Of a DNA stretch of 64,000 nucleotides, positions 1 through 64,000 are shown piece by piece. Position 1 is the stretch's first letter. Each line of letters starts with the position of its first letter. A program made the position numbers and the translations under genes. Source of the DNA: Egicoccus sp. AB-alg2. Lineage in GTDB: Bacteria > Actinomycetota > Nitriliruptoria > Nitriliruptorales > Nitriliruptoraceae. The notes beneath the pieces are model-generated. The model did no database searches. It saw nothing but the letters and a program-made list of their open reading frames with translations, and was not told where the DNA came from. The DNA lies in the NCBI RefSeq assembly GCF_041821065.1, contig NZ_JBGUAX010000005.1:124001-188000 (forward strand), given 5' to 3'.

Positions 1-586
1 GGCGCGTGACGCCGAGCGCCATCGCATAGTTCGCGCCGGACTTCACCTGCCCGAACTGGGGTGTCGTCCGCGGCAGGCGCGTCTCCACGGCCAGCGTCAG
101 CCCGCCGCCGTCGCCCCGGAAGTAGTCGCCGACCGGGCTGGCCAACACGTACAGCAACGCCTCGGCCGACGGCGCCGCCGCCGCACCGATGTTGGGCTCG
201 GTCCCCAGCAGGACGGGCCGCAGGTACAGCGCGCCCGGCACGGCCGGCACGACATCGAGGTTGGCCGCCACCACGTCGTGGAGCGCCCTGGTCACCAGCT
301 CCAGCGGCGGGACGGGCAGCGAGAGCAACGCGGCCGAGGCACGCAGGCGCTCGGCGTGGCGCGGCGCCCGGAACAGGCGCACCTTGCCGTCGATGCCGGG
401 ATGCGCCTTCAGGCCCTCGAAGCAGGCGCTGCCGTAGTGCAGCGCGTGCGCGGCGGGGTGAAGCGCCAACGGCCCGGTCTCGACCAGCTCCACGTCGCCG
501 AAGACGCCGTCGGTGGTGGTGGCCTGAATCATCCGGGGCGCCATGACCGTGCCGAAGGCCGGTGCCGTCGTCGCCGAACCGCTCAT
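1..586 (-). CDS. ilvE: Branched-chain amino acid aminotransferase, C-terminus off the window
   Basis: PLP-dependent class IV aminotransferase, which interconverts leucine, isoleucine and valine with their 2-oxo acids. About 195 residues are present; the rest lies beyond the left edge. Family motifs are clear: YGSACFEGLKAHPG near residue 50, LYLRPVLLGTEPNIG near 120-135, and KSGANYAMALG just before the edge, which resembles the loop carrying the PLP lysine region in this family. The ATG at 586 is preceded by a strong GGAGGAG ribosome site five bases upstream. The protein is cytoplasmic. It is transcribed away from the small-protein genes to its right, so the 271-base gap to them holds divergent promoters. 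The cofactor lysine's final context and the C-terminus cannot be seen. Confidence 0.93.
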   Translation of the reverse strand, partial: MSGSATTAPAFGTVMAPRMIQATTTDGVFGDVELVETGPLALHPAAHALHYGSACFEGLKAHPGIDGKVRLFRAPRHAERLRASAALLSLPVPPLELVTRALHDVVAANLDVVPAVPGALYLRPVLLGTEPNIGAAAAPSAEALLYVLASPVGDYFRGDGGGLTLAVETRLPRTTPQFGQVKSGANYAMALGVTR

Positions 587-857
587 CGCCGCTCCTCCAC
601 GCCTGTCGGGCCTCGCGGATCGTAACCGCCGCCCGGGGCGCCACCCGCGTCGGCGCGCGAGCCGGCCGCACCGGCGACCTGCCGGCCGTACCCGGCCGCG
701 GGCACCTTCCGACGTCGGTGGCCGGGCACCGTCCGTGCGATCAACGGCGGAGCAAGCCCGCCCCGTTCGTACATACGCGCGCCCTGGTTCGTGCTCCGAG
801 GGGCCGTTACACCTGTCTGCGACCGGAACGAACCGCCTCACCAACCGGAGGAACACC

Positions 858-917
858 GTGTACATCGGCCTCGGAACCCTGCTGCTCATCATCATCCTCA
901 TCCTGCTGTTCGCCTGA
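858..917 (+). CDS. 19-residue hydrophobic membrane microprotein
   Basis: A GTG codon follows a good GGAGG site (CCGGAGGAACACC) and opens a 19-codon frame, MYIGLGTLLLIIILILLFA, which is almost entirely one membrane segment. It is too short for routine gene callers. It is followed 39 bases later by another small membrane-protein gene on the same strand, so the two may be co-transcribed. The sequence recalls the hydrophobic core of small actinobacterial or proteobacterial membrane peptides of the DUF3309 kind, but I cannot assign a family. Support comes from the ribosome site, the coherent hydrophobic composition and the context. Function is unknown. Confidence 0.6.
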   Translation: MYIGLGTLLLIIILILLFA

Positions 918-956
918 TCCCCACACCCGCCTGTTACGACGGGGGAAGGACACGGC

Positions 957-1205
957 ATGGCAGTGGACGTGAAGAGCGACACCGATCGGGTCCGTGAGGA
1001 GTTCGACGGCCTGTCGAACGCGACGCAGGTGTTCATCTGGTGCCTCGTCGGGCTCGGCGTGATCGTCGGACTCCTGCTCGGCGGCGCCGTCGGGTACGGC
1101 GTGGCCGTCGAGGACGTCGAGGGTCGCGACTGCATCGAGCACGACGGAGAGCTCTACTGCGCCGACGACGGCGCGGCGGGCGACGACACCGGCGAGACCG
1201 GCTGA
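957..1205 (+). CDS. Small single-pass membrane protein, acidic tail
   Basis: 82 residues. A charged N-terminus of about 24 residues, which may lie on the cytoplasmic side, is followed by one membrane helix (about residues 25-50, FIWCLVGLGVIVGLLLGGAV). A short domain with two cysteines (GRDCIEHDGELYCADD) and a run of acidic residues complete it. The paired cysteines could form a disulfide if the tail is outside. The ATG is preceded by GGGGGAAGGA. It sits 39 bases after the microprotein gene and is followed by a strong hairpin terminator at 1229-1264. I do not recognise the family. Confidence 0.75.
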   Translation: MAVDVKSDTDRVREEFDGLSNATQVFIWCLVGLGVIVGLLLGGAVGYGVAVEDVEGRDCIEHDGELYCADDGAAGDDTGETG

Positions 1206-1228
1206 GTCGCACCGCGACTTCGACCTGA

Positions 1229-1264
1229 CGAGGACGGGCGGCCACCACGAGCCGCCCGTCCTCG
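1229..1264 (+). terminator. Rho-independent-type hairpin
   Basis: A perfect 14-bp stem (CGAGGACGGGCGGC paired with its complement) with an 8-base loop lies 24 bases after the stop of the small membrane protein. There is no U tract, as is common in high-GC actinobacteria. It would separate the small-protein genes from the oxidoreductase gene downstream. Confidence 0.7.
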
Positions 1265-1318
1265 CGTTCGCGGCCGGCACGCTGCCGCGCCGCTTCCCGC
1301 TCCGACCGAGGACCACAC

Positions 1319-2491
1319 GTGAGCGACCGCGACTACGACGTGGTGCTGTTCGGCGCCACCGGCTTCACGGGCCGCCTGGTGGCCGCCCACCTCGCCCGCC
1401 GCGTCACCGGCACCACCACCCGGTGGGCGGTCGCCGGACGCGACCGCAGCCGCCTTCAGCGGCTGGTCGCCGAGCTGCCGGGCGACCCACCGGCGATCGA
1501 GGTCGTCGACCTCGCCGACGACGCCGGTCTGCGCGCGCTGACGGCCCGCACCACGGTGGTCGCCACGACCATCGGACCCTACGCCCGCCTCGGCGAGCCC
1601 ATCGTCGCCGCCTGTGTCGACACCGGCACCGACTACGCCGACATCACCGGCGAGCCCGGCTTCGTCGCGCTCGTGCGCGACCGCTACGGCGAGGCGGCCC
1701 ACCGCGCCGGCGTGCGCCTGGTCACCTGCTGCGGCTTCGACTCGGTCCCGCACGACCTGGGTGCGCAGTTCACGGCCGCGCTGCTCCCCCAGGACGCCGA
1801 ACTCGAGGTCCGCGGCTACGTCGAGGCCAACGCGCGCTTCAGCGGCGGCACGGCGCACAGCGCACTGGAAGCGGTCGCCTCCCGCCGGCTGGGTGGTGCC
1901 GGGCGGCCCGGTCCGGGCGCGCCCGAACTGCGGCCCGTCCGGGCGTTGCCGCCGCGCGTGCACCGGGCCGTCGACGGTGTCGTGACGGGCTACGGCGTGC
2001 CGTTGCCGACGGTCGACCCCGCCATCGTCCTGCGCTCCGCCCGGGCGCTGCCCGGGTACGGCGCGTCGTTCGCCTACGGCCACTACGCCGCCATCCGGCA
2101 CCTGCCGGTGGCGGCCGCGGGAGTCGTCGGCGCCGGCTTGTTCGCCACCGCGGCGGCGCTGCCCCCGACCAGGGTGCTGCTGCGGCGGGTGCTGCCCGCC
2201 GCCGGCGACGGCCCGTCGGAAGCGGTCCGTGCCCGCAGCCGGTTCGCCGTGACGTTCGTCGGCCGGGGCGACGGCCAGCAGGTCGTCACGCGCGTGTCGG
2301 GCGGCGATCCCGGCTACGACGAGACCGCCCGGATGCTCGGGGAGGCGGCGCTGTCGCTCGCACAGGACGGTCGGGGGGAACTGGCCGGTGCCCTCACCCC
2401 GGCCATGGCCCTCGGCCACCACTACCGCACCCGGCTCACGCACCAGGGCCTGCGGTTCGAGGTGCTCGAGCCCGCCGTCTCGGCGGCGTGA
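1319..2491 (+). CDS. Saccharopine-dehydrogenase-like / trans-acting enoyl reductase family oxidoreductase
   Basis: 390 residues with an N-terminal Rossmann nucleotide-binding motif (VVLFGATGFTGRLVAAHLA, residues about 8-26). The family motifs TTIGPYARLGEPIVAACVD and DYADITGE follow, then CCGFDSVPHDLG. This is the layout of the mycobacterial trans-acting enoyl reductase family (Rv2449c/Rv2953 relatives), annotated as saccharopine dehydrogenase NADP-binding proteins. The hydrophobic stretch around residues 255-285 suggests membrane association. The GTG start has a GAGGA site. The stop is three bases from the next ATG, so it is probably co-transcribed with the PAP2 phosphatase. The substrate is unknown; lipid or polyketide reduction is an inference from the mycobacterial relatives. 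Confidence 0.85.
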   Translation: MSDRDYDVVLFGATGFTGRLVAAHLARRVTGTTTRWAVAGRDRSRLQRLVAELPGDPPAIEVVDLADDAGLRALTARTTVVATTIGPYARLGEPIVAACVDTGTDYADITGEPGFVALVRDRYGEAAHRAGVRLVTCCGFDSVPHDLGAQFTAALLPQDAELEVRGYVEANARFSGGTAHSALEAVASRRLGGAGRPGPGAPELRPVRALPPRVHRAVDGVVTGYGVPLPTVDPAIVLRSARALPGYGASFAYGHYAAIRHLPVAAAGVVGAGLFATAAALPPTRVLLRRVLPAAGDGPSEAVRARSRFAVTFVGRGDGQQVVTRVSGGDPGYDETARMLGEAALSLAQDGRGELAGALTPAMALGHHYRTRLTHQGLRFEVLEPAVSAA

Positions 2492-2494
2492 TCC

Positions 2495-3214
2495 ATGTCG
2501 GGATCTCGCCCGCTCGCGCGACCGCTGCACCTGGAACGGCCGGTGTGGTCGCTCCCGTCCCTGGCCCGGTTCGCCGCCTGGGCAGCCCTGCTCGTCCTCG
2601 TCCTGGTGGGCGTCGGGCGGTGGCTGGCGACCAGCCCCGTCCCCGCCGGTGACGCCGCCGCGCTGGAGGCCGTGGCCGGGGTGCGGACGGGCTGGAGCGT
2701 GACGGCGGCGCGGACGTTGACGTTCCTCGCCGACCTGTGGGTCGTCGCCGCGGTCACGGTCGTGCTGGGCCTGCTGGTCTACCGGCGGGTGCGCCGCCTG
2801 GATCTGGTGTGGCTGGTGCTGGCCGCGGTCGGCGGCGCGCTCGTGGTGACCGGGGTCGTCAAGTTCGTGACCGACCGTGCGCGACCGGACGGGGCGTTGG
2901 TCGGCACCATCAGTTCGTCGTTCCCGTCGGGGCACAGTGTCCGCGGCATGGTCGTCTACGGGCTCGTCGCCTGGTTCCTGCTGCGCTGGGCGTCCGGCTG
3001 GTGGCGCCACCTCGGCATCGCCGTGGCGCTGCTGCTGGCGGTGGCCACCGGCTGGAGCCGCGTGTGGTTGGCCGTCCACTGGCCCAGCGACGTGCTGTTC
3101 GGCTACGCGCTGGGGATCGCCTGGCTCATGGTGACCCTGTCGGTCACCCGCCCGGGTGGTGGGACCCGTCCTCGCCCGCAGGACGGCCGGGTCCCGTCCC
3201 CTGCGGACCCGTAG
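2495..3214 (+). CDS. PAP2-family membrane phosphatase
   Basis: 239-residue integral membrane protein with about six membrane segments. The three phosphatase motifs are all present: KFVTDRARPDG (motif 1), SSFPSGHSVRG (motif 2) and SRVWLAVHWPSDVLFGY (motif 3, with its catalytic histidine). These enzymes remove phosphate from lipid phosphates such as phosphatidic acid or undecaprenyl pyrophosphate at the outer face of the membrane. It starts three bases after the preceding oxidoreductase, suggesting an operon on lipid metabolism. The specific substrate cannot be told from sequence. Confidence 0.92.
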   Translation: MSGSRPLARPLHLERPVWSLPSLARFAAWAALLVLVLVGVGRWLATSPVPAGDAAALEAVAGVRTGWSVTAARTLTFLADLWVVAAVTVVLGLLVYRRVRRLDLVWLVLAAVGGALVVTGVVKFVTDRARPDGALVGTISSSFPSGHSVRGMVVYGLVAWFLLRWASGWWRHLGIAVALLLAVATGWSRVWLAVHWPSDVLFGYALGIAWLMVTLSVTRPGGGTRPRPQDGRVPSPADP

Positions 3215-3235
3215 CGCGACGCCTACGGTCGGGCC

Positions 3236-3847
3236 ATGGACGCGCTGACCTGTCTCGCCCTGAACTGCACGCTCAAGCCGGAGGGGCCGTCGAACACGGA
3301 CCTGCTGCTGCGGCAGACCCTCGACGCCCTGGCGGCGCACGACGTCACCGGCGAGGTGGTGCGGGTCGCCGCCCACGACGTCCAGCCGGGGGTCACCTCC
3401 GAGGCGCAGGGCCCCGGTGACGACTGGCCGGCCCTGCGCGAGCGGGTACTGGCGGCCGACGTGCTGCTGCTCGGCACGCCGATCTGGCTCGGCAACCCGT
3501 CCTCGGTGTGCAAACGCGTCCTGGAACGCATGGATGCCTTCATCAGCGAGACCGACGACGAAGGGCGCATGCTCACGTTCGGCAAGGTCGCCGGCGTGGT
3601 CGTGACGGGCAACGAGGACGGCGCCCACAACGTGGCGGCCCAGCTCTTCCAGGGCCTCTCCGACATCGGCTTCACCATTCCGGCCAACGCCGTCACGTAC
3701 TGGGTCGGGGAGGCGATGGGGTCCGTGGACTACGGCGACCTCGACGAGACGCCGCAGAAGGTGGGCCAGACCACCCGGACGATGGCGACGAACCTGGCCC
3801 ACGTCGCCCGGCTCCTGCGCGCGCAGCCCTACCCGCCCGCCGGTTGA
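3236..3847 (+). CDS. Flavodoxin-fold NAD(P)H-dependent oxidoreductase
   Basis: 203 residues with the NADPH-dependent FMN reductase / flavodoxin-like fold. The N-terminal strand and loop, LALNCTLKPEGPSNTDLLL, forms the FMN phosphate-binding site. LLGTPIWLGNPSSVCKRVLERMDAF is the typical second flavin-contact segment, and VVVTGNEDGAHNVAAQLFQGL follows. It is a soluble two-electron reductase of unknown electron acceptor. It is 21 bases from the PAP2 gene and 15 bases from the TrkH gene, all on the same strand. The ATG at 3236 is the only start that keeps the full N-terminal FMN-binding strand. Confidence 0.9.
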   Translation: MDALTCLALNCTLKPEGPSNTDLLLRQTLDALAAHDVTGEVVRVAAHDVQPGVTSEAQGPGDDWPALRERVLAADVLLLGTPIWLGNPSSVCKRVLERMDAFISETDDEGRMLTFGKVAGVVVTGNEDGAHNVAAQLFQGLSDIGFTIPANAVTYWVGEAMGSVDYGDLDETPQKVGQTTRTMATNLAHVARLLRAQPYPPAG

Positions 3848-3862
3848 CGGCGGGCCAGGCCG

Positions 3863-5317
3863 ATGGGTGCCGACGCACGCGCCGTCGCACACGACCTCGG
3901 GCTGCTGCTGTTCGTCCCTGTGGGACTCGTCATCGGGACGGTGCCGGTCGCCGTGGCGGTCGGCGAGTGGCACGCCCTGCCGCCGCTGCTGATGGTCGCC
4001 GCCGCGGCCGGCGTGTGCGGGACCCTGCTCGTCCGCCGGTTCCGGGACGCGCGCACCTCCCACGCGTGGCCGGCCGTGGAGATCGTCGCGCTGGGCTGGC
4101 TGCTGCTGGCGGTCGCCGGCGCCGCCGTGCTGTGGGGCATCGGCACCGCGGCAGGGATGGACGACGCCGACCGCGTGTTCCGCGATCCCGGCAACGCGCT
4201 GTTCGAGGCGATGTCCGGGACGACCAGCACCGGGCTGTCCATGGCCGACGGCATCGAGTCCCAGCTGTCGCGGACGGTGCAGTGGTGGCGGTCGCTGCTG
4301 CAGTGGACCGGTGGCGTGGGCGTGGTGCTCTTCGCCATCGGCTTCACCCACACCGCGTCCAACGTGCGCGCCCTCTACGAGGCGGAGGGCCGGACCGACG
4401 ACCTCGGCGGCGACGTCCGGGTCACCGTCCGGCGCACCTTCGGGATCTACGCGGGGCTGACCGCCGCGGCGGTCCTGGCGCTGCTGGCCACCGGCCACAC
4501 CCCGTGGCAGGCCGTCAACCACGGGCTGACCGGCCTGTCGACGGGCGGATTCACGGTCACCGACGACAGCATCGCCGGCTTCGGCACGGCCACGCGCGTG
4601 GTCGTCATGGTCATCATGAGCCTCGGGGCCGTGACGTTCGTCGGCCACCACGTGCTGTTCGTGCAGCGGGACGTCCGCCGGTTTACCCGCCTCACCCCGG
4701 TGCGGGTGCAGGGCCTGCTGCTGGCGGCCGGGCTGGCGACCGCCGTCGCCCTGGCCGCCCGGGCGGCCGACCTGGCGCCCGCCGACGCCGCGTTCCAGTG
4801 GGTCAGCGCCACGGCGACGGCCGGGTTCAGCGTGGCACCGGAGCAGGCGGCCTGGCCGACCCCGTTGCTGCTCCTGCTGGTGCTGGCCATGGTCGTCGGC
4901 GCCCCGAGCGGTTCCACCGGGGGTGGCGCCAAGCAGGACCGCGTCGCCTGGCTGGTCAAGGCCGGCCTCGCCCGCCTGCGGCACGGCGGCCGACCCGGCC
5001 AGCTGCACTGGGACGGCGACGAGGTGGCGCCCGCCGCCCGGCGCGAGGCGGTCGAGCACGCCGCCGCCGTGGTGGCTCTGTGGCTGGTGACGCTGGCGAT
5101 CGGCTCGGCTTTGCTGGCCGCCACCACCGACGCGCCTCTGCGCCAGGTGGTGTTCGACGCGGCGTCCGCACTCGGCAACGTCGGCCTGGACGCCGAGGTG
5201 GTCGACGCCGAGCTGCCAGGGCTCGGCAAGGGCACCCTCGCGGCGCTCATGTACCTCGGGCGCCTCGAGTTGCTGGTCGCGCTGACGCTGGCGGCCCAGC
5301 ACGAACACGCGACCTGA
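3863..5317 (+). CDS. TrkH/KtrB-family potassium uptake channel subunit
   Basis: 484-residue membrane protein with the four selectivity-filter segments of the Trk/Ktr superfamily: SGTTSTGLSM (P1), LTGLSTGGFTVTD (P2), ATATAGFSV (P3) and SALGNVGLD (P4). The membrane pore would carry K+ (or Na+/K+) inward. The family normally needs a cytoplasmic TrkA/KtrA gating ring. No trkA gene is near, and the only RCK-type tail in this window is on the antiporter at 38494-39987. Start is ATG at 3863, 15 bases after the flavoprotein stop. It converges on the sulfite-oxidase-like gene. Confidence 0.93.
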   Translation: MGADARAVAHDLGLLLFVPVGLVIGTVPVAVAVGEWHALPPLLMVAAAAGVCGTLLVRRFRDARTSHAWPAVEIVALGWLLLAVAGAAVLWGIGTAAGMDDADRVFRDPGNALFEAMSGTTSTGLSMADGIESQLSRTVQWWRSLLQWTGGVGVVLFAIGFTHTASNVRALYEAEGRTDDLGGDVRVTVRRTFGIYAGLTAAAVLALLATGHTPWQAVNHGLTGLSTGGFTVTDDSIAGFGTATRVVVMVIMSLGAVTFVGHHVLFVQRDVRRFTRLTPVRVQGLLLAAGLATAVALAARAADLAPADAAFQWVSATATAGFSVAPEQAAWPTPLLLLLVLAMVVGAPSGSTGGGAKQDRVAWLVKAGLARLRHGGRPGQLHWDGDEVAPAARREAVEHAAAVVALWLVTLAIGSALLAATTDAPLRQVVFDAASALGNVGLDAEVVDAELPGLGKGTLAALMYLGRLELLVALTLAAQHEHAT

Positions 5318-5366
5318 CCGCCGCCGACGCCCACCGCCCCGAGGGGCCCGCCAGCCCGCATGGGCG

Positions 5367-6197
5367 TCAGCGGAAGCGCTGCTCGCGGAAGGGGTCGGCG
5401 ACGTCGTGGTAGCCGCGCTCCTCCCAGTAGCCGGGCACGTCACGGTCGAGCAGACGGATCTCCGTGACCCACTTCACGCTCTTCCAGCCGTAGCGCGACG
5501 GGACCACCAGCCGCAGCGGACCGCCGTGCTCGCGCGCCAGCGGCTGGCCGTCGTGGGCCCAGGCGACCAGGACGTCGTCGCGGCGCAGCACCTCGAGGTC
5601 GAGGTTGGCGGTGTAGGCCGGGTGGCCGGCGACCACCGCGTGCGTGGCCGACGGCTTGGCGCCGGCCCGGTCGAGCAGGTCGCGGACACGCACGCCGGTC
5701 CAGTCGTTGTCGAGCCGCGACCAGCCGGTGACGCAGTGGAAGTCGCTGCGCTCGGTCACGGTCGACCGTTCCTGCAGCTCGGCCAGCGACCAGCGCTGCC
5801 GGCGCGCCACCAGGCCGGTGACGACCAGGCGCCAGTCGTGTGCCGGCGTGTCGGGCAGCCGGCCGACGTGCAGGACCGGGAAGCCGGCCGTCAGGTGCTG
5901 GTTCGGCGGGATCCGGGCGGGGTCGACGTCCCTCGTCGGCGCACGCCGCACCCCGGGCGATGGGCCCGAGAAGGCCGCCACCTGGGCCTGGTCGAGGTCG
6001 CCGACGCGCCGCGAGACCTGGCCGGCGAGCGACCGGCGGCGCTGATCGTCGCGGACGTCGGCCAGGGCGTCGCGGGCCTGTGCGAGCAGTTCGCCGACCT
6101 GCCCGACGACGGCCGCGTCGTCCCGGCGGGCCGGCGCGGCCTTCACGATGTCGTCGGCGCGGCGCAGCAGGTCGACGACGCGGGTCTCGGCGTCCAT
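5367..6197 (-). CDS. Sulfite-oxidase-like molybdopterin oxidoreductase
   Basis: 276 residues. The last ~190 residues match the molybdopterin-binding core of the sulfite oxidase family: HDWRLVVTG, DFHCVTGWSRLDNDW with the molybdenum-ligand cysteine at residue 155, GGPLRLVVPSRYGWKSVKW, and WEERGYHD near the end. There is no signal peptide or twin-arginine motif, so it is probably cytoplasmic, unlike YedY/MsrP. The N-terminal ~75 residues are a charged helical extension, probably an oligomerisation segment, without a family match I recognise. The ATG at 6197 has GGAGGGG nine bases upstream. Its natural substrate is unknown. Confidence 0.88.
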   Translation of the reverse strand: MDAETRVVDLLRRADDIVKAAPARRDDAAVVGQVGELLAQARDALADVRDDQRRRSLAGQVSRRVGDLDQAQVAAFSGPSPGVRRAPTRDVDPARIPPNQHLTAGFPVLHVGRLPDTPAHDWRLVVTGLVARRQRWSLAELQERSTVTERSDFHCVTGWSRLDNDWTGVRVRDLLDRAGAKPSATHAVVAGHPAYTANLDLEVLRRDDVLVAWAHDGQPLAREHGGPLRLVVPSRYGWKSVKWVTEIRLLDRDVPGYWEERGYHDVADPFREQRFR

Positions 6198-6332
6198 GCC
6201 GCCCCTCCTGGTCCGGTAGGCCGTGGTACGGGCAGCGAAGCACGCGTGCGGTCGTGCACGCGAACGGGAAGGCGCCGGCAACGGGAGGCGTTGTCCCGGT
6301 CCCGCCCTCCCCACCCTTCGAGGAGTCCGATC

Positions 6333-7073
6333 GTGCAGGTCGAGGTCTGGTCCGACGTGGCGTGCCCGTGGTGCGCCGTCGGCAAGCGCCGTCTGGAGGC
6401 CGCGCTGGCCCGCTTCGAACACCGCGACGAGGTGGACGTCCGCTGGCGCAGCTTCGAGCTGGACCCGGCGGCTCCGCCGGTGCGCGACGGCGACTACGCC
6501 AGGCGGCTGGCCGACAAGTACGGCTCGTCCCTCGACGCGGCCCGCGCGATGATCGACCGGATGACGGCGACGGCGGCCGCGGACGGCTGGCGTTTCCGAT
6601 TCGACCGCATCCGGCCGGGCAACACGTTCGACGCGCACCGGCTGCTCCACCTCGCGGCCGAACGGGGTGTCCAGGACGCGGTCAAGGAGGCGCTGCTGTC
6701 CGCCTACCTCGAGGACGGCGTCGCCATCGGTGACCACGACGCGCTGGCGGCCGTGGCGGCGGCCGCGGGACTCGAGCCGGGCGAGGTCGGCGACGTGCTC
6801 GCCGGCGACCGCTACGCCGCCGAGGTCCGCGCCGACGAACAGCAGGCGCACGCGTTCGGGATCACCGGGGTGCCGTTCTTCGTCCTCGACCGCCGTTACG
6901 GGGTGTCCGGGGCGCAGCCGGCGGACGTGCTGCTGCAGGCCCTCCGGCAGGCCTGGAGCGAGCGGACGCCGCTGGCGATGGTGGGCGTCGACGCGCCCCG
7001 CGACCACGGGCACGTGCACGACCATGGGCACGACCACGGTGAGGCGTGTGCCGACGGCAGCTGCGCGATCTGA
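6333..7073 (+). CDS. FrnE-type DsbA-family oxidoreductase with His-rich tail
   Basis: 246 residues, cytoplasmic. The active site CPWC is at residues 11-14 (WSDVACPWCAVGKRRLE), followed by the FrnE pattern RPGNTFDAHRLLHLA, the helical insert and the cis-proline segment GITGVPFFVLDRRYGVSGAQP. FrnE proteins act as thiol-disulfide isomerases; in Deinococcus the homologue protects against oxidative stress. The tail is unusual: DHGHVHDHGHDHGEACADGSC, rich in histidine with two cysteines, which looks like a metal-binding sleeve. The GTG start follows AGGAG. The gene converges on the deacetylase gene with a 27-base gap. Confidence 0.92.
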   Translation: MQVEVWSDVACPWCAVGKRRLEAALARFEHRDEVDVRWRSFELDPAAPPVRDGDYARRLADKYGSSLDAARAMIDRMTATAAADGWRFRFDRIRPGNTFDAHRLLHLAAERGVQDAVKEALLSAYLEDGVAIGDHDALAAVAAAAGLEPGEVGDVLAGDRYAAEVRADEQQAHAFGITGVPFFVLDRRYGVSGAQPADVLLQALRQAWSERTPLAMVGVDAPRDHGHVHDHGHDHGEACADGSCAI

Positions 7074-7100
7074 TCCCCCGCTTGCCGCGCGGAGGGGCGG

Positions 7101-8234
7101 TCAGGTCGCGAGGCGCTCGATCAGGCCGGTGACGAACGCCTCGCAGGCGCGTAGCTGGTCGACGTCGATCCACTCGTCGGCGACGTGGGCCTGGTCGATC
7201 GAGCCGGGCCCGCACACGACCGTCGACAGGCCGGCCGCCTGGAAGTGACCGCCGTCGGTGCCGAACGCGACCGTCCGCGGCGGCCCGGTGTAGCCGGTCA
7301 GCTCGCGGCACAAGGTCTCCGCGGGGCCGCCGTCCTCGTCGGCCAGCGCCCGCGCCATCGCGTCGACGCGGAACTCGACCTCGCCGTCGCCGCTGCCGCG
7401 CCGGAGGGAGGGCAGCACTTCCTCGTCGGTGAACCGGCGGACCTGGTCGAGGATGGCCTCGCCGTCGTCGGCCGGCACGGGCCGGTACTCCCAGGTCAGC
7501 TCGCACCGGCGCGGGACGATGTTGATGGCCTGCCCGCCGGTCATCGTGGCCACGTTGAAGGTGGTGTACGGCGGGTCGAACCGCGGGTCGGCCGCGGCCG
7601 CCTCGTGCCGGCGTGCCAGTTCGTCGACGTACGCCGCGATCCGCGCGGCCGCCGCCACGGCGTTGGCCGCCTTCTGCGGCTGGCTGGAGTGAGCGTCACG
7701 GCCGTGGACGACGGTGGTGAAGGCCCGCACACCCTTGTGGGCGGTGACGACCTCCATCGAGGTCGGCTCGCCGATCACCACGGCCTCGGGTCTCGGCTGG
7801 GTCGCGACCAGCCGCTCGACGAGGCTCGGGGCGCCGACCGTGCCGACCTCCTCGTCGTAGGAGAACGCCAGTAGGACGGGGCGGCGCAGCCCAGCCCGCA
7901 CCATCGTCGGCAGGGCGGCGAGCACGACGGCGAGGAAGCCCTTCATGTCCGTGACCCCGCGGCCGTAGAGGCGGCCGTCGTCGCCGCGGTGCACGGCGAA
8001 CGGGTCCCGCGTCCACGGCTGACCCACGACGGGCACGCAGTCGGTGTGGCCGGACAGGACCACACCGCCCTCGACCTCGGGCCCGACCCGGGCGATCAGG
8101 TTCGCGCTGGTGCCGTCGGGGCTGGGCACCCGCTCGTGCGGTACGCCGTGGTCGTCGAGGAGGGCCTCGACGAAGTCCAGCAGTCGCAGGTTCGGGTGCC
8201 GGGCCGTGGTGTCGATGCCGACCAGGGTCTGCAA
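7101..8234 (-). CDS. argE: M20-family acetylornithine deacetylase
   Basis: 377 residues counted from a TTG at 8234. Zn-dependent M20 amidohydrolase, ArgE type: SGHTDCVPVVGQPWTRDPF (first metal histidine), GRGVTDMKGFLAVVLAAL (bridging aspartate), SYDEEVGTVGAPSLVE (catalytic glutamate pair), and GTDGGHFQAAGLSTVVCGPG near the C-terminus. It would cleave N-acetylornithine to ornithine and acetate. No other arg genes are near. The start is doubtful: the coding pattern continues upstream (DTLDLLQTL) to a CTG at 8252 that has AGGAG seven bases before it, while the TTG has no ribosome site. A non-canonical CTG start is therefore plausible. Confidence 0.88.
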   Translation of the reverse strand: MQTLVGIDTTARHPNLRLLDFVEALLDDHGVPHERVPSPDGTSANLIARVGPEVEGGVVLSGHTDCVPVVGQPWTRDPFAVHRGDDGRLYGRGVTDMKGFLAVVLAALPTMVRAGLRRPVLLAFSYDEEVGTVGAPSLVERLVATQPRPEAVVIGEPTSMEVVTAHKGVRAFTTVVHGRDAHSSQPQKAANAVAAAARIAAYVDELARRHEAAAADPRFDPPYTTFNVATMTGGQAINIVPRRCELTWEYRPVPADDGEAILDQVRRFTDEEVLPSLRRGSGDGEVEFRVDAMARALADEDGGPAETLCRELTGYTGPPRTVAFGTDGGHFQAAGLSTVVCGPGSIDQAHVADEWIDVDQLRACEAFVTGLIERLAT

Positions 8235-8310
8235 CAGGTCGAGGGTGTCCAGCGCCGTGCTCCTGGAGTCGAGTGCGGACCGGACGCTAGCGAGGTGGCG
8301 GCAGCGCGGG

Positions 8311-9006
8311 TCAGGTGAACAGGCCGTCGAGCAGCTCCTGCTCCCGCTCGACCCAGGTCTTGACGTCGTCGCGGACCTCGGCGATCTCCTCGTCGTCGAA
8401 GTGGTGGGCGCCGTCCGGGGTGATCCGGCACAGGTCGATCGGGCCGCCGACGCTGGGCGAGGTGATGGTCAGTGCGTCCAGCACGCGGACGATGCCCATG
8501 ACCCCGTAGCGCACCGGGCGCTGCACCATCCGGAAGTGGGCCAGCAGGGCTCCGGCCTGCTGTGCCATCGGGGCGCCGCTGCCGATCGCGTGGAAGCCGA
8601 TGTCCTCGTAGCGGCTGACGAGCCCGGTCGGGTTCACCTCGATGATCCACGGCCGGTCCTGGCTGTAGCCGGCCGCCAGTACGTAGGCCGACGGGGTGGC
8701 GCCCATCTCCTCGCCGGGGACGTCCTCGATGAAGTTGTCGTAGTGGTGGCGGAAGATCGGCAGGACCCGCGCCTGCAGGGCGTGCCCGACGTCGGTGGCC
8801 TGCAGCACCTCGCCGGCCGACTCGTGCAGGTCCGCGGCCAGGTCCGTCAACACACCACGCGCGCCGCTGCCGCCCCAGGCCGCGTGCTCGCCCAGGGCGT
8901 GCAACTTCGGGGCCGGGTAGCTCATGCCCCGGTCGTTCTCGGTGATCTGGGTGTCGGCGCCGATGACGAGGCCGTCCTCGCAGCGCAGTGCCAGCACGAC
9001 GGTCAC
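8311..9006 (-). CDS. Stand-alone proteasome-type Ntn hydrolase
   Basis: 231 residues. The chain begins Met-Thr (TVVLALRCEDGLVIGADTQ), so removing Met exposes Thr1 directly with no propeptide. Counting from that threonine, aspartate falls at 17 (GADTQ) and lysine at 33 (APKL), the catalytic spacing of proteasome beta subunits and HslV. GSGA motifs occur later. The GTG start has GGAAGGA upstream. It is not next to prcA, pup or an ATPase gene; the neighbours are argE and azlC. It belongs to the scattered bacterial proteasome homologues (Anbu/BPH-like grade) rather than to the actinobacterial 20S core. Peptidase activity is inferred only from the residue pattern. Confidence 0.85.
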   Translation of the reverse strand: MTVVLALRCEDGLVIGADTQITENDRGMSYPAPKLHALGEHAAWGGSGARGVLTDLAADLHESAGEVLQATDVGHALQARVLPIFRHHYDNFIEDVPGEEMGATPSAYVLAAGYSQDRPWIIEVNPTGLVSRYEDIGFHAIGSGAPMAQQAGALLAHFRMVQRPVRYGVMGIVRVLDALTITSPSVGGPIDLCRITPDGAHHFDDEEIAEVRDDVKTWVEREQELLDGLFT

Positions 9007-9232
9007 GCTGGTCCTTCCGGTCGTCGGGTGTAGGGGTATGTCGGGTGCCGGGCCAAGGCGGGTGCCGAGGCCGATGGGCGCCGGGCCGAGGCGGGTAGCG
9101 GGGCCGAGCGGATGTGACGCGGGGCCGGATGCGAAGCCAAGCCGGCGCCGGTGCGCGTCACCACCCCACGTTCGGCCACCGGGCCCGGGCGGGATACCGT
9201 GCGAGGTTCGTCTTGCCAGGGGCTGCCTCGCC

Positions 9233-9976
9233 GTGTCCACCGTGGATCCCGTGTCCCGTCGTGCCGTGGTGCGCGACGCCGTGGGTATCGGCGTCGCGAC
9301 GGGCGCGTTCGGTCTGTCCTACGGCGCCATCGCCGTGGCGTCGGGGCTGTCGGTCCTGCAGACGTGCGCGCTGTCCGTGCTGATGTTCACCGGCGCGTCG
9401 CAGTTCGCGATGGTCGGCGTCGTGGGTGCCGGTGGTGGCGCGCTCGCCTCGGCGGCCACGGCGGTGCTCCTCGGGACGCGCAACGCCCTGTACGGGCTGC
9501 AGCTGAGCGCGCTGCTGCGTGCGCGTGGGCCACGCCGCCTGCTCGCGTCGCAACTGGTCATCGACGAGAGCGCCGCCATGGCGGTCGCCCAGGACGACCC
9601 GCCGCGTGCCCGGCTGGGGTTCTGGGCGACGGGCGTGGCCGTGTTCGTGCTGTGGAACCTCGGCACCGTCGTCGGCGCGGTCGGCGCCGACCTGCTGGAG
9701 GACCCGAGCCGGTTCGGGCTCGACGTGGCCGGTCCGGCCGCGTTCGTGGCCCTGCTCTCGCCGCGGCTGCGCGACGTACCGGCCTGGACCGTGGCGATGG
9801 TCGCGGCGCTGGTGGCCGTGGTCGCGGTGCCGTTCGTGTCGGCCGGTGTGCCGGTGCTGCTCGCCGCGGTGGTGGCGGCCGTGGTGGCGCTGGTCGGTCG
9901 GCGCGGCGGTGCGTCCGACGGCGGGCGCGACGACGAGTGCGGTGACGGCGTCGACGTCCCGCAGGAGGCGCGCTGA
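9233..9976 (+). CDS. azlC: AzlC-family branched-chain amino acid exporter, large subunit
   Basis: 247 residues, about seven membrane helices. Family signatures include GVATGAFGLSYGAIAVASGL near the N-terminus and MFTGASQFAMVGVVGAGGG, then LGTRNALYGLQLSALL. With AzlD it exports branched-chain or related amino acids. The last base of its stop is the first base of the azlD ATG (TGATG), giving translational coupling. The GTG at 9233 was chosen because everything upstream is low-complexity noncoding repeat. The C-terminal ~25 residues are acidic and cytoplasmic. Confidence 0.92.
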   Translation: MSTVDPVSRRAVVRDAVGIGVATGAFGLSYGAIAVASGLSVLQTCALSVLMFTGASQFAMVGVVGAGGGALASAATAVLLGTRNALYGLQLSALLRARGPRRLLASQLVIDESAAMAVAQDDPPRARLGFWATGVAVFVLWNLGTVVGAVGADLLEDPSRFGLDVAGPAAFVALLSPRLRDVPAWTVAMVAALVAVVAVPFVSAGVPVLLAAVVAAVVALVGRRGGASDGGRDDECGDGVDVPQEAR

Positions 9977-10284
9977 TGCCGTCGACGACGTTGTGGATCG
10001 CCGTACTGGCCGGCTCCCTCGGCTGCTACGGGATCAAGCTGGCCGGGCTGTCGGTGCCCGACCGCGTGCTGGAGGACCCACGGGTGCGCCGCATCGCGGC
10101 GATGCTGCCGATCGCGCTGCTGGCGGCGCTGATCGCGGTGCAGACCGTCGCCGACGGGACCGCGCTGGGCGTGGACGCCCGCGTCGCGGGGGTCGGGGTC
10201 GCGATCGTCGCGGTGCTGCTGCGCGCGCCATTCCTCGTCGTCGTCCTCGCCGCGATGGCGACCACCGCCCTCCTGCGCCTCTGA
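9976..10284 (+). CDS. azlD: AzlD-family branched-chain amino acid exporter, small subunit
   Basis: 102 residues with three to four membrane segments: TLWIAVLAGSLGCYGIKLAG, MLPIALLAALIAVQTV and a C-terminal hydrophobic pair. The segment IAAMLPIALLAAL is typical of AzlD. It overlaps the azlC stop by one base and so is a two-gene operon with it. The pair is thought to form the exporter together. Confidence 0.9.
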   Translation: MPSTTLWIAVLAGSLGCYGIKLAGLSVPDRVLEDPRVRRIAAMLPIALLAALIAVQTVADGTALGVDARVAGVGVAIVAVLLRAPFLVVVLAAMATTALLRL

Positions 10285-10343
10285 ACGCCGCCGTCCCGCG
10301 CCGCTGACCCACTCCTCCCCCGGCTCGGGAGCCCCACCCCGCT

Positions 10344-10557
10344 CCGTCGCGCCAGCCGGCAACCGTCGCGCCCGACCGCCCCTCCGCGACACCCCCACGC
10401 GACCGTTGCGCCCTCACATCACGCTCGCCGTCACCCGCGACCGACCCGCCCCGTCACGCCAGCCGGCAACCGTCGCGCCCGACCGCCCCTCCGCGGCACC
10501 CCCACGCGACCGTTGCGCCCTCACATCACCCTCGCCGTCACCCGCGACCGACCCGCC
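10344..10557. repeat. Two tandem copies of a 107-bp unit, plus start of a third
   Basis: Copy 1 is 10344-10450 and copy 2 is 10451-10557, with only three differences in 107 bases. The first nine bases of a third copy begin at 10558. Each unit contains an imperfect inverted repeat (CAACCGTCGCG at 10360-10370 against CGCGACCGTTG at 10398-10408, one mismatch). A diverged relative of the first ~28 bases appears again at about 12062-12091. The repeat fills most of the 434-base gap between azlD and the DUF6131 gene; no gene is supported there. It could be a REP-like intergenic element or a regulatory array. Confidence 0.85.
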
Positions 10558-10718
10558 CCGTCGCGCGAGGCGGTGGCCGTGCTGGCCGACGCGCCTCGTA
10601 GCCAATCACTGCCGTTCGCCGGGGGTCGAATGGCCATTTTTCGTGACCGGAACGGCGGGTGCCACCGCGGCGCCGGATGCACGATTATTCGCGTCGTCTT
10701 TCCAACTGGAGGTCATAG

Positions 10719-10874
10719 GTGATCACCCTCGGAGTGCTTCTCCTCATCCTCGGGTTCCTGTTCGACATCGGGATCCTGTGGACGCTCGGCATCATCCTGC
10801 TGGTCGTCGGCGTCATCCTGTTCATCCTCGGCTCCATCGGCCGGGCGGTGGGTGGGCGTCCTCACTACTGGTAA
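10719..10874 (+). CDS. DUF6131-family small membrane protein
   Basis: 51 residues: two hydrophobic helices joined by FDIGILWTLG, ending in the family's conserved tail GSIGRAVGGRPHYW. The GTG at 10719 has a perfect GGAGGT site. DUF6131 proteins are common in Actinobacteria and have no assigned role. The gene sits alone between the 107-bp repeats and a hairpin terminator. AT-rich patches just upstream (ATTTTTCGTG and ATTATTCGCG within 10640-10700) probably hold its promoter. Confidence 0.85.
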   Translation: MITLGVLLLILGFLFDIGILWTLGIILLVVGVILFILGSIGRAVGGRPHYW

Positions 10875-10945
10875 CGCACGAGCGAGGCCGGCACTCGGGG
10901 GTGGCCTCGCCCCCAGACGAGGACACCCTCTCTCCCTCTCTCCCA

Positions 10946-10978
10946 GGAACGAGCCGGGCCATGCGCCCGGCTCGTTCC
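10946..10978 (+). terminator. Hairpin terminator after the DUF6131 gene
   Basis: A perfect 14-bp stem (GGAACGAGCCGGGC and complement) with a 5-base loop is followed by ACGTTTT, the closest thing to a U tract in this window. A smaller 8-bp hairpin (GCGAGGCC/GGCCTCGC, 10882-10910) lies between the stop codon and this one. The element also faces the 3' end of the convergent DUF559 gene and may serve both strands. Confidence 0.75.
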
Positions 10979-11005
10979 ACGTTTTCAAAGGATGACGGCA
11001 GAAGA

Positions 11006-11944
11006 TCAGGCGGGGCCGAGCTCGCCACGACGAAGGCGCCGAACCAACCCGGGCAGGACGTCGGTGTGGAGGTCGGCGCGACGGACCACCTCGACGTACC
11101 AGCCGAGCGCGCCCATCCGTGCGCGGGTGCGCTCGTCCTTGCGGCGAACATCCCGCAGGTCGTGGTAGGCCGCACCATCGATCTCCAGCAGCACGAAGCG
11201 GTCCGGCCAGGCGACGTCGGCGCGGTGCACCGGGGCGCCGCCCAGGTCGCGAACCTGGTACTGCAGCACGAACGGCGGCGCCCCGAGCCGGATCAGCTCC
11301 TGCACGATCAGGACCTCGACGGGAGAACCGAGCCGTCCGACGTCGCCGGGCAAGCGTGCCACCACGTCCAGCAGCCGGCGGCGCCCGGGCAGGCGGCGGT
11401 GACGGTCGGTCAGTTCGACCAACGTCTCCACGAACCCCGCGTCCCGGCGTGCGAGGTCCGCCACGTAGCGCTCCAGCGTGCGGAGATCCGTTCCGACGGC
11501 GAGGTCGAGCACCGTTCGCGCCGGGATCGTGCAGGGGATCCCGTGGGCCTCGGTCACCTCGTCCGCGCCCAACGACGCCGTCGTCCGCAAGCGGTGGTCA
11601 CCGACCTTGGTGTGACGGCCGCGGAACACGGTCACGTCCAGGCGCTCCGGACGCTCGGCGTCGAGGAAGCGGTGCAGGTGCGCCGCGGTGTCGTGGGATG
11701 CCCAGGCCTCCGGGCCCGCGGCGAGGACGAGACCCTGCAGGTCCCGGCGCCACGTCCGCTCGTGCGTGCCGAGATCGATGACCCCGGGCAAGGGCTCGGT
11801 CCAGGCCGCCGCCGCGACGCGCGCCGTGATGGTGCGCGCGCTCACGCCCGCCTCCTCGAGCAGTTGACGGCGTAGCACGAGGCCACGCTGTTGCCTCGCG
11901 ACTCGGTTGGCTCGGACGTCCACGGGTTCCATGGGACGGAGCAT
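11006..11944 (-). CDS. AbiEi-antitoxin-like N-terminus plus DUF559 nuclease-like domain
   Basis: 312 residues from an ATG at 11944; a second ATG at 11932 is equally possible, and neither has a clear ribosome site. The first ~60 residues (RANRVARQQRGLVLRRQLLEEAGVSARTI) are the winged-helix N-domain found in AbiEi-type antitoxins. The last ~110 residues are DUF559, a Vsr/PD-(D/E)XK-like fold: QVRDLGGAPVHRADVAWPD, then FVLLEIDGAAYHD with the acidic and histidine residues, then RKDERTRARMGALGWYV. This two-domain family is frequent in actinobacterial chromosomes. There is no toxin gene beside it, so a toxin-antitoxin role is not supported. DNA repair or nucleic-acid binding is an inference. Confidence 0.8.
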   Translation of the reverse strand: MLRPMEPVDVRANRVARQQRGLVLRRQLLEEAGVSARTITARVAAAAWTEPLPGVIDLGTHERTWRRDLQGLVLAAGPEAWASHDTAAHLHRFLDAERPERLDVTVFRGRHTKVGDHRLRTTASLGADEVTEAHGIPCTIPARTVLDLAVGTDLRTLERYVADLARRDAGFVETLVELTDRHRRLPGRRRLLDVVARLPGDVGRLGSPVEVLIVQELIRLGAPPFVLQYQVRDLGGAPVHRADVAWPDRFVLLEIDGAAYHDLRDVRRKDERTRARMGALGWYVEVVRRADLHTDVLPGLVRRLRRGELGPA

Positions 11945-12180
11945 GACGGGTCGGTCGGTGAAGGCCGCCGCGAGCCCGTCACCGCTTGTGGAGAACGACG
12001 GCGGCGCGATCGGGAGCGCCGTCCGACGGCGGGCCAGCGCGGTGTCAGACGAGCGGCGGCCCGGTCGCGCCAGCCGGCAACGGTCGCGCCCAGCGGCCGC
12101 TCGGCGGCGGTCAGCCGCGACCGATGCGCGCAGGCGCGACCGCAGGGGTGGCGACGCGGGCCAGCCGCGGCTGCCGCGGG

Positions 12181-13827
12181 TCAGGTGCGGTCGTGGCGGT
12201 AGACCGGGACGTGCTCGGGCGGCAGTGGGGTGTTGCCGAGGATGAGGTCGGCGGCCTTCTCCGCAATCATCATCACCGGTGCGTAGATGTTGCCGTTGGT
12301 GATGCCTGGCATGACCGAGGCGTCGACGACGCGCAGCCCCTCGACGCCGTGGACCTTCATCGAGGCCGGGTCCACGACGGCCATGTCGTCGGTGCCCATC
12401 TTCGCCGTGCACGAGGGGTGCAGGGCCGTCTCCGCGTCGCGGGCCACCCAGTCGAGGATCTCGTCGTCGGTGGACACGTCCGGGCCGGGCGAGATCTCGC
12501 CGCCGTTGAACGGCTCCATCGCGGGCTGGTTGAGGATCTCGCGCGCGACCCGGATCGCCTCGATCCACTCGCGACGGTCGTTCTCCGTCGACAGGTAGTT
12601 GAACCGCAGCGCCGGGTGGACCCGCGGGTCACGGGAACGGATCTTCACGCTGCCGCGTACGTCGGAGTACATCGGCCCGACGTGGACCTGGTAGCCGTGA
12701 CCGCCGGCCGGCGTGGAGCCGTCGTAGCGGATCGCGATCGGCAGGAAGTGGAACATCAGGTTCGGGTAGTCCACCTCGTCGTTGGAGCGGACGAAGCCGC
12801 CACCCTCGAAGTGGTTGGTCGCACCCGGGCCCGAACGGAGGAACAGCCACTGGAAGCCGATCCAGGGCCGGCGCCACATCGCGAGTTGCGGCTGCAGCGA
12901 CACCGGCTGCTTGGAGGCGTACTGGATGTAGACCTCGAGGTGGTCCTGCAGGTTCTCCCCGACCCCGGGCAGGTGGTGCACCGGCGTGACGCCGAGCCGG
13001 CGCAGTTCGTCCGCGTCGCCGACGCCCGACAGCTGCAGCAGCTGCGGGGTGTTGATGGCGCCGCCGCACAGGATCACCTCGTTGGCCAGCGCCCGTCGCA
13101 GCCGGCCGCGGTGGATGTAGTCGACACCGCGCGCCCGCGTGCCGTCCCACACGACCCTGGCCGCCAGCGCGCGCGTGCGGACCTCGAGGTTCGGGCGGTC
13201 CATCACCGGGTGCAGGTAGGCGCGAGCGGCCGACAGCCGCCGGCCGCGGTGGACGTTCTTGTCGAAGGGTGCGAACCCCTCCTGCCGATAGCCGTTGACG
13301 TCGTTGGTCAGCGGGTAGCCGGCCTGCCGGCCCGCCTCGAAGAAGGCGCCGAACAACGGGTTGTCCGCGGGCCCGCGTTCGAGCACGAGCGGCCCCTGCC
13401 CGCCGCGGTACTCGTCCTCCCCGGCCAGGCAGGTCTCCATGCGCTTGAAGTAGGGCAGGCAGTGGGCGTAGTCCCAGTCCTGCATGCCGGGCTGCTGGGC
13501 CCACTTCTCGTAGTCCATCCAGTTGCCGCGCTGGAAGATCATGCCGTTGATGGAGGACGAGCCGCCGAGGACCTTGCCGCGCGCGTGGTAGATGCGCCGG
13601 CCGTGCATGTTCGGCTCGGGCTCGGACTCGTACTTCCAGTCGTAGAAGCGGCTGCCGATCGGGAACGGCAGGGCCGCCGGCATGTGGATGAAGACGTCCC
13701 ACCGGTAGTCGGGACGACCGGCCTCGAGGACCAGCACCTCGTTGGCGGGATCGGCGCTCAGCCGGTTGGCCAGGGCACTGCCGGCCGAGCCGCCACCGAC
13801 GATCACGTAGTCGTAGGTCTTGTCCAT
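12181..13827 (-). CDS. betA: Choline dehydrogenase (GMC oxidoreductase)
   Basis: 548 residues. FAD-binding motif [18 protein letters not shown] near residue 7, GMC signature 1 around [12 protein letters not shown], and [14 protein letters not shown] in the middle. [19 protein letters not shown] and [11 protein letters not shown] follow, with the active-site histidine in the C-terminal catalytic segment before [19 protein letters not shown]. The order and spacing follow E. coli BetA over the full length. It oxidises choline to betaine aldehyde, toward the osmoprotectant glycine betaine; no betB is present here, so another alcohol substrate is possible. Start is ATG at 13827. A strong hairpin separates it from the regulator gene upstream. 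Confidence 0.9.
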
Positions 13828-13875
13828 GGAGGGTCCTTCACGGGAGTCGTCGACGCGTTCCCCCCGCGAACACGC

Positions 13876-13908
13876 CGACGGGCCGGGCAGTCGCTGCCCG
13901 ACCCGTCG
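13876..13908 (-). terminator. Hairpin between FHA-LuxR gene and betA
   Basis: A 15-bp stem with one mismatch and a 3-base loop (TCG) lies 42 bases past the end of the FHA-LuxR gene. It probably ends that transcript before betA, so the two genes are not a simple operon even though they point the same way. Confidence 0.6.
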
Positions 13909-13949
13909 TTCGAAGCGGTACTGCGGATCGACGCGTCAGCGCCGAACGC

Positions 13950-14540
13950 TCACAGCAGGCCGAGCTTGACCCCCTGCGACACGGCGCCGGCGCGGTTACG
14001 CACGCCGAGCTTGTCGTACAGCTCCTGAGCGTAGGCCTTGACCGTCCGCTCGGTCACGCCGAGCTGCTCGCCGATCTCCGAGTTGGTCATCCCCTCGGCC
14101 ATGCCCTCGAGCACCTGCTGCTGGCGCGGGGACAGGTGCGGGCCGGTCTCCACCTTGGGCATCTCGAAGACCATCGTGGCGTCCTCGCGCTGCATCGCAG
14201 CTGCGGGGTCCTCGAGGGTCGCGGTGAGCGGGCCGAAGCTGATGCGGTCGCCGTGCCGCACGACGGTCGGTCCGGCGATCGACTCGCCGTTGACCTTGGT
14301 GCCGGAGCTCGACCCGAGGTCTGTCACGATGAGGACGTTGCCGTCCTTGCGGATCTCCGCGTGGACCCGGGAGACGCGCGGGTCGGGCAGCACGTAGCCG
14401 TTGTCCTCACGACGGCCGAGGGTGGCGACGTCCTTGTCCACGCGCAGGCGCAGGCCGGCGAGGATGGGGTCGTCGAACCGCAGGGTCGGCACGGGAACGA
14501 TCTTCTGGGCCTTCGGGGCCGGGGCTTGCATGGGCTGCAC
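13950..14540 (-). CDS. FHA domain fused to a LuxR-type DNA-binding domain
   Basis: 196 residues. Residues ~25-115 form an FHA phosphothreonine-binding domain (ATLGRREDNGYVLPDPRVSR, HAEIRKDG, DLGSSSGTKVNGE). Residues ~140-196 form a LuxR helix-turn-helix (LSPRQQQVLEGMAEGMTNSE, GVTERTVKAY, YDKLGVRNRAGAV). There is no receiver domain, so control would be by binding a phosphothreonine partner, as expected of a Ser/Thr kinase target in Actinobacteria. The GTG at 14540 is preferred because GGAGG lies just before it; an in-frame ATG at 14531 is farther from the site. The target genes are unknown; betA downstream is a candidate. Confidence 0.85.
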   Translation of the reverse strand: MQPMQAPAPKAQKIVPVPTLRFDDPILAGLRLRVDKDVATLGRREDNGYVLPDPRVSRVHAEIRKDGNVLIVTDLGSSSGTKVNGESIAGPTVVRHGDRISFGPLTATLEDPAAAMQREDATMVFEMPKVETGPHLSPRQQQVLEGMAEGMTNSEIGEQLGVTERTVKAYAQELYDKLGVRNRAGAVSQGVKLGLL

Positions 14541-14801
14541 GGCGCCTCCTCGCGTCGCGTCACGTTCGACTGGCTGGGTTCCGTCGAACTCGAGAACCGT
14601 CAGCACTCCGCACTCACTGACGGCGAGGGCAGTCTGACCGATGAGCACCGACGAACGGCAGCCGCCGCATGGCCGGTCGGCATGACCGTTCAGCGGTGCC
14701 CGTCCGGCCAGGGCGGGGCCCTCGTCGCCACCTGACGGCCATGGCGAGGTGTTCGCGGGCGACCCGCCTGGGAAACCCCGCCCTCGTTGCGTCGGCCTCG
14801 T

Positions 14802-15587
14802 TCAGGCGTCGTCCTCCTCGTCCTGTCCTGGTTCTTCCTCGCCCTCGGTGCCGGCCTCGGCGTCGACCTCCTCGTCCTGGGCGTCGTGGTCCATCGTCGG
14901 ACCGGGGACGAGCTCGCCGCAGGCGGCGCGGTCCCCGGCGTCACCGGTGTCCAGCGTCTCCTGGTCTGGGCCGGGCGCGTCGGCGCCATCGGCCTGGTAA
15001 CGGTCCGGGACGTGGCCGAGGTTGTCGGGGCCCTCGTGGACCATCACGGCCACCCCGTCCGCCGGGAGGTCCGCGAACCGGAAGGCGGTCGTCTGGAAGG
15101 CGAGGTAGGCGGTGCCGGTCTCGTTGACGAGCAGCGGCGGGAAGTCGCCGGGATGCTCGCCGTGGTCGACGCCGTCCGGCGCCCAGTGGCCGCCCGCACC
15201 CTGGAAGGGGCCGTCGGGGTCGTCGGCGTCGCATGCCGCGTTCTCGTGGAGGTGGAAGCCACGCCAGCCGGGACCGAGGCCGTCGATGGTCGCCTCGACG
15301 AAGACCCCGTCGGCCGCCTCGGTGACCACGACGGTGCCGACCGGCTCGCCGTCCACGTCCGCCAGGGCCACCTCGACGCGCTGGTCGTCGGTGGTGGTGG
15401 CCGGCCCGGTGTCCTCGCCCGGGAGCAACTCCTCCCCCGGTTCGCCCTCGACGTCCCCGACGTCGGTGCTGCCCTCGGCCAAGGTCTCGGCCCCGTCGTC
15501 CGGGGCGGTCGCCGTGCCGCCGTCGCAGCCTGCCAGTACCAGCGCCGACGCCAGGACCATCCCGCCCCGTCCGGTTGCTGTTCTCAT
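14802..15587 (-). CDS. sodC: Cu/Zn superoxide dismutase lipoprotein
   Basis: 261 residues. Signal peptide with a lipobox (LVLAGC, Cys about residue 20), then an acidic linker, then the SOD domain. All metal ligands are visible: GFHLHENAAC gives two histidines, GGHWAPDGVDHGEHPGDFP gives the bridging and zinc histidines and the aspartate, and VMVHEGPDNLG gives the last copper histidine. The disulfide cysteines (NAACD and RAACGEL) and the guiding arginine (DAGDRAACG) are present. It would dismutate superoxide at the outer face of the membrane. The C-terminal ~35 residues are extremely acidic, which would suit a high-salt exterior. The ATG at 15587 has GGAG upstream. Confidence 0.9.
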   Translation of the reverse strand: MRTATGRGGMVLASALVLAGCDGGTATAPDDGAETLAEGSTDVGDVEGEPGEELLPGEDTGPATTTDDQRVEVALADVDGEPVGTVVVTEAADGVFVEATIDGLGPGWRGFHLHENAACDADDPDGPFQGAGGHWAPDGVDHGEHPGDFPPLLVNETGTAYLAFQTTAFRFADLPADGVAVMVHEGPDNLGHVPDRYQADGADAPGPDQETLDTGDAGDRAACGELVPGPTMDHDAQDEEVDAEAGTEGEEEPGQDEEDDA

Positions 15588-15830
15588 CCCGTGCTCCGTT
15601 CGCCTGGCGCTGGTCGACTCCCCACCCTGGACGGCGCGGGACCCCGCCGTGGGTGTCGCCCCGGCCGTGCGTTCGGCGTCCGCGCGAATCGCCCGCCCCG
15701 CCGCGCCCGGCCCGCCACGCCAGCGACAGATCGCCGTGCCGCATCGGCGTGTGCCGGCGAACGCCGCCCGGTGCGGCCGGCCGCTTCGTAGGCTCCGTGG
15801 CTGCCGGAGACCGCCGACGGGAGCCGCGCC

Positions 15831-16637
15831 TTGACGCCACATCGCCGCCACGAACGCTGCCCACCCGCGGCGGCCCTCGTCCGTCGCCCGGCCAGGCACC
15901 TCGCCGAGGCCGAGCTGACCCATCTGGCGCGGCAGCCGGTGGACCCGGACCGGGCCGCCTCGCAACACACCGCCTACGTCGAGGTACTCCGCCAGTACGG
16001 CGTCGCCGTCCGCCACCTGCCCGCCGCCCCGTCGCACCCCGACGGCGTGTTCGTGGAGGACGTCGTCGTCGCGGTCGGGGGTCTGGCGATCGTCACCCGC
16101 CCGGGGGCGGCGTCACGCCGGGGCGAGACCGCCGGGCTCGAACCGATCCTGGCGGCCATGGGGCTGGAGGTCGTGACGGTCGAACCGCCGGCCACCCTCG
16201 ACGGTGGCGACGTGCTGCAGATCGGCACGTGTGTCTACGTGGGCCGCTCCTCGCGCACGAACGACGCGGCCGTCGAGCAGTTGCGCCGCTGGCTGGTGCC
16301 GCTCGGCCGCACCGTCGTCCCCGTGGACGTGACCGGTGCCCTGCACCTGAAGACGGCCGTCACCGCCCTGCCCGACGGGGAGCTGGTGGCCCGTCCCGAC
16401 TGCGTGGACCTCGCCCCCTTCGGACCACGCCCGATCCTGGTCGCGCCCGAGCCCACGGGCGCCGACGTGCTGCTGCTCGACGACCTGGTCGTCGTGTCCG
16501 CGAGCGCGCCACGAACCGCCGAGGAGATCGCCGGGCGTGGGTTCGAGGTCGTCGCGGTGGCGATCGACGAACTGGAGAAGCTGGAGGCCGGCCCGACCTG
16601 CTTGTCGGTGCTGCTGACCGACGCGCAACCGACGTGA
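15831..16637 (+). CDS. ddaH: Dimethylarginine dimethylaminohydrolase (dimethylargininase)
   Basis: 268 residues, a pentein-fold guanidino-modifying enzyme that hydrolyses methylated arginines to citrulline and amines. Motifs: HPDGVFVEDVVVAVGG (substrate acids), TLDGGDVLQIG, VGRSSRTNDAA, GALHLKTAVTAL (catalytic histidine) and EAGPTCLSVLLT near the C-terminus with the nucleophile cysteine. It begins with TTG at 15831 after GGGAG. It diverges from sodC across a 243-base gap that holds both promoters. Some relatives act on plain arginine or on citrulline analogues, so the substrate is not certain. Confidence 0.88.
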   Translation: MTPHRRHERCPPAAALVRRPARHLAEAELTHLARQPVDPDRAASQHTAYVEVLRQYGVAVRHLPAAPSHPDGVFVEDVVVAVGGLAIVTRPGAASRRGETAGLEPILAAMGLEVVTVEPPATLDGGDVLQIGTCVYVGRSSRTNDAAVEQLRRWLVPLGRTVVPVDVTGALHLKTAVTALPDGELVARPDCVDLAPFGPRPILVAPEPTGADVLLLDDLVVVSASAPRTAEEIAGRGFEVVAVAIDELEKLEAGPTCLSVLLTDAQPT

Positions 16638-16719
16638 CGGTGGCCGGTCGCGGCCCCACCTGCTCGCTCACGGGCGCCGCAGCAGGCAGGCTGTACACGA
16701 CGGCCGAGGGAGGACCGCC

Positions 16720-17187
16720 GTGGGACGCTGCATGATCGTGGCCAATCAGACGCTGGGCGGGGCGGAGCTGGATGCGGCCATCCGGGACCGGATCGCTGCC
16801 GGGACCCGTGACTTCTATGTCGTCGTGCCGATGACGGAGCTGGGCTACGAGGTGGCGGTGTGGTCGCCGCCGGATCCGTTCTTCGCGCTGCCGGCCGTGC
16901 CGATGGAGGACGTCAACGACGCGCGGGCGGAGGCGCAGCAGCGTTGCGAGTTGCGCCTGCACCGCATGCTGGAGCGGCTGCGGGACGCCGGCGGCGTGGC
17001 CGACGGCGAGCTCGGCGACCCCGACGGCGCCGAGGCGGTCCGCCAGGCGCTGGACCACGTCGAGGTGGACGAGATCGTCGTGTCGACGCTGCCCGCCGGT
17101 CTGTCGCGGTGGCTGAAGCTCGACCTGCCCAGCCGCATCGCCCGTGCGGTCGACATGCCCGTCACCACCATCGAGGCCGAGGAGTGA
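16720..17187 (+). CDS. UspA-like small protein, unrecognised subfamily
   Basis: 155 residues. The first strand (MIVANQTLGG), the mid-region and the ending EIVVSTLPAGLSRWLKLDLP followed by VDMPVTTIEAEE match the permuted pattern of small universal-stress-like alpha/beta proteins of Actinobacteria. In these, the last strands carry a 'VSTLP..SRWL..DLP' signature. The ATP-loop G-2x-G-9x-G of true UspA is not seen. The GTG at 16720 has GAGGGAGGA. Role unknown; stress-related by analogy only. It converges with the PFK gene. Confidence 0.7.
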   Translation: MGRCMIVANQTLGGAELDAAIRDRIAAGTRDFYVVVPMTELGYEVAVWSPPDPFFALPAVPMEDVNDARAEAQQRCELRLHRMLERLRDAGGVADGELGDPDGAEAVRQALDHVEVDEIVVSTLPAGLSRWLKLDLPSRIARAVDMPVTTIEAEE

Positions 17188-17200
17188 CGGCGGCCGCGGC

Positions 17201-17270
17201 CACCTCGGCGTCAGCGCCACCTCGAACGTGGGCGGCCACCTCGGCGTCAGCGCCCACCTCGGCGTCAGCG
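17201..17270. repeat. Three copies of a 16-bp direct repeat at the 3' end of the PFK gene
   Basis: CACCTCGGCGTCAGCG occurs at 17201-17216, 17237-17252 and 17255-17270, with a decayed copy between the first two. The third copy contains the stop codon of the PFK gene (17265-17267). It looks like a local expansion of the gene's last bases into the intergenic space. Confidence 0.7.
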
Positions 17271-19505
17271 GCCACCGCCCGGGCCGGCCATGACGTCGGC
17301 GATCGGCCGGAGTGAGAACCACGGCACGTCCGTCGGATGCTCGGCCCGCTCGTGCAGCAGCTCGGGCGCGTCCGCGAGCGCGGTGAACTGGACCTTGCCG
17401 GCCACCAGCCCGCCCATCGCGCTGGTGTGGTCCGCGCCGATGGCGGCGTCGATGAGGTAGTCGATCCCGCGCACCGCCAACCGCGTCGCCTGGATGCGGT
17501 CGAACGGTGACGGGTTGCCGCCGGTCTGCACGTGTCCGAGGATCGCCTGCCGGACGTCGAACAGGCTGCCGCCCTCCTTCTCGAACAGCGCCCACAGGAA
17601 CGGGGTCGTGTAGACCTCGTCGGCCTGCTCGGCCCGGATGACGAGCCCGAGGCTCTGGCCGTTGCGGAAGGCCGCGTTCAACTCCTGCACGTGGTCCTGC
17701 AGCGCGTCGAGCGTGATGCCCTCCTCGGGCGTGTAGATGTGCTCCGCGCCGGTCGCCATGCCGCTCGTCAGCGCGAGGTAGCCCGACGACTTGCCCATCA
17801 CCTCGACGACGAAGACGCGCCGCGAGGCGACCGCCGACTGCTTGATCTTGTCCACGTCGCTGACGATCGAGTTGAGCGCCGTGTCCGCCCCGATCGACAA
17901 CTCCGTGCCGGGCACGTCGTTGTTGATCGTGGCGGGCAGGCACACGATCGGCACGTCCAGCGCCGGGTACTGCTCGCGGGCGGCCAGCAGGGCGTGCGCC
18001 GCCTCGTAGCCCGACAGACCGCCGATCATCAGCAGCCCGTCGATGCGTTGTTCCTCGACGGTCCGCGCGATGCACTCCAGCTCGTGGGCACCCAGCACCA
18101 ACCGGCTGGTGCCCAGCTCGGCCCCACCGCGCGAGACCCAGCCGCTGACGCTCATCCAGTCGAGTTCGTGGACGTCGCCGTCGCGCAGCCCCTTGAAGCC
18201 GCGCTGGACCCCCAGCATCGTGTGGCCGCGGTCCAGACCGACACGGACCGCCGCCCGCGCCGCGGTGTTCATGCCCGGCGCCGGACCGCCGGCGTGCAGC
18301 ACCGCCAGGCGCAGCGAGGGCTCGCCCTCGATCGGCGGGGACGGCTGGGCCCGCACCAGCGTGCGCAGGGTCTCGAACGACTCCGCGAAGCTGCCACCGC
18401 GCAGCAGCATCGCCTCGTCGTACTCCTGCCGTGCGAGGTGGGCGGCCACCGAATGGGTGAGCTCGACCGCCTCCATCAGCCGCGAGCTGACGATCCGGTT
18501 CCGGCGGATCCCGATCAGCTTGGGTTCCTCGTCGGGCCGCAACCGCAACAGTTCGTGGACGGCGTGGTAGCCGCACTGCGTGGACAGGTTGCGGTCGAAC
18601 GCCGAGGTCGCCCCGCCCCGCTGCACGTGCCCCAGGATCGTGACCCGGGTGTCCTCGCCGAGGCCCTCCTCGAGGATCTTCTGCACCCGCTCGGAGGTGA
18701 TGGGCTGGCCGTGCCGGTCGCGGGCTCCCTCGGCGACGACGACGAGGTTGGAGCGGCGCCCGATACGGCGCCCGGCCTGCACCATCTCCTTGAGCGCACC
18801 CTCCCAGTCGTCGGTCTGCGGCGGGTTCTCCGGCACGAACGCCCAGTTGGCGCCCGTGGCCAGCGCCGACATCAACGCCAGGTAACCGCAGTTGCGGCCC
18901 ATGACCTCCACGACGAACGAGCGCTGGTGGCTGGCCGCCGTGGCGTGGATCGCGTCGATCGCCTCCGTGATCCGGTGCAGGGCCGTGTCGGCCCCGATCG
19001 TCATGTCCGTGCCGAACATGTCGTTGTCGATCGAGCCGACCATGCCGGTCAGCCGCAGGTGCGGGTGGACCTCGGCCACGGACGCGTCCAGCTCACCCGC
19101 CTCGACGAGTTCCTTCAGCAGTTCGGGCCACTCGGCACGGAAGAGGTTGGCACCGGTGAGGCTGCCGTCGCCGCCGATCACGACCAGCGCGTCGATGCCG
19201 TGCGCGAGGAGGTTGGCCGCCGCCCGCCGGCGGCCCTCACGGGTACGGAACTTCTCCGAACGGGCGGTGCCGATCACGGTCCCGCCGCGGTGGAGGATCC
19301 CGCCGACGTCCTGCGAGCGCATGCGGCGGATCGCGTCGCCGCCCTCCACCATGCCGCGGAAGCCCTCGTAGATGGCATAGACCTGGACACCCTGCGAGAG
19401 GGCGGTGCGCACGACCGCCCGCACGGCGGCGTTCATGCCGGGAGCGTCACCGCCGCTGGTCAGCACGCCGATGCTGTCCGGCCGCGAGATCGCTGCGTCG
19501 TCCAC
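17265..19505 (-). CDS. pfkA: Tandem-duplicated, eukaryote-type ATP-dependent 6-phosphofructokinase
   Basis: 746 residues, twice the length of a normal bacterial PFK. The N half is catalytic: [40 protein letters not shown] (ATP site, residues ~109-127), [15 protein letters not shown] with catalytic Asp160, then [12 protein letters not shown] and [16 protein letters not shown]. The C half (from ~residue 395) has lost catalysis: GGDGS became GGLSG and TIDND became TINND. It keeps effector-type sugar-phosphate motifs ([36 protein letters not shown]). Both changes parallel the regulatory half of animal and fungal PFK, as does the FRAEWPELL insert. The GTG at 19505 has GGAG six bases before; a TTG at 19526 lacks a site. 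Confidence 0.92.
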
Positions 19506-19554
19506 GTGGTGCTCCGTCGTCGGCAAGCCGTGGTGTGTTAGCCGCCGGACGCGC

Positions 19555-19590
19555 CGGGGGCAAGGCGACCGGAAGATCGCCTTGCCCCCG
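19555..19590 (-). terminator. Hairpin terminator after the pullulanase gene
   Basis: A perfect 14-bp stem (CGGGGGCAAGGCGA with complement) and an 8-base loop lie 32 bases beyond the pullulanase stop codon and before the PFK start. It implies that the PFK gene has its own promoter in the remaining ~50 bases, or depends on read-through. Confidence 0.72.
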
Positions 19591-19621
19591 CAGCATGAGC
19601 CGTGTGCCGACCTCGCGCGCG

Positions 19622-25708
<6,087 letters not shown>

Positions 25709-25759
25709 GGAAGGATCTCCCTCTCCCGGAAACGGCGAGAACCGTCGAACGTGACCGAA

Positions 25760-25813
25760 GTCCTACTTGCTGGATCGTTGCAAGGCAACCAGAAGTTGCT
25801 GAAATTCCTTGCA
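25760..25813 (-). promoter_or_regulatory. Likely pullulanase promoter with LacI/MalR-like operator
   Basis: On the minus strand TTGCCT (25788-25783) and TAGGAC (25765-25760) are spaced by 17 bases, a plausible -35/-10 pair about 52 bases upstream of the GTG. The spacer contains CTTGC-N9-GCAAG (25766-25784), resembling the CTTGCAG...CTGCAAG operators known for MalR-type LacI regulators of maltose genes in Streptomyces. Further short palindromes overlap: GTTGC-AAG-GCAAC (25777-25789) and GCAAC-CAGAA-GTTGC (25785-25799), plus CCTTGCA at 25807-25813. The dense inverted repeats stand out in this region. No lacI gene is in the window. Confidence 0.4.
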
Positions 25814-25997
25814 CCTCTCGACCCTGTGGGTGCCGGATCGCCCGAATCCGGCGGCTCCTGGCCCGCATTCGGCCGATCGGCCCCCGGGTCGCGAGCGGAC
25901 GGCGCCCGTGCGCGCCCACGGGTGATCGCGCCGCCACCGCGCGTTCGACTGGTGGTGGGGCCGCCCGCGTCGGCGCGACCTGCACGGTTCCGGCCGG

Positions 25998-26924
25998 TCA
26001 GGTGAGCCGGCCGAGCAGGGCCACCTCGTCGACCTCGTCGTGCAGCAGGTGCTGCAGGAACACGCGCGACGCGCCGGCCTGCTCGAGCGCGGTCAGGCGT
26101 TCCGCGGCCTGTTCGACGGTGCCCATCACGTAGACGTCGCGCCGTCGTTCGATCCACGTGTCCAGCGGCTGGTCGCTGCCCTCGTCGGCGTGCAGCCGGC
26201 CGGCCCGGTCGCGGAAGTCGGCCTCGTCGGCGCCGACGACGCACCCGGTCATGACGGAGAACACCAGCGGTTCGCGCCCGACCTGCTCGCAGGCACGCAC
26301 GATGTTGGCGCGTCGTTCGCGGACCTCGTCGAGCGTCGGGTGGACGGTGTTGTACTCGTCGGCCCAGCGCGCCGCGAGCGCGGCCGCGCGCGGCCCGGCC
26401 TGGCCGCCCATGATGATCGGCAGCCGCTCCTGGACCGGCTTGGGACGCGCCTCGCAGGCCTCCAGCCGGTAGTGCTCACCGGCGAAGTCGAACCGTTCCT
26501 CCTGGAACTGCCGGCGGATGATCTCCAGCTGTTCGGCGAGCACGTCGTAGCGGGTGCCGACCGCGTGGAAGGGGAAGCCGTAGGTGCGGTGCTCGAGGTC
26601 GTGCCAGCCGGCGCCCAGGCCGAGTTCGACCCGGCCGCCCGACACGTGGTCCGCCGTGACGACGTTCTTCGCCAGCACCGAGGGATGCCGGAACGAGGCC
26701 GGCGAGACCATCGTCCCGAGCCGGATCCGCGACGTGACGGCTCCCAGCGCCGTGAGCGTCGCCCACGCGTCCAGGGAGCTCAGCTCCGTGCGGTTGGCGA
26801 CGGACTGGTAGTGGTCGGAGCGGAACAGGCCCTCCAGACCGGCGTCCTCGACGGCCTCGGCGAGCGCCAGCCACTGGGGCCAGGTGACGCTCTCCTGCCC
26901 CTCGACCATCAAGTTGATCCGCAC
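25998..26924 (-). CDS. LLM-class (F420-dependent) oxidoreductase
   Basis: 308 residues with the bacterial-luciferase-like TIM barrel. N-terminal VRINLMVEGQESVTWPQWL, then EGLFRSDHYQS, RIRLGTMVSPASFRHPSVLA, GRVELGLGAGWHDLEHRTYG (the classical family motif) and ERLPIIMGGQAGPRAAALAA. In Actinobacteria most such proteins use coenzyme F420 rather than FMN, which is an inference here. Substrate unknown. The GTG at 26924 has a GAAGGG site; longer in-frame readings upstream overlap the divergent promoter. It diverges from the aldo/keto reductase gene. Confidence 0.88.
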   Translation of the reverse strand: MRINLMVEGQESVTWPQWLALAEAVEDAGLEGLFRSDHYQSVANRTELSSLDAWATLTALGAVTSRIRLGTMVSPASFRHPSVLAKNVVTADHVSGGRVELGLGAGWHDLEHRTYGFPFHAVGTRYDVLAEQLEIIRRQFQEERFDFAGEHYRLEACEARPKPVQERLPIIMGGQAGPRAAALAARWADEYNTVHPTLDEVRERRANIVRACEQVGREPLVFSVMTGCVVGADEADFRDRAGRLHADEGSDQPLDTWIERRRDVYVMGTVEQAAERLTALEQAGASRVFLQHLLHDEVDEVALLGRLT

Positions 26925-27060
26925 GTCAGCGACCCTTCGTCGTCGTGGTCCTCGGCGCCATCCAAGCGGCCGGCAGGCCCTGGCGCGCGGCGTGGCGCCG
27001 CCCGTTAGGGTCGGCTCGTCCGTGCGGACCGGCACGGGCCAGCGGCGATCGGCGACGCGC

Positions 27061-28008
27061 GTGGAGTACCGGCGGTTGGGCGACTCGGGCCTCGTGGTCT
27101 CCGTGGCGGGGCTGGGCTGCAACAACCTCGGTCGCCGCCTGGACCTCGACGGTTCCCGGCGGGTCGTCCACGCGGCCCTCGACGCCGGCATCACCTTCTT
27201 CGACACCGCCGACGCCTACGGGGACTCGGAACTGCACCTGGGCGAGGTGCTGCGCGGCCACCGCGACGAGGTGGTCCTGGCCACGAAGTTCGGCCTGCCC
27301 GTCGACCACAACGGTCCGGACTGGCAGGCGCGTGGGTCACGGGCCTACGTCCGCCGCGCCGTGGAGTCCTCCTTGCGCCGGCTGCGGACCGAGCACATCG
27401 ACCTCTACCAGTACCACCGGCCGGATCCGGCCACGCCGATCGAGGAGACGCTCGCGGCGCTCGACGAACTGGTGCACGAGGGCAAGGTCCGCTACGTCGG
27501 CTCCTCCAACTTCGCCGGTTGGCAGGTCGCCGACGCCGACTGGGTGGCGCGCTCGCGAGGCCTCCAACGCTTCATCAGCGCACAGAACCACTACAGCCTC
27601 CTGGAGCGCGACGTCGAGGCCGCGGTGGTGCCGGCGTGCGGGCGCTTCGGCGTGGGGCTGCTGCCCTACTTCCCCCTGGCGAGCGGCCTGTTGACCGGCA
27701 AGTACCGCCGCGGCGAGCCCGCGCCGGAGGGCACGCGCCTGCACGGCTCGCCGCGCGCGCAGCGGTGGCTCCAGGACGCCCGGTTCGACGTCGTCGAACG
27801 GCTGGACGCCTTCGCGCGCGAACGCGGGGTCGGCCTGCTCGACGTGGCGCTGGGTGGCCTGGCGGCACAGCCGGCGGTCGCATCGGTGATCGCGGGCGCC
27901 ACCCGCCCCGAGCAGATCACCGCCAACGTCGCCGCGACGGCCTGGCAGCCGACGGCGCAGGACCTGGCCGCCCTCGACGAGGTGGCGCCGACCCCACGCG
28001 AGCGCTAG
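27061..28008 (+). CDS. Aldo/keto reductase
   Basis: 315 residues. NAD(P)H-dependent carbonyl reductase with the catalytic tetrad visible: FFDTADAYGDSE (Asp, Tyr), LATKFGLP (Lys) and DLYQYHRPDP (His). Substrate and cofactor-loop segments are YVGSSNFAGWQ and SVIAGATRPEQI near the C-terminus. It starts with GTG at 27061, though no good ribosome site is visible. It faces the monooxygenase gene across a 136-base divergent region. A perfect hairpin at 28141-28165 may end its transcript. Substrate unknown. Confidence 0.88.
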   Translation: MEYRRLGDSGLVVSVAGLGCNNLGRRLDLDGSRRVVHAALDAGITFFDTADAYGDSELHLGEVLRGHRDEVVLATKFGLPVDHNGPDWQARGSRAYVRRAVESSLRRLRTEHIDLYQYHRPDPATPIEETLAALDELVHEGKVRYVGSSNFAGWQVADADWVARSRGLQRFISAQNHYSLLERDVEAAVVPACGRFGVGLLPYFPLASGLLTGKYRRGEPAPEGTRLHGSPRAQRWLQDARFDVVERLDAFARERGVGLLDVALGGLAAQPAVASVIAGATRPEQITANVAATAWQPTAQDLAALDEVAPTPRER

Positions 28009-28140
28009 CGGCGCCCACGCTCGTGTGACCGCCGCGGGAGGCTGACGGCGTGCCCGTCGCGCGCCTCGGCCGGGTAGGTGGCCGCGTCGGTGTGCGGGGT
28101 CTGTGGGGCCGAAGCGGTGGACGCGCCCGGGTGGGGCGCA

Positions 28141-28165
28141 AAGGTCCCGGCCGGGTCGGGACCTT
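28141..28165 (+). terminator. Hairpin downstream of the aldo/keto reductase gene
   Basis: A perfect 9-bp stem (AAGGTCCCG/CGGGACCTT) with a 7-base loop lies 133 bases after the stop codon. It could end the reductase transcript or lie in the 5' leader of the next gene. The rest of the 268-base gap shows nothing else. Confidence 0.5.
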
Positions 28166-28276
28166 CCGCGCGCCAGATCAGGCCTTGCGACCGGCGATAC
28201 GAACCGTCGCACCGTCGACACTTCCCTCAACGGCACCGACACCGGCGCCACCACCCACCGAACAAGCGAGACCCAC

Positions 28277-28831
28277 ATGAGCACCGACCTCACCACCGGC
28301 CGCGCCCAGGGCACCGCCCCCAAGATCGAACTCCACCTGCGCCCCAACCGGCTGTTCACCCTCGTCGCCTTCGCCGCCATCATCATCGGCACCTTCTCCG
28401 CCCTCGGCGGCATCGGCGGCGCCATCTACACCTACCGCACCGCCGCCGTGGAGAACATCGTCACCCCCGACGACGCCGCCATCCCCGGCATCGCCGTGCG
28501 CGGCCCGATCTCCATGTGGGTCCAGTCCGACATCATCACCCACCACCAGCTCGAGTCCACCGAAGGGCTGCGCTACGCCGAGATGGAACGCATGGTCCCC
28601 CAGATCGACGAAGCCACCGGCGAGGTCGTGCTCGACGAAGCCGGCGAACCCGTCATGGTCCCCAACGACGCCCGCATGAGCTGGATCACCGCCACCTCGC
28701 TCACCACCGTGCTCGCCCTCGGAATCCTGTCCTACGCCTTCTCCGCCTTCGCCTTCGTGGTCGGCCTGACCCTGCTCGGCCTCGGCCTGGTCGTCCTCAA
28801 GCTCCGCCGCGACGCCGTCGCCTTCGCCTGA
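28277..28831 (+). CDS. Two-helix membrane protein of the family often mislabelled 'LigA'
   Basis: 184 residues. A membrane helix (~26-52, FTLVAFAAIIIGTFSALGGI) is followed by an extracytoplasmic loop with ENIVTPDDAAIPGIAVRGPIS, DIITHHQLESTEGLRYAEME and a MSWITATSLTT segment. A second helix (~150-172) completes it. This is the pattern of an actinobacterial family widely annotated as 'aromatic ring-opening dioxygenase LigA', although it has no dioxygenase features. The ATG at 28277 has only a weak site (GCGAGA). The local DNA is rich in runs of C-ending codons, unlike the neighbours. Function unknown. Confidence 0.78.
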   Translation: MSTDLTTGRAQGTAPKIELHLRPNRLFTLVAFAAIIIGTFSALGGIGGAIYTYRTAAVENIVTPDDAAIPGIAVRGPISMWVQSDIITHHQLESTEGLRYAEMERMVPQIDEATGEVVLDEAGEPVMVPNDARMSWITATSLTTVLALGILSYAFSAFAFVVGLTLLGLGLVVLKLRRDAVAFA

Positions 28832-28871
28832 CGAACCCAACTCGCAGCACACGCTCCACGATCCGGGGGAA

Positions 28872-28956
28872 CGGGTCCCGCGACAACCGCAGCGGGACCC
28901 GGCACGGGGGAGACGGGGCACACGGAGGGCCGGTGGTTTCGACCACCGGCCCTCCG
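28872..28956 (+). terminator. Double hairpin terminator
   Basis: Two hairpins stand in series after the membrane-protein gene: a 10-bp stem (28872-28881 with 28892-28901) and a perfect 15-bp stem with a TTCG tetraloop (28923-28956). They should insulate the following SNF2 gene. From here to 29356 (400 bases) no gene or motif is supported; in-frame readings upstream of the SNF2 gene are arginine-rich and not protein-like. Confidence 0.72.
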
Positions 28957-29356
28957 GCATGTCGTCCACCCGCAGACGGGCGACGAACGGGCACCTCGGA
29001 AATGGGTGGACGATCGCCGTCTCGCCGGTAGGCTGGTCGCGCGCCGGGGCGGCACCCTCCCGCACCGGCACCTGGCTCTCGGACCGGGCCGCGCCGCTCG
29101 CAGGCAGTGTCGCCGCCGACGAGGGGTGCGGCAGACGCGTCGCCGCCTACACGGTCCGAGGCGCACTGCGTCCCCACCCGGGGGCGCGCGGACGGTGGCA
29201 TGCCGCCGGTCGACGACCGGCTGGCCTGGACGGGGCAGCAACGTCGGTCCCGCATGGGCCAGCACCCCACCCGGCAGGTGCGGGCGTGGGTTCGCCGACC
29301 GTGCGACGCGAACGTGCGGACGACGCCGCGCGAGACGACTCGGATGCGTTCTCGCC

Positions 29357-32300
29357 GTGGACGGCACGAAAGAGACGACCATCAGCACCACGACAGCACC
29401 ACGGCCGGTGACGCTGGGCGACTTCCGCGAACTCGCCCAGGCCCACCTCGACGGCCTCGCGAGCGACGCCGACCTCGCGGTCCTCGAGTCCCACGAGGAA
29501 GAGTGGGTCGAGGCGCTGCAGGCAATGCGGCGCGACGCGCAGGGCACGATCGACCGGCTCCGCAAGGAACTCCACGGTCCCGAGCGAGCGCTCGTGCTCG
29601 CCGACTTCGAGGAGGAGCGCGACCGCGTCGACGACATGCTCGTCGAGCTGACCGGGCAGGACCCCCGTCGACGCCAGGACCGCGACGGCGACCGCCGCGA
29701 GGAGCGCGAGCAGGCCCCGCCGCCGCAGCCGGCCGTCGTGGGCGTGACCCAGTTGCAGCTGACCTGGGACCGTGGCGACGTGGTGGCCTGGGCCGGCGGC
29801 TACGAGGCCGACGCCGACGACGTCGAGTCGCTGCGGACCCGGCTCAAGCAGGTCGGCGCCGGAAGCGACGTGTGGGGCGACCACGAGCCGGTGAAGCTGC
29901 CGGGCGGCGAGAAGGTCGACGCCGTGGCCGCACCCGTGCGCAGCTCCCTCGGCTGGCTGGTGTCGCTGAACTCGACCCACGACGACGAGGCACTGGGCGC
30001 GTCGGTGACCTGGATGGGGCTGGCGGCCGCGCTGGCGGTGCGGCTGGTCGCGCACGGGCGGATGGTGCCGCAGCTGCAGAAGGTCGGCGACGCGCCGGCG
30101 AACCGGTCGTACTTCGCCGTGCGCTGGGATGCCACGCTGATCGACCACGACGAGCTCACCGCCCTGGCCAAGTCGATGCCCGGCGTCGTCGCGGCGCTCG
30201 ACCGCCGCGATCCGCGGGCGATCACCCGCTCGATCGTGGCCGCGTTCGTCGACGCGATCTGCCGCGAGGCCGCAGCGCGGGTCGAGGTCCCCGCACCACC
30301 CCCGCAGCCGCGCAGCGCCTCCGAGGTCGCCGAGGCCGTCCTCGGCCGCCTCGACGGCTCCACGTTCGAGGCGCTGCACCAGCAGGGCAGCGAGATCGCC
30401 AAGGGACTGAAGACCTGGGCCGAGGGCGTCACGGGCGCACCCAAGGTCGGCCTGGTCGTGCAGCTCGACCCGCCCGACGAGGGCGACGCCTGGCTGCTGC
30501 GGACGCTGACCTCGGCGGCCGGCCGCAAGGAGGAGCCGGTCGAGGCGGCCATGTCGCGTGCCAAGCACGAGCGCAAGGAGGCGATCAAGCGCGAGCTCGA
30601 GCGCCTGGAGGGGCTCTACGCCCCGCTCGCCCGCGGCAAGGACACCCGCCGCGGCCAGGTCATCCTGAGCCAGGACGAGGCGTGGGAGCTGATGGCCCAC
30701 ACCGGCTCCGTGCTGGTCGCCGCCGGGTTCGAGGTGCGCGTCCCGCCGCTGGCGAAGAAGAAGGCGACCCCCTCGCTGCGCGTCACCTCGACCGGCGAGC
30801 ACGAGACGGCCGTCGGTGCCCAGCAGCTCTCCAGCGTGCGGTGGTCGGCCGTCTTCGACGACGTCGAACTGACCGCCGACGACATCCAGCGCCTCGCGAA
30901 GGAGTCGCGGCCGCTGGTCAAGTCCCACGGCCGCTGGGTCGAGGTGGACCACGCCGACCTGCAGGCGGCGGCCGAGGCGCTGGCCGAGCGCGAGAAGCAG
31001 ACCCGGCTCACCGGCGCGGACATGCTGCGCTACGCGCTGGGGCTCGACGGCACGGCCCTCGGTCGACCGGTCTCGGTCGGCGGCGAGGGCTGGGCGGCCG
31101 ACCTGCTGCGCAGCGCCCGCGAGATCCCGCCGCACCCGCCGACCAGTCCGCCCGGCTTCGAGGGCGAGCTGCGCAGCTACCAGGCCAACGCCCTGGCGTG
31201 GCTGGAGTTCCTCGACGGCGCCGGGCTGGGCGGCTGCCTCGCCCTCGACATGGGCCTCGGCAAGACCCCGACGCTGCTCGCCCACCTGCGCCTGTCGCGC
31301 GAGGCCGGGCCGGCACTGGTCATCGCCCCACCCGCCGTCGTCGGCAACTGGGCCTCCGAGGCGGCCAAGTTCGTCCCGGAGCTGCGGGTCCGGGTCCACC
31401 ACGGCGTGGACCGCGCCAGCCTGGAGACCATCGCCGAGGAGGTCGCCGACACCGACGTCCTGCTGACCACCTACGGCACCGCCCTGCGTGACGTCGAGGC
31501 CCTCGCCCAGCTCGAGTGGAACAAGGTCGTCCTCGACGAGGCGCAGGTCATCAAGAACCCGACGTCGGAGACGGCCCAGCAGCTGCGCCGGCTGCAGGCC
31601 CGCAACCGCGTCGTGTTGACCGGCACCCCGATCGAGAACGGCCTCGGCGACCTGTGGGCGCTGATGGACTTCGTCAACCCGGGGCTCGTCGGCGACCGGG
31701 CCACGTTCGTGGCGCAGATGCAGAAGGCGTCGGAGTCGGGCTCGACCGCCGAGTCCGCGCTGAAGACCCTCAACGGCGTGCTCGTCTTCCGCCGGACCAA
31801 GGCCGAGCCGGTCATCGCCGAGGAGCTGCCCGACCGCATCGACGCGCTGGACCACTGTCCGATGACGCCCGAGCAGATCGGCCTGTACCAGGCCGTCCTC
31901 GACCAGCTCGTGGCGGAGACCGCCGAGGCCGAACCGGGCGCGCCCAAGAAGAAGGGCGCGGTGTTGGCCGCCATCACGGCGCTCAAGCAGATCTGCAACC
32001 ACCCGGCCGCCTACACCGGCGACGACGGGCCGTTGGCCGACCGCTCCGGCAAGCTCACCCGCCTCGAGGAGATCGTCGACAACGTCTTCGAGGCCAACGA
32101 GCGGATGCTGATCTTCACGCACTTCGCGACCTGGGGTGAGCGGCTCGCCGCACACCTCACCGCCCGCACCGGCCTGCCGATCGCCTGCTACCACGGTGGC
32201 CTGGCCCGCGGCCGGCGGGACCGGATGGTCAAGGAGTTCCAGGAGGGCACCGGCCCGGGCGCCATGGTGCTGTCGCTGAAGGCGGGCGGCACCGGGCTCA

Positions 32301-32623
32301 ATCTCACCGCCGCCAGCCACGTCGTGCTCTACGACCGCTGGTGGAACCCGGCGGTCGAGGACCAGGCCCGCGACCGCGTGTGGCGCATCGGGCAGACCCG
32401 GACGGTCGTCGCCCACCGGCTCGTCTGCCCCGGCACCGTCGACGAACGCGTCGAGGAGGTCGTGGCCGGCAAGCGACAGATCGCCGACCTGGTGCTGCCC
32501 AAGTCCAGTTCCGTCGACGACCTCGACTCCGAGCAGCTGCGCCGGGCGCTCGGGCTGGACAGCTCGGCGCTGCTCACGGACGAGTCCGCCCTGCCCACCG
32601 CCGACACCGGAGGTCGAGCATGA
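29357..32623 (+). CDS. SNF2-family ATPase (HelZ-like)
   Basis: 1088 residues. The N-terminal ~580 residues carry the bacterial SNF2-associated region. The RecA-like motor follows: LDMGLGKTPTLLAHL (Walker A), VVIAPPAVVGNW-type motif Ia region, VLDEAQVIKN (DEAQ box), VLTGTPIENGLGDLWALMDF, LIFTHFATWGERLAAHL, LSLKAGGTGLNLTAASHVV and DRVWRIGQTRTVVAHRL. These are double-stranded DNA translocases rather than strand separators. It resembles mycobacterial HelZ in layout. GTG at 29357 is the likely start, but no ribosome site is obvious. Its stop overlaps the next gene's ATG (ATGA), so the two proteins are probably made together. Confidence 0.92.
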   Translation: MDGTKETTISTTTAPRPVTLGDFRELAQAHLDGLASDADLAVLESHEEEWVEALQAMRRDAQGTIDRLRKELHGPERALVLADFEEERDRVDDMLVELTGQDPRRRQDRDGDRREEREQAPPPQPAVVGVTQLQLTWDRGDVVAWAGGYEADADDVESLRTRLKQVGAGSDVWGDHEPVKLPGGEKVDAVAAPVRSSLGWLVSLNSTHDDEALGASVTWMGLAAALAVRLVAHGRMVPQLQKVGDAPANRSYFAVRWDATLIDHDELTALAKSMPGVVAALDRRDPRAITRSIVAAFVDAICREAAARVEVPAPPPQPRSASEVAEAVLGRLDGSTFEALHQQGSEIAKGLKTWAEGVTGAPKVGLVVQLDPPDEGDAWLLRTLTSAAGRKEEPVEAAMSRAKHERKEAIKRELERLEGLYAPLARGKDTRRGQVILSQDEAWELMAHTGSVLVAAGFEVRVPPLAKKKATPSLRVTSTGEHETAVGAQQLSSVRWSAVFDDVELTADDIQRLAKESRPLVKSHGRWVEVDHADLQAAAEALAEREKQTRLTGADMLRYALGLDGTALGRPVSVGGEGWAADLLRSAREIPPHPPTSPPGFEGELRSYQANALAWLEFLDGAGLGGCLALDMGLGKTPTLLAHLRLSREAGPALVIAPPAVVGNWASEAAKFVPELRVRVHHGVDRASLETIAEEVADTDVLLTTYGTALRDVEALAQLEWNKVVLDEAQVIKNPTSETAQQLRRLQARNRVVLTGTPIENGLGDLWALMDFVNPGLVGDRATFVAQMQKASESGSTAESALKTLNGVLVFRRTKAEPVIAEELPDRIDALDHCPMTPEQIGLYQAVLDQLVAETAEAEPGAPKKKGAVLAAITALKQICNHPAAYTGDDGPLADRSGKLTRLEEIVDNVFEANERMLIFTHFATWGERLAAHLTARTGLPIACYHGGLARGRRDRMVKEFQEGTGPGAMVLSLKAGGTGLNLTAASHVVLYDRWWNPAVEDQARDRVWRIGQTRTVVAHRLVCPGTVDERVEEVVAGKRQIADLVLPKSSSVDDLDSEQLRRALGLDSSALLTDESALPTADTGGRA

Positions 32624-33075
32624 GTGCCGCACGCAACACCGGCCGGCGGGCTTCGCGCCGACGCGGCCGTGGGCGCGCCGGCGGCCAGCAGCAGCCGGCC
32701 GCGCAGGAGGAACGCCGCAACCAGCGCACCGGCGGCGGCAGTGGCAGCGGTGGCGGCGGTGGTGGCGGCGGTGGTGGCAAGCCCCCGCGCGGCAACCGCC
32801 GCAACCGCGGGCGCGGTCGCAACCAGCCGGACCCGGTCGCCTTCTGGGGGGACCCGGCCCAGCTGCCCGAGACCGAGACCGGCGTGCAGATCACGGACGC
32901 CCCCGCCGCGGTGCCGCGCTCGCTGGGCACGCCACCGCTGCCGGGTCACGAGCAGATCGCGGCCCACTACTTCACCGTCGTCTACGACCGCGCCGTGACC
33001 ACGGCTGGTGCGCTCGCCGCCGCCGGCGGGCTCATCGATCCCAACGGGCTCGCCGAGGAACTCGACGAGGAATAG
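32620..33075 (+). CDS. RG/G-rich basic protein coupled to the SNF2 gene
   Basis: 151 residues. The first ~70 residues are disordered and basic: many Arg, Gly and Gln residues, with a run of ten glycines and RG repeats (PPRGNRRNRGRGRNQPDP). A short ordered C-terminal part follows (VAFWGDPAQLP; LGTPPLPGHEQIAAHYFTVV; GGLIDPNGLAEELDEE). RG-rich tails bind nucleic acids in many systems, so an accessory role for the helicase is likely but inferred. The ATG overlaps the SNF2 stop by four bases. I do not know a named family for it. Confidence 0.8.
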   Translation: MSAARNTGRRASRRRGRGRAGGQQQPAAQEERRNQRTGGGSGSGGGGGGGGGGKPPRGNRRNRGRGRNQPDPVAFWGDPAQLPETETGVQITDAPAAVPRSLGTPPLPGHEQIAAHYFTVVYDRAVTTAGALAAAGGLIDPNGLAEELDEE

Positions 33076-33189
33076 CCGGGCGCGCGCGCCACGATCGCCT
33101 AGCGTTCGTGCGGAATCCGGGGTCGCCGGCCGACGGGGGGCGGCAGGCCCCGGTGCAGGGGCTCCTCCGACGCGTGGCAGGACGACGGC

Positions 33190-35718
33190 GTGCGCGACAC
33201 GACACTCTCCCGACGGTTGCTCGTGGCGTCGCTCGGCGCCGGATTGCTGGCCACGGCGACGGTCGCACCGGCCAGCGCGACCGCCGCGGCACCGGCCGCC
33301 GACGACGTGCCGGCCGGCTCGCTGATGATCGACCTCCCTGCCCCGCCGTCGCCCGAGCGCCTCCGCGAGCTGCGTGTGGCGACCCGCGACGCGCGAGCCG
33401 AGGGACCGCTGGTGCGCGCCGACGGCGAGGTGTTCCGCCGGTCGTCGGCCAGCAGCGTCGCCCACTACTACGACGACTACTGCGGGGACGCGGGCGAGGC
33501 ACCGCTCGACCTGCGGGCCGCAGCGATCGTCGACGCCACGGCGGCGTCGACCGCGCACTACGGCTTCGTGGTGGAGACGTGCAAGCCCATCACGGCCAGC
33601 CAGCTGGCCAGCGGGGTCACCCTGCAACTCGTCACCGACGAGGACCGGCCGCAAGATCGCCGACGCTTCGAGATCTTCCTGAGCGCCATCGGGAAGACCG
33701 TGGTCGGTGCGGTTCACGACCTCGACAGCTCCGACGACGAGCCGACGTTCCTCGGCACCGGTCAGCTGGCACCGGACGGCCATGGCGCCGGGTTCGCCTT
33801 CCCCGCCACGGCCATCGCGGGCGTCGACAGCTTCTTCTTCGTGATCACGTCGTTCGGGCCCGACGATGCGGCCGTCGACCGCATGCCCGAGTACGACGAC
33901 GCCGTCATGCCGGACGGGGAGATCGACATCCCCGAGGACGGCGTGCCGCCGGAGCCGCCGGGCTACTTCCCCGACGGCTCGTGCCAGGTGGACAGCGTCG
34001 CCCGGCAGACCGTCACGGCCGCATCCGGTCGCCTCGCCGAGTCGCTCGCGGCCGTACGGACGGCGGGGCTGACACCGACGTCGGTCCACGAGGCGTCGGG
34101 CACGTTCGAGGTCCTGTTGGCCTCCCCGGACCACGTCGACGCGGTGCGGCGCCTGGCCGGGGTCGTCGACGTCCGGTCCTCGCAGGTCTTCACCCGGGCC
34201 GCGACCGACCCGGTGGCGACGGCGGCCCAGGCCAACGCCTGGTGGCGCACGCAGGTCCGCGCCTCGGCCGCCTCCGGTCGCGCGTCCGGCGCCGGCGTGA
34301 CGATCGCGGTCATCGACGACGGCGTGAACGGCAGCCGGTCGGAATTGCGCAACCGTGTCGCGGCCGGATTCGACGCGCTGCGCGGCGTCGCCATCCCCGC
34401 AGCGGCCAACTCCGACCGCGGTGGGCACGGCACCGCCGTCGCCGGCGTGGCGGCGGCCCGGCCCGGCGAGCAACTCACGGGCATCGCCTGGGGCGCCACC
34501 ATCCGCCCCTACCAGGTGTTCGACTTCGCCGGCTGTGCCGGTGCCTCGGCGATCGCGGCGGCCATCGACCGGGCGGTCGCCGACGGCGCCGACGTCATCA
34601 ACCTCTCCCTCGGCGGGCCGGGGACGACCATCAACCCGCTGGCGCGTTCGCTGAACCGCGCCCGGAACGCCGGCGTGCTGGTGGTGGCGGCCGCCGGGAA
34701 CGAGAACTCGAACAACGTCGCGGTGGCACCGGCCGATCACTCGGCCACGCTGGCGGTCGCCGCCACCCGCCCCGACCGCAGCCGCGCTTCCTACTCCAAC
34801 CGCGCCCCATGGGTGGAGATCGCCGCGCCCGGCGGACAACGCACGGCCGAGGGGTACACCGCGGGCAACAGCATCCTGACGCTCGGCGCGCGTGACGGTT
34901 ACGACCTCTTCAACGGCACGTCGTTCTCCACGCCGATCGTCGCCGGGGCGGCCGCGCTGTTCATGGAGGCGACCAACTCCTCGGCCGAGCAGACCCGCAC
35001 CGCACTGGGCGCGACCGCGCTCGACCTCGGCGCCCCCGGCCGCGACACCGCGTTCGGGCACGGCCTGCTCGACGTCCGTGAACTGCTGCGGACGCGCCCG
35101 CCCGTGCGTGACCTGCGCAACACCTGCCGGGACGCGGAGCGCGACGCGTTCCCGGACGTGACGAACGCGACCACCGTCCACGCCGCCGCGATCGACTGCG
35201 TCGCCCACTACCAGATCGCCGGCGGCTTCGTCGACGGCAGCTACCGGCCCGGCCGCAAGGTCACCCGCGGCCAGATGGCGACCTTCATCGCGAACATGAT
35301 CGACGAGACCGGAGGCACGCTGCCGGCGCCGCGGCCGACACGGCTCACGGACATCGCCGGCCACGCGCACGAGGCCAACATCCAACGCCTGGTCACGGCC
35401 GGGATCGTCGGCGGCTTCCCGGACCGCACCTTCCGCCCCAACGCGTACGTCAAGCGCGACCAGATGGCGCGCTTCCTGGCGGCGGCGCTGGAGTACCGCA
35501 CCGGCGAGGACCTGATCGAGGCCGACGCCGGCTTCCCGGACATCGCCGGCAACACCCACGAGGCCTTCATCGACAAGGCCGCCACCGCCGGACTCGCGGG
35601 CGGCGACGCGCGTGGCCGCTACCAGCCGCGCGGCGACGTCAGCCGGGAGCAGATGGGCTCGTTCCTGGCACGCACCGTCGCCTACCTCGTGGACACGGGT
35701 GAGGCCAGCCCGCGCTGA
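33190..35718 (+). CDS. Secreted subtilisin-family protease with three SLH anchors
   Basis: 842 residues. Signal peptide (~1-32), a long N-terminal region, then an inhibitor-like pro-segment (~285-345) and an S8 catalytic domain (~355-625). The catalytic residues are clear: IAVIDDGVNG (Asp376), GGHGTAVAG (His413) and NGTSFSTPIVAG (Ser578), with VVAAAGNENSNN as the oxyanion-hole region. Three S-layer homology repeats (~650-842) have the patterns GSYRPGRKVTRGQMA, FPDRTFRPNAYVKRDQMA and GRYQPRGDVSREQMG. The protease would be held at the cell wall through secondary polymers. GTG start with AGGA upstream. Confidence 0.92.
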   Translation: MRDTTLSRRLLVASLGAGLLATATVAPASATAAAPAADDVPAGSLMIDLPAPPSPERLRELRVATRDARAEGPLVRADGEVFRRSSASSVAHYYDDYCGDAGEAPLDLRAAAIVDATAASTAHYGFVVETCKPITASQLASGVTLQLVTDEDRPQDRRRFEIFLSAIGKTVVGAVHDLDSSDDEPTFLGTGQLAPDGHGAGFAFPATAIAGVDSFFFVITSFGPDDAAVDRMPEYDDAVMPDGEIDIPEDGVPPEPPGYFPDGSCQVDSVARQTVTAASGRLAESLAAVRTAGLTPTSVHEASGTFEVLLASPDHVDAVRRLAGVVDVRSSQVFTRAATDPVATAAQANAWWRTQVRASAASGRASGAGVTIAVIDDGVNGSRSELRNRVAAGFDALRGVAIPAAANSDRGGHGTAVAGVAAARPGEQLTGIAWGATIRPYQVFDFAGCAGASAIAAAIDRAVADGADVINLSLGGPGTTINPLARSLNRARNAGVLVVAAAGNENSNNVAVAPADHSATLAVAATRPDRSRASYSNRAPWVEIAAPGGQRTAEGYTAGNSILTLGARDGYDLFNGTSFSTPIVAGAAALFMEATNSSAEQTRTALGATALDLGAPGRDTAFGHGLLDVRELLRTRPPVRDLRNTCRDAERDAFPDVTNATTVHAAAIDCVAHYQIAGGFVDGSYRPGRKVTRGQMATFIANMIDETGGTLPAPRPTRLTDIAGHAHEANIQRLVTAGIVGGFPDRTFRPNAYVKRDQMARFLAAALEYRTGEDLIEADAGFPDIAGNTHEAFIDKAATAGLAGGDARGRYQPRGDVSREQMGSFLARTVAYLVDTGEASPR

Positions 35719-35878
35719 GCCGAACCGGCGGCGGGTCCCGGGTGGCGACACGCCGCCCGGTGGCGGTTCGCGGGCACGGTGCCGGTTCGTGGGCCCGGGC
35801 GGCCCCGTCCGTGGCGGTGCGGCTCGCAGTACGTTCGCCGGGCACGGAGCATCCCGAGTACGACCGCGAAGGGCCGCC

Positions 35879-37507
35879 GTGGCACGACGGCAGTGCGAGG
35901 CGTGTGGCGCGTCGTGGCCGCGCGCGACCAGCCGCTGGTGCGGCCGCTGCGGCGCGGCGCTCACCGGCCCGCGCGGGGTCACCGTCGGCCGGACCCGACC
36001 GCGTGGCGCGGTCGTCCTGGGCCTCCTGGCGGTGCTGGGTGTGGCCGTCGGCTACCGGGCGCTCCCGCCCGATCCGCTGGCCGCGGGCGATCCGGCCATG
36101 CCCGGCGACGTGGACGTCCAGCTGCCCGTCGAGGCGCGCCCCGGCCCGGACGCCGATCCCCCGCGTGCCGGTGTCACACCGTCCGACCCGGACACGGACC
36201 CGGATGCGGCGTCGGATCCGGCGGGCGGCCGCGGCGTGCCGCGTGAGGACAGCTGTTTCCCGCAGGGTTGCGCCGCCTGGCAGGTGGACGGGGTCGACCA
36301 CCGCAACGTGTGGGTCGGGGACGGGCTGGTCGTGCACGCGAGCCGCGACGGGATGCTGGCGCTCGACCCACACACCGGCGAGGTGCGCTGGCAGCGCCCC
36401 ACGGCGTCGGACGCCGCCCAGGCCTGGTCCCACGACCTGCGTGGCGCCGTCGGCGGTGGCCTCGTCGCCGTCGCCGACGGCCCGCGGTTGCTGCTGTTCG
36501 ACGCCACCGACGGCCATCAGCGGACCACGACGGAGCTGCCCTTCGCCCGGGCCTCGGAGCTGGCCTGGCTCGGTGACCGGCTGCTGGTGGCCGGCGGCCC
36601 GGTCGGGCAGGGCTCCCAGGGCGAGCTGCTGGTGGTGGACGTGGACGGTGCGGTGCTCGGCCACCACGTCGGCACGCCGCTCCTCCAGCCCGAACGCCAC
36701 CCGGCTCCCCCGCTGCCGTTCCTCGCCACGCCCGCCGGCGGCATCCAGCGGGTCTCGCTGGTGGACGGGCGCGTCGACTGGGAGGCGGCCGGGCCCTACC
36801 GGTTCGCGTTCGTCGGCCAGGGCGGCATCCAGGCCGTCGCCGACGGGCGCGTCGACCGCATCGACGCGGACACGGGCGAGGTCACCGGCAGCGTCGCCAC
36901 CGACGTACACGAGGGTGCCGATCCGTTCTCCGCGGCCCCCTGGGTGCTCGTCGAGGACACCGACCGACGCACCGCCGTCGACCCGGCGACCGGCGAGGTC
37001 GCCTTCGAGCGCGCCTTCGACCCGGACGTGCACCGCGGCCTGCTCGCCGAACCGCTGGGCCGCCGGATCCTCGGCATCGAGGTGCTCGCGTCCGGACGTG
37101 AACTGCTCGCCTTCGTCGTCGGCGCGGACGGAGCGATCGAGGACGAGGCCCGCCTGCGACTGCCGGCCGGCGTGGCGCTCGCCGACCGGCCGCTGCTCGA
37201 GGTGGTCGACGTGGAGGCGGGCCTGGTGGACCTGGTACTCGGTCGCGGCCGCAGCGTCGTGCGGCTGCGGACGGACCCGCTGCGGGTCGCCTACGAACGC
37301 CACCTCCAGGTCGCCGACAGCGCGCACGTCGACTGGCGGGGAGGCCTGACGTTCGTCCGCCAGGACGGTCTCACCCGCGTGTACGGCTCCGGCGGGCAGG
37401 TCGAACTGCCGGGGAGCGTGCAGGTGGCCTCGGCCGATCCGCTGCTGGTGCACGGGGGCGTCGGGCTGGTGCGGGTCGACCGCGACCTGCTCGACGCCCC
37501 GACGTGA
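35879..37507 (+). CDS. Zinc-ribbon, membrane-anchored PQQ-like beta-propeller protein
   Basis: 542 residues. The N-terminus holds a zinc ribbon (CEACGASWPRATSRWCGRCG, two CxxC pairs), then a membrane helix (~40-58, VVLGLLAVLGVAVGYRAL) and a proline/aspartate-rich linker. A beta-propeller made of PQQ-type strands follows (GMLALDPHTGEVRWQRPT; RIDADTGEVTGSV; AVDPATGEVAFERAF). The ribbon is cytoplasmic and the propeller outside. No enzyme residues are recognised; such propellers usually bind partners or polymers. The GTG at 35879 has GAAGGG five bases before. It follows the SLH protease by 160 bases on the same strand. Confidence 0.82.
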   Translation: MARRQCEACGASWPRATSRWCGRCGAALTGPRGVTVGRTRPRGAVVLGLLAVLGVAVGYRALPPDPLAAGDPAMPGDVDVQLPVEARPGPDADPPRAGVTPSDPDTDPDAASDPAGGRGVPREDSCFPQGCAAWQVDGVDHRNVWVGDGLVVHASRDGMLALDPHTGEVRWQRPTASDAAQAWSHDLRGAVGGGLVAVADGPRLLLFDATDGHQRTTTELPFARASELAWLGDRLLVAGGPVGQGSQGELLVVDVDGAVLGHHVGTPLLQPERHPAPPLPFLATPAGGIQRVSLVDGRVDWEAAGPYRFAFVGQGGIQAVADGRVDRIDADTGEVTGSVATDVHEGADPFSAAPWVLVEDTDRRTAVDPATGEVAFERAFDPDVHRGLLAEPLGRRILGIEVLASGRELLAFVVGADGAIEDEARLRLPAGVALADRPLLEVVDVEAGLVDLVLGRGRSVVRLRTDPLRVAYERHLQVADSAHVDWRGGLTFVRQDGLTRVYGSGGQVELPGSVQVASADPLLVHGGVGLVRVDRDLLDAPT

Positions 37508-37546
37508 TCGCACCGGCATCGGCGCACGAGGACGGCGCAAGTCCCG

Positions 37547-38497
37547 TCACCCCGGCAGCCGTTCGTCGACGCGCGCCAGCACGGACGCCTGCCCGAAGGC
37601 GGCCGCGGCCTCGGCGTGGCGGCCGTGGTGGTCCTGCCACAGGGCCATCTCGATCGTCCGGGCGACCGACCAGGCCGCGAGCCGCTGCGGCGCCACGCCG
37701 ACCAGCGCGCCGAAGCGCCGGTACCGCTCCGCGAGCCGGGCCGCCGGATCGGGCGCCGCGAACGGTGCGTCCAGCTGGGTCAGCAAGGGCCAGGGGTCGT
37801 AGGCCGGGTCGCCGAGCATCGGCTTCGCGTCGATGGCCTGCCAGCCCGCCGCCGCGTCGCTGAGCACGTTGCCGGGATTGAAGTCGCCGTGCAACATCAC
37901 CGAGGTCTCCACGCTCGGCAGGCTCCGGAGCAGCGCGATGCCGTGGCGCGCCAGGCCGGGGTCGTGGCGGCCGTCCGTCGCCGCCAGCCGCGACTCGGCC
38001 AGCGCGGCCCAGGACGCAGCCACCGTGGCGAGTTCCGGCACCAGGTGCACCGGCAGGGGCGGCGTCGGCGGGGCGACGTCCCAGAGCCGTCGCAGGACCG
38101 TGGCCGCCGTGCGGAGGCGCACGTCGGCCGGGGCGTCGTGGTCGCGCAGCGACACGCCGGGACGGCAGCGCGACAACAGCAGCGCCCAGCGCGACGGGTC
38201 GTGCCGCAACAGCCGGACGGCGCCGTGGCCGGACCAGTGCGTCAGGGCGGCGGCCTCGCCGGCCGCCTCCGGGTGCGGCCACACCACCTTCAGCACGACC
38301 TCCCGGCCGTCGCTGGTCACGGCCGGGGCCGTCCAGGCGGTGCGCCCCTCGGGCCACGGCGCACCGATCCGGAGCCGCCAGTCGCGCGCCAGGTCCGCGA
38401 CCAGGGCGGGCAGGGCCTGCAGCCAGTCGCGCCCGTCGGCGCGGCTGCCCAGCTCGCGGACGACGGCGAGGTCGTCGCCGAACGCCCCGACGGTCAC
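37547..38497 (-). CDS. Aminoglycoside/hydroxyurea phosphotransferase-family kinase
   Basis: 316 residues with the APH fold. The ATP-site strand is VVLKVVWPHPEAAGEAAAL. The catalytic loop LHGDFNPGNVL (~residue 200) and the metal site IDAKPMLGDPAYDPWPLL (~220) match the PF04655-type streptomycin 6-kinase / hydroxyurea phosphotransferase group. It might inactivate an antibiotic by phosphorylation, but many chromosomal members have no known substrate. Its GTG overlaps the stop of the antiporter gene by four bases, and GGAGG lies just upstream, so it is translated from the same message. Confidence 0.85.
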   Translation of the reverse strand: MTVGAFGDDLAVVRELGSRADGRDWLQALPALVADLARDWRLRIGAPWPEGRTAWTAPAVTSDGREVVLKVVWPHPEAAGEAAALTHWSGHGAVRLLRHDPSRWALLLSRCRPGVSLRDHDAPADVRLRTAATVLRRLWDVAPPTPPLPVHLVPELATVAASWAALAESRLAATDGRHDPGLARHGIALLRSLPSVETSVMLHGDFNPGNVLSDAAAGWQAIDAKPMLGDPAYDPWPLLTQLDAPFAAPDPAARLAERYRRFGALVGVAPQRLAAWSVARTIEMALWQDHHGRHAEAAAAFGQASVLARVDERLPG

Positions 38498-39987
38498 GGC
38501 GCCTCCTCACCGTCGACGGTCTGGTGGCGCCGGTCGCGGGCCCACCGACTGACCAGCGCCGCGGCGTCCTCGCTGGCCGCCACGGTGATCACCAGCTGGT
38601 CGTCGGGGTGCAGCCGCGTCGCCCCCGTCGGCACCAGCATCGCGTGTCCCCGCACGAGCGTGGTGATCAGCATGCCCTCCGGCACGGGAACCTCGCGAAG
38701 CCGCCGGCCACAGATCGGGAGCTCCTCGGCCACGGTCAACTCCACGAGGTGCACGTCCAGCGACTCGATCGGGAGCGCCTCGGCGAGGTTCTCCCAGGCC
38801 GGCCGGTCCTCCTCCAGCCCGAGGCGACGCACCAGCGGCGCCACCGTGACGCCCTGCAGGGCGACCGAGACCAGCACGACGAAGAACACCACGTTGAAGA
38901 TGGTGGCGCCCGCCGGGTAGCCGGCCGTCAGCGGGAACGTCGCCAGCACGATCGGCACGGCGCCGCGCAGACCGGCCCACGACGCGACCACCTGCTCACG
39001 CCAGCCGAACCCGAACGGGGTCAGGCACACCATCGTCGCGACCGGGCGGGAGACGAACAGCAGCACAGCCGTGGCGGCCAGCGCAGGACCGGCCACCTCG
39101 CCCAGCTGCGACGGGAACACGAGCAGCCCGAGCATCAGGAACAGCCCCAGGTCGGCACTGTTGGCCAGCGTGGTGGCGAAGTTGCGGATGACGCGCCGCT
39201 CCCGTGGAACCCACGCGCCGATTGCCAGGCCGGCGACGTAGACCGCGAGGAACCCGGACGCGCCCGCCACGGCGGCGCTGCCGTAGGCCACGGCCGCGAC
39301 CGCGAAGGCCAGCAGGGGGTACAGCGCCTGAGCCCGCAGCCGCCAGCGCCGCAGCAGCACCACGCCGAACGCGCCGGCGAGCGCGCCGAAGGCCAGGCCA
39401 CCGACCAGCTGGCGGGCACCGAACGTGAACCACTCCGTCCAGTCCAGCGGCGCGTCGGCGGTGGCGAGGATGCTGATCGTCAACACGACCGCGAACGGGT
39501 CGTTCGCGCCCGATTCGACCTCCAGCGCGGACGCGATACGCCGCGGCAGCGGGGTGCGACGCAGCAGGTCGAAGACCGCCGCGGCGTCGGTCGAACCGAC
39601 GATCGCGCCCAGCAGGAACCCCGTCCGCCAGCCGACGTCGAGCAGCAGCACCAGCGCACCGGCGGTGACGGCCGCGGTGATCAGCACGCCGAGGTTCGAG
39701 AGCACGAACCCCGGCAGACCACCGCGGCGCAGGTCGGCCGGTTTCGTCGTCAGCCCACCCTCGAACAGGATCACGACCAGCGCGATGACCCCGAGGTCGC
39801 GGGCCAGCGCGACGTCACCGAACGGCACCCAACCGAACCCGTCGCTGCCCAGCAGCATCCCCAGCCCGAGGGACAGCAGCGCGCCCGGGACGCGCAGCCG
39901 GTCGGAGAGCCCCGCGACGAGCACCGCCGCCACCAACAGCGCGCCCACGACCAGCACCGGCGCATCGACCGGGAGGGTGACCGACAA
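38494..39987 (-). CDS. CPA1-type potassium/proton antiporter with TrkA-C tail
   Basis: 497 residues. About twelve membrane helices of the NhaP2/CvrA type: LVVILFEGGLTTK, GAIVGSTDAAAVFDLLR (helix 5 with aspartate), LEVESGANDPFAVVL (ion-binding Asp) and SWAGLRGAVPIVLATFPL. The cytoplasmic tail from ~390 carries a TrkA-C domain (EELPICGRRLREVPVPEGML and GATRLHPDDQLVITVA). It would export K+ or Na+ in exchange for protons and sense a ligand through the tail. TTG start at 39987 after a good GGAGGGTGG site. It shares a message with the overlapping kinase gene. Confidence 0.92.
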   Translation of the reverse strand: MSVTLPVDAPVLVVGALLVAAVLVAGLSDRLRVPGALLSLGLGMLLGSDGFGWVPFGDVALARDLGVIALVVILFEGGLTTKPADLRRGGLPGFVLSNLGVLITAAVTAGALVLLLDVGWRTGFLLGAIVGSTDAAAVFDLLRRTPLPRRIASALEVESGANDPFAVVLTISILATADAPLDWTEWFTFGARQLVGGLAFGALAGAFGVVLLRRWRLRAQALYPLLAFAVAAVAYGSAAVAGASGFLAVYVAGLAIGAWVPRERRVIRNFATTLANSADLGLFLMLGLLVFPSQLGEVAGPALAATAVLLFVSRPVATMVCLTPFGFGWREQVVASWAGLRGAVPIVLATFPLTAGYPAGATIFNVVFFVVLVSVALQGVTVAPLVRRLGLEEDRPAWENLAEALPIESLDVHLVELTVAEELPICGRRLREVPVPEGMLITTLVRGHAMLVPTGATRLHPDDQLVITVAASEDAAALVSRWARDRRHQTVDGEEAP

Positions 39988-40075
39988 TCCACCCTCCTAC
40001 GGCCGGGCCGCCCACCCTACGGGGCCGCCCGCCCGCGTGCGATCGTTCGCCGGGACGAGCGCCGGAGGTCACACG

Positions 40076-40852
40076 ATGGTGGAGCAACCGGACACCGCGG
40101 CGGTACTGATCCCGCCGGACGCGTCGCTGGACGAGCTGGCCCGGATCGCGGCCGGCTGCACGGCCTGCGACCTGCACCTGACGGGTACGCAGACGGTCTT
40201 CGGCGAGGGCGCGCCGGACGCCGAGCTCGTGCTGGTCGGCGAGCAGCCGGGCGATCGGGAGGACCAGGAGGGCCACCCGTTCGTCGGTCCGGCCGGCCGC
40301 GAGCTCGACCGGGCGCTGGAGTCGGTCGGGCTGGGCGAGACGGCCCAGTACCGCACGAACGCCGTCAAGCACTTCAAGTGGTCGGAGCGGCGCGGCAAGC
40401 GGCGCATCCACGAGAAGCCGAACCGCATCGAGATCCGCGCCTGCCTGCCGTGGCTGCAGGCGGAGCTGGCACGCACCAGCCCGCGGGTGCTGGTGCTGCT
40501 CGGCGCCACCGCCGCCCAGGCGGTGTTGGGCCCTCAGGTCAAGGTCACCAAGGCGCGCGGACGCCTGCACGTCGGCCCGCACCGGCTGCCGGCGATCCCG
40601 ACGGTGCACCCGTCGTCGGTGCTGCGCGCCCGCTCGGACGCCGACCGGTTCGCCGCCCGCGAGGCGTTCGAGGACGACCTCGCCGCGGTCGCCACGCTGC
40701 TGGATGCCGGACCGGCCGCGCTGGCGGCGTCCGAGACCGTCGACGACCTGCGCGTGCTGGCCGCGGAGCTGGAGCTGGCCGTGCCGTCAGGTGCACGCAA
40801 GGCCGACCTGGTCGACGCGGTGGCGGCCGCCTTCGCGGACCGGGCGGCCTGA
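40076..40852 (+). CDS. udgX: UdgX uracil-DNA-binding glycosylase fused to a SAP-like tail
   Basis: 258 residues. Family-4-type uracil-DNA glycosylase fold with GEQPGDREDQEGHPFVGPAG (~55-74), NAVKHFKW (~95-102) and TVHPSSVLRA (~176-185). KRRIH at 108-112 is the UdgX hallmark; in M. smegmatis its histidine becomes covalently joined to the abasic sugar after uracil is cut out. Three candidate iron-sulfur cysteines are visible (28, 31, 123). Residues ~218-252 (TVDDLRVLAAELELAVPSG then RKADLVDAV) look like a SAP or Rho-N-type DNA-binding helix pair, which ordinary UdgX lacks. ATG with a perfect GGAGGT site. Confidence 0.9.
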   Translation: MVEQPDTAAVLIPPDASLDELARIAAGCTACDLHLTGTQTVFGEGAPDAELVLVGEQPGDREDQEGHPFVGPAGRELDRALESVGLGETAQYRTNAVKHFKWSERRGKRRIHEKPNRIEIRACLPWLQAELARTSPRVLVLLGATAAQAVLGPQVKVTKARGRLHVGPHRLPAIPTVHPSSVLRARSDADRFAAREAFEDDLAAVATLLDAGPAALAASETVDDLRVLAAELELAVPSGARKADLVDAVAAAFADRAA

Positions 40853-40961
40853 GCTCCGCACCGCGGCCGAGATCCTTTGGTCGCCGACGCCGGGGTCTTG
40901 GGAAACTGGCTGGAGACCGCTCATCGAGGCTTCCGACCGAGGGCCCATGCAGCCGCAGCGG

Positions 40962-42230
40962 TCAGCTCGGGGGCGGCTCGTTCGGCTGCTCCTGGATTCG
41001 GACCCGTTCGGCGATGCGTCGCCGCACGGAGAGGACCTCGAAGCGGTCACCGTCCAGCTCCACCTCGTCGCCCGCCACCGGGATGCGACCGAGCTGTTCG
41101 ACGATCAGGCCACCCACCGTCGTGGCGTCCTCGGCCTCCACTTCGATGCCGAGATCCTCCAGGTCGTGGACGGGGAAGCTCCCCGGCACGACCACAGCTC
41201 CGTCCGGTTCGTGGACCACGCTCAGCACGTCCCGGTCGTGCTCGTCGTAGATCTCGCCCACCAGCTCCTCGACCAGGTCTTCCACGGTGATGATCCCCTC
41301 GACCCCACCGTGTTCGGACACGACCAGCGCCAGCTGCTGCCGCGCGGACTGCATCTCGCCCAGCGCGACGACCGCGTTGAGCGACTCCGGCAGCGCAGTG
41401 GCCGGCCGGGCATGGTCCTGGACGGTCCCGGACCGGCCGACCATCCCCAGCACCGAAACCGTCCGGTCCGCGTCGTCGAGGTCCTCGGTGAACACCGGCG
41501 CTCGGCTGTGGCCGGCCGCCGCCAGCCGCTGCAATGCCTCCTCCACCGTGGTGTCCGCGGGCAGCGCGACCACCCGTGCGCGCGGTACCAGGACCTGGCG
41601 CAAGGTGCGGTCGGCGACCTCCAGGGCGCCGTCGATGATCTGCCGCTGCTCTGCGGTGTAGGTCTCCTGCGTCGCGATGAGATCGCGGATCTCTTCGCTG
41701 GTCACCGCCTGCCGGTCGACATCAGGATCGCCGCGGAACAGCCGGACCGTGAGGTCGGTGGCATGCGACAGCAGCCAGATCGCCGGTGCGACGATCTTGG
41801 AGATCACCACCAGCGGCCGGGCCGCCAGCAGCCCCCACGCCTCGGCCCGCTGCATCGCCAACCGCTTCGGGGCCAGCTCACCGAACACCAGCGTCACGAA
41901 CGTCAGCGCGAGTGTGATCGAGAAGATGGCCGCCGGACGGGCGGCGCGTCCCAGGAACGACAGCGGCTCGACCAGCGGTTCGGCCAGCGCCACCGCCGCG
42001 GTCGCCGACGCCAGGAAGCCTGCCAGCGTGATCCCGATCTGGATCGTGGACAGGAACCGGTTCGGCTCCCTCGCCAACTGCGCGAGCACCCGTCCGGCGG
42101 CCGAGCGCTGCTCGAGACGCGCCAGCTGGCCTTCGCGCAACGAGATCAACGCGATCTCGGAGCCAGCGAACGCGGCGTTGAGGACGATGAGGAACGCGAC
42201 CAGCCCGAGCTGGACGCCTATGCCGTTCAC
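40962..42230 (-). CDS. CNNM/CorC (HlyC)-type membrane protein with CBS domains
   Basis: 422 residues. N-terminal DUF21 membrane domain with about four helices (VQLGLVAFLIVLNAAFAGSE; FGELAPKRLAMQRAE). A pair of CBS domains follows (~200-330, with VLVPRARVVALPADTTVEEA and GIITVEDLVEELVGEI). The C-terminal CorC/HlyC domain ends the chain (SFPVHDLEDLGIEVE; TVGGLIVEQLGRIPVAGDEV). This family handles Mg2+ or Co2+ efflux and adenine-nucleotide sensing, despite the old name hemolysin. GTG start at 42230 with GAGG eleven bases upstream. Its promoter would lie in the 164-base gap after ptsI. Confidence 0.9.
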   Translation of the reverse strand: MNGIGVQLGLVAFLIVLNAAFAGSEIALISLREGQLARLEQRSAAGRVLAQLAREPNRFLSTIQIGITLAGFLASATAAVALAEPLVEPLSFLGRAARPAAIFSITLALTFVTLVFGELAPKRLAMQRAEAWGLLAARPLVVISKIVAPAIWLLSHATDLTVRLFRGDPDVDRQAVTSEEIRDLIATQETYTAEQRQIIDGALEVADRTLRQVLVPRARVVALPADTTVEEALQRLAAAGHSRAPVFTEDLDDADRTVSVLGMVGRSGTVQDHARPATALPESLNAVVALGEMQSARQQLALVVSEHGGVEGIITVEDLVEELVGEIYDEHDRDVLSVVHEPDGAVVVPGSFPVHDLEDLGIEVEAEDATTVGGLIVEQLGRIPVAGDEVELDGDRFEVLSVRRRIAERVRIQEQPNEPPPS

Positions 42231-42394
42231 CTGGGTCGCAACCTCGATACGGGCAGAGCAGCGTACGTCAGCGCCGCCCTACCGACGTGCTGCGAAGCCT
42301 TCAGGCTTCACCCCGCGGCCCTCGGACCGTTCCTCGATGCGAGGTCCAAGAGTCGCTCGCACTCGACGCACGGATCTCCCGACCGCGGCCTCGG

Positions 42395-44122
42395 TCAGGC
42401 CTCGGTGAGGGCGGCCTCGAGGTAGGCGCGGACGCCGGCGCCGTCCTCGGCCTCGTCGAGCGCTCCGGCGACCGCGTCCGCGCACTGCTGGGTCGTGAGC
42501 CGGCGCAGCCGGTCCTTGACCTCAGGAATGGCCACCCGGGTCATGGACAGCTCGTCGACCCCGAGCCCGACCAGCGCCGCGGCCACGGTCGGGTCGCTGG
42601 CCGCTTCGCCGCAGACCCCGACCCACGCGCCCTGGGCGTGGCCGGCCGCGACCACGCGACCGATGAGTGCGAGCACGTCGGGATGGCAGACGTCGGCGAG
42701 GTGGGCCACGCCGGCCTGCAGCCGGTCGGCGGCGAACAGGTACTGCAACAGGTCGTTCGTGCCGATCGACAGGAAGTCGGCGTGGGCGGCGAGCCGGTCG
42801 GCGCCCAGCGCGGCCGAGGGCACCTCCACCATGACCCCCACCTCGACGTCGGCGAGGTCGACGTCCTCCTCCGCGGCGACCTGCTCGAGGGCCGCCCGCG
42901 CGCGGCGCAGCTCGTCGACCACCGACACGAGCGGGAACATGACGGCGAGCCGGCCGGCGGAGCCGTCGGCCAGTTGCGCCTTCGCCCGCAGTAGGGCCCG
43001 CAGCTGGTCGTGCAGCAGCTCGGCGCGGCTGAGGTGGAGCCGGATGCCGCGCAGGCCGAGCGCCGGGTTCTCCTCCGGTTCGCGGTGGACGAACGGCAGC
43101 GGCTTGTCCGCGCCGACGTCCATGGTCCGGAACACGACCCGGTGGCCCGGGAAGGCCCGCAGCACCTGGGTGTAGAAGCCGACCTGGTCGGCGACCGACG
43201 GTGCCGTGCGACGGTCCTGGAACAGGAACTCCGTGCGGACCAGCCCCGAGCCCTGTGCGCCCGCCTCGACCGCGACGGGGAGGTCGTCGGCGCTGCCGAT
43301 GTTGGCGGCCACCTCGACGTGGCGACCGTCGGCGGTGCGGCCCGGCTCGTCACGGAGGGCGGCCAGCTCGGTGCGCCGCTGGTCCTCCTCCGCCAGGCGT
43401 TTCGTGACCGCGGCGCGGTGGTCGGGGTCGGGCCGCACGACCACCTCGCCGGTGCGCCCGTCCACGGCGAGCTCGTCGCCGTCGGCGACGGCGGCCAGCA
43501 GTCCGTCCACGGCCACGACGGCCGGGATGCCCAGCGAGCGGGCGAGGATGGCGGCGTGGCTGGTCGGCGAACCGGTCTCCGTCACCAGGGCGGCGATCAG
43601 TTCACGCGGCAGGCTGGCGGTCTGCGACGGGGTCAGCTCCTCGGCGACGACGACCGAGCGCGTCGGTGGCACCGGCACGGCCACGTCGCGGCCCTGGAGC
43701 AGGGCGACGACCCGGTCGCGCACGTCGTCGAGGTCGGTGGCGCGTGCGGCCAGCAGTTCGCTGGACGAGCCGCGCAGCAGTTCCCGGAACCGGTCGAAGG
43801 CGGTGATCGCGCCGCGTTCGGCGGAGGCGCCGGCCGTGATCTCCTGGACGGCCTGGCTGCGCAGCTCGGGGTCGGCGGCGAACTCCGCGTGGGCCTCGAA
43901 GATCTCGCCCTCCTCCTCGCCGACGGCCGCGGCCACGCGCTCGGCGAGCTCCTCGAGTTGGGCCCGGGCGGTGGCCAGTGCGGCGTCCAGGCGGGCGACC
44001 TCGTCGTCGACCGGCCCGGTGCGGGTCGATGGCACCGGCGCGGCCGCGGCCGGCGGCTCGATCCTGAAGGTGGGGGCGAGGGCGACCCCAGGGGCCGCCG
44101 CCCGCCCGGTCAGCGTGCTCAC
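42395..44122 (-). CDS. ptsI: PTS enzyme I (phosphoenolpyruvate-protein phosphotransferase)
   Basis: 575 residues. Takes phosphate from PEP and passes it to HPr. The phospho-accepting histidine is at residue 189 in GSPTSHAAILARSLGIP, the same number as in E. coli. PEP-binding motifs follow: ENPALGLRGIRLHLSRAEL, EVGVMVEVPSAAL, FLSIGTNDLLQYLFAADR and VGVCGEAASDP. Last gene of the fructose operon. Its GTG overlaps the ptsH stop by four bases (GTGA). Confidence 0.96.
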   Translation of the reverse strand: MSTLTGRAAAPGVALAPTFRIEPPAAAAPVPSTRTGPVDDEVARLDAALATARAQLEELAERVAAAVGEEEGEIFEAHAEFAADPELRSQAVQEITAGASAERGAITAFDRFRELLRGSSSELLAARATDLDDVRDRVVALLQGRDVAVPVPPTRSVVVAEELTPSQTASLPRELIAALVTETGSPTSHAAILARSLGIPAVVAVDGLLAAVADGDELAVDGRTGEVVVRPDPDHRAAVTKRLAEEDQRRTELAALRDEPGRTADGRHVEVAANIGSADDLPVAVEAGAQGSGLVRTEFLFQDRRTAPSVADQVGFYTQVLRAFPGHRVVFRTMDVGADKPLPFVHREPEENPALGLRGIRLHLSRAELLHDQLRALLRAKAQLADGSAGRLAVMFPLVSVVDELRRARAALEQVAAEEDVDLADVEVGVMVEVPSAALGADRLAAHADFLSIGTNDLLQYLFAADRLQAGVAHLADVCHPDVLALIGRVVAAGHAQGAWVGVCGEAASDPTVAAALVGLGVDELSMTRVAIPEVKDRLRRLTTQQCADAVAGALDEAEDGAGVRAYLEAALTEA

Positions 44123-44394
44123 GCGGCCGTCCCTTCGCCGAGTCCGGACTCGATCAGTGCCACGAGCTCGTCGAGTGTCGCCTCGGCGTCCTCGCCCTCG
44201 ACGCCCACCGTGATCGTGTCGCCCTGGTGGCAGTCGAGGGTCAGCACGGACAGCACGGAGCTGGCGTTGACCTCACGGTCGCCCTTGGCGAGGGTGACCT
44301 CGCCGGGCGCCGCCGCGGCCGCCTTCGCGAACACCTTCGCGGGGCGGGCGTGCAAGCCACTGGGGTTGGGCAGGGTGACGGTGCGCTTCGGCAT
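44119..44394 (-). CDS. ptsH: PTS phosphocarrier HPr
   Basis: 91 residues. His15 sits in PSGLHARPAK, the active-site loop. Ser46 (EVNASSVLSVL) occupies the place of the regulatory serine of low-GC Gram-positives; whether an HPr kinase exists here is unknown. It relays phosphate from enzyme I to the fructose EIIA. The ATG at 44394 has AAGGAGAT upstream, the only junction in the operon with a gap (12 bases) rather than an overlap, which may allow stronger independent translation. Confidence 0.95.
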   Translation of the reverse strand: MPKRTVTLPNPSGLHARPAKVFAKAAAAAPGEVTLAKGDREVNASSVLSVLTLDCHQGDTITVGVEGEDAEATLDELVALIESGLGEGTAA

Positions 44395-44406
44395 CGGATC
44401 TCCTTC

Positions 44407-45927
44407 TCAGCTGGCGACGGCGGCCGGGGCCGCGGCGTCGGTGGTCTCCTCGGCGGTGCGGCGGCCCAGCGACTTCAGCAGGACGACGAGCACCGCGGTC
44501 ACGACCGTGCCGATCGCGATGGCCAGCAGGTACAGCGCCCAGTTGCCGATGACCCCGATCACCCAGATCCCGCCGTGCGGCGCCTGGAGCGTGGCGTTGA
44601 AGGCGAACGACAGGGAGGCCGTCACCGCCGAGCCCGCCATCAGGGCCGGGATGACGCGCAGCGGGTCGGCGGCCGCGAACGGGATCGCGCCCTCCGTGAT
44701 GAACGACGCGCCCATCACCCAGGCCGCCTCGCCGGCCTCGCGCTCCTCCTCGGTGAACAGCTTCCGGCGCAGCACGGTGGCCAGCGCGAGTCCCAGCGGC
44801 GGGGTCATCCCGGCCGCCATGACCGCGGCCATCACCTGGTAGTTGCCGGCCTCCAGCGACAGGATCCCGAACGCGTACGCGACCTTGTTGACCGGCCCGC
44901 CCATGTCGAAGGCCATCATCAGACCCAGGATCAGTCCGAGCACGATCTGGTTGGCGCCCGACATCCCCTGCAGCCACGAGGTCAGCGCGGCGTTGATCGC
45001 GGCCACCGGCTCGCCGACGACGAGGAACATCAGCACACCGACCGCCAGGATGCCGACGATCGGGTAGACGAGGATCGGCATCATGCGCTTGATGGTTCCC
45101 TTCACCGGGATCTTCTTGAGCGCCATGACGATCCCGCCGGCGAGCAGCCCGGCGACCAGCCCGCCGAGGAAGCCGGCCTCCACCTGGACCGCGATCAGGC
45201 CACCGACGACGCCGGGGGCGATGCCGGGGCGGTCGGCCATCGCGAACGCGATGAAGCCGGCCAGGATCGGCACCAGCATGCTGAACGCGATCCCGCCGAT
45301 GGTCAGCAACAGGATCCCGAGCCAGGTGATCGTGTCGACGCCGAGGTCGCCTGCGGTCTGCACGCCCTCGCCCACGACGAACAGCTGCATGTCCGGTTCG
45401 GTGATGGCGACCGCGTCGGCGATCGCGAACGACAGCGCGATGAGGATGCCGCCGCCGACCACGAAGGGGATCATGTAGCTGACGCCGGTCATCAGCCAGC
45501 GCCGCACCTCCTCCGCCTTGCTGGTGCCGCGGCCGGTCACGCTGGCGAACACGTCGTGGTCGCCGCCGGCGGTCTCCCCCGCCGGGGTCGCGCCGGGGCC
45601 GGCGCCGACGCGGGCCGGGGCGCGCTCGGCCGCGGCGACGGCGCGCTCGACGGTCTGACCCGGCCGGTCGATGGCCTCACGGGTGCGGACCTCGACCGCC
45701 GGCAGGTGGGCGAAGCGGTCACGGTCCTTCACCGTGGCGTCCACGGCGAAGATGACCGCGTCCGCGCCACGGACGTACGCCGGGTCGACGGGCGGGCCAC
45801 CGGCGGCGCCCTGTACCTCGACGTGGATCTCGTGTCCTTGTTCGCGGGCCGCCACCTCGATGGCCTCCGCGGCCATCTCGCTGTGGGCGATACCCGTCGG
45901 GCAACTCGTGACGGCGACGAGCTTCAC
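44407..45927 (-). CDS. fruA: PTS fructose transporter subunit IIBC
   Basis: 506 residues. The IIB domain (~1-100) begins VKLVAVTSCPTGIAHSEMAA with the phospho-cysteine at residue 9. A flexible linker (~100-150) leads to the IIC membrane domain (~155-490) with MTGVSYMIPFVVGGGILIAL, MAFDMGGPVNKVAYAFG and ASFITEGAIPFAAADPLRVI, which are fructose-family signatures. It imports fructose and phosphorylates it to fructose 1-phosphate. GTG at 45927 with GGAGGT; the start overlaps the EIIA stop by four bases. Confidence 0.95.
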   Translation of the reverse strand: MKLVAVTSCPTGIAHSEMAAEAIEVAAREQGHEIHVEVQGAAGGPPVDPAYVRGADAVIFAVDATVKDRDRFAHLPAVEVRTREAIDRPGQTVERAVAAAERAPARVGAGPGATPAGETAGGDHDVFASVTGRGTSKAEEVRRWLMTGVSYMIPFVVGGGILIALSFAIADAVAITEPDMQLFVVGEGVQTAGDLGVDTITWLGILLLTIGGIAFSMLVPILAGFIAFAMADRPGIAPGVVGGLIAVQVEAGFLGGLVAGLLAGGIVMALKKIPVKGTIKRMMPILVYPIVGILAVGVLMFLVVGEPVAAINAALTSWLQGMSGANQIVLGLILGLMMAFDMGGPVNKVAYAFGILSLEAGNYQVMAAVMAAGMTPPLGLALATVLRRKLFTEEEREAGEAAWVMGASFITEGAIPFAAADPLRVIPALMAGSAVTASLSFAFNATLQAPHGGIWVIGVIGNWALYLLAIAIGTVVTAVLVVLLKSLGRRTAEETTDAAAPAAVAS

Positions 45928-46391
45928 AGCTCTACCTCCCGGTGGATGACGTCGACGACGGCTGCGGACGAGTCCGCCTCCCGAAGGGCCGTCCGGAACG
46001 CCGAGTGGATGAGTCGACGTGCCAGGCGCGAGAGCACCCGCACGTGCAGGTCGTCCGCGCCCTCCGGCGCGGCGATCAGGAACACGAGGTCGGCCGGGGT
46101 GCCGTCCTCGGCCCCGAAGTCGAGGCCCGACCCGCTGCGGCCGAAGGCGACGGCGGCGCGGGTCACGGCCGGGCTCTTGGCGTGCGGGATCGCGATCCCG
46201 GACTCCATGCCGGTCCCGCCGGTCTCCTCCTCGCGGGCCAGCACGGCCTTGACGTAGGTGTCGGGGTCGGTCACCCGCCCGTCGGCGGCGAGCAGCGCGG
46301 TCAGTTCCGCGATCGCGCCGTCGCGGTCGGTGGCGGCCAGGTCGGTGGTCACCAGCTGGGTGTCGATCAGGTCGGCGATGGTCGTGGTCAC
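45924..46391 (-). CDS. fruB: PTS fructose transporter subunit IIA
   Basis: 155 residues. Mannitol/fructose-type EIIA with the phospho-histidine in MESGIAIPHAKSPAVTRAAV (~residue 70) and FLIAAPEGADDLHVRVLSRL downstream. It passes phosphate from HPr to the IIB cysteine. It is separate from IIBC here, whereas several actinobacterial fructose transporters are single IIABC chains. GTG at 46391 after GGAGG, overlapping the fruK stop by four bases. The gene symbol is by role only. Confidence 0.92.
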   Translation of the reverse strand: MTTTIADLIDTQLVTTDLAATDRDGAIAELTALLAADGRVTDPDTYVKAVLAREEETGGTGMESGIAIPHAKSPAVTRAAVAFGRSGSGLDFGAEDGTPADLVFLIAAPEGADDLHVRVLSRLARRLIHSAFRTALREADSSAAVVDVIHREVEL

Positions 46392-47338
46392 CGTGGTCCT
46401 CCGGGTTCGCGCAGTCGTCGGTCGGGGTCGACGGCGTGGAGGGCCACGCTCGCCAGGTCGAGGTCGTCGGGGCCGGGCAGCTGCGTGCCCGGCAGCAGGG
46501 CGGCGGCGGTGCCGAAGGCGACGCCGCGCCGCAGCGCGTCGGCGTCCAGCCGCGGGCTCGCGAGCAGGCCGGCGACGAGGGCGTCGCCGGCGCCGACCGC
46601 GCTGCGGGGCGTGATCGGCGGGGTGGTCGCGTGCCACGTGCCGGCCGCATCGACGAGCACGGCACCGTCGGCACCGAACGACACCACGACGGTGCCGGCG
46701 CCCAGCTCGCGTAGCTCGTCGGCGGCCTGCACCGCGTCGCCGAGGGTCTCCACGGCACGGCCGGTCACCTGCGCCAGTTCCTCGGCGTTGGGCTTGATCA
46801 GGTCGGGACCGGCCGCCAGCGCCGCGCGCAGAGCCGGACCGCTGGTGTCGATCGCCACCCGGGCGCCGGCGTGGTGGGCACTGCGGGTCAGCTCGGCGTA
46901 GAAGCCGTCCGCGGTGCCGGGCGGCAGCGAGCCGCAGCCGGCGACCCAGTCGGCGCCTTCGATGGCGGCGACGGTGGCCTTGGTGAGTGCGGCCACCTCG
47001 TCGCGGCCGAGCGGATGGCCGGGCGCGTTGATCTTCGTCACGACCCCGTCGGGTTCCACCACACTGACGTTGGTCCGCACGGCACCGGCCGTCGTGACGG
47101 CGACGACGTCCAGACCCTGGGCACGCAGGGTGTCGAGCAGCTGGTCGCCCTCGTGACCGCCGAGCGGCACGACGGCGCGCGTGCGCACCCCGTTGGCCTG
47201 CAGCGCCCGGGCGACGTTGATGCCCTTGCCGCCGGGCTGGACCAGCACGCGGGTGGCGCGCAGGACCGCGCCGCGGCGCAGTTCGGTGACCTCGAGCGTC
47301 CGATCCAACGACGGGTTCGGCGTCAGGGTGACGATCAT
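46388..47338 (-). CDS. fruK: 1-phosphofructokinase
   Basis: 316 residues, PfkB/ribokinase family. Begins MIVTLTPNPSLDRTLEV, with the family's QPGGKGINVARAL near residue 35 and the catalytic SAVGAGDALVAGLL near 250. It turns fructose 1-phosphate, the product of the neighbouring transporter, into fructose 1,6-bisphosphate. The ATG overlaps the fruR stop (ATGA), and the end overlaps the EIIA start. Confidence 0.95.
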   Translation of the reverse strand: MIVTLTPNPSLDRTLEVTELRRGAVLRATRVLVQPGGKGINVARALQANGVRTRAVVPLGGHEGDQLLDTLRAQGLDVVAVTTAGAVRTNVSVVEPDGVVTKINAPGHPLGRDEVAALTKATVAAIEGADWVAGCGSLPPGTADGFYAELTRSAHHAGARVAIDTSGPALRAALAAGPDLIKPNAEELAQVTGRAVETLGDAVQAADELRELGAGTVVVSFGADGAVLVDAAGTWHATTPPITPRSAVGAGDALVAGLLASPRLDADALRRGVAFGTAAALLPGTQLPGPDDLDLASVALHAVDPDRRLREPGGPR

Positions 47339-48096
47339 GCGCGCACCACCTCCAGGCCGGCGGCCTCGAGCGCCTCGCAGTGCGCCGGGTCCGCCTGCGC
47401 GTCCGTGATCAGCACGTCGACGTCGGCGACGTCGGCGAACCGGACGAAGTGGTCCTGCTCCAGTTTGCTGTGGTCGGCGAGCAGCACGACCCGCCGTCCG
47501 GCCTCCACCATGGCGCGCTTGACGCCGGCCTCGGAAGGGTCAGGTGTCGTCAGGCCGCCGGCCACGCTGAGCCCGTTGGTGGCGACGAACGCCACGTCGG
47601 GGGTCAGGTCGCGCAGCGTGCGCAGCGTCCAGTCGTCGACCGTGGCGAGGGTGCGCTCGCGGACCCGCCCGCCCAGCAGGTGCAGGCGGATGCGAGGGCG
47701 GGGGGCGAGTTCCGTCGCGATCGGCAGCGAGTTGGTCACCACGGTCAGGTCGCGGTCGTCGGGCAGCGCCGCGGCCAGCGCCTGGGTGGTCGTGCCGGCG
47801 TCGAGCAACAGCGTGGCGTCGTGCGGGACGTGAGCGAGGGCGGCCTTGGCGATCCGGGCCTTCTCGGCCGCCATCCGGGCGGCGCGCTCGACGACCGCGG
47901 CCTCGTGACGCAGGCGCTCGACGGGGATGGCACCGCCGTGCACGCGCCGCAGCAGGCCGGCCGCCTCCAGTTCGGTCAGGTCACGCCGCACGGTCTCGGT
48001 CGTGACCGCGAAGTCCGCGGCGAGTCGTGCCACCTCGACGCGCCCGTCGCGGCGTGCACGGTCGACGATGACCTGTCGGCGTTCCTCGGCGTACAC
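47335..48096 (-). CDS. fruR: DeoR-family regulator of the fructose operon
   Basis: 253 residues. N-terminal helix-turn-helix (VEVARLAADFAVTTETVRRD then LTELEAAGLLRRVHGGA) and a C-terminal sugar-phosphate sensor domain (LDAGTTTQALAAALP; VVTNSLPIATEL; LLADHSKL). First gene of the operon, so it likely controls its own synthesis; fructose 1-phosphate or fructose 1,6-bisphosphate would be the natural inducer. GTG at 48096 with GGGGAG upstream. A candidate operator lies at 48129-48155. Confidence 0.93.
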   Translation of the reverse strand: MYAEERRQVIVDRARRDGRVEVARLAADFAVTTETVRRDLTELEAAGLLRRVHGGAIPVERLRHEAAVVERAARMAAEKARIAKAALAHVPHDATLLLDAGTTTQALAAALPDDRDLTVVTNSLPIATELAPRPRIRLHLLGGRVRERTLATVDDWTLRTLRDLTPDVAFVATNGLSVAGGLTTPDPSEAGVKRAMVEAGRRVVLLADHSKLEQDHFVRFADVADVDVLITDAQADPAHCEALEAAGLEVVRA

Positions 48097-48128
48097 GTGC
48101 GCGCGCTCCCCGGCTCGTCACGGAGTTC

Positions 48129-48155
48129 TCCTGTGTTTCTACGTGGAGTCCTGTG
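48129..48155 (-). promoter_or_regulatory. Candidate FruR operator: direct repeat upstream of fruR
   Basis: TCCTGTG occurs twice on the plus strand, 20 bases apart (48129-48135 and 48149-48155), which is two helical turns. Read toward fruR this is CACAGGA-N13-CACAGGA, ending 33 bases before its GTG. A local AT-rich patch follows upstream (TAGGTTTTGATTGGTATT on the plus strand, 48164-48181). Spaced direct repeats are typical DeoR-family targets. No convincing -35/-10 pair was found. Confidence 0.4.
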
Positions 48156-48305
48156 GGAACGCTAGGTTTTGATTGGTATTGCGTGGGGAAGGGGCCCCAT
48201 CTGCGCGCACGTCGCCCGAACATGCCGTCCACTGGTCCCCGAGCGCACGCCGAACCGGCCGGCTCACCGGCGTGTGCACGGCCGCTCCCCCACGCTGCCC
48301 GGGCA

Positions 48306-49118
48306 TCAGGCGGCGGCGGGAGCCACCAGTTCCAGCAGTGCGTCCGCGACCGCGGTGACCAGCGCCGTGAGCGCGGCCTCACCGGCGTGCGGGGTCGCCG
48401 AGTCCTCGTCGAGGTAGGTGTCGCGACGGATCTCGAGCATCACCGACACCACCCGCCGGTCGCCGAGGTGGTCGCCGGGCACGAACGTGCCCGCGAACGG
48501 CACGTCGAGGGCGCTGGCCAATCCGGCGTCGCGGGCGAGCCGAGCGACGGTCTCGCGCACGGCCGGCGGGGTGTGCACCGGGTGGGTGCCGATGCACAGC
48601 GGTGGTCGGGGTGCCTCGCCGTGGAGCTCGTAGGGCAGGGCGCGACTCGGGTAGGAGTGGACGTCGAGGAGCACGCAGACGCCGCAGGTCCGCAGCCGCT
48701 CCTCGACCAGCGCCGTCAGCGCGGCGTGGTAGGGCCGGAAGTAGACGTCGAGCAGCTGCTCACGCTCGCGCGGGTCGGACCGGCGCAGCAGCCGCCGGTC
48801 GCTGGTGGCCGTGTAGACGGCCCCCATGCCCACCGTCTCCATCTCCTCGCGGGCCGGGTCGAGGAAGCGCTCCGGGTCGACGACCAGGCGCGAGCAGCGG
48901 TTGACGAAGCGGGTCGCGCCGAGCGCGGCCGTGCCGGCCGCCAGCACGTCGGTGCGGTGGTCGGTCAGGCGCCGCAGCTCCTCGGCGAGCCCGGCGTCGT
49001 CGAGCAGCAGACCGGCACGCACGTCCGGTGGCACGTGCGTGCCCGCGTGCGGGACGTGGACGACCAGGGGCCGCGGCGCGGCGGCGGGTGGCAACACCTC
49101 GAATCCCGGTGACGGCAC
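48306..49118 (-). CDS. N-formylglutamate amidohydrolase family protein
   Basis: 270 residues. The family's metal and substrate residues are in VVHVPHAGTHVPPDV (~20-34), LTDHRTDVLAAG (~51), TRFVNRCSRLVVDPERF (~70) and VLLDVHSYPSRALPYE (~150). Late in the chain comes FAGTFVPGDHLGDRRVVSVM followed by EIRRDTYLD. It would hydrolyse N-formylglutamate, the last step of one histidine-degradation route, but no hut genes are near. Many relatives act on other N-acyl amino acids. GTG at 49118 after GGAGGGG. It diverges from the MmcQ-like gene. Confidence 0.85.
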   Translation of the reverse strand: MPSPGFEVLPPAAAPRPLVVHVPHAGTHVPPDVRAGLLLDDAGLAEELRRLTDHRTDVLAAGTAALGATRFVNRCSRLVVDPERFLDPAREEMETVGMGAVYTATSDRRLLRRSDPREREQLLDVYFRPYHAALTALVEERLRTCGVCVLLDVHSYPSRALPYELHGEAPRPPLCIGTHPVHTPPAVRETVARLARDAGLASALDVPFAGTFVPGDHLGDRRVVSVMLEIRRDTYLDEDSATPHAGEAALTALVTAVADALLELVAPAAA

Positions 49119-49182
49119 GGCCCCTCCTCGATCGGGCGGGAAGGTACGCGGGTCCGGGCCGGTCAGCGGTCATACTCGCGCC

Positions 49183-49587
49183 ATGGACGAACCACCACGC
49201 GAGCTGCCCTACTCGCCCGAGGACGTCGCCGAGGCGACCCGCCGGCTGCGGGAACGGTGCGAGCGTTTCCCCGAGGTGAGCGAGCGGCTCAGCCACGGTG
49301 CCGTCACCTTCTTCGTCCGCGGCAAGCGCACGTTGGCGTACCTGACCGACGACCACCACGGCGACGGCCGGCTCGCACTGGTCTACCCGGCGCCGCCGGG
49401 GGTGCAGGAGGACGTGATCCGCGCCGAACCCGACCGGTTCTTCCGGCCGCCCTACGTCGGCCACCGGGGGTGGGTCGGCCTGCGGCTCGACGTCGACCCG
49501 GACTGGGACGAGGTGGCCGACGTGCTGGACGAGGCCTACCGGCTGGTGGCCCCGAAGACGCTCGTCCGCCAGCTCGACGGCGGCTGA
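49183..49587 (+). CDS. MmcQ/YjbR-family protein
   Basis: 134 residues with the CyaY-like YjbR fold: LSHGAVTFFVRGKRTLAYLT, DGRLALVYPAPPG, FFRPPYVGHRGWVGLRLD and EVADVLDEAYRLVAPKTLVR. These proteins are called putative DNA-binding, but the role is unproven. The ATG at 49183 is the start because the upstream frame overlaps the divergent gene. It lies 24 bases before the SRPBCC gene on the same strand. Confidence 0.85.
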   Translation: MDEPPRELPYSPEDVAEATRRLRERCERFPEVSERLSHGAVTFFVRGKRTLAYLTDDHHGDGRLALVYPAPPGVQEDVIRAEPDRFFRPPYVGHRGWVGLRLDVDPDWDEVADVLDEAYRLVAPKTLVRQLDGG

Positions 49588-49611
49588 TCGCGGGGCGCGA
49601 AGGAGACGAGG

Positions 49612-50091
49612 ATGGCCTGGTACGACCGGCGGACCGTCTTCCACCTCGGCGCACCTGCCGAGTCGGTGTTCGCCACCATGATCGACCCGCGCGAGTTCCT
49701 CGCGGGCTGGCCGCGGGTCGGCGACGTCGAGCGGCTCGTCGACGGCGACCAGGACGGTGTCGGGGCGGTGCACCGCGGCTCGATCCGTTCCGTGTTGCCG
49801 TTCACGCTGACGTGGTCGATGACGACCGTGCGCACGGAACGACCCGAGTTGATCGAGTGGGAGGCACGCGGCGATCTCGAGGGGCACGGCCTGTGGCGCA
49901 TGCTGCCGACCGACGACGGCACCGAGGTCCGCTTCCGCTGGCAGGTGTCCACCACGCGGCGGTGGATGAACGTGCTCGCCCCCGTCGCGCACCGCGCGCT
50001 GGAGTGGAGCCACGACCGGGCCATGCACGACGGGGCCCGGGCGCTGGCGCGCTACCTCGATGCGCCGCTGTCGGGATTCCGCACGGCCTGA
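49612..50091 (+). CDS. SRPBCC (START-like) family protein
   Basis: 159 residues with a polyketide-cyclase/START-like fold: RRTVFHLGAPAESVFATMID at the N-terminus, ELIEWEARGDLEGHGLWRML in the middle and a C-terminal helix (WSHDRAMHDGARALARYLDA). It binds an unknown hydrophobic ligand in a cavity. The ATG at 49612 has GAAGGAGA upstream. Its last 40 bases overlap the 3' end of the convergent phosphoribosyltransferase gene. Confidence 0.82.
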   Translation: MAWYDRRTVFHLGAPAESVFATMIDPREFLAGWPRVGDVERLVDGDQDGVGAVHRGSIRSVLPFTLTWSMTTVRTERPELIEWEARGDLEGHGLWRMLPTDDGTEVRFRWQVSTTRRWMNVLAPVAHRALEWSHDRAMHDGARALARYLDAPLSGFRTA

Positions 50092-50714
50092 GCGGCGAGC
50101 AGGGCCAGGACCTCCTCGTCCCCGGTCTGGGTGAAGTCGGCGTACCACTGCCCGACCGCCCGGAACGCCATGGGCACGACGGGGCACACGACGGCGTCGG
50201 CCTCGGCGCGCAGGTGCTCCACCCCGCCCTCGGCCGCGACGGGCACGGCCAGGACCACGCCCAGCGGGCCCGCCCCACGGGCGGTGCGGCAGGCGGCCAC
50301 GGCGGTCGCGCCGGTCGCCAGCCCGTCGTCGACGATCACCGCGGTACGGCCGTGCAGGTCGAGGAGCGGCCGGTCGCCGCGGTAGCGGTGGACCCGGCGT
50401 TGCAGTTCCCGCCGTTCGGTGGCCTCGATGGCGTCCAGCGCCCCCTCGTCGAGCCCGAGACGGTCGACCATGGTCGGGTCGAGGACGCGCACCGCGCCCT
50501 CCGCGATCGCGCCGATGGCCAGCTCCGGCTGTCGGGGCGCGCCGAGCTTGCGGACCACCAGGACGTCCAGCGGGGCACCCAGGCGGTCGGCGACGGGCGC
50601 GGCCACCGGCACGCCCCCGCGCGGCAGGGCCAGCACGACCGGGTCCTGCAGGTCGCGCGTGGCGAGCAGGTCGGCCAGGCGCCGTCCGGCGTCGGTGCGG
50701 TCGGCGAACTGCAA
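50052..50714 (-). CDS. Phosphoribosyltransferase-domain protein
   Basis: 220 residues. The PRPP-binding motif VIVDDGLATGATAVAACRTA (~120-140) is intact, with VLALPRGGVPVAAPVAD and DVLVVRKLGAPRQPELAIG earlier. This is the layout of the large 'phosphoribosyltransferase' family, often found with erythromycin-esterase or dienelactone-hydrolase genes, whose substrate is unknown. TTG at 50714 has no strong ribosome site. It is only ten bases after the OsmC-family stop, so translation may be coupled. The stop-proximal part overlaps the convergent SRPBCC gene. Confidence 0.83.
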   Translation of the reverse strand: MQFADRTDAGRRLADLLATRDLQDPVVLALPRGGVPVAAPVADRLGAPLDVLVVRKLGAPRQPELAIGAIAEGAVRVLDPTMVDRLGLDEGALDAIEATERRELQRRVHRYRGDRPLLDLHGRTAVIVDDGLATGATAVAACRTARGAGPLGVVLAVPVAAEGGVEHLRAEADAVVCPVVPMAFRAVGQWYADFTQTGDEEVLALLAAQAVRNPDSGASR

Positions 50715-50724
50715 GGTCGGCCCA

Positions 50725-51213
50725 TCAGTCGTGGTCGGGGGGCGCCGCCACCAACTCGTAGGAGGTGCTGATCGCGATCGCGTCGCGGATCGACCGTGCC
50801 ACGGGGCACTTGTCGGCGTGGAAGCCGTGCACCCGCTCGATCTTGTCGCGGTCGGCGTCGGCGTCGACCGTCAGGGTGTAGGCCGCGTGCACCCGCCGCA
50901 ACACGAGCACGCCACCGTCCAACTCCACCTCGCCACGGACCTCGGATCGGAGACGACCGCCTCCGGCGGGGATGCCACGTGCCTCGAGGGCACCCCCGAA
51001 CGTGCCGGTCAGTCAGCCACCGGCAGCGGCCACCAGGTAGTCGATGGTGGTCGCGTCGGCCGGCATCTCGGCGGGATCGACCCCGTAGTGCGCGGCGATC
51101 TCGCCATGGACGCCGAACGTGACCGGCTGCGTACGCCCCGGCACCTGCGCGGAGCGGATCGGACCGCGCTCGCGCACGATCGAGACCCGCGACGTGTAGA
51201 CGACCTCCGACAT
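50725..51213 (-). CDS. OsmC-family protein, candidate selenoprotein with Sec67
   Basis: One frame of 163 codons is interrupted only by a UGA at codon 67 (51015-51013). Both sides are clearly one OsmC-like protein: FGVHGEIAAHYGVDPAEM and TTIDYLVAAAGG before it, LTGTFGGALEARGIPAGG after it, and HADKCPVARSI with the second conserved cysteine. In OsmC/Ohr proteins the peroxide-reactive cysteine directly follows the glycine at exactly this place (AAxxGC). Reading UGA as selenocysteine therefore restores the active site. The ATG at 51213 has GGAG seven bases before. A hairpin suitable as a SECIS element follows. The alternatives are a real nonsense mutation or a base error of a TGC codon. Confidence 0.75.
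50967..50998 (-). promoter_or_regulatory. SECIS-like hairpin inside the OsmC-family gene
   Basis: In the mRNA, 14 bases after the UGA, CGGGGGUGCC pairs with GGCAUCCCCG (ten pairs, one G-U) around a 12-base loop. Two more pairs can form inside the loop, leaving an apical AGGCA with G in second place and an unpaired U below. The apex then lies about 28 bases from the UGA. Bacterial SECIS elements sit immediately downstream of the UGA within roughly that distance, with a G among the first apical bases. A competing 5-bp hairpin (GUGCC/GGCAC) exists, so the fold is uncertain. Confidence 0.45.
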
Positions 51214-51283
51214 GCCTGACTCCTCGACGCGCCCGAGCATGGCAAGCCGGCCGCGGGAACACAAGGCCCGGACGCACGCGAGG

Positions 51284-52279
51284 TCACAGCCAGCCGCTGC
51301 GCTTGAAGAGCCGGTAGAGCACGACGCAGATCAGCGCCATGGTCCCGAGCACGACGAAGTAGCCGTAGCGCCAACCCAGCTCGGGCATGTGCTGGAAGTT
51401 CATGCCGTAGATGCCCGCGATGGCGGTCGGGACCGCCACGATGGCGACCCACGCGGAGATCCGGCGCATGTCCTCGTTCTGCCGGATCCCGATCTGCGCC
51501 AGGTGGGCGTTGAGGGCGCTGTTGAGCAGTTCGTCGAGGCCGGTGACGTGCTCGCCGACCCGCGTCGCCTCCAGCCGGATGCCGCGCAGACGCGCCAGCA
51601 CGTCGGTCGGGGCCCCGGGCGCGCCCTCGTCGCCGCCGCGGTCGAGCAGATCGCCGAACTCGTCGAGCAGCTCCTCGAATTCGTCGGGCAGGGCCGCGAC
51701 GGCCCACCGGAAGAGCTGCACCTCGCTCTTGAGGCGATAGATGCGCTCGGCGCTGCTCGTCCGGCCGCCGGAGAAGACCTGGGTCTCGATCTCCTCGACG
51801 TCGTTGTCGAGCCCGTCGAGCACCACCGCGTAGCTGCGCACCACCCGGCCGGCGACGACTGCCAACAGCCCGACCGGTCCCAACCGCAACAGTGCCTCGT
51901 CCAGCTCGTCGCCGTTCGCCCGTGGCCGCGGTTCCGGTTGCGGCCCGCGGCGCAGCGTGACGGCCACGTCGTGCCCGAGCACCAGCGCGAGCTGGCCGAC
52001 CTCGATCACCTCCTCGGGATCGACGTAGACGGCGGTCTTGAGGACCACGACCAGGTCGTCCCCGTGGCGCTCGAGGCGCGGGCGGACGTGGTCCTGGGCG
52101 GCGACGGCCAGCGCCGCCGCCGACAGCCCGGTCCGCTCGGTCAGGTGGGCCAGGTCGGCGTGGCCGGGGTCGGCGACGTCGACCCACAGGAACCCGCCGT
52201 CGGCGGCGACGCGTGTGCGCTGGACCTCGAGCGGTCCCTGGTCGACCCGCCGCCCGTCGACGAACCGCACCGCTTCCAC
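51284..52279 (-). CDS. corA: CorA-family magnesium/metal channel
   Basis: 331 residues. A cytoplasmic alpha/beta and long-helix domain is followed by two C-terminal membrane helices. The GMN selectivity motif is present (AGIYGMNFQHMPEL, residues ~292-294), and the helices before it (ALNAHLAQIGIRQNEDMRRI) match CorA. Divalent Mg2+, Co2+ or Ni2+ uptake is the family role. GTG at 52279 follows GGAGG. It sits 12 bases after the aldo/keto reductase stop on the same strand, so the two may be co-transcribed. Confidence 0.93.
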   Translation of the reverse strand: MEAVRFVDGRRVDQGPLEVQRTRVAADGGFLWVDVADPGHADLAHLTERTGLSAAALAVAAQDHVRPRLERHGDDLVVVLKTAVYVDPEEVIEVGQLALVLGHDVAVTLRRGPQPEPRPRANGDELDEALLRLGPVGLLAVVAGRVVRSYAVVLDGLDNDVEEIETQVFSGGRTSSAERIYRLKSEVQLFRWAVAALPDEFEELLDEFGDLLDRGGDEGAPGAPTDVLARLRGIRLEATRVGEHVTGLDELLNSALNAHLAQIGIRQNEDMRRISAWVAIVAVPTAIAGIYGMNFQHMPELGWRYGYFVVLGTMALICVVLYRLFKRSGWL

Positions 52280-52291
52280 CGCACGCCTCCG

Positions 52292-53329
52292 TCAGCTGCG
52301 GCCAGCATCGACGCGGCGGCTGCGCTGGTCGACGCCCGGACCCCCGTAGGGCCAGTCTGCCGGCGCCGGGTCGCTGACCAGGTCCAGCGCCGTCATCTCG
52401 TCGGCGGTCAGGCGCAGGTCGGCGGCGGCGAGGTTGTCCGACAACTGCTCGGTCGTGCGCGCTCCCAGGATCACGGAGCTGACCATGGGGCGCTGTGCGA
52501 CCCACGCCAGGGCGACCTGCGCCATGCTGACGTCGCGGTCCTTGGCGATCGCCCGCACGGCGTCGATCACGTCCCAGGTGCGTTCCAGCGGGCTGCGGCG
52601 GCTGTAGGCCTCGACGCCGCGCTCGGGGTCCTCGCCCAGGCGGGTCGCGCCGGCCGGCGCCTCGTCGCGGTGGTACTTGCCGGTCAACCAGCCACCGCCC
52701 AGCGGCGACCACGGCAGCAGCCCGAGCCCGTTGGCCTCGCAGGCCGGCACGATCTCCCACTCGATCTCCCGCACGAGCAGGTTGTACTGCGGCTGCAGGG
52801 TGATCGGGACCGCCCAGCCACGGAAGTCGGTGAGGTCCACCGTCCGCTGCAACTGCCAGCCGGTGTAGTTGGAAAGCCCCACGTAGCGGATCTTGCCGGC
52901 CCGCACCGCGTCGTCCAGGAAGCGGAAGGTCTCCTCCAGCGGCGTCACCGGGTCCCAGCTGTGGACCTGGTACAGGTCGATGGTGTCGATCCCGAGGCGT
53001 CGCAGCGAGGCGTCGAGTGCCCGGCCGAGGTGGCGCGCCGACAGGCCGTGATCGTTGACGTCGCCGCCGGTCGGGAAGCGGCCCTTCGTGGCGACGACCA
53101 TCGCGTCGCGGACCCGGGCCGGACGGTCGGCGAGCCAGCGGCCCACGATCTCCTCCGACACGGTGCCGGCGTACACGTCGGCGGTGTCGATCAGGTTGCC
53201 GCCGGCATCGGCGTAGCGGTCGAGTTGCTCGTGGGCGCCGGCCTCGTCGGTCTCCTGACCGAACGTCATCGTGCCGAGCGCGAGATGCGAGACGGCGCAG
53301 CCACTGCGCCCGAGCGTGCGGTACTCCAC
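52292..53329 (-). CDS. Aldo/keto reductase
   Basis: 345 residues. Tetrad residues appear in LIDTADVYAG (Asp, Tyr), VVATKGRFPT (Lys) and DLYQVHSWDPVTPLEET (His). It has an AKR11/12-like layout with YVGLSNYTGWQLQ, SPLGGGWLTGKY and VILGARTTEQLSDNLAA. Similar in type to the 27061-28008 enzyme, but with a longer C-terminus and only moderate likeness. GTG at 53329; the first residues of both reductases are EYRxLG. Substrate unknown. It diverges from the DUF429 gene across 68 bases. Confidence 0.88.
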   Translation of the reverse strand: MEYRTLGRSGCAVSHLALGTMTFGQETDEAGAHEQLDRYADAGGNLIDTADVYAGTVSEEIVGRWLADRPARVRDAMVVATKGRFPTGGDVNDHGLSARHLGRALDASLRRLGIDTIDLYQVHSWDPVTPLEETFRFLDDAVRAGKIRYVGLSNYTGWQLQRTVDLTDFRGWAVPITLQPQYNLLVREIEWEIVPACEANGLGLLPWSPLGGGWLTGKYHRDEAPAGATRLGEDPERGVEAYSRRSPLERTWDVIDAVRAIAKDRDVSMAQVALAWVAQRPMVSSVILGARTTEQLSDNLAAADLRLTADEMTALDLVSDPAPADWPYGGPGVDQRSRRVDAGRS

Positions 53330-53397
53330 CAGGACTCCTCGAGTCGAAATCGGGCCGAGTCCCGACGCTACCCGCGTCCAGCGGGCAGGATGACGTC

Positions 53398-54021
53398 ATG
53401 GACGCGCGCAGCACGTGGGTCGGGATCGACGTCGGCGGCCGCCGCAAGGGGTTCCACCTCGCGGCGGTGCGCGGCGACGGCCGGGTCCAACTGTCGCACG
53501 CCGACGGCCCCGACGCCGTGGAGACGGCGGTCGGCCGCACGCTCGAGGCGCTGCCGGTCCGGGTGGCCGTGGACGCCCCGGCGGCCTGGGCCCCCGACGG
53601 GGTGCCGGCGCGACCCGACGAGGTGGCCTTCCTCGCCGCGCGCGTGTGTGCCATCCGCTTCACCCCCGACGCCGCCACCGCGGCCGCCCGGACCGACGGC
53701 TACTACGAATGGGTCGAGCACGGTCTGCAACTGTGGCACGGCCTGCGCGAGGCGGACCTCGAGGTGGTCGAATGCTTCCCGACCGCGTCGTGGACGCGCT
53801 GGCTCGGCCCGCGGGAACAGCGGACGCGACCGGCCTGGACCGGCGCCGGCATCGCCTCGCTGTACGCGGTCGGTGACGGCGGTGTGCTGTTCGGCGACCG
53901 GCCACGCAACCAGGACCAGCGGGACGCGCTGGCCGCCGCGCTCACGGCGCGGCAGTCCGCCCACCCCGACACCGTGCGCTTCGGTCCGCTGGTCGTGCCG
54001 CCGCCCGGGCCGGCGTGGTGA
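53398..54021 (+). CDS. DUF429-family protein
   Basis: 207 residues with the RNase-H-like fold of DUF429: VGIDVGGRRKGFHLAAVRGD at the N-terminus, RVAVDAPAAWAP in the middle with conserved aspartates, VVECFPTASWTRWLG, and NQDQRDALAAALTARQ near the end. The acidic residues suggest a metal-dependent nuclease-like site, but no activity is established. The start is the ATG at 53398 just before DARSTW. Convergent with the VOC gene. Confidence 0.85.
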   Translation: MDARSTWVGIDVGGRRKGFHLAAVRGDGRVQLSHADGPDAVETAVGRTLEALPVRVAVDAPAAWAPDGVPARPDEVAFLAARVCAIRFTPDAATAAARTDGYYEWVEHGLQLWHGLREADLEVVECFPTASWTRWLGPREQRTRPAWTGAGIASLYAVGDGGVLFGDRPRNQDQRDALAAALTARQSAHPDTVRFGPLVVPPPGPAW

Positions 54022-54046
54022 CCGCCACGGTGGACCTCCGCGTGTG

Positions 54047-54454
54047 TCAGCCGCGGGCGGAGATCTGCTGGATCGCCCAGCCGTTGCCGTCGGGGTCCTC
54101 GAAGAACACGAACCCGACGTTGTCGAGCGGGTCGGGCGTCGCGGACGGGCTCTCGCCCATCACCACGACGTCGCTGACCTCGACGCCGGCGGCGAGCAGC
54201 TGCTCACGGGCGGCCCGGACGTCGGCGACCACCAGCTGGAGGCCCTTGAGCGAGCCCGGTGGCATCGGCGGCACCACACCCTCGCCGATGACGATCGAGC
54301 AGCCCGAGCCGGGCGGCGTCAGCTGGACCACCCGGGCACCGTCGCCGACCGTGGTGTCGTGGTCGACCACGAACCCCAGCCGGTCGGCGTAGAACGCCTT
54401 GGCGCGGTCGACGTCCGCGACCGGGACCACGACCACTTCCAGCAGCATTTTCAT
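54047..54454 (-). CDS. VOC (glyoxalase/bleomycin-resistance) family protein
   Basis: 135 residues, two beta-alpha-beta-beta-beta units. The first is VVVPVADVDRAKAFYADRLG then FVVDHDTTVGDGARVVQLTP. The second is LQLVVADVRAAREQLLAAGV then VGFVFFEDPDGNGWAIQQIS, whose glutamate-bearing EDPDGN segment is typical. The expected N-terminal metal histidine is replaced (LLEVVVVPVAD), so metal binding may be altered. Start ATG at 54454; substrate unknown. Confidence 0.87.
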   Translation of the reverse strand: MKMLLEVVVVPVADVDRAKAFYADRLGFVVDHDTTVGDGARVVQLTPPGSGCSIVIGEGVVPPMPPGSLKGLQLVVADVRAAREQLLAAGVEVSDVVVMGESPSATPDPLDNVGFVFFEDPDGNGWAIQQISARG

Positions 54455-54488
54455 CGGCGTCTCCTTCGTCTCCGGCCGAGCCGGCGCT

Positions 54489-54524
54489 CGGGGGGGCGGG
54501 AGGTGGACGCCGCCGGCCCCCCCG
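54489..54524 (-). terminator. Hairpin terminator of the nucleosidase/redoxin operon
   Basis: A perfect 9-bp stem (CGGGGGGGC/GCCCCCCCG) with an 18-base loop starts 24 bases after the nucleosidase stop codon. It separates that operon from the VOC gene downstream on the same strand. Confidence 0.55.
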
Positions 54525-54547
54525 GACTCATCGCTCGGCGGCGGGGA

Positions 54548-55111
54548 TCACGCCAGCAGGCCGCGTCCCTCGGCCCAGTCGGCGAGGCGCTCACCACACG
54601 CACGCAGGCCGTCGTGCCACGTGCCGAACAGCTCGGCGTCGGCGCCGTCGCTGACCACCTTCGTCAGCCACACCTCGCGCCCGAAGGCCCGGGCGACCGC
54701 GGCCACCGCGTAGCCCTCCATGTCCACCACGTCGGCGTGCTCGGCAAGGCGCGCGCGCTGCTTCGGTGACGCGACGAGCCGGTCACCGGTCGCCAGCCGG
54801 CCCGCTGCCCCGTGTGGGCCGCCGAGCTCGAGAGGGCCGCCCCGCAGTGGCCGGCCGACGAACCGGCTCACGCCGGCGTGGTCGAAGTCGTGCTGATGGA
54901 CCCGCGCCACCTCGACGACCGTGCCCAGCGGCTGACCGTGCAGGCCGCCGGCGGTACCGACATTGACCACCAGGTCGGCCGGATCGGCGGCGAGACCGGC
55001 GGCCAACGACGCCGCGGCCTGCACCTTGCCGACGCCGAGGTGGTGCACCGGCACGTGCGCCGCGAGCGCCCTAGTCTCCTCCTCGAGCGCGGCGACGAAC
55101 AGCACCCGCAT
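54548..55111 (-). CDS. Nucleosidase of the PNP/MTAN superfamily (possibly futalosine hydrolase-like)
   Basis: 187 residues. Motifs: LFVAALEEETRAL at the N-terminus, VVNVGTAGGLHGQPLGTVVE (phosphate/ribose site), LATGDRLVA, VVDMEGYAVAAVAR (the MEG ribose-binding motif) and KVVSDGADAEL with the catalytic aspartate. It would cleave a nucleoside or thionucleoside. It is short for MTA/SAH nucleosidase and could be MqnB-like, but no menaquinone genes are near. Its ATG overlaps the redoxin stop (ATGA), so it is the second gene of an operon. Confidence 0.82.
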   Translation of the reverse strand: MRVLFVAALEEETRALAAHVPVHHLGVGKVQAAASLAAGLAADPADLVVNVGTAGGLHGQPLGTVVEVARVHQHDFDHAGVSRFVGRPLRGGPLELGGPHGAAGRLATGDRLVASPKQRARLAEHADVVDMEGYAVAAVARAFGREVWLTKVVSDGADAELFGTWHDGLRACGERLADWAEGRGLLA

Positions 55112-55677
55112 CAGGCGGGCTCGTTGCCGGGGCGCCACTTGATGCCGCAGCCCATCGACGGGGCCTGGTCCTCGCCCGGCCGCTCCCCGGCGAGCAGGGC
55201 GTCGATCGCCGCGCGCAGGTCCTTGCCGGTCGGGGTCTCGCCGCCGGGACGGCTCTCGTCCATCCGCCCGCGGTACGCCAGCCGGCGATCGCGGTCGAAC
55301 ACGAAGAAGTCCGGCGTGCACGCAGCGCGGTAGGCCTTGGCGACCTCCTGGTCGGCGTCGTGCAGGTAGGGGAAGACGAAGCCGACCTGACGCTTCTGGT
55401 CGGCCAGCCGCTCCGGCGCGTCGTCGGGGTAGTTGTCGGCGTCGTTGGCGCAGATGCCGACGAACGACGCGCGACCGTCGACGACGTAGTCGCGGGCCAG
55501 CGCGGCCAGTTCGTCCTGCACGTGCTTCACGTAGGGGCAGTGCCGGCTGAGGAACGCGACGACCAGGACCTCGCCGTCCAGGTCGTCGAGCGAGACGGTG
55601 GTGCCGTCGGTGACCTCCGGCAGCGCGAACGCCGGCGCGGGCGTACCGAGGGCGAGCATGTTCGAGGTCAGGGCCAT
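55111..55677 (-). CDS. Thioredoxin-fold AhpC/TSA-like protein
   Basis: 188 residues. Peroxiredoxin/TlpA-like core: GTPAPAFALPEVTDGTTVSL, VVAFLSRHCPYVKHVQDELA with a single reactive cysteine, GICANDADNYPDD, FPYLHDADQEVAKAYRAACT and PDFFVFDRDRRLAYRGRMD. The second cysteine of a CxxC pair is missing (HCPYV), as usual for this subgroup. A CGIKW motif ends the chain (SMGCGIKWRPG). Probably a cytoplasmic peroxide- or thiol-active enzyme; activity unproven. The ATG at 55677 starts the operon with the nucleosidase. Confidence 0.87.
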   Translation of the reverse strand: MALTSNMLALGTPAPAFALPEVTDGTTVSLDDLDGEVLVVAFLSRHCPYVKHVQDELAALARDYVVDGRASFVGICANDADNYPDDAPERLADQKRQVGFVFPYLHDADQEVAKAYRAACTPDFFVFDRDRRLAYRGRMDESRPGGETPTGKDLRAAIDALLAGERPGEDQAPSMGCGIKWRPGNEPA

Positions 55678-55741
55678 GGCGGTGCATCCTTCCAGTTCGA
55701 CGAAACGGCCGACAGCGCGACGCTAGGCGGCCACACCCGCG

Positions 55742-56275
55742 ATGCCGAACGGATGGCCCATGGCCGACGACGTGGCCGACGACGTGGCCGACGGCATGGC
55801 CGACGACGTGGACGGGCTGCGGCGCGCCTACCTCGACGCGGTCGTGGAGATCGACCTCGACGGGCGCCGGCTCGAGCTGACCGGCGCGCCCCGGGGCACG
55901 ACCCGCGGTCGCTTCCCGGCCGGCGTCGGACACGTGCACGTCGTCACCGCCTGCAACCCGCGCTCCGAGGTGCTGCCGGCCGAACGCAACCGGATGCGCA
56001 ACCAGGCGCTGGCGGCCGAGTTGGCCGCGGCCGGACTACGGTCGGTCCCGGCGGTGGGCCGCTCCCCCGACGGCACGTGGCAGGAGCCGAGCTTCGCCGT
56101 CCTGGACGCCGACACGCCTCTGCTGCTGGACGTGGCGGACCGTCACGGCCAGCACGCCGTGTACCGGTGGACCCCGGACGAACTCGCGGTCGTGTGGGCC
56201 GGCCGCCAGCGTGGCCGTGTCGACGCCCAGGGATGGGTGCTGAGGGTGATCGGCGGTGACGAACGCGCGAGGTGA
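55742..56275 (+). CDS. DUF3293-family protein
   Basis: 177 residues. The family pattern is visible: VHVVTACNPRSEVLPAERNR, then GRSPDGTWQEPSFAVLDAD and HGQHAVYRWTPDELAVVW. DUF3293 proteins are small and of unknown function. The first ~25 residues are made of near-repeats of MADDV (four copies, encoded by 12-15-base repeats), so the true start could be any of the ATG codons at 55742, 55754, 55760 or 55796. It diverges from the redoxin gene. Confidence 0.75.
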   Translation: MPNGWPMADDVADDVADGMADDVDGLRRAYLDAVVEIDLDGRRLELTGAPRGTTRGRFPAGVGHVHVVTACNPRSEVLPAERNRMRNQALAAELAAAGLRSVPAVGRSPDGTWQEPSFAVLDADTPLLLDVADRHGQHAVYRWTPDELAVVWAGRQRGRVDAQGWVLRVIGGDERAR

Positions 56276-56391
56276 GCGGCGGGTCGCCACCGCCTCGCAT
56301 CGCGGGACGATGGGCTCTGCCGGCTCGGATCGGCCGCTGCGACCATCGCCCGGTCCCCCTGCCGCCGGTGCGACAACGTTGGAGGTACGCC

Positions 56392-56877
56392 ATGGCTGGC
56401 CTGGTACGCCGTGACCCCAAGTCGGCGGAGAGCCGCGACATCTTCGACCGACTCGACACGCTCTTCGACGAGTGGACCCAGCTGCTGCCACAGCGGATGA
56501 CCGACCGGCTGCGGTCCCCGATGTTCCCGGAGCCGAGCATGGTCCTGGGCGACTACCTGCGGGTGGACGAGTTCCGCGAAGGCGACGACCTCGTCATCAA
56601 GGCGGAACTGCCCGGCGTGGACCCGGAGAAGGACGTCCAGATCAGCGTGACCGACCACCGCCTGCACATCGACGCCCAGCGCCGCGAGGAGGCGGAGACC
56701 GAGTCCAAGGGCTACGTGCGCCGCGAGCTGCGTTACGGCCACTTCACCCGCGACCTGCCGTTGCCCGCCTCGGTGTCCGAGTCGGACGTGAGCGCGCGGT
56801 ACCGCCACGGGATCCTGGAGATCCGTGTGCACGTGCCGGAGTCGGAGGCCACCACGATCCCCATCGAGAAGGCCTGA
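56392..56877 (+). CDS. Hsp20-family small heat-shock protein
   Basis: 161 residues with an alpha-crystallin domain: DEFREGDDLVIKAELPGVDP, then DVQISVTDHRLHIDAQRREE, YVRRELRYGHFTRDLPLP and YRHGILEIRVHVPE near the end. The N-terminal ~45 residues are the variable oligomerising region. It holds unfolded proteins in solution. ATG with a GGAGGT site. No CIRCE or HAIR element is visible in the 115 bases upstream. Confidence 0.93.
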   Translation: MAGLVRRDPKSAESRDIFDRLDTLFDEWTQLLPQRMTDRLRSPMFPEPSMVLGDYLRVDEFREGDDLVIKAELPGVDPEKDVQISVTDHRLHIDAQRREEAETESKGYVRRELRYGHFTRDLPLPASVSESDVSARYRHGILEIRVHVPESEATTIPIEKA

Positions 56878-56958
56878 CCCGATGCCGGATCGCCCAGGGC
56901 GGGTCGAGGGCGGGGCGCGCCCACGACCGCCCGGCGTCGGGCACGGCCCGCCGGCGCC

Positions 56959-58008
56959 ATGACGGCGAGCACGCCTGCCGGGACGGTGACCCTCGCGCTG
57001 CTCGGCGACACCATGCTCGGGCGCGGGGTCGGCGAGCGGTTGCTGGTGGACGGCCCGCACCGGCTCGTCGACCGCGGCGTCCGTGACCGGCTGCAGGACG
57101 CGGACCTGCGGGTGCTCAACCTCGAGTGCTGCATCGCCGAGGCCGGCCAGCCGTGGCCCGACCCGAACAAGGCGTTCTTCTTCCGTGCACCCCCGGCCGC
57201 CGTGGAGACGCTGCGCTGGCTGGGCGTGGACGCCGTCACGCTCGCCAACAACCACGCCCTGGACTACGGCCACGAGGCGCTGACCGAGACGCTCGACCGG
57301 CTGCACGGCGCCGGCATCGCGACGACCGGTGCCGGCGCCGACGTCGAGGCCGCACGCGCGCCCGCGCGCCTGGAGGTCGAGGGCGTGCGCGTGGCCGTGT
57401 TCGGCGTGACCGACCACCCGGCTTCCTTCGCGGCCGGACCCGCGCGTGGCGGCGTGGCCCACGCCGAACTCCAGCGTGGGGTCCCCGCGTGGTTGCGCCA
57501 GGCGATCACCGCGGCGGCGGCCGACGTGGTCGTCGTCACGCCCCACTGGGGACCGAACCTCACCCGCGAACCGCTGGGCTACGTCCAGCGCGCGGCGGAC
57601 GTGCTGGCCGACGCCGGCGCCACCGTGGTCGCCGGCCACTCCGCCCACGTCTTCCACGGCGCGCGGTTGTGCGAGGACCCCTCGCGGGCGCTGCTGTACG
57701 ACCTCGGCGACTTCCTGGACGACTACGTCACGCACCCGTCACTGCGCAACGACCTCGGCCTGCTCTGGCGGGTGACCGTGGACGCGCACGGCGTCCGCGA
57801 GGTGGACGCCGTGCCGCTGCGCCTGGACTTCGCCGCCACCCGTGTCGCGACCGGCGAGGACCGCGCCTGGATCGACGACCGGCTCCGCCGCGCGTGCGCG
57901 GTGTTCGGCACGCGCGTGCGGGACGCCGGTGACCGTCTCGTGCTGCGGCCGGCCGAGCACTCGGGCCGGTTGCCACCGGTCGCGGCTCAGCCGCCCGGTG
58001 GCCGGTAG
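56959..58008 (+). CDS. CapA-family metallophosphatase-like protein
   Basis: 349 residues. Poly-gamma-glutamate capsule CapA family with a calcineurin-like fold: LALLGDTMLGRGVGERLL, VLNLECCIAEAGQPWPDPNK, AVTLANNHALDYGHEAL, VTPHWGPNLTREPLGYVQRA and VVAGHSAHVFHGARL. Metal-binding Asp, Asn and His residues are in place. There is no signal peptide, unlike Bacillus CapA, so it may be a cytoplasmic phosphatase. Its last 22 bases overlap the 3' end of the convergent GYD gene. Confidence 0.87.
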   Translation: MTASTPAGTVTLALLGDTMLGRGVGERLLVDGPHRLVDRGVRDRLQDADLRVLNLECCIAEAGQPWPDPNKAFFFRAPPAAVETLRWLGVDAVTLANNHALDYGHEALTETLDRLHGAGIATTGAGADVEAARAPARLEVEGVRVAVFGVTDHPASFAAGPARGGVAHAELQRGVPAWLRQAITAAAADVVVVTPHWGPNLTREPLGYVQRAADVLADAGATVVAGHSAHVFHGARLCEDPSRALLYDLGDFLDDYVTHPSLRNDLGLLWRVTVDAHGVREVDAVPLRLDFAATRVATGEDRAWIDDRLRRACAVFGTRVRDAGDRLVLRPAEHSGRLPPVAAQPPGGR

Positions 58009-58307
58009 TCGACCTGCAGTTGCGCCGCCTGGTCGATCTCCTCGGGCGTCAGCAGCACCGTGGTACGGCTGGTCACGGAACCACTCGCGCTGACGAGCAT
58101 GCCGATGGAGGCGGTGGTGACGTTGTCAGGCACGTCGGCGATGAGGATGACGTCGTCCTCGCCGAGCGCGAAGTAGAAGGCCTCGAGCGAGCCACCGACG
58201 TCGGCGATCATCTTCGCGATCGTCTCGCGGCGACCCGTCCCGCCCTCGCTGAGCACGCCCTTCATGCCCTGGGGGGTATAGCGGGCCTTGAGCAGGTACT
58301 TGGGCAT
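57987..58307 (-). CDS. GYD-domain protein
   Basis: 106 residues. GYD family pattern: PKYLLKARYTPQGMKGVLSE, then GGSLEAFYFALGEDDVILIA and SIGMLVSASGSVTSRTTVLL. Ferredoxin-like fold of unknown role, common in Actinobacteria and Proteobacteria. The ATG at 58307 has an AAAGG site. It converges on and overlaps the CapA-like gene by 22 bases. Confidence 0.85.
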   Translation of the reverse strand: MPKYLLKARYTPQGMKGVLSEGGTGRRETIAKMIADVGGSLEAFYFALGEDDVILIADVPDNVTTASIGMLVSASGSVTSRTTVLLTPEEIDQAAQLQVDYRPPGG

Positions 58308-58425
58308 CGACCGGCCTTTCTCGCTCGCTGACCGGCGGCCGGATCCGCCGGCCATGGCTCCGATCTTCCGCGCACCGCGTGCCCGGTCAACGGTGACGAT
58401 CGCCCCCGTCCGAAGGCACCGACGA

Positions 58426-58451
58426 ATCCGGATACATTGACGTATTCGAAT
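58426..58451 (+). promoter_or_regulatory. Cluster of palindromes before the heptad-repeat/TetR/MMPL operon
   Basis: Three short palindromes overlap in 26 AT-richer bases: ATCCGGAT (58426-58433), ATAC-N6-GTAT (58432-58445) and ATTCGAAT (58444-58451), with a TTGACG core inside. The place is right for an operator of the TetR protein encoded second in the operon. It lies between two divergent genes and 25 bases before the chosen ATG. Confidence 0.35.
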
Positions 58452-58476
58452 CGTGTCCCCCACGCCAAGGCGACCG

Positions 58477-60435
58477 ATGCCGCTGTCCGAGACCCGCCGC
58501 GGGCGTGCCCGCGCCCGCCGCGCCCGCCGTCGACGTGCCTGGACGTCCGCGCTGGCCGTGACCGTGGTGGCGGGCGCCAGCGTCGGCTCGGCCACCACGC
58601 TCGCCGCCGCCTGTGAGGACGCCGGCGCACGGCCGGCCGCCGCGCTGGTGACGGTGCACCTCGCCGACGACGGCGAGGTGCTGGACGCCGATCGACGGCT
58701 GGTGGTCGACGGGCAGCCCTGCGCACCGGCCGCGGGCGACGTGGACCTCCCGGTCGCCACGGCCGTCCTGCATCACGCGCAGACGGGCGCGTCGCTGGAG
58801 GCCACCGAGCTCGCCGACCAGGACGGACCGGTCACCACCACCGTCAGCGTCCGCGACACCACGGCGACCACGGTGACCGTGCCGGTGGACGGCCCGCAGG
58901 GGCGCGAGGACCGCGACGTGCGGCTCGGCGTACCGCAACTGGTGACGATCACGGTGGCCTATCCGGCGTCCTGGAAGGTGGCCGCCCCCGCCGGCACCGG
59001 CGTGGCGATGCGGGCCTCGGACGCGGGTGTCGAGGTCTCCCACACCGACCTGCTGTTTCCACCGCTGACGGCGACCGCGGTCGGCCTGCAGGTCGAGGCC
59101 CGTCCCGGACGCGGCACGCCCGACGTGCGCGTCGAGGCCGTGCCGCTGTCCGAGGACGCCGAGGTGGACCTCAGCGACGACCTGCTCGACCGCGACAGCG
59201 CAGCCGTGCTGGGCGCACTGTCCAGCCTCACCGGCGACGGCGCCGAACAGCTGGCCGACGGCGCGGGTGAACTGGCCGACGGCAGCGCCGAGCTGGCCGA
59301 CGGTGCCGGCGAGCTGGCCGGCGGGCTGGATGAGCTCGCGGCGGGCGCGGGCGCGCTCGGCGCGGGGCTGCAGGAGCTGGGTGCGGGCAGCCGGGAGCTG
59401 GCCGGCGGTGGCGCCGAGCTGGCCGACGGGGCGGCGCAGCTGGCCGCCGGGCTGCCGCAGCTGGCCCAGGGCGCGCAGGCGGTCGCGGCCGGCAGCCAGG
59501 AGCTGGCCGACCAGCTCGGCACGGCCGCCGACGGGGCCGGGGCGCTGGCCGACGGCGGCGACGACCTGGCGGCGGGCGCCCGCGAACTGGCCGCCGGCAC
59601 CGCCGAGCTGGCCGCCACCGCAGGCGAGATCCGCGACGCGGTGGCCGCCGGCATCAGCGAGGCGTTGGACCGGCCGCTGCCGCCCGAGGTCACCGAGGAG
59701 CTGCCGCCGGAGGCCCTGGACGCGTTCGAACAGGCCCGCGCGGCGGCGGGTGACGTCGTCGCCTTCGTCGACGAGGCCGCGGCCGGGTTCCAGCAGCTGG
59801 CCGACGGGGCGGCGGCGGTGGCCGAGGGCGCCGAGCAGCTGGCGGCCGGCAACCGTGAGCTCGCCGGCGGGATCGACGCCGCGGCCGACGGCACCCAGGA
59901 GCTGGCCGACGGGGCCGGGGCCGTCGCCGGCGGCGTCGGCGAGGTCGCGACCGGCGCGGAGCAGCTGGCGGCCGGCAGTGCCGGGCTCGCCGACGGGCTG
60001 GCCGCCTTCGCCGCCGGTTCGCAGGAACTCGGCGACGCCGGTTCGCAACTGGCCGACGGTGCCGCCGGCGCCGCGGCGGGCGCGGGCGAGCTGGCGGGTG
60101 GCGCGAGCCAGCTGGCCGACGGCATCGCCGCGTTCGCCGACGGGGCCGCCGAGCTGCCCGAGGCCGTGCGCGAGATCGTCGACACGGCCGACCGCGCCGG
60201 GCAGCGCAGCGCCGCCACCGACGCGGTGCTGCGGGAGGGCCGAGCCCGGGCCGAGCGGCTGACCGGCGACGACGCCGACGCGATCTCCTACGTGCTGGCC
60301 CACGCCGGCCAGCGGCCGGTGTCGCCGGCCGTGTGGGCTGCACTGGCGGGCGGACTGCTGGCGGTCGGCGCGGCCAGCTGGTGGTGGCGACGCCGACAGG
60401 CCGACCCGGCCGCGACGACGGAGGTGCCGGCATGA
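58477..60435 (+). CDS. YhgE/Pip-like heptad-repeat protein with C-terminal membrane helix
   Basis: 652 residues. An N-terminal signal or anchor helix (~22-43) is followed by a beta-rich domain (~45-235), then ~330 residues of alanine/glycine-rich heptads of the form ELADGAGELADGSAELADG. One 75-residue break near ~390-450 holds a proline-bearing segment (RPLPPEVTEELPPEAL). A membrane helix lies near the C-terminus (AALAGGLLAVGAASWWW). Such heptads are the core of YhgE/Pip proteins, which lie between the membrane helices and extend outside the cell. The ATG at 58477 (AAGG site) is preferred over a GTG at 58453 because the palindromes abut the latter. Stop overlaps the TetR ATG. Confidence 0.82.
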   Translation: MPLSETRRGRARARRARRRRAWTSALAVTVVAGASVGSATTLAAACEDAGARPAAALVTVHLADDGEVLDADRRLVVDGQPCAPAAGDVDLPVATAVLHHAQTGASLEATELADQDGPVTTTVSVRDTTATTVTVPVDGPQGREDRDVRLGVPQLVTITVAYPASWKVAAPAGTGVAMRASDAGVEVSHTDLLFPPLTATAVGLQVEARPGRGTPDVRVEAVPLSEDAEVDLSDDLLDRDSAAVLGALSSLTGDGAEQLADGAGELADGSAELADGAGELAGGLDELAAGAGALGAGLQELGAGSRELAGGGAELADGAAQLAAGLPQLAQGAQAVAAGSQELADQLGTAADGAGALADGGDDLAAGARELAAGTAELAATAGEIRDAVAAGISEALDRPLPPEVTEELPPEALDAFEQARAAAGDVVAFVDEAAAGFQQLADGAAAVAEGAEQLAAGNRELAGGIDAAADGTQELADGAGAVAGGVGEVATGAEQLAAGSAGLADGLAAFAAGSQELGDAGSQLADGAAGAAAGAGELAGGASQLADGIAAFADGAAELPEAVREIVDTADRAGQRSAATDAVLREGRARAERLTGDDADAISYVLAHAGQRPVSPAVWAALAGGLLAVGAASWWWRRRQADPAATTEVPA

Positions 60436-61052
60436 CCCCGCCGCGGCGGCGCCGCACGCGCGCCGAGCAGCAGGCCGAGACGCGGGCCCGGCTCGTCGAG
60501 GCGGCGGCCGAGGTGTTCGCCGCCCACGGCTTCGAGGGCGCGTCGATCGACCTGATCACCGAGCGAGCCGGCTACACGCGCGGCGCGTTCTACTCGAACT
60601 TCTCGGACAAGGCCGAGTTGCTGCTCGAGCTCATGCGCGACCGCATGCGCGAGTTCACGGGCGTGCTGCCGGGCATCCTCGCCGCGTCCGAGGAGGACCG
60701 GATCGGCGAGGCGGCGAGGTGGCTGGTGGAGCAGCCGCCACCGGTCGAGGTGCTGCTGCTGGTCGAGCTGGCCCGGCTGCGCCACGACCACGGCGACGTG
60801 GCCGCGCTGCTCGACGAGATGGCGGACAGGTCGCTCGGGTTCGTCGGCGACGTCCTCGACGAGGCCGACGAACCGACCGTCCCCTGCCACGACCGCACGG
60901 GCCTCGAACGCGCCGTGCTGGCCGCCGTCCTCGGCGCACAACTGCTGCGCCACGTCGGCATCGACGTGGACCCGCGCACCATGGAGCTGCTGTTGTCCGG
61001 CGTCCTGCACAGCCCGGTCCTGCCCGACACGTCCGACGCGGGTGCCAGGTGA
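60432..61052 (+). CDS. TetR-family transcriptional regulator
   Basis: 206 residues. Helix-turn-helix at ~12-58 (LVEAAAEVFAAHGFEGASID, then LITERAGYTRGAFYSNFSDK), followed by the ligand-binding helices. It overlaps the genes on both sides by four bases (ATGA and GTGA), so it is made with the heptad-repeat protein and the MMPL transporter and probably represses their operon. The inducing ligand is unknown; a hydrophobic transporter substrate would be usual. Confidence 0.93.
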   Translation: MTPPRRRRTRAEQQAETRARLVEAAAEVFAAHGFEGASIDLITERAGYTRGAFYSNFSDKAELLLELMRDRMREFTGVLPGILAASEEDRIGEAARWLVEQPPPVEVLLLVELARLRHDHGDVAALLDEMADRSLGFVGDVLDEADEPTVPCHDRTGLERAVLAAVLGAQLLRHVGIDVDPRTMELLLSGVLHSPVLPDTSDAGAR

Positions 61053-63934
61053 GCCGCCTCCTCGATCTGCTGGCCCGCGTCGCCATCCGGGTCCCCGCCC
61101 TCACGCTCGCCGGGCTGCTGGTGGCGACCGTCGTGCTGGGCGCCGCGGCCAGTTCCCTCGAGGTCGACACGGGCGTGGAGTCGTTCGCGCCCGAGGGCGG
61201 CGCCGCCGCGACCCTGGAGTCGATCGAGCAACGCTTCGGCACCGTCAGTTCCGTGCAACTGCTGGTCGACGCCGGCGCACAGGGCAACGTCCTGGGTCGG
61301 ACGGGCCTGCAGGCGGCCCAGCGGCTGGAGGACACCCTCGCCGCGGACCCCACGATCGCGGCGGCGCTGGTCCCGTCCCGGCCCGACCAGCCGGCCGTGA
61401 TCACCTACGGCTACCCGTTCCTGGCCGGGCTCGACGCCGCCGAGTCCGACCTCGAGGACCTCGACGACACGACTCTGCAGATCCTCGTGGACGGCGTCGT
61501 CGACCGGGCCGGCGAGCAGGTCGAGCCGTTGCTGTCCGACGACCTGGAGACCGAACCGGCCCGCGCCCGCAGCGGCCTCGTCCAGATCGAGTTGGACAGC
61601 GCCGCGCCGTCGGCCGTGCGCGCCGACGCCTCGCGCGCCATCGAGTCCGTGGCGGCGGAGACCGACACCGGCGACCTGCGCATCTCGATCCTGTCGATGA
61701 CCGCCATCGAGGACGGCATCGAGCGGGCACTGAACCGGGACATGCCGGTCCTGCTGGGCACCTCGCTGCTGCTGGTGCTGGGCGTGCTCGCGTGGCTGTT
61801 CCGCTCCGTCTCCGACGTCGTCGTCGGGTTCTTCGGGCTGATCGCCTCGATCGTGTGGATGGCCGGCTTCGGGGCGGTGCTCGGCCCGGACGGGCTGGGC
61901 CTGATCGGGCCGATGAGCCAGATCGCGATCGCCGTGCCGGTCCTGTTGGTCGGCCTGGGCATCGACTACTCGGTGCACCTGACGTCGAGGTACCGCGAAC
62001 AGCGCGCCCTCGGCGACGTGCCGGACACCGCGGCCCGCACCGCGCTGCGCACCGTCGGCGTGGCGCTGGTGCTGGCGACGATCGCCTCGGTGGCGGGCTT
62101 CCTCGCCAACGTCGCCACGCCTCTGCCGCCGATCCGTGACTTCGGGGTCCTGGCGGCCGTCGGCATCGTGTCGGCGTTCCTGATCCTCGGTGCCGCCGTG
62201 CCCGCCACGCGCGTGCTGCTGGACCGCCGGCGCGACGCCCACGGTGCCGCCGCGCACACCGGCAAGGCCGCCGAGCGCGTCACCGGCGGCGACCCACGCT
62301 GGGTGCAGGTCGCGACGGCGCTGGCGACCCGCCACGTCGTGCCCGTGCTCGGTGTGACCGCGTTCCTGCTGTTGGTGGGTGGTGTGGCCGCAACCGGTTT
62401 GTCGACGGAGTTCGACGACCGCGACTTCCTGCCGGAGGGTGACCCGGTCATCGCGGTGCTGGACCGGCTCGACGCCCAGTTCGGCGGCGACGTCGGCGAG
62501 CGCACCTACGTCCTGGTCGACGGCGACCCGCGGGACCCGGCCCTGCTCACCGCCGTCGCGGCCTACGAGGACGACCTCGCCGGCATCGAGGACGTCCGCC
62601 GCGTCGGCGAACGCGCCGAAGTCGTCTCGCCCTTCCGCCTCGTCGACCGGCTCGGCGAGCAGGCGAGCGGCGTCCGCGAGCGCATCGCGGGCGAACTCGA
62701 CGACTGGCTCGACCCCCAGGCGGCCGCCGAACGCATCGACCTGCCCGACACGATCGACCCGGAACTGGTCGAGGAGCAGGCCGACGGGTCGGTCGACGTG
62801 CCGCGGGAACTGCTCGACGCGCTGCGCCCCCGGCTGCCCGAGGGACGCGACCCGACCGTCGCGCTGGCCGCCACCGCCGACCAGGACGACCTGCGCGCGC
62901 AGGTGCGCGAGGCCCTGGCGCAGGACATCGCCGACGACCGCCCCGAGGTACTCGACGACGCGGCGCTGCGGTCCCTGGCCGCGCTGGACGATTCCGAGCT
63001 GACCCTCGCCGTCCTGCGCGACGCCGGCTACCCGCTGGACCGGCTCGACGAGGACGAGCGGCGACAGCTCGAGCTCCTCGAGGCCCTGGAGGCGGCCGGC
63101 TGGCAGGAGCCCGACGACGCCGATGCGGCCGTGCCGGACGGGACGGCGTTGCGCGACCAGCTCGACGTCGTCGCGGCGTACGAGGGCGACGAGCTGGCCC
63201 GCTTCCTCGACGACGACGGCCTGGTGCTGACGGTGTCGACCGCGGGCGGGTCCGAGCGGGCCGAGGCGCTCGCGGTGACCCTGCACGACGCCGCCGACCC
63301 CGTCGAGGCGGCCGGCGGCGAGGTCACCGTGGTCAGCGACCCGCTCGTGCAGGCGGAGATCATCTCGTCGCTGTCGGCCGCCCAGCTGCTGGCCATCCTC
63401 ATCAGCCTCGTCGCCGCGGCGGTGCTGCTGGTGACGGCCACGCTGCTGAGCTCTCGCAGCGTCGTGCTCGGCCTGATCGGCATCGTGCCGTCCACGATCG
63501 CGCTGGTGCTGGTGCTGGGCGTGATGTACCCGCTGGGGCTGGCGTTCAACGCCCTGACGGCGACGGTGGCCTCGATCGCGGTCGGCATCGGCGTGCCGTA
63601 CGGCATCCACCTCATCAACCGGTTCCGTGAGGCCCGCGAGCACGGCCTGTCCCCCGACGACGCGGTGGCCGACTCGCTGCGCAACACCGGCGCCGCGCTG
63701 GTCGGCTCCGCGGTCACCACCGGCCTCGCCTTCGCCGTGCTGATGCTGTTCGAGTCGACGCCGATCAGCCAGTTCGGCGCGGTCAGCACGATGATGATCG
63801 CGTTCGCCGTGCTGGCGTGCCTGCTGGTCCAGCCGGCGTTGCTGGTGCTGTGGGGCCGCCACCGCGCCCGCCGCGACGAGCGTCGCACCTCAGCCGAGCC
63901 GGCCGACGACCGCGCCCCCGCCGGCATGGCCTGA
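61049..63934 (+). CDS. MMPL/RND-superfamily transporter
   Basis: 961 residues, two similar halves. Each has one membrane helix, a large extracytoplasmic domain and five more helices. Landmarks: TLAGLLVATVVLGAAASSLE at the start, VPVLLVGLGIDYSVHLTSRY in the first helix bundle, and ASIAVGIGVPYGIHLINRFR in the second. The GxDYxxH and G(V)PYGIH segments are in the place of the proton-relay motif, with aspartate kept only in the first half. It exports lipids or hydrophobic compounds in the mycobacterial examples. The GTG overlaps the TetR stop. No gene is seen in the last 66 bases of the window. Confidence 0.92.
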   Translation: MSRLLDLLARVAIRVPALTLAGLLVATVVLGAAASSLEVDTGVESFAPEGGAAATLESIEQRFGTVSSVQLLVDAGAQGNVLGRTGLQAAQRLEDTLAADPTIAAALVPSRPDQPAVITYGYPFLAGLDAAESDLEDLDDTTLQILVDGVVDRAGEQVEPLLSDDLETEPARARSGLVQIELDSAAPSAVRADASRAIESVAAETDTGDLRISILSMTAIEDGIERALNRDMPVLLGTSLLLVLGVLAWLFRSVSDVVVGFFGLIASIVWMAGFGAVLGPDGLGLIGPMSQIAIAVPVLLVGLGIDYSVHLTSRYREQRALGDVPDTAARTALRTVGVALVLATIASVAGFLANVATPLPPIRDFGVLAAVGIVSAFLILGAAVPATRVLLDRRRDAHGAAAHTGKAAERVTGGDPRWVQVATALATRHVVPVLGVTAFLLLVGGVAATGLSTEFDDRDFLPEGDPVIAVLDRLDAQFGGDVGERTYVLVDGDPRDPALLTAVAAYEDDLAGIEDVRRVGERAEVVSPFRLVDRLGEQASGVRERIAGELDDWLDPQAAAERIDLPDTIDPELVEEQADGSVDVPRELLDALRPRLPEGRDPTVALAATADQDDLRAQVREALAQDIADDRPEVLDDAALRSLAALDDSELTLAVLRDAGYPLDRLDEDERRQLELLEALEAAGWQEPDDADAAVPDGTALRDQLDVVAAYEGDELARFLDDDGLVLTVSTAGGSERAEALAVTLHDAADPVEAAGGEVTVVSDPLVQAEIISSLSAAQLLAILISLVAAAVLLVTATLLSSRSVVLGLIGIVPSTIALVLVLGVMYPLGLAFNALTATVASIAVGIGVPYGIHLINRFREAREHGLSPDDAVADSLRNTGAALVGSAVTTGLAFAVLMLFESTPISQFGAVSTMMIAFAVLACLLVQPALLVLWGRHRARRDERRTSAEPADDRAPAGMA

Positions 63935-64000
63935 CCCCGCGCGCCGGCCGTCGGCGCGCCCGTCGCGGTCCCTCCCATGCCTCGGCCGTCGGCGCCCGGT

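What the first reader, a model, noticed from the sequence alone, without database searches (positions are those of the whole stretch)
50725..51213. OsmC-family gene with in-frame UGA exactly at the catalytic cysteine: candidate selenoprotein
Seen: the two halves lie in one frame and are separated only by TGA at 51015-51013. Both match OsmC-like sequence without a gap (TTIDYLVAAAGG, UGA, then LTGTFGGALEARGI), and the second cysteine (HADKCPVARS) is intact. Known: OsmC/Ohr peroxidases use a cysteine directly after this glycine, and OsmC-like selenoproteins have, as I recall, been noted in metagenomic selenoprotein surveys. Inference: UGA is read as selenocysteine, giving a selenol peroxidase. 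A random stop would be unlikely to fall on the one catalytic residue with the rest preserved. Standard annotation would split or discard the gene.
Basis: partly seen in the sequence, partly recalled or inferred. Interest (0 to 1): 0.92.

Follow-up and report, generated by a model that had tools for sequence, protein, structure and literature searches.

The report
Selenocysteine-containing OsmC-like redox enzyme
A bacterial OsmC-like antioxidant-type gene has a stop codon at its active-site position that is almost certainly read as the rare amino acid selenocysteine; the same codon is kept in relatives from many phyla, pointing to a widespread selenoprotein family that current family models do not recognise.

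Summary
On the minus strand, 51213-50725 is one OsmC-like frame (162 aa) broken only by TGA at 51015-51013, codon 67, the OsmC active-site cysteine. The genome carries selA-selB, selD and a tRNA-Sec with anticodon UCA. The UGA is not a local accident. All 17 homologues in the 61 nearest genomes, and all 80 best hits among 84,980 species genomes (at least seven phyla), have UGA there, and the other codons are open. Cys-containing orthologues appear only in one actinobacterial family, whose five genomes lack a selB above cut-off. A stem-loop with G in its apical loop sits 22-38 nt downstream of the UGA, with codon choice bent towards pairing. The protein folds confidently as OsmC/Ohr and keeps the second cysteine (C136). 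OsmC-like selenoproteins are already known (Sargasso Sea, UxxT motif; NCBIfam NF041052), but this family is separate: 22 bits against that model's cut-off of 95, UxxG motif, and both types occur in one genome. I rate it a real selenoprotein from a distinct, apparently uncatalogued Sec-dominant OsmC subfamily. Peroxidase activity is inferred from fold and active-site layout, not shown.

The parts
50725..51213 (-). OsmC-like selenoprotein gene, 162 codons with UGA read as Sec; ATG 51213-51211, stop TGA 50727-50725
   Evidence: homologues
51013..51015 (-). In-frame UGA, codon 67, predicted selenocysteine at the OsmC active-site position
   Evidence: Cys in orthologues of Sec-less family f18
50950..51015 (-). 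Putative bacterial SECIS region: UGA plus 63 nt. Hairpin GUGCC-CUCGA-GGCAC at +22..+36 (50993-50979); in 13 of 17 class relatives also a basal helix pairing the UGA-proximal GAC-U-GACCG with CGGUCGUC at +56..+63
50806..50808 (-). C136 codon, the second (resolving) cysteine, invariant in the UGA-bearing members aligned
51284..52279 (-). Upstream same-strand neighbour: CorA-like Mg2+ transporter (PF01544); not a conserved neighbour
50052..50714 (-). Downstream same-strand neighbour: phosphoribosyltransferase-domain protein (PF00156); not a conserved neighbour

Best explanation
The gene encodes a selenoprotein of the OsmC/Ohr fold. During translation SelB with Sec-tRNA(UCA) reads UGA-67 as selenocysteine, directed by an RNA stem-loop just downstream. 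In the enzyme, Sec67 takes the place of the peroxidatic cysteine: it would attack a (hydro)peroxide, become a selenenic acid, form a selenenylsulfide with C136, and be reset by a small dithiol such as a lipoylated protein, or by thioredoxin or mycoredoxin. Shown here: one frame, conserved UGA, Sec machinery, Cys/Sec exchange tracking selB, hairpin and synonymous constraint, fold, two-residue active site. Inferred: actual Sec insertion, which hairpin SelB binds, peroxidase chemistry, substrate and reductant.
For: Genome has selB over cut-off (282.6 bits; cut-off 242.25), selA (509.8 bits) upstream of selB, selD (332.6 bits), and tRNA-Sec (63.7 bits; gathering 47; anticodon TCA). UGA in 17/17 class homologues and 80/80 best GTDB hits across Actinomycetota, Acidobacteriota, Chloroflexota, Desulfobacterota, Nitrospirota/Nitrospinota, Tectomicrobia, Poribacteria. 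Five Cys-type OsmC paralogues in the same genome have no internal stop. Orthologues with Cys at the exact site (LVASVAGCLIGTFGG) occur in actinobacterial family f18, where 0 of 5 genomes have selB over cut-off, against 23 of 29 genomes with UGA forms (18 of 19 if at least 90% complete; Fisher p 0.0017 and 0.00014). No genome in the class set lacking both selA and tRNA-Sec has the gene (0 of 12). Outside the class the hairpin at +22..+38 pairs in 98.8% of cells, and Gly codon +21..23 never ends in a purine (0/69 versus 46/69 at the preceding Gly codon). AlphaFold2 mean pLDDT 95.6; best PDB matches are all OsmC/Ohr, Z up to 14.3.
Against: No protein-level or selenium evidence. In the window's own clade the apical hairpin alone is no more stable than synonymous controls (z about +0.5); its signal lies in the longer fold, and covariation is scant. 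Rfam finds no SECIS. D58 aligns with a position other than the catalytic Glu of Ohr by my reading, so the chemistry may differ from Ohr. G228 (98% complete) has the UGA form but no selB match at the threshold.
Confidence: 0.95

Rival explanations
1. Pseudogene or sequencing error: a TGC/TGT codon mutated or was miscalled to TGA.
For: A single-base difference from a Cys codon would look like this in one genome.
Against: The same TGA is in 97 homologous loci of seven or more phyla with other codons open; dN/dS below 1 downstream.
Confidence: 0.01
2. UGA is read as another amino acid (Cys or Trp) by a near-cognate or suppressor tRNA, or by a changed genetic code, not as Sec.
For: Sec insertion was not observed directly; the site is Cys in family f18.
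Against: The gene itself and the upstream CorA gene end in TGA, so UGA is a stop here. A tRNA-Sec with UCA anticodon and selA/B/D are present. Cys forms track the absence of selB over cut-off.
Confidence: 0.03
3. UGA is a regulated stop: the 66-residue N-terminal half is the main product and readthrough is rare or conditional (for example, selenium status).
For: Bacterial UGA/Sec decoding always competes with release factor 2 (general knowledge). The basal helix encloses the UGA in 13 of 17 class members.
Against: The downstream half is under purifying selection and holds C136 and much of the fold; the upstream half alone would not make an OsmC domain.
Confidence: 0.05
4. A selenoprotein, but not a peroxidase: a Sec-dependent thiol/disulfide or sulfur-transfer enzyme on the OsmC fold.
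For: Sequence identity to characterised Ohr/OsmC is low (10-20%). Invariant H36, Y43, T56, D58 are not the Ohr Arg/Glu signature. One OsmC-superfamily protein, FTN_1133, was reported to lack thiol-dependent peroxidase activity (PMC4069020).
Against: The Sec/Cys pair and fold match the peroxidatic/resolving Cys layout of Ohr (PMC5962072).
Confidence: 0.3

Closest known systems
OsmC-like selenoprotein of the Sargasso Sea survey (PMC1088965; again in PMC2398784, PMC13188914)
   Same: OsmC fold (COG1765/PF02566) with predicted Sec as the redox residue and a bacterial SECIS-like stem-loop
   Different: Its motif is UxxT and 3-5 marine sequences were known; here the motif is ULTG (UxxG), with 80 loci from many environments and phyla inspected
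NCBIfam NF041052 OsmC_like_Se (OsmC-related (seleno)protein)
   Same: Sec at the same active-site position of an OsmC-like domain
   Different: The window protein scores 22 bits against a cut-off of 95. A true member (L165, 163.6 bits, UxxT) lies in the same Tectomicrobia genome as a member of this family (L049); BLASTP between the two types finds nothing
Ohr / OsmC thiol peroxidases (for example X. fastidiosa Ohr, E. coli OsmC)
   Same: Fold, dyad of peroxidatic and resolving residue, position in the helix
   Different: Peroxidatic Cys replaced by Sec; 10-20% identity; Ohr's Arg/Glu network not demonstrated here
Cys orthologues in actinobacterial family f18 (L151-L153)
   Same: Same subfamily, same site, TLDYLVASVAGCLIGTFGG
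   Different: Cys in place of Sec; genomes without selB over cut-off

Membership tests
OsmC superfamily (PF02566) | Profile match above gathering score | tested here: met
   45.7 bits against 27.5
OsmC superfamily (PF02566) | OsmC alpha/beta fold | tested here: met
   AlphaFold2 pLDDT 95.6; VIA Z 14.3 to 2onf, 12.7-13.3 to E. coli OsmC; nearly all of the top 32 entries are named OsmC/Ohr-type or OsmC-like
OsmC/Ohr thiol peroxidase | Peroxidatic residue on the helix plus second cysteine | tested here: met
   U67 aligns with the 2OPL Cys; C136 invariant in the UGA-bearing members aligned
OsmC/Ohr thiol peroxidase | Arg/Glu pair activating the peroxidatic residue (Arg19/Glu51 of XfOhr) | tested here: inconclusive
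   R14 and R20 conserved; D58, not Glu, near the helix start; no residue-level superposition done
OsmC/Ohr thiol peroxidase | Hydroperoxide reduction with lipoyl reductant | not testable with these tools
   needs enzyme assay
Bacterial selenoprotein | In-frame UGA conserved in homologues, with Cys in others | tested here: met
Bacterial selenoprotein | selA, selB, selD, tRNA-Sec in the genome | tested here: met
Bacterial selenoprotein | Stem-loop with G in a small apical loop shortly downstream of UGA | tested here: met
   hairpin +22..+38, loops UGGAA / CUCGA; clear codon constraint outside the window's clade, weaker inside it
Bacterial selenoprotein | Selenium in the protein | not testable with these tools
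   needs mass spectrometry or 75Se
NF041052 OsmC_like_Se | Score above 95 bits | tested here: not met
   22.2-22.3 bits; of 16 members 14 match, best E only 1.1e-6
Sargasso OsmC-like selenoprotein | UxxT redox motif | tested here: not met
   ULTG in the window; the codon at U+3 is Gly in all 90 distinct downstream sequences tallied

The most novel reading that the evidence does not exclude
A distinct, widely distributed OsmC subfamily (UxxG) in which selenocysteine, not cysteine, is the rule, with Cys forms only a minor branch in selB-less actinobacteria. It would be missed or split by present annotation and could be a main use of the Sec machinery in lineages without a selenium-dependent formate dehydrogenase. 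In actinobacteria the recoding signal would be an unusually long hairpin (about 63 nt) that pairs the UGA itself at its base.
Probability: 0.6. Interest if true: 0.65.

Novelty: new variant of a known kind. Interest (0 to 1): 0.58.

Why it matters
Most selenoprotein families are minorities beside Cys versions. Here, among the close homologues inspected, Sec is the standard state across many phyla, so it adds a family to the selenoproteome and a peroxidase-like role for selenium in lineages seldom studied for it. Annotation that treats UGA as stop will split these genes. The UGA/Cys pairs give ready enzyme comparisons of what selenium buys on the OsmC fold.

Tried and rejected
Rfam scans found no SECIS model match. 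Gene-neighbourhood clustering over the genome-collection loci gave no conserved partner (largest cluster 6 loci); single cases next to FAD disulfide reductases (L039, L110 with a glutaredoxin-like N-terminus, L081) were noted but are too few to use. Selenium-dependent formate dehydrogenase was sought as a second selenoprotein in this genome: no TIGR01553 match, and three molybdopterin proteins, none with an internal stop. Permuting synonymous third bases among sequences is uninformative because the partner bases are nearly invariant, so structure support rests on codon restriction. The codon test used loci chosen for containing GGTCGTCT and is partly circular; the unselected class set (13 of 17) is the fair figure. 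Plasmid records hold no homologue. Membership in NF041052 considered and rejected.

Full report
CHECK OF THE OBSERVATION. The minus-strand frame from ATG 51213 to TGA 50725 holds 162 codons and one internal stop, TGA at 51015-51013, codon 67. Read through, the protein matches Pfam OsmC at 45.7 bits against a gathering score of 27.5, over residues 57-150, so the match spans the UGA. A profile of 16 homologues aligns residue 67 with the conserved cysteine of the solved OsmC-like protein 2OPL. The second cysteine is C136. The gene's own stop and that of the CorA gene upstream are TGA, so UGA is an ordinary stop in this genome.

THE GENOME CAN MAKE SELENOPROTEINS. selB is found over its curated cut-off (282.6 against 242.25 bits), with selA directly upstream of it. 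selD scores 332.6 bits. A tRNA-Sec scores 63.7 bits against 47, and ARAGORN gives its anticodon as TCA. Five other OsmC paralogues in the same genome are uninterrupted and have Cys at the site.

THE UGA IS CONSERVED. Among the 61 genomes searched (the window's own and its nearest relatives) 17 have a close homologue, at 56% identity or more, and all 17 have TGA at this codon. An independent scan of 84,980 species genomes returned the best 80 of 322 loci: all 80 have TGA at this codon, none Cys, and only one (L081) has another internal stop among those checked; a few of these are the same genomes as in the first set. They come from Actinomycetota, Acidobacteriota, Chloroflexota, Desulfobacterota, Nitrospirota/Nitrospinota, Tectomicrobia and Poribacteria. 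One of the two peptide patterns used for that scan contained Cys codons, so any bias was against UGA forms. Between the window and five close relatives dN is below dS both before and after the UGA.

CYS FORMS AND SEC MACHINERY. A search of 396 genomes of the phylum found many UGA forms, and uninterrupted relatives in family f18 only, apart from one short fragment at G209:C231. Seven of the eight f18 relatives carry Cys exactly at the site (TLDYLVASVAGCLIGTFGG and similar); one has Asp. selB is over cut-off in none of the five f18 genomes and in 23 of 29 UGA-form genomes outside the class; limited to genomes at least 90% complete it is 18 of 19. In the class set none of the 12 genomes lacking both selA and tRNA-Sec has the gene. 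These tests are not corrected for shared ancestry. In a tree the Cys rows group together (support 81/74, not strong), next to two divergent UGA rows of family f30, so I do not claim which state is ancestral.

RECODING SIGNAL. Outside the class, the 69 distinct sequences form a hairpin GGCGCGC-UGGAA-GCGCGC at +22..+38 from the UGA; 98.8% of pair cells are standard. The Gly codon at +21 ends in C or T in 69 of 69 cases, while the Gly codon just before it ends in a purine in 46 of 69. Its stability against synonymous controls averages z = -1.7 outside the GGTCGTCT group. In the window's clade the hairpin shifts register (GUGCC-CUCGA-GGCAC), with T-A for C-G at +23/+35 and one T-A for C-G at +26/+32. 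There the hairpin alone is not more stable than controls, but the 66-nt fold of the window is (z = -1.9). In 13 of 17 class members codons GGT-CGT-CTB complete an 8-bp helix with the UGA-proximal GAC-U-GACCG. A stem-loop with a guanosine in a small apical loop is the described bacterial SECIS form (PMC1088965). That SelB uses these stems is inference.

PROTEIN AND MECHANISM. AlphaFold2 gives mean pLDDT 95.6 and pTM 0.88. The best solved matches are OsmC, Ohr or OsmC-like (2onf Z 14.3; E. coli OsmC 1nye Z 13.3). In Ohr the peroxidatic Cys is oxidised to sulfenic acid, forms a disulfide with the resolving Cys, and is reduced by a lipoylated protein, aided by an Arg/Glu pair (PMC5962072). By analogy Sec67 would form a selenenylsulfide with C136. 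This is inference; R14 and R20 are conserved, but the Glu is replaced by D58 near the helix start and the Arg/Glu pair was not verified. No conserved gene neighbour indicates substrate or reductant.

COMPARISON WITH THE KNOWN. OsmC-like selenoproteins were predicted in the Sargasso Sea (three sequences, UxxT) and are listed once, with the same motif, in a May 2026 review. NCBIfam NF041052 describes such a family. The window protein fails that model (22 bits, cut-off 95). A true NF041052 member with UxxT (L165) sits in the same Tectomicrobia genome as a member of this family (L049), and pairwise BLASTP between the window and L165 finds no real match.

VERDICT. A real selenoprotein gene (0.95) of a separate, Sec-dominant OsmC subfamily that appears uncatalogued. 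Peroxidase function is likely but unproven. By its relatives the source appears to be a member or close relative of Nitriliruptoraceae, Actinomycetota.

Noticed in passing
L165 (Tectomicrobia KatS3mg131 genome), match 1501-1938: A second kind of OsmC-like selenoprotein (NF041052 type, AVAFULLTQ) in the same genome as a member of the UxxG family (L049).
   Followed up: partly
L179 (Desulfobacterales bin36 genome), minus strand, central 309 bases: A YhfA-like OsmC with TGA at the same active-site codon (NALATUMTTTM), possibly a third OsmC branch with Sec.
   Followed up: no
L178 (G044), central 171 bases: Short piece resembling NF041052 with an in-frame TGA (TATIGLUMLTQ) in a class relative that also has the UxxG gene.
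   Followed up: no
G000 genome, L162-L164: Three molybdopterin oxidoreductases, none with an in-frame stop, and no TIGR01553 match: the Sec machinery of this genome is not explained by a Sec formate dehydrogenase.
   Followed up: partly
G333:C346 and G357, G373: Some genomes carry two UGA copies of the family; one second copy in G333 is also broken by TAA and TAG, as a decaying gene would be.
   Followed up: no
L160 (G359, family f18), about 2181-2615: A diverged relative with Asp (GVDHLGAL) at the active-site position and no resolving Cys, probably not a redox enzyme.
   Followed up: no
L110, 2577-3843 +: Upstream neighbour is a glutaredoxin-like domain fused to what appears to be a flavin disulfide reductase, a possible reductant for the selenoprotein.
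   Followed up: no
L081, about 4274-4279: The one genome-collection hit with an additional in-frame stop (TAG), probably a pseudogene or an assembly error.
   Followed up: no
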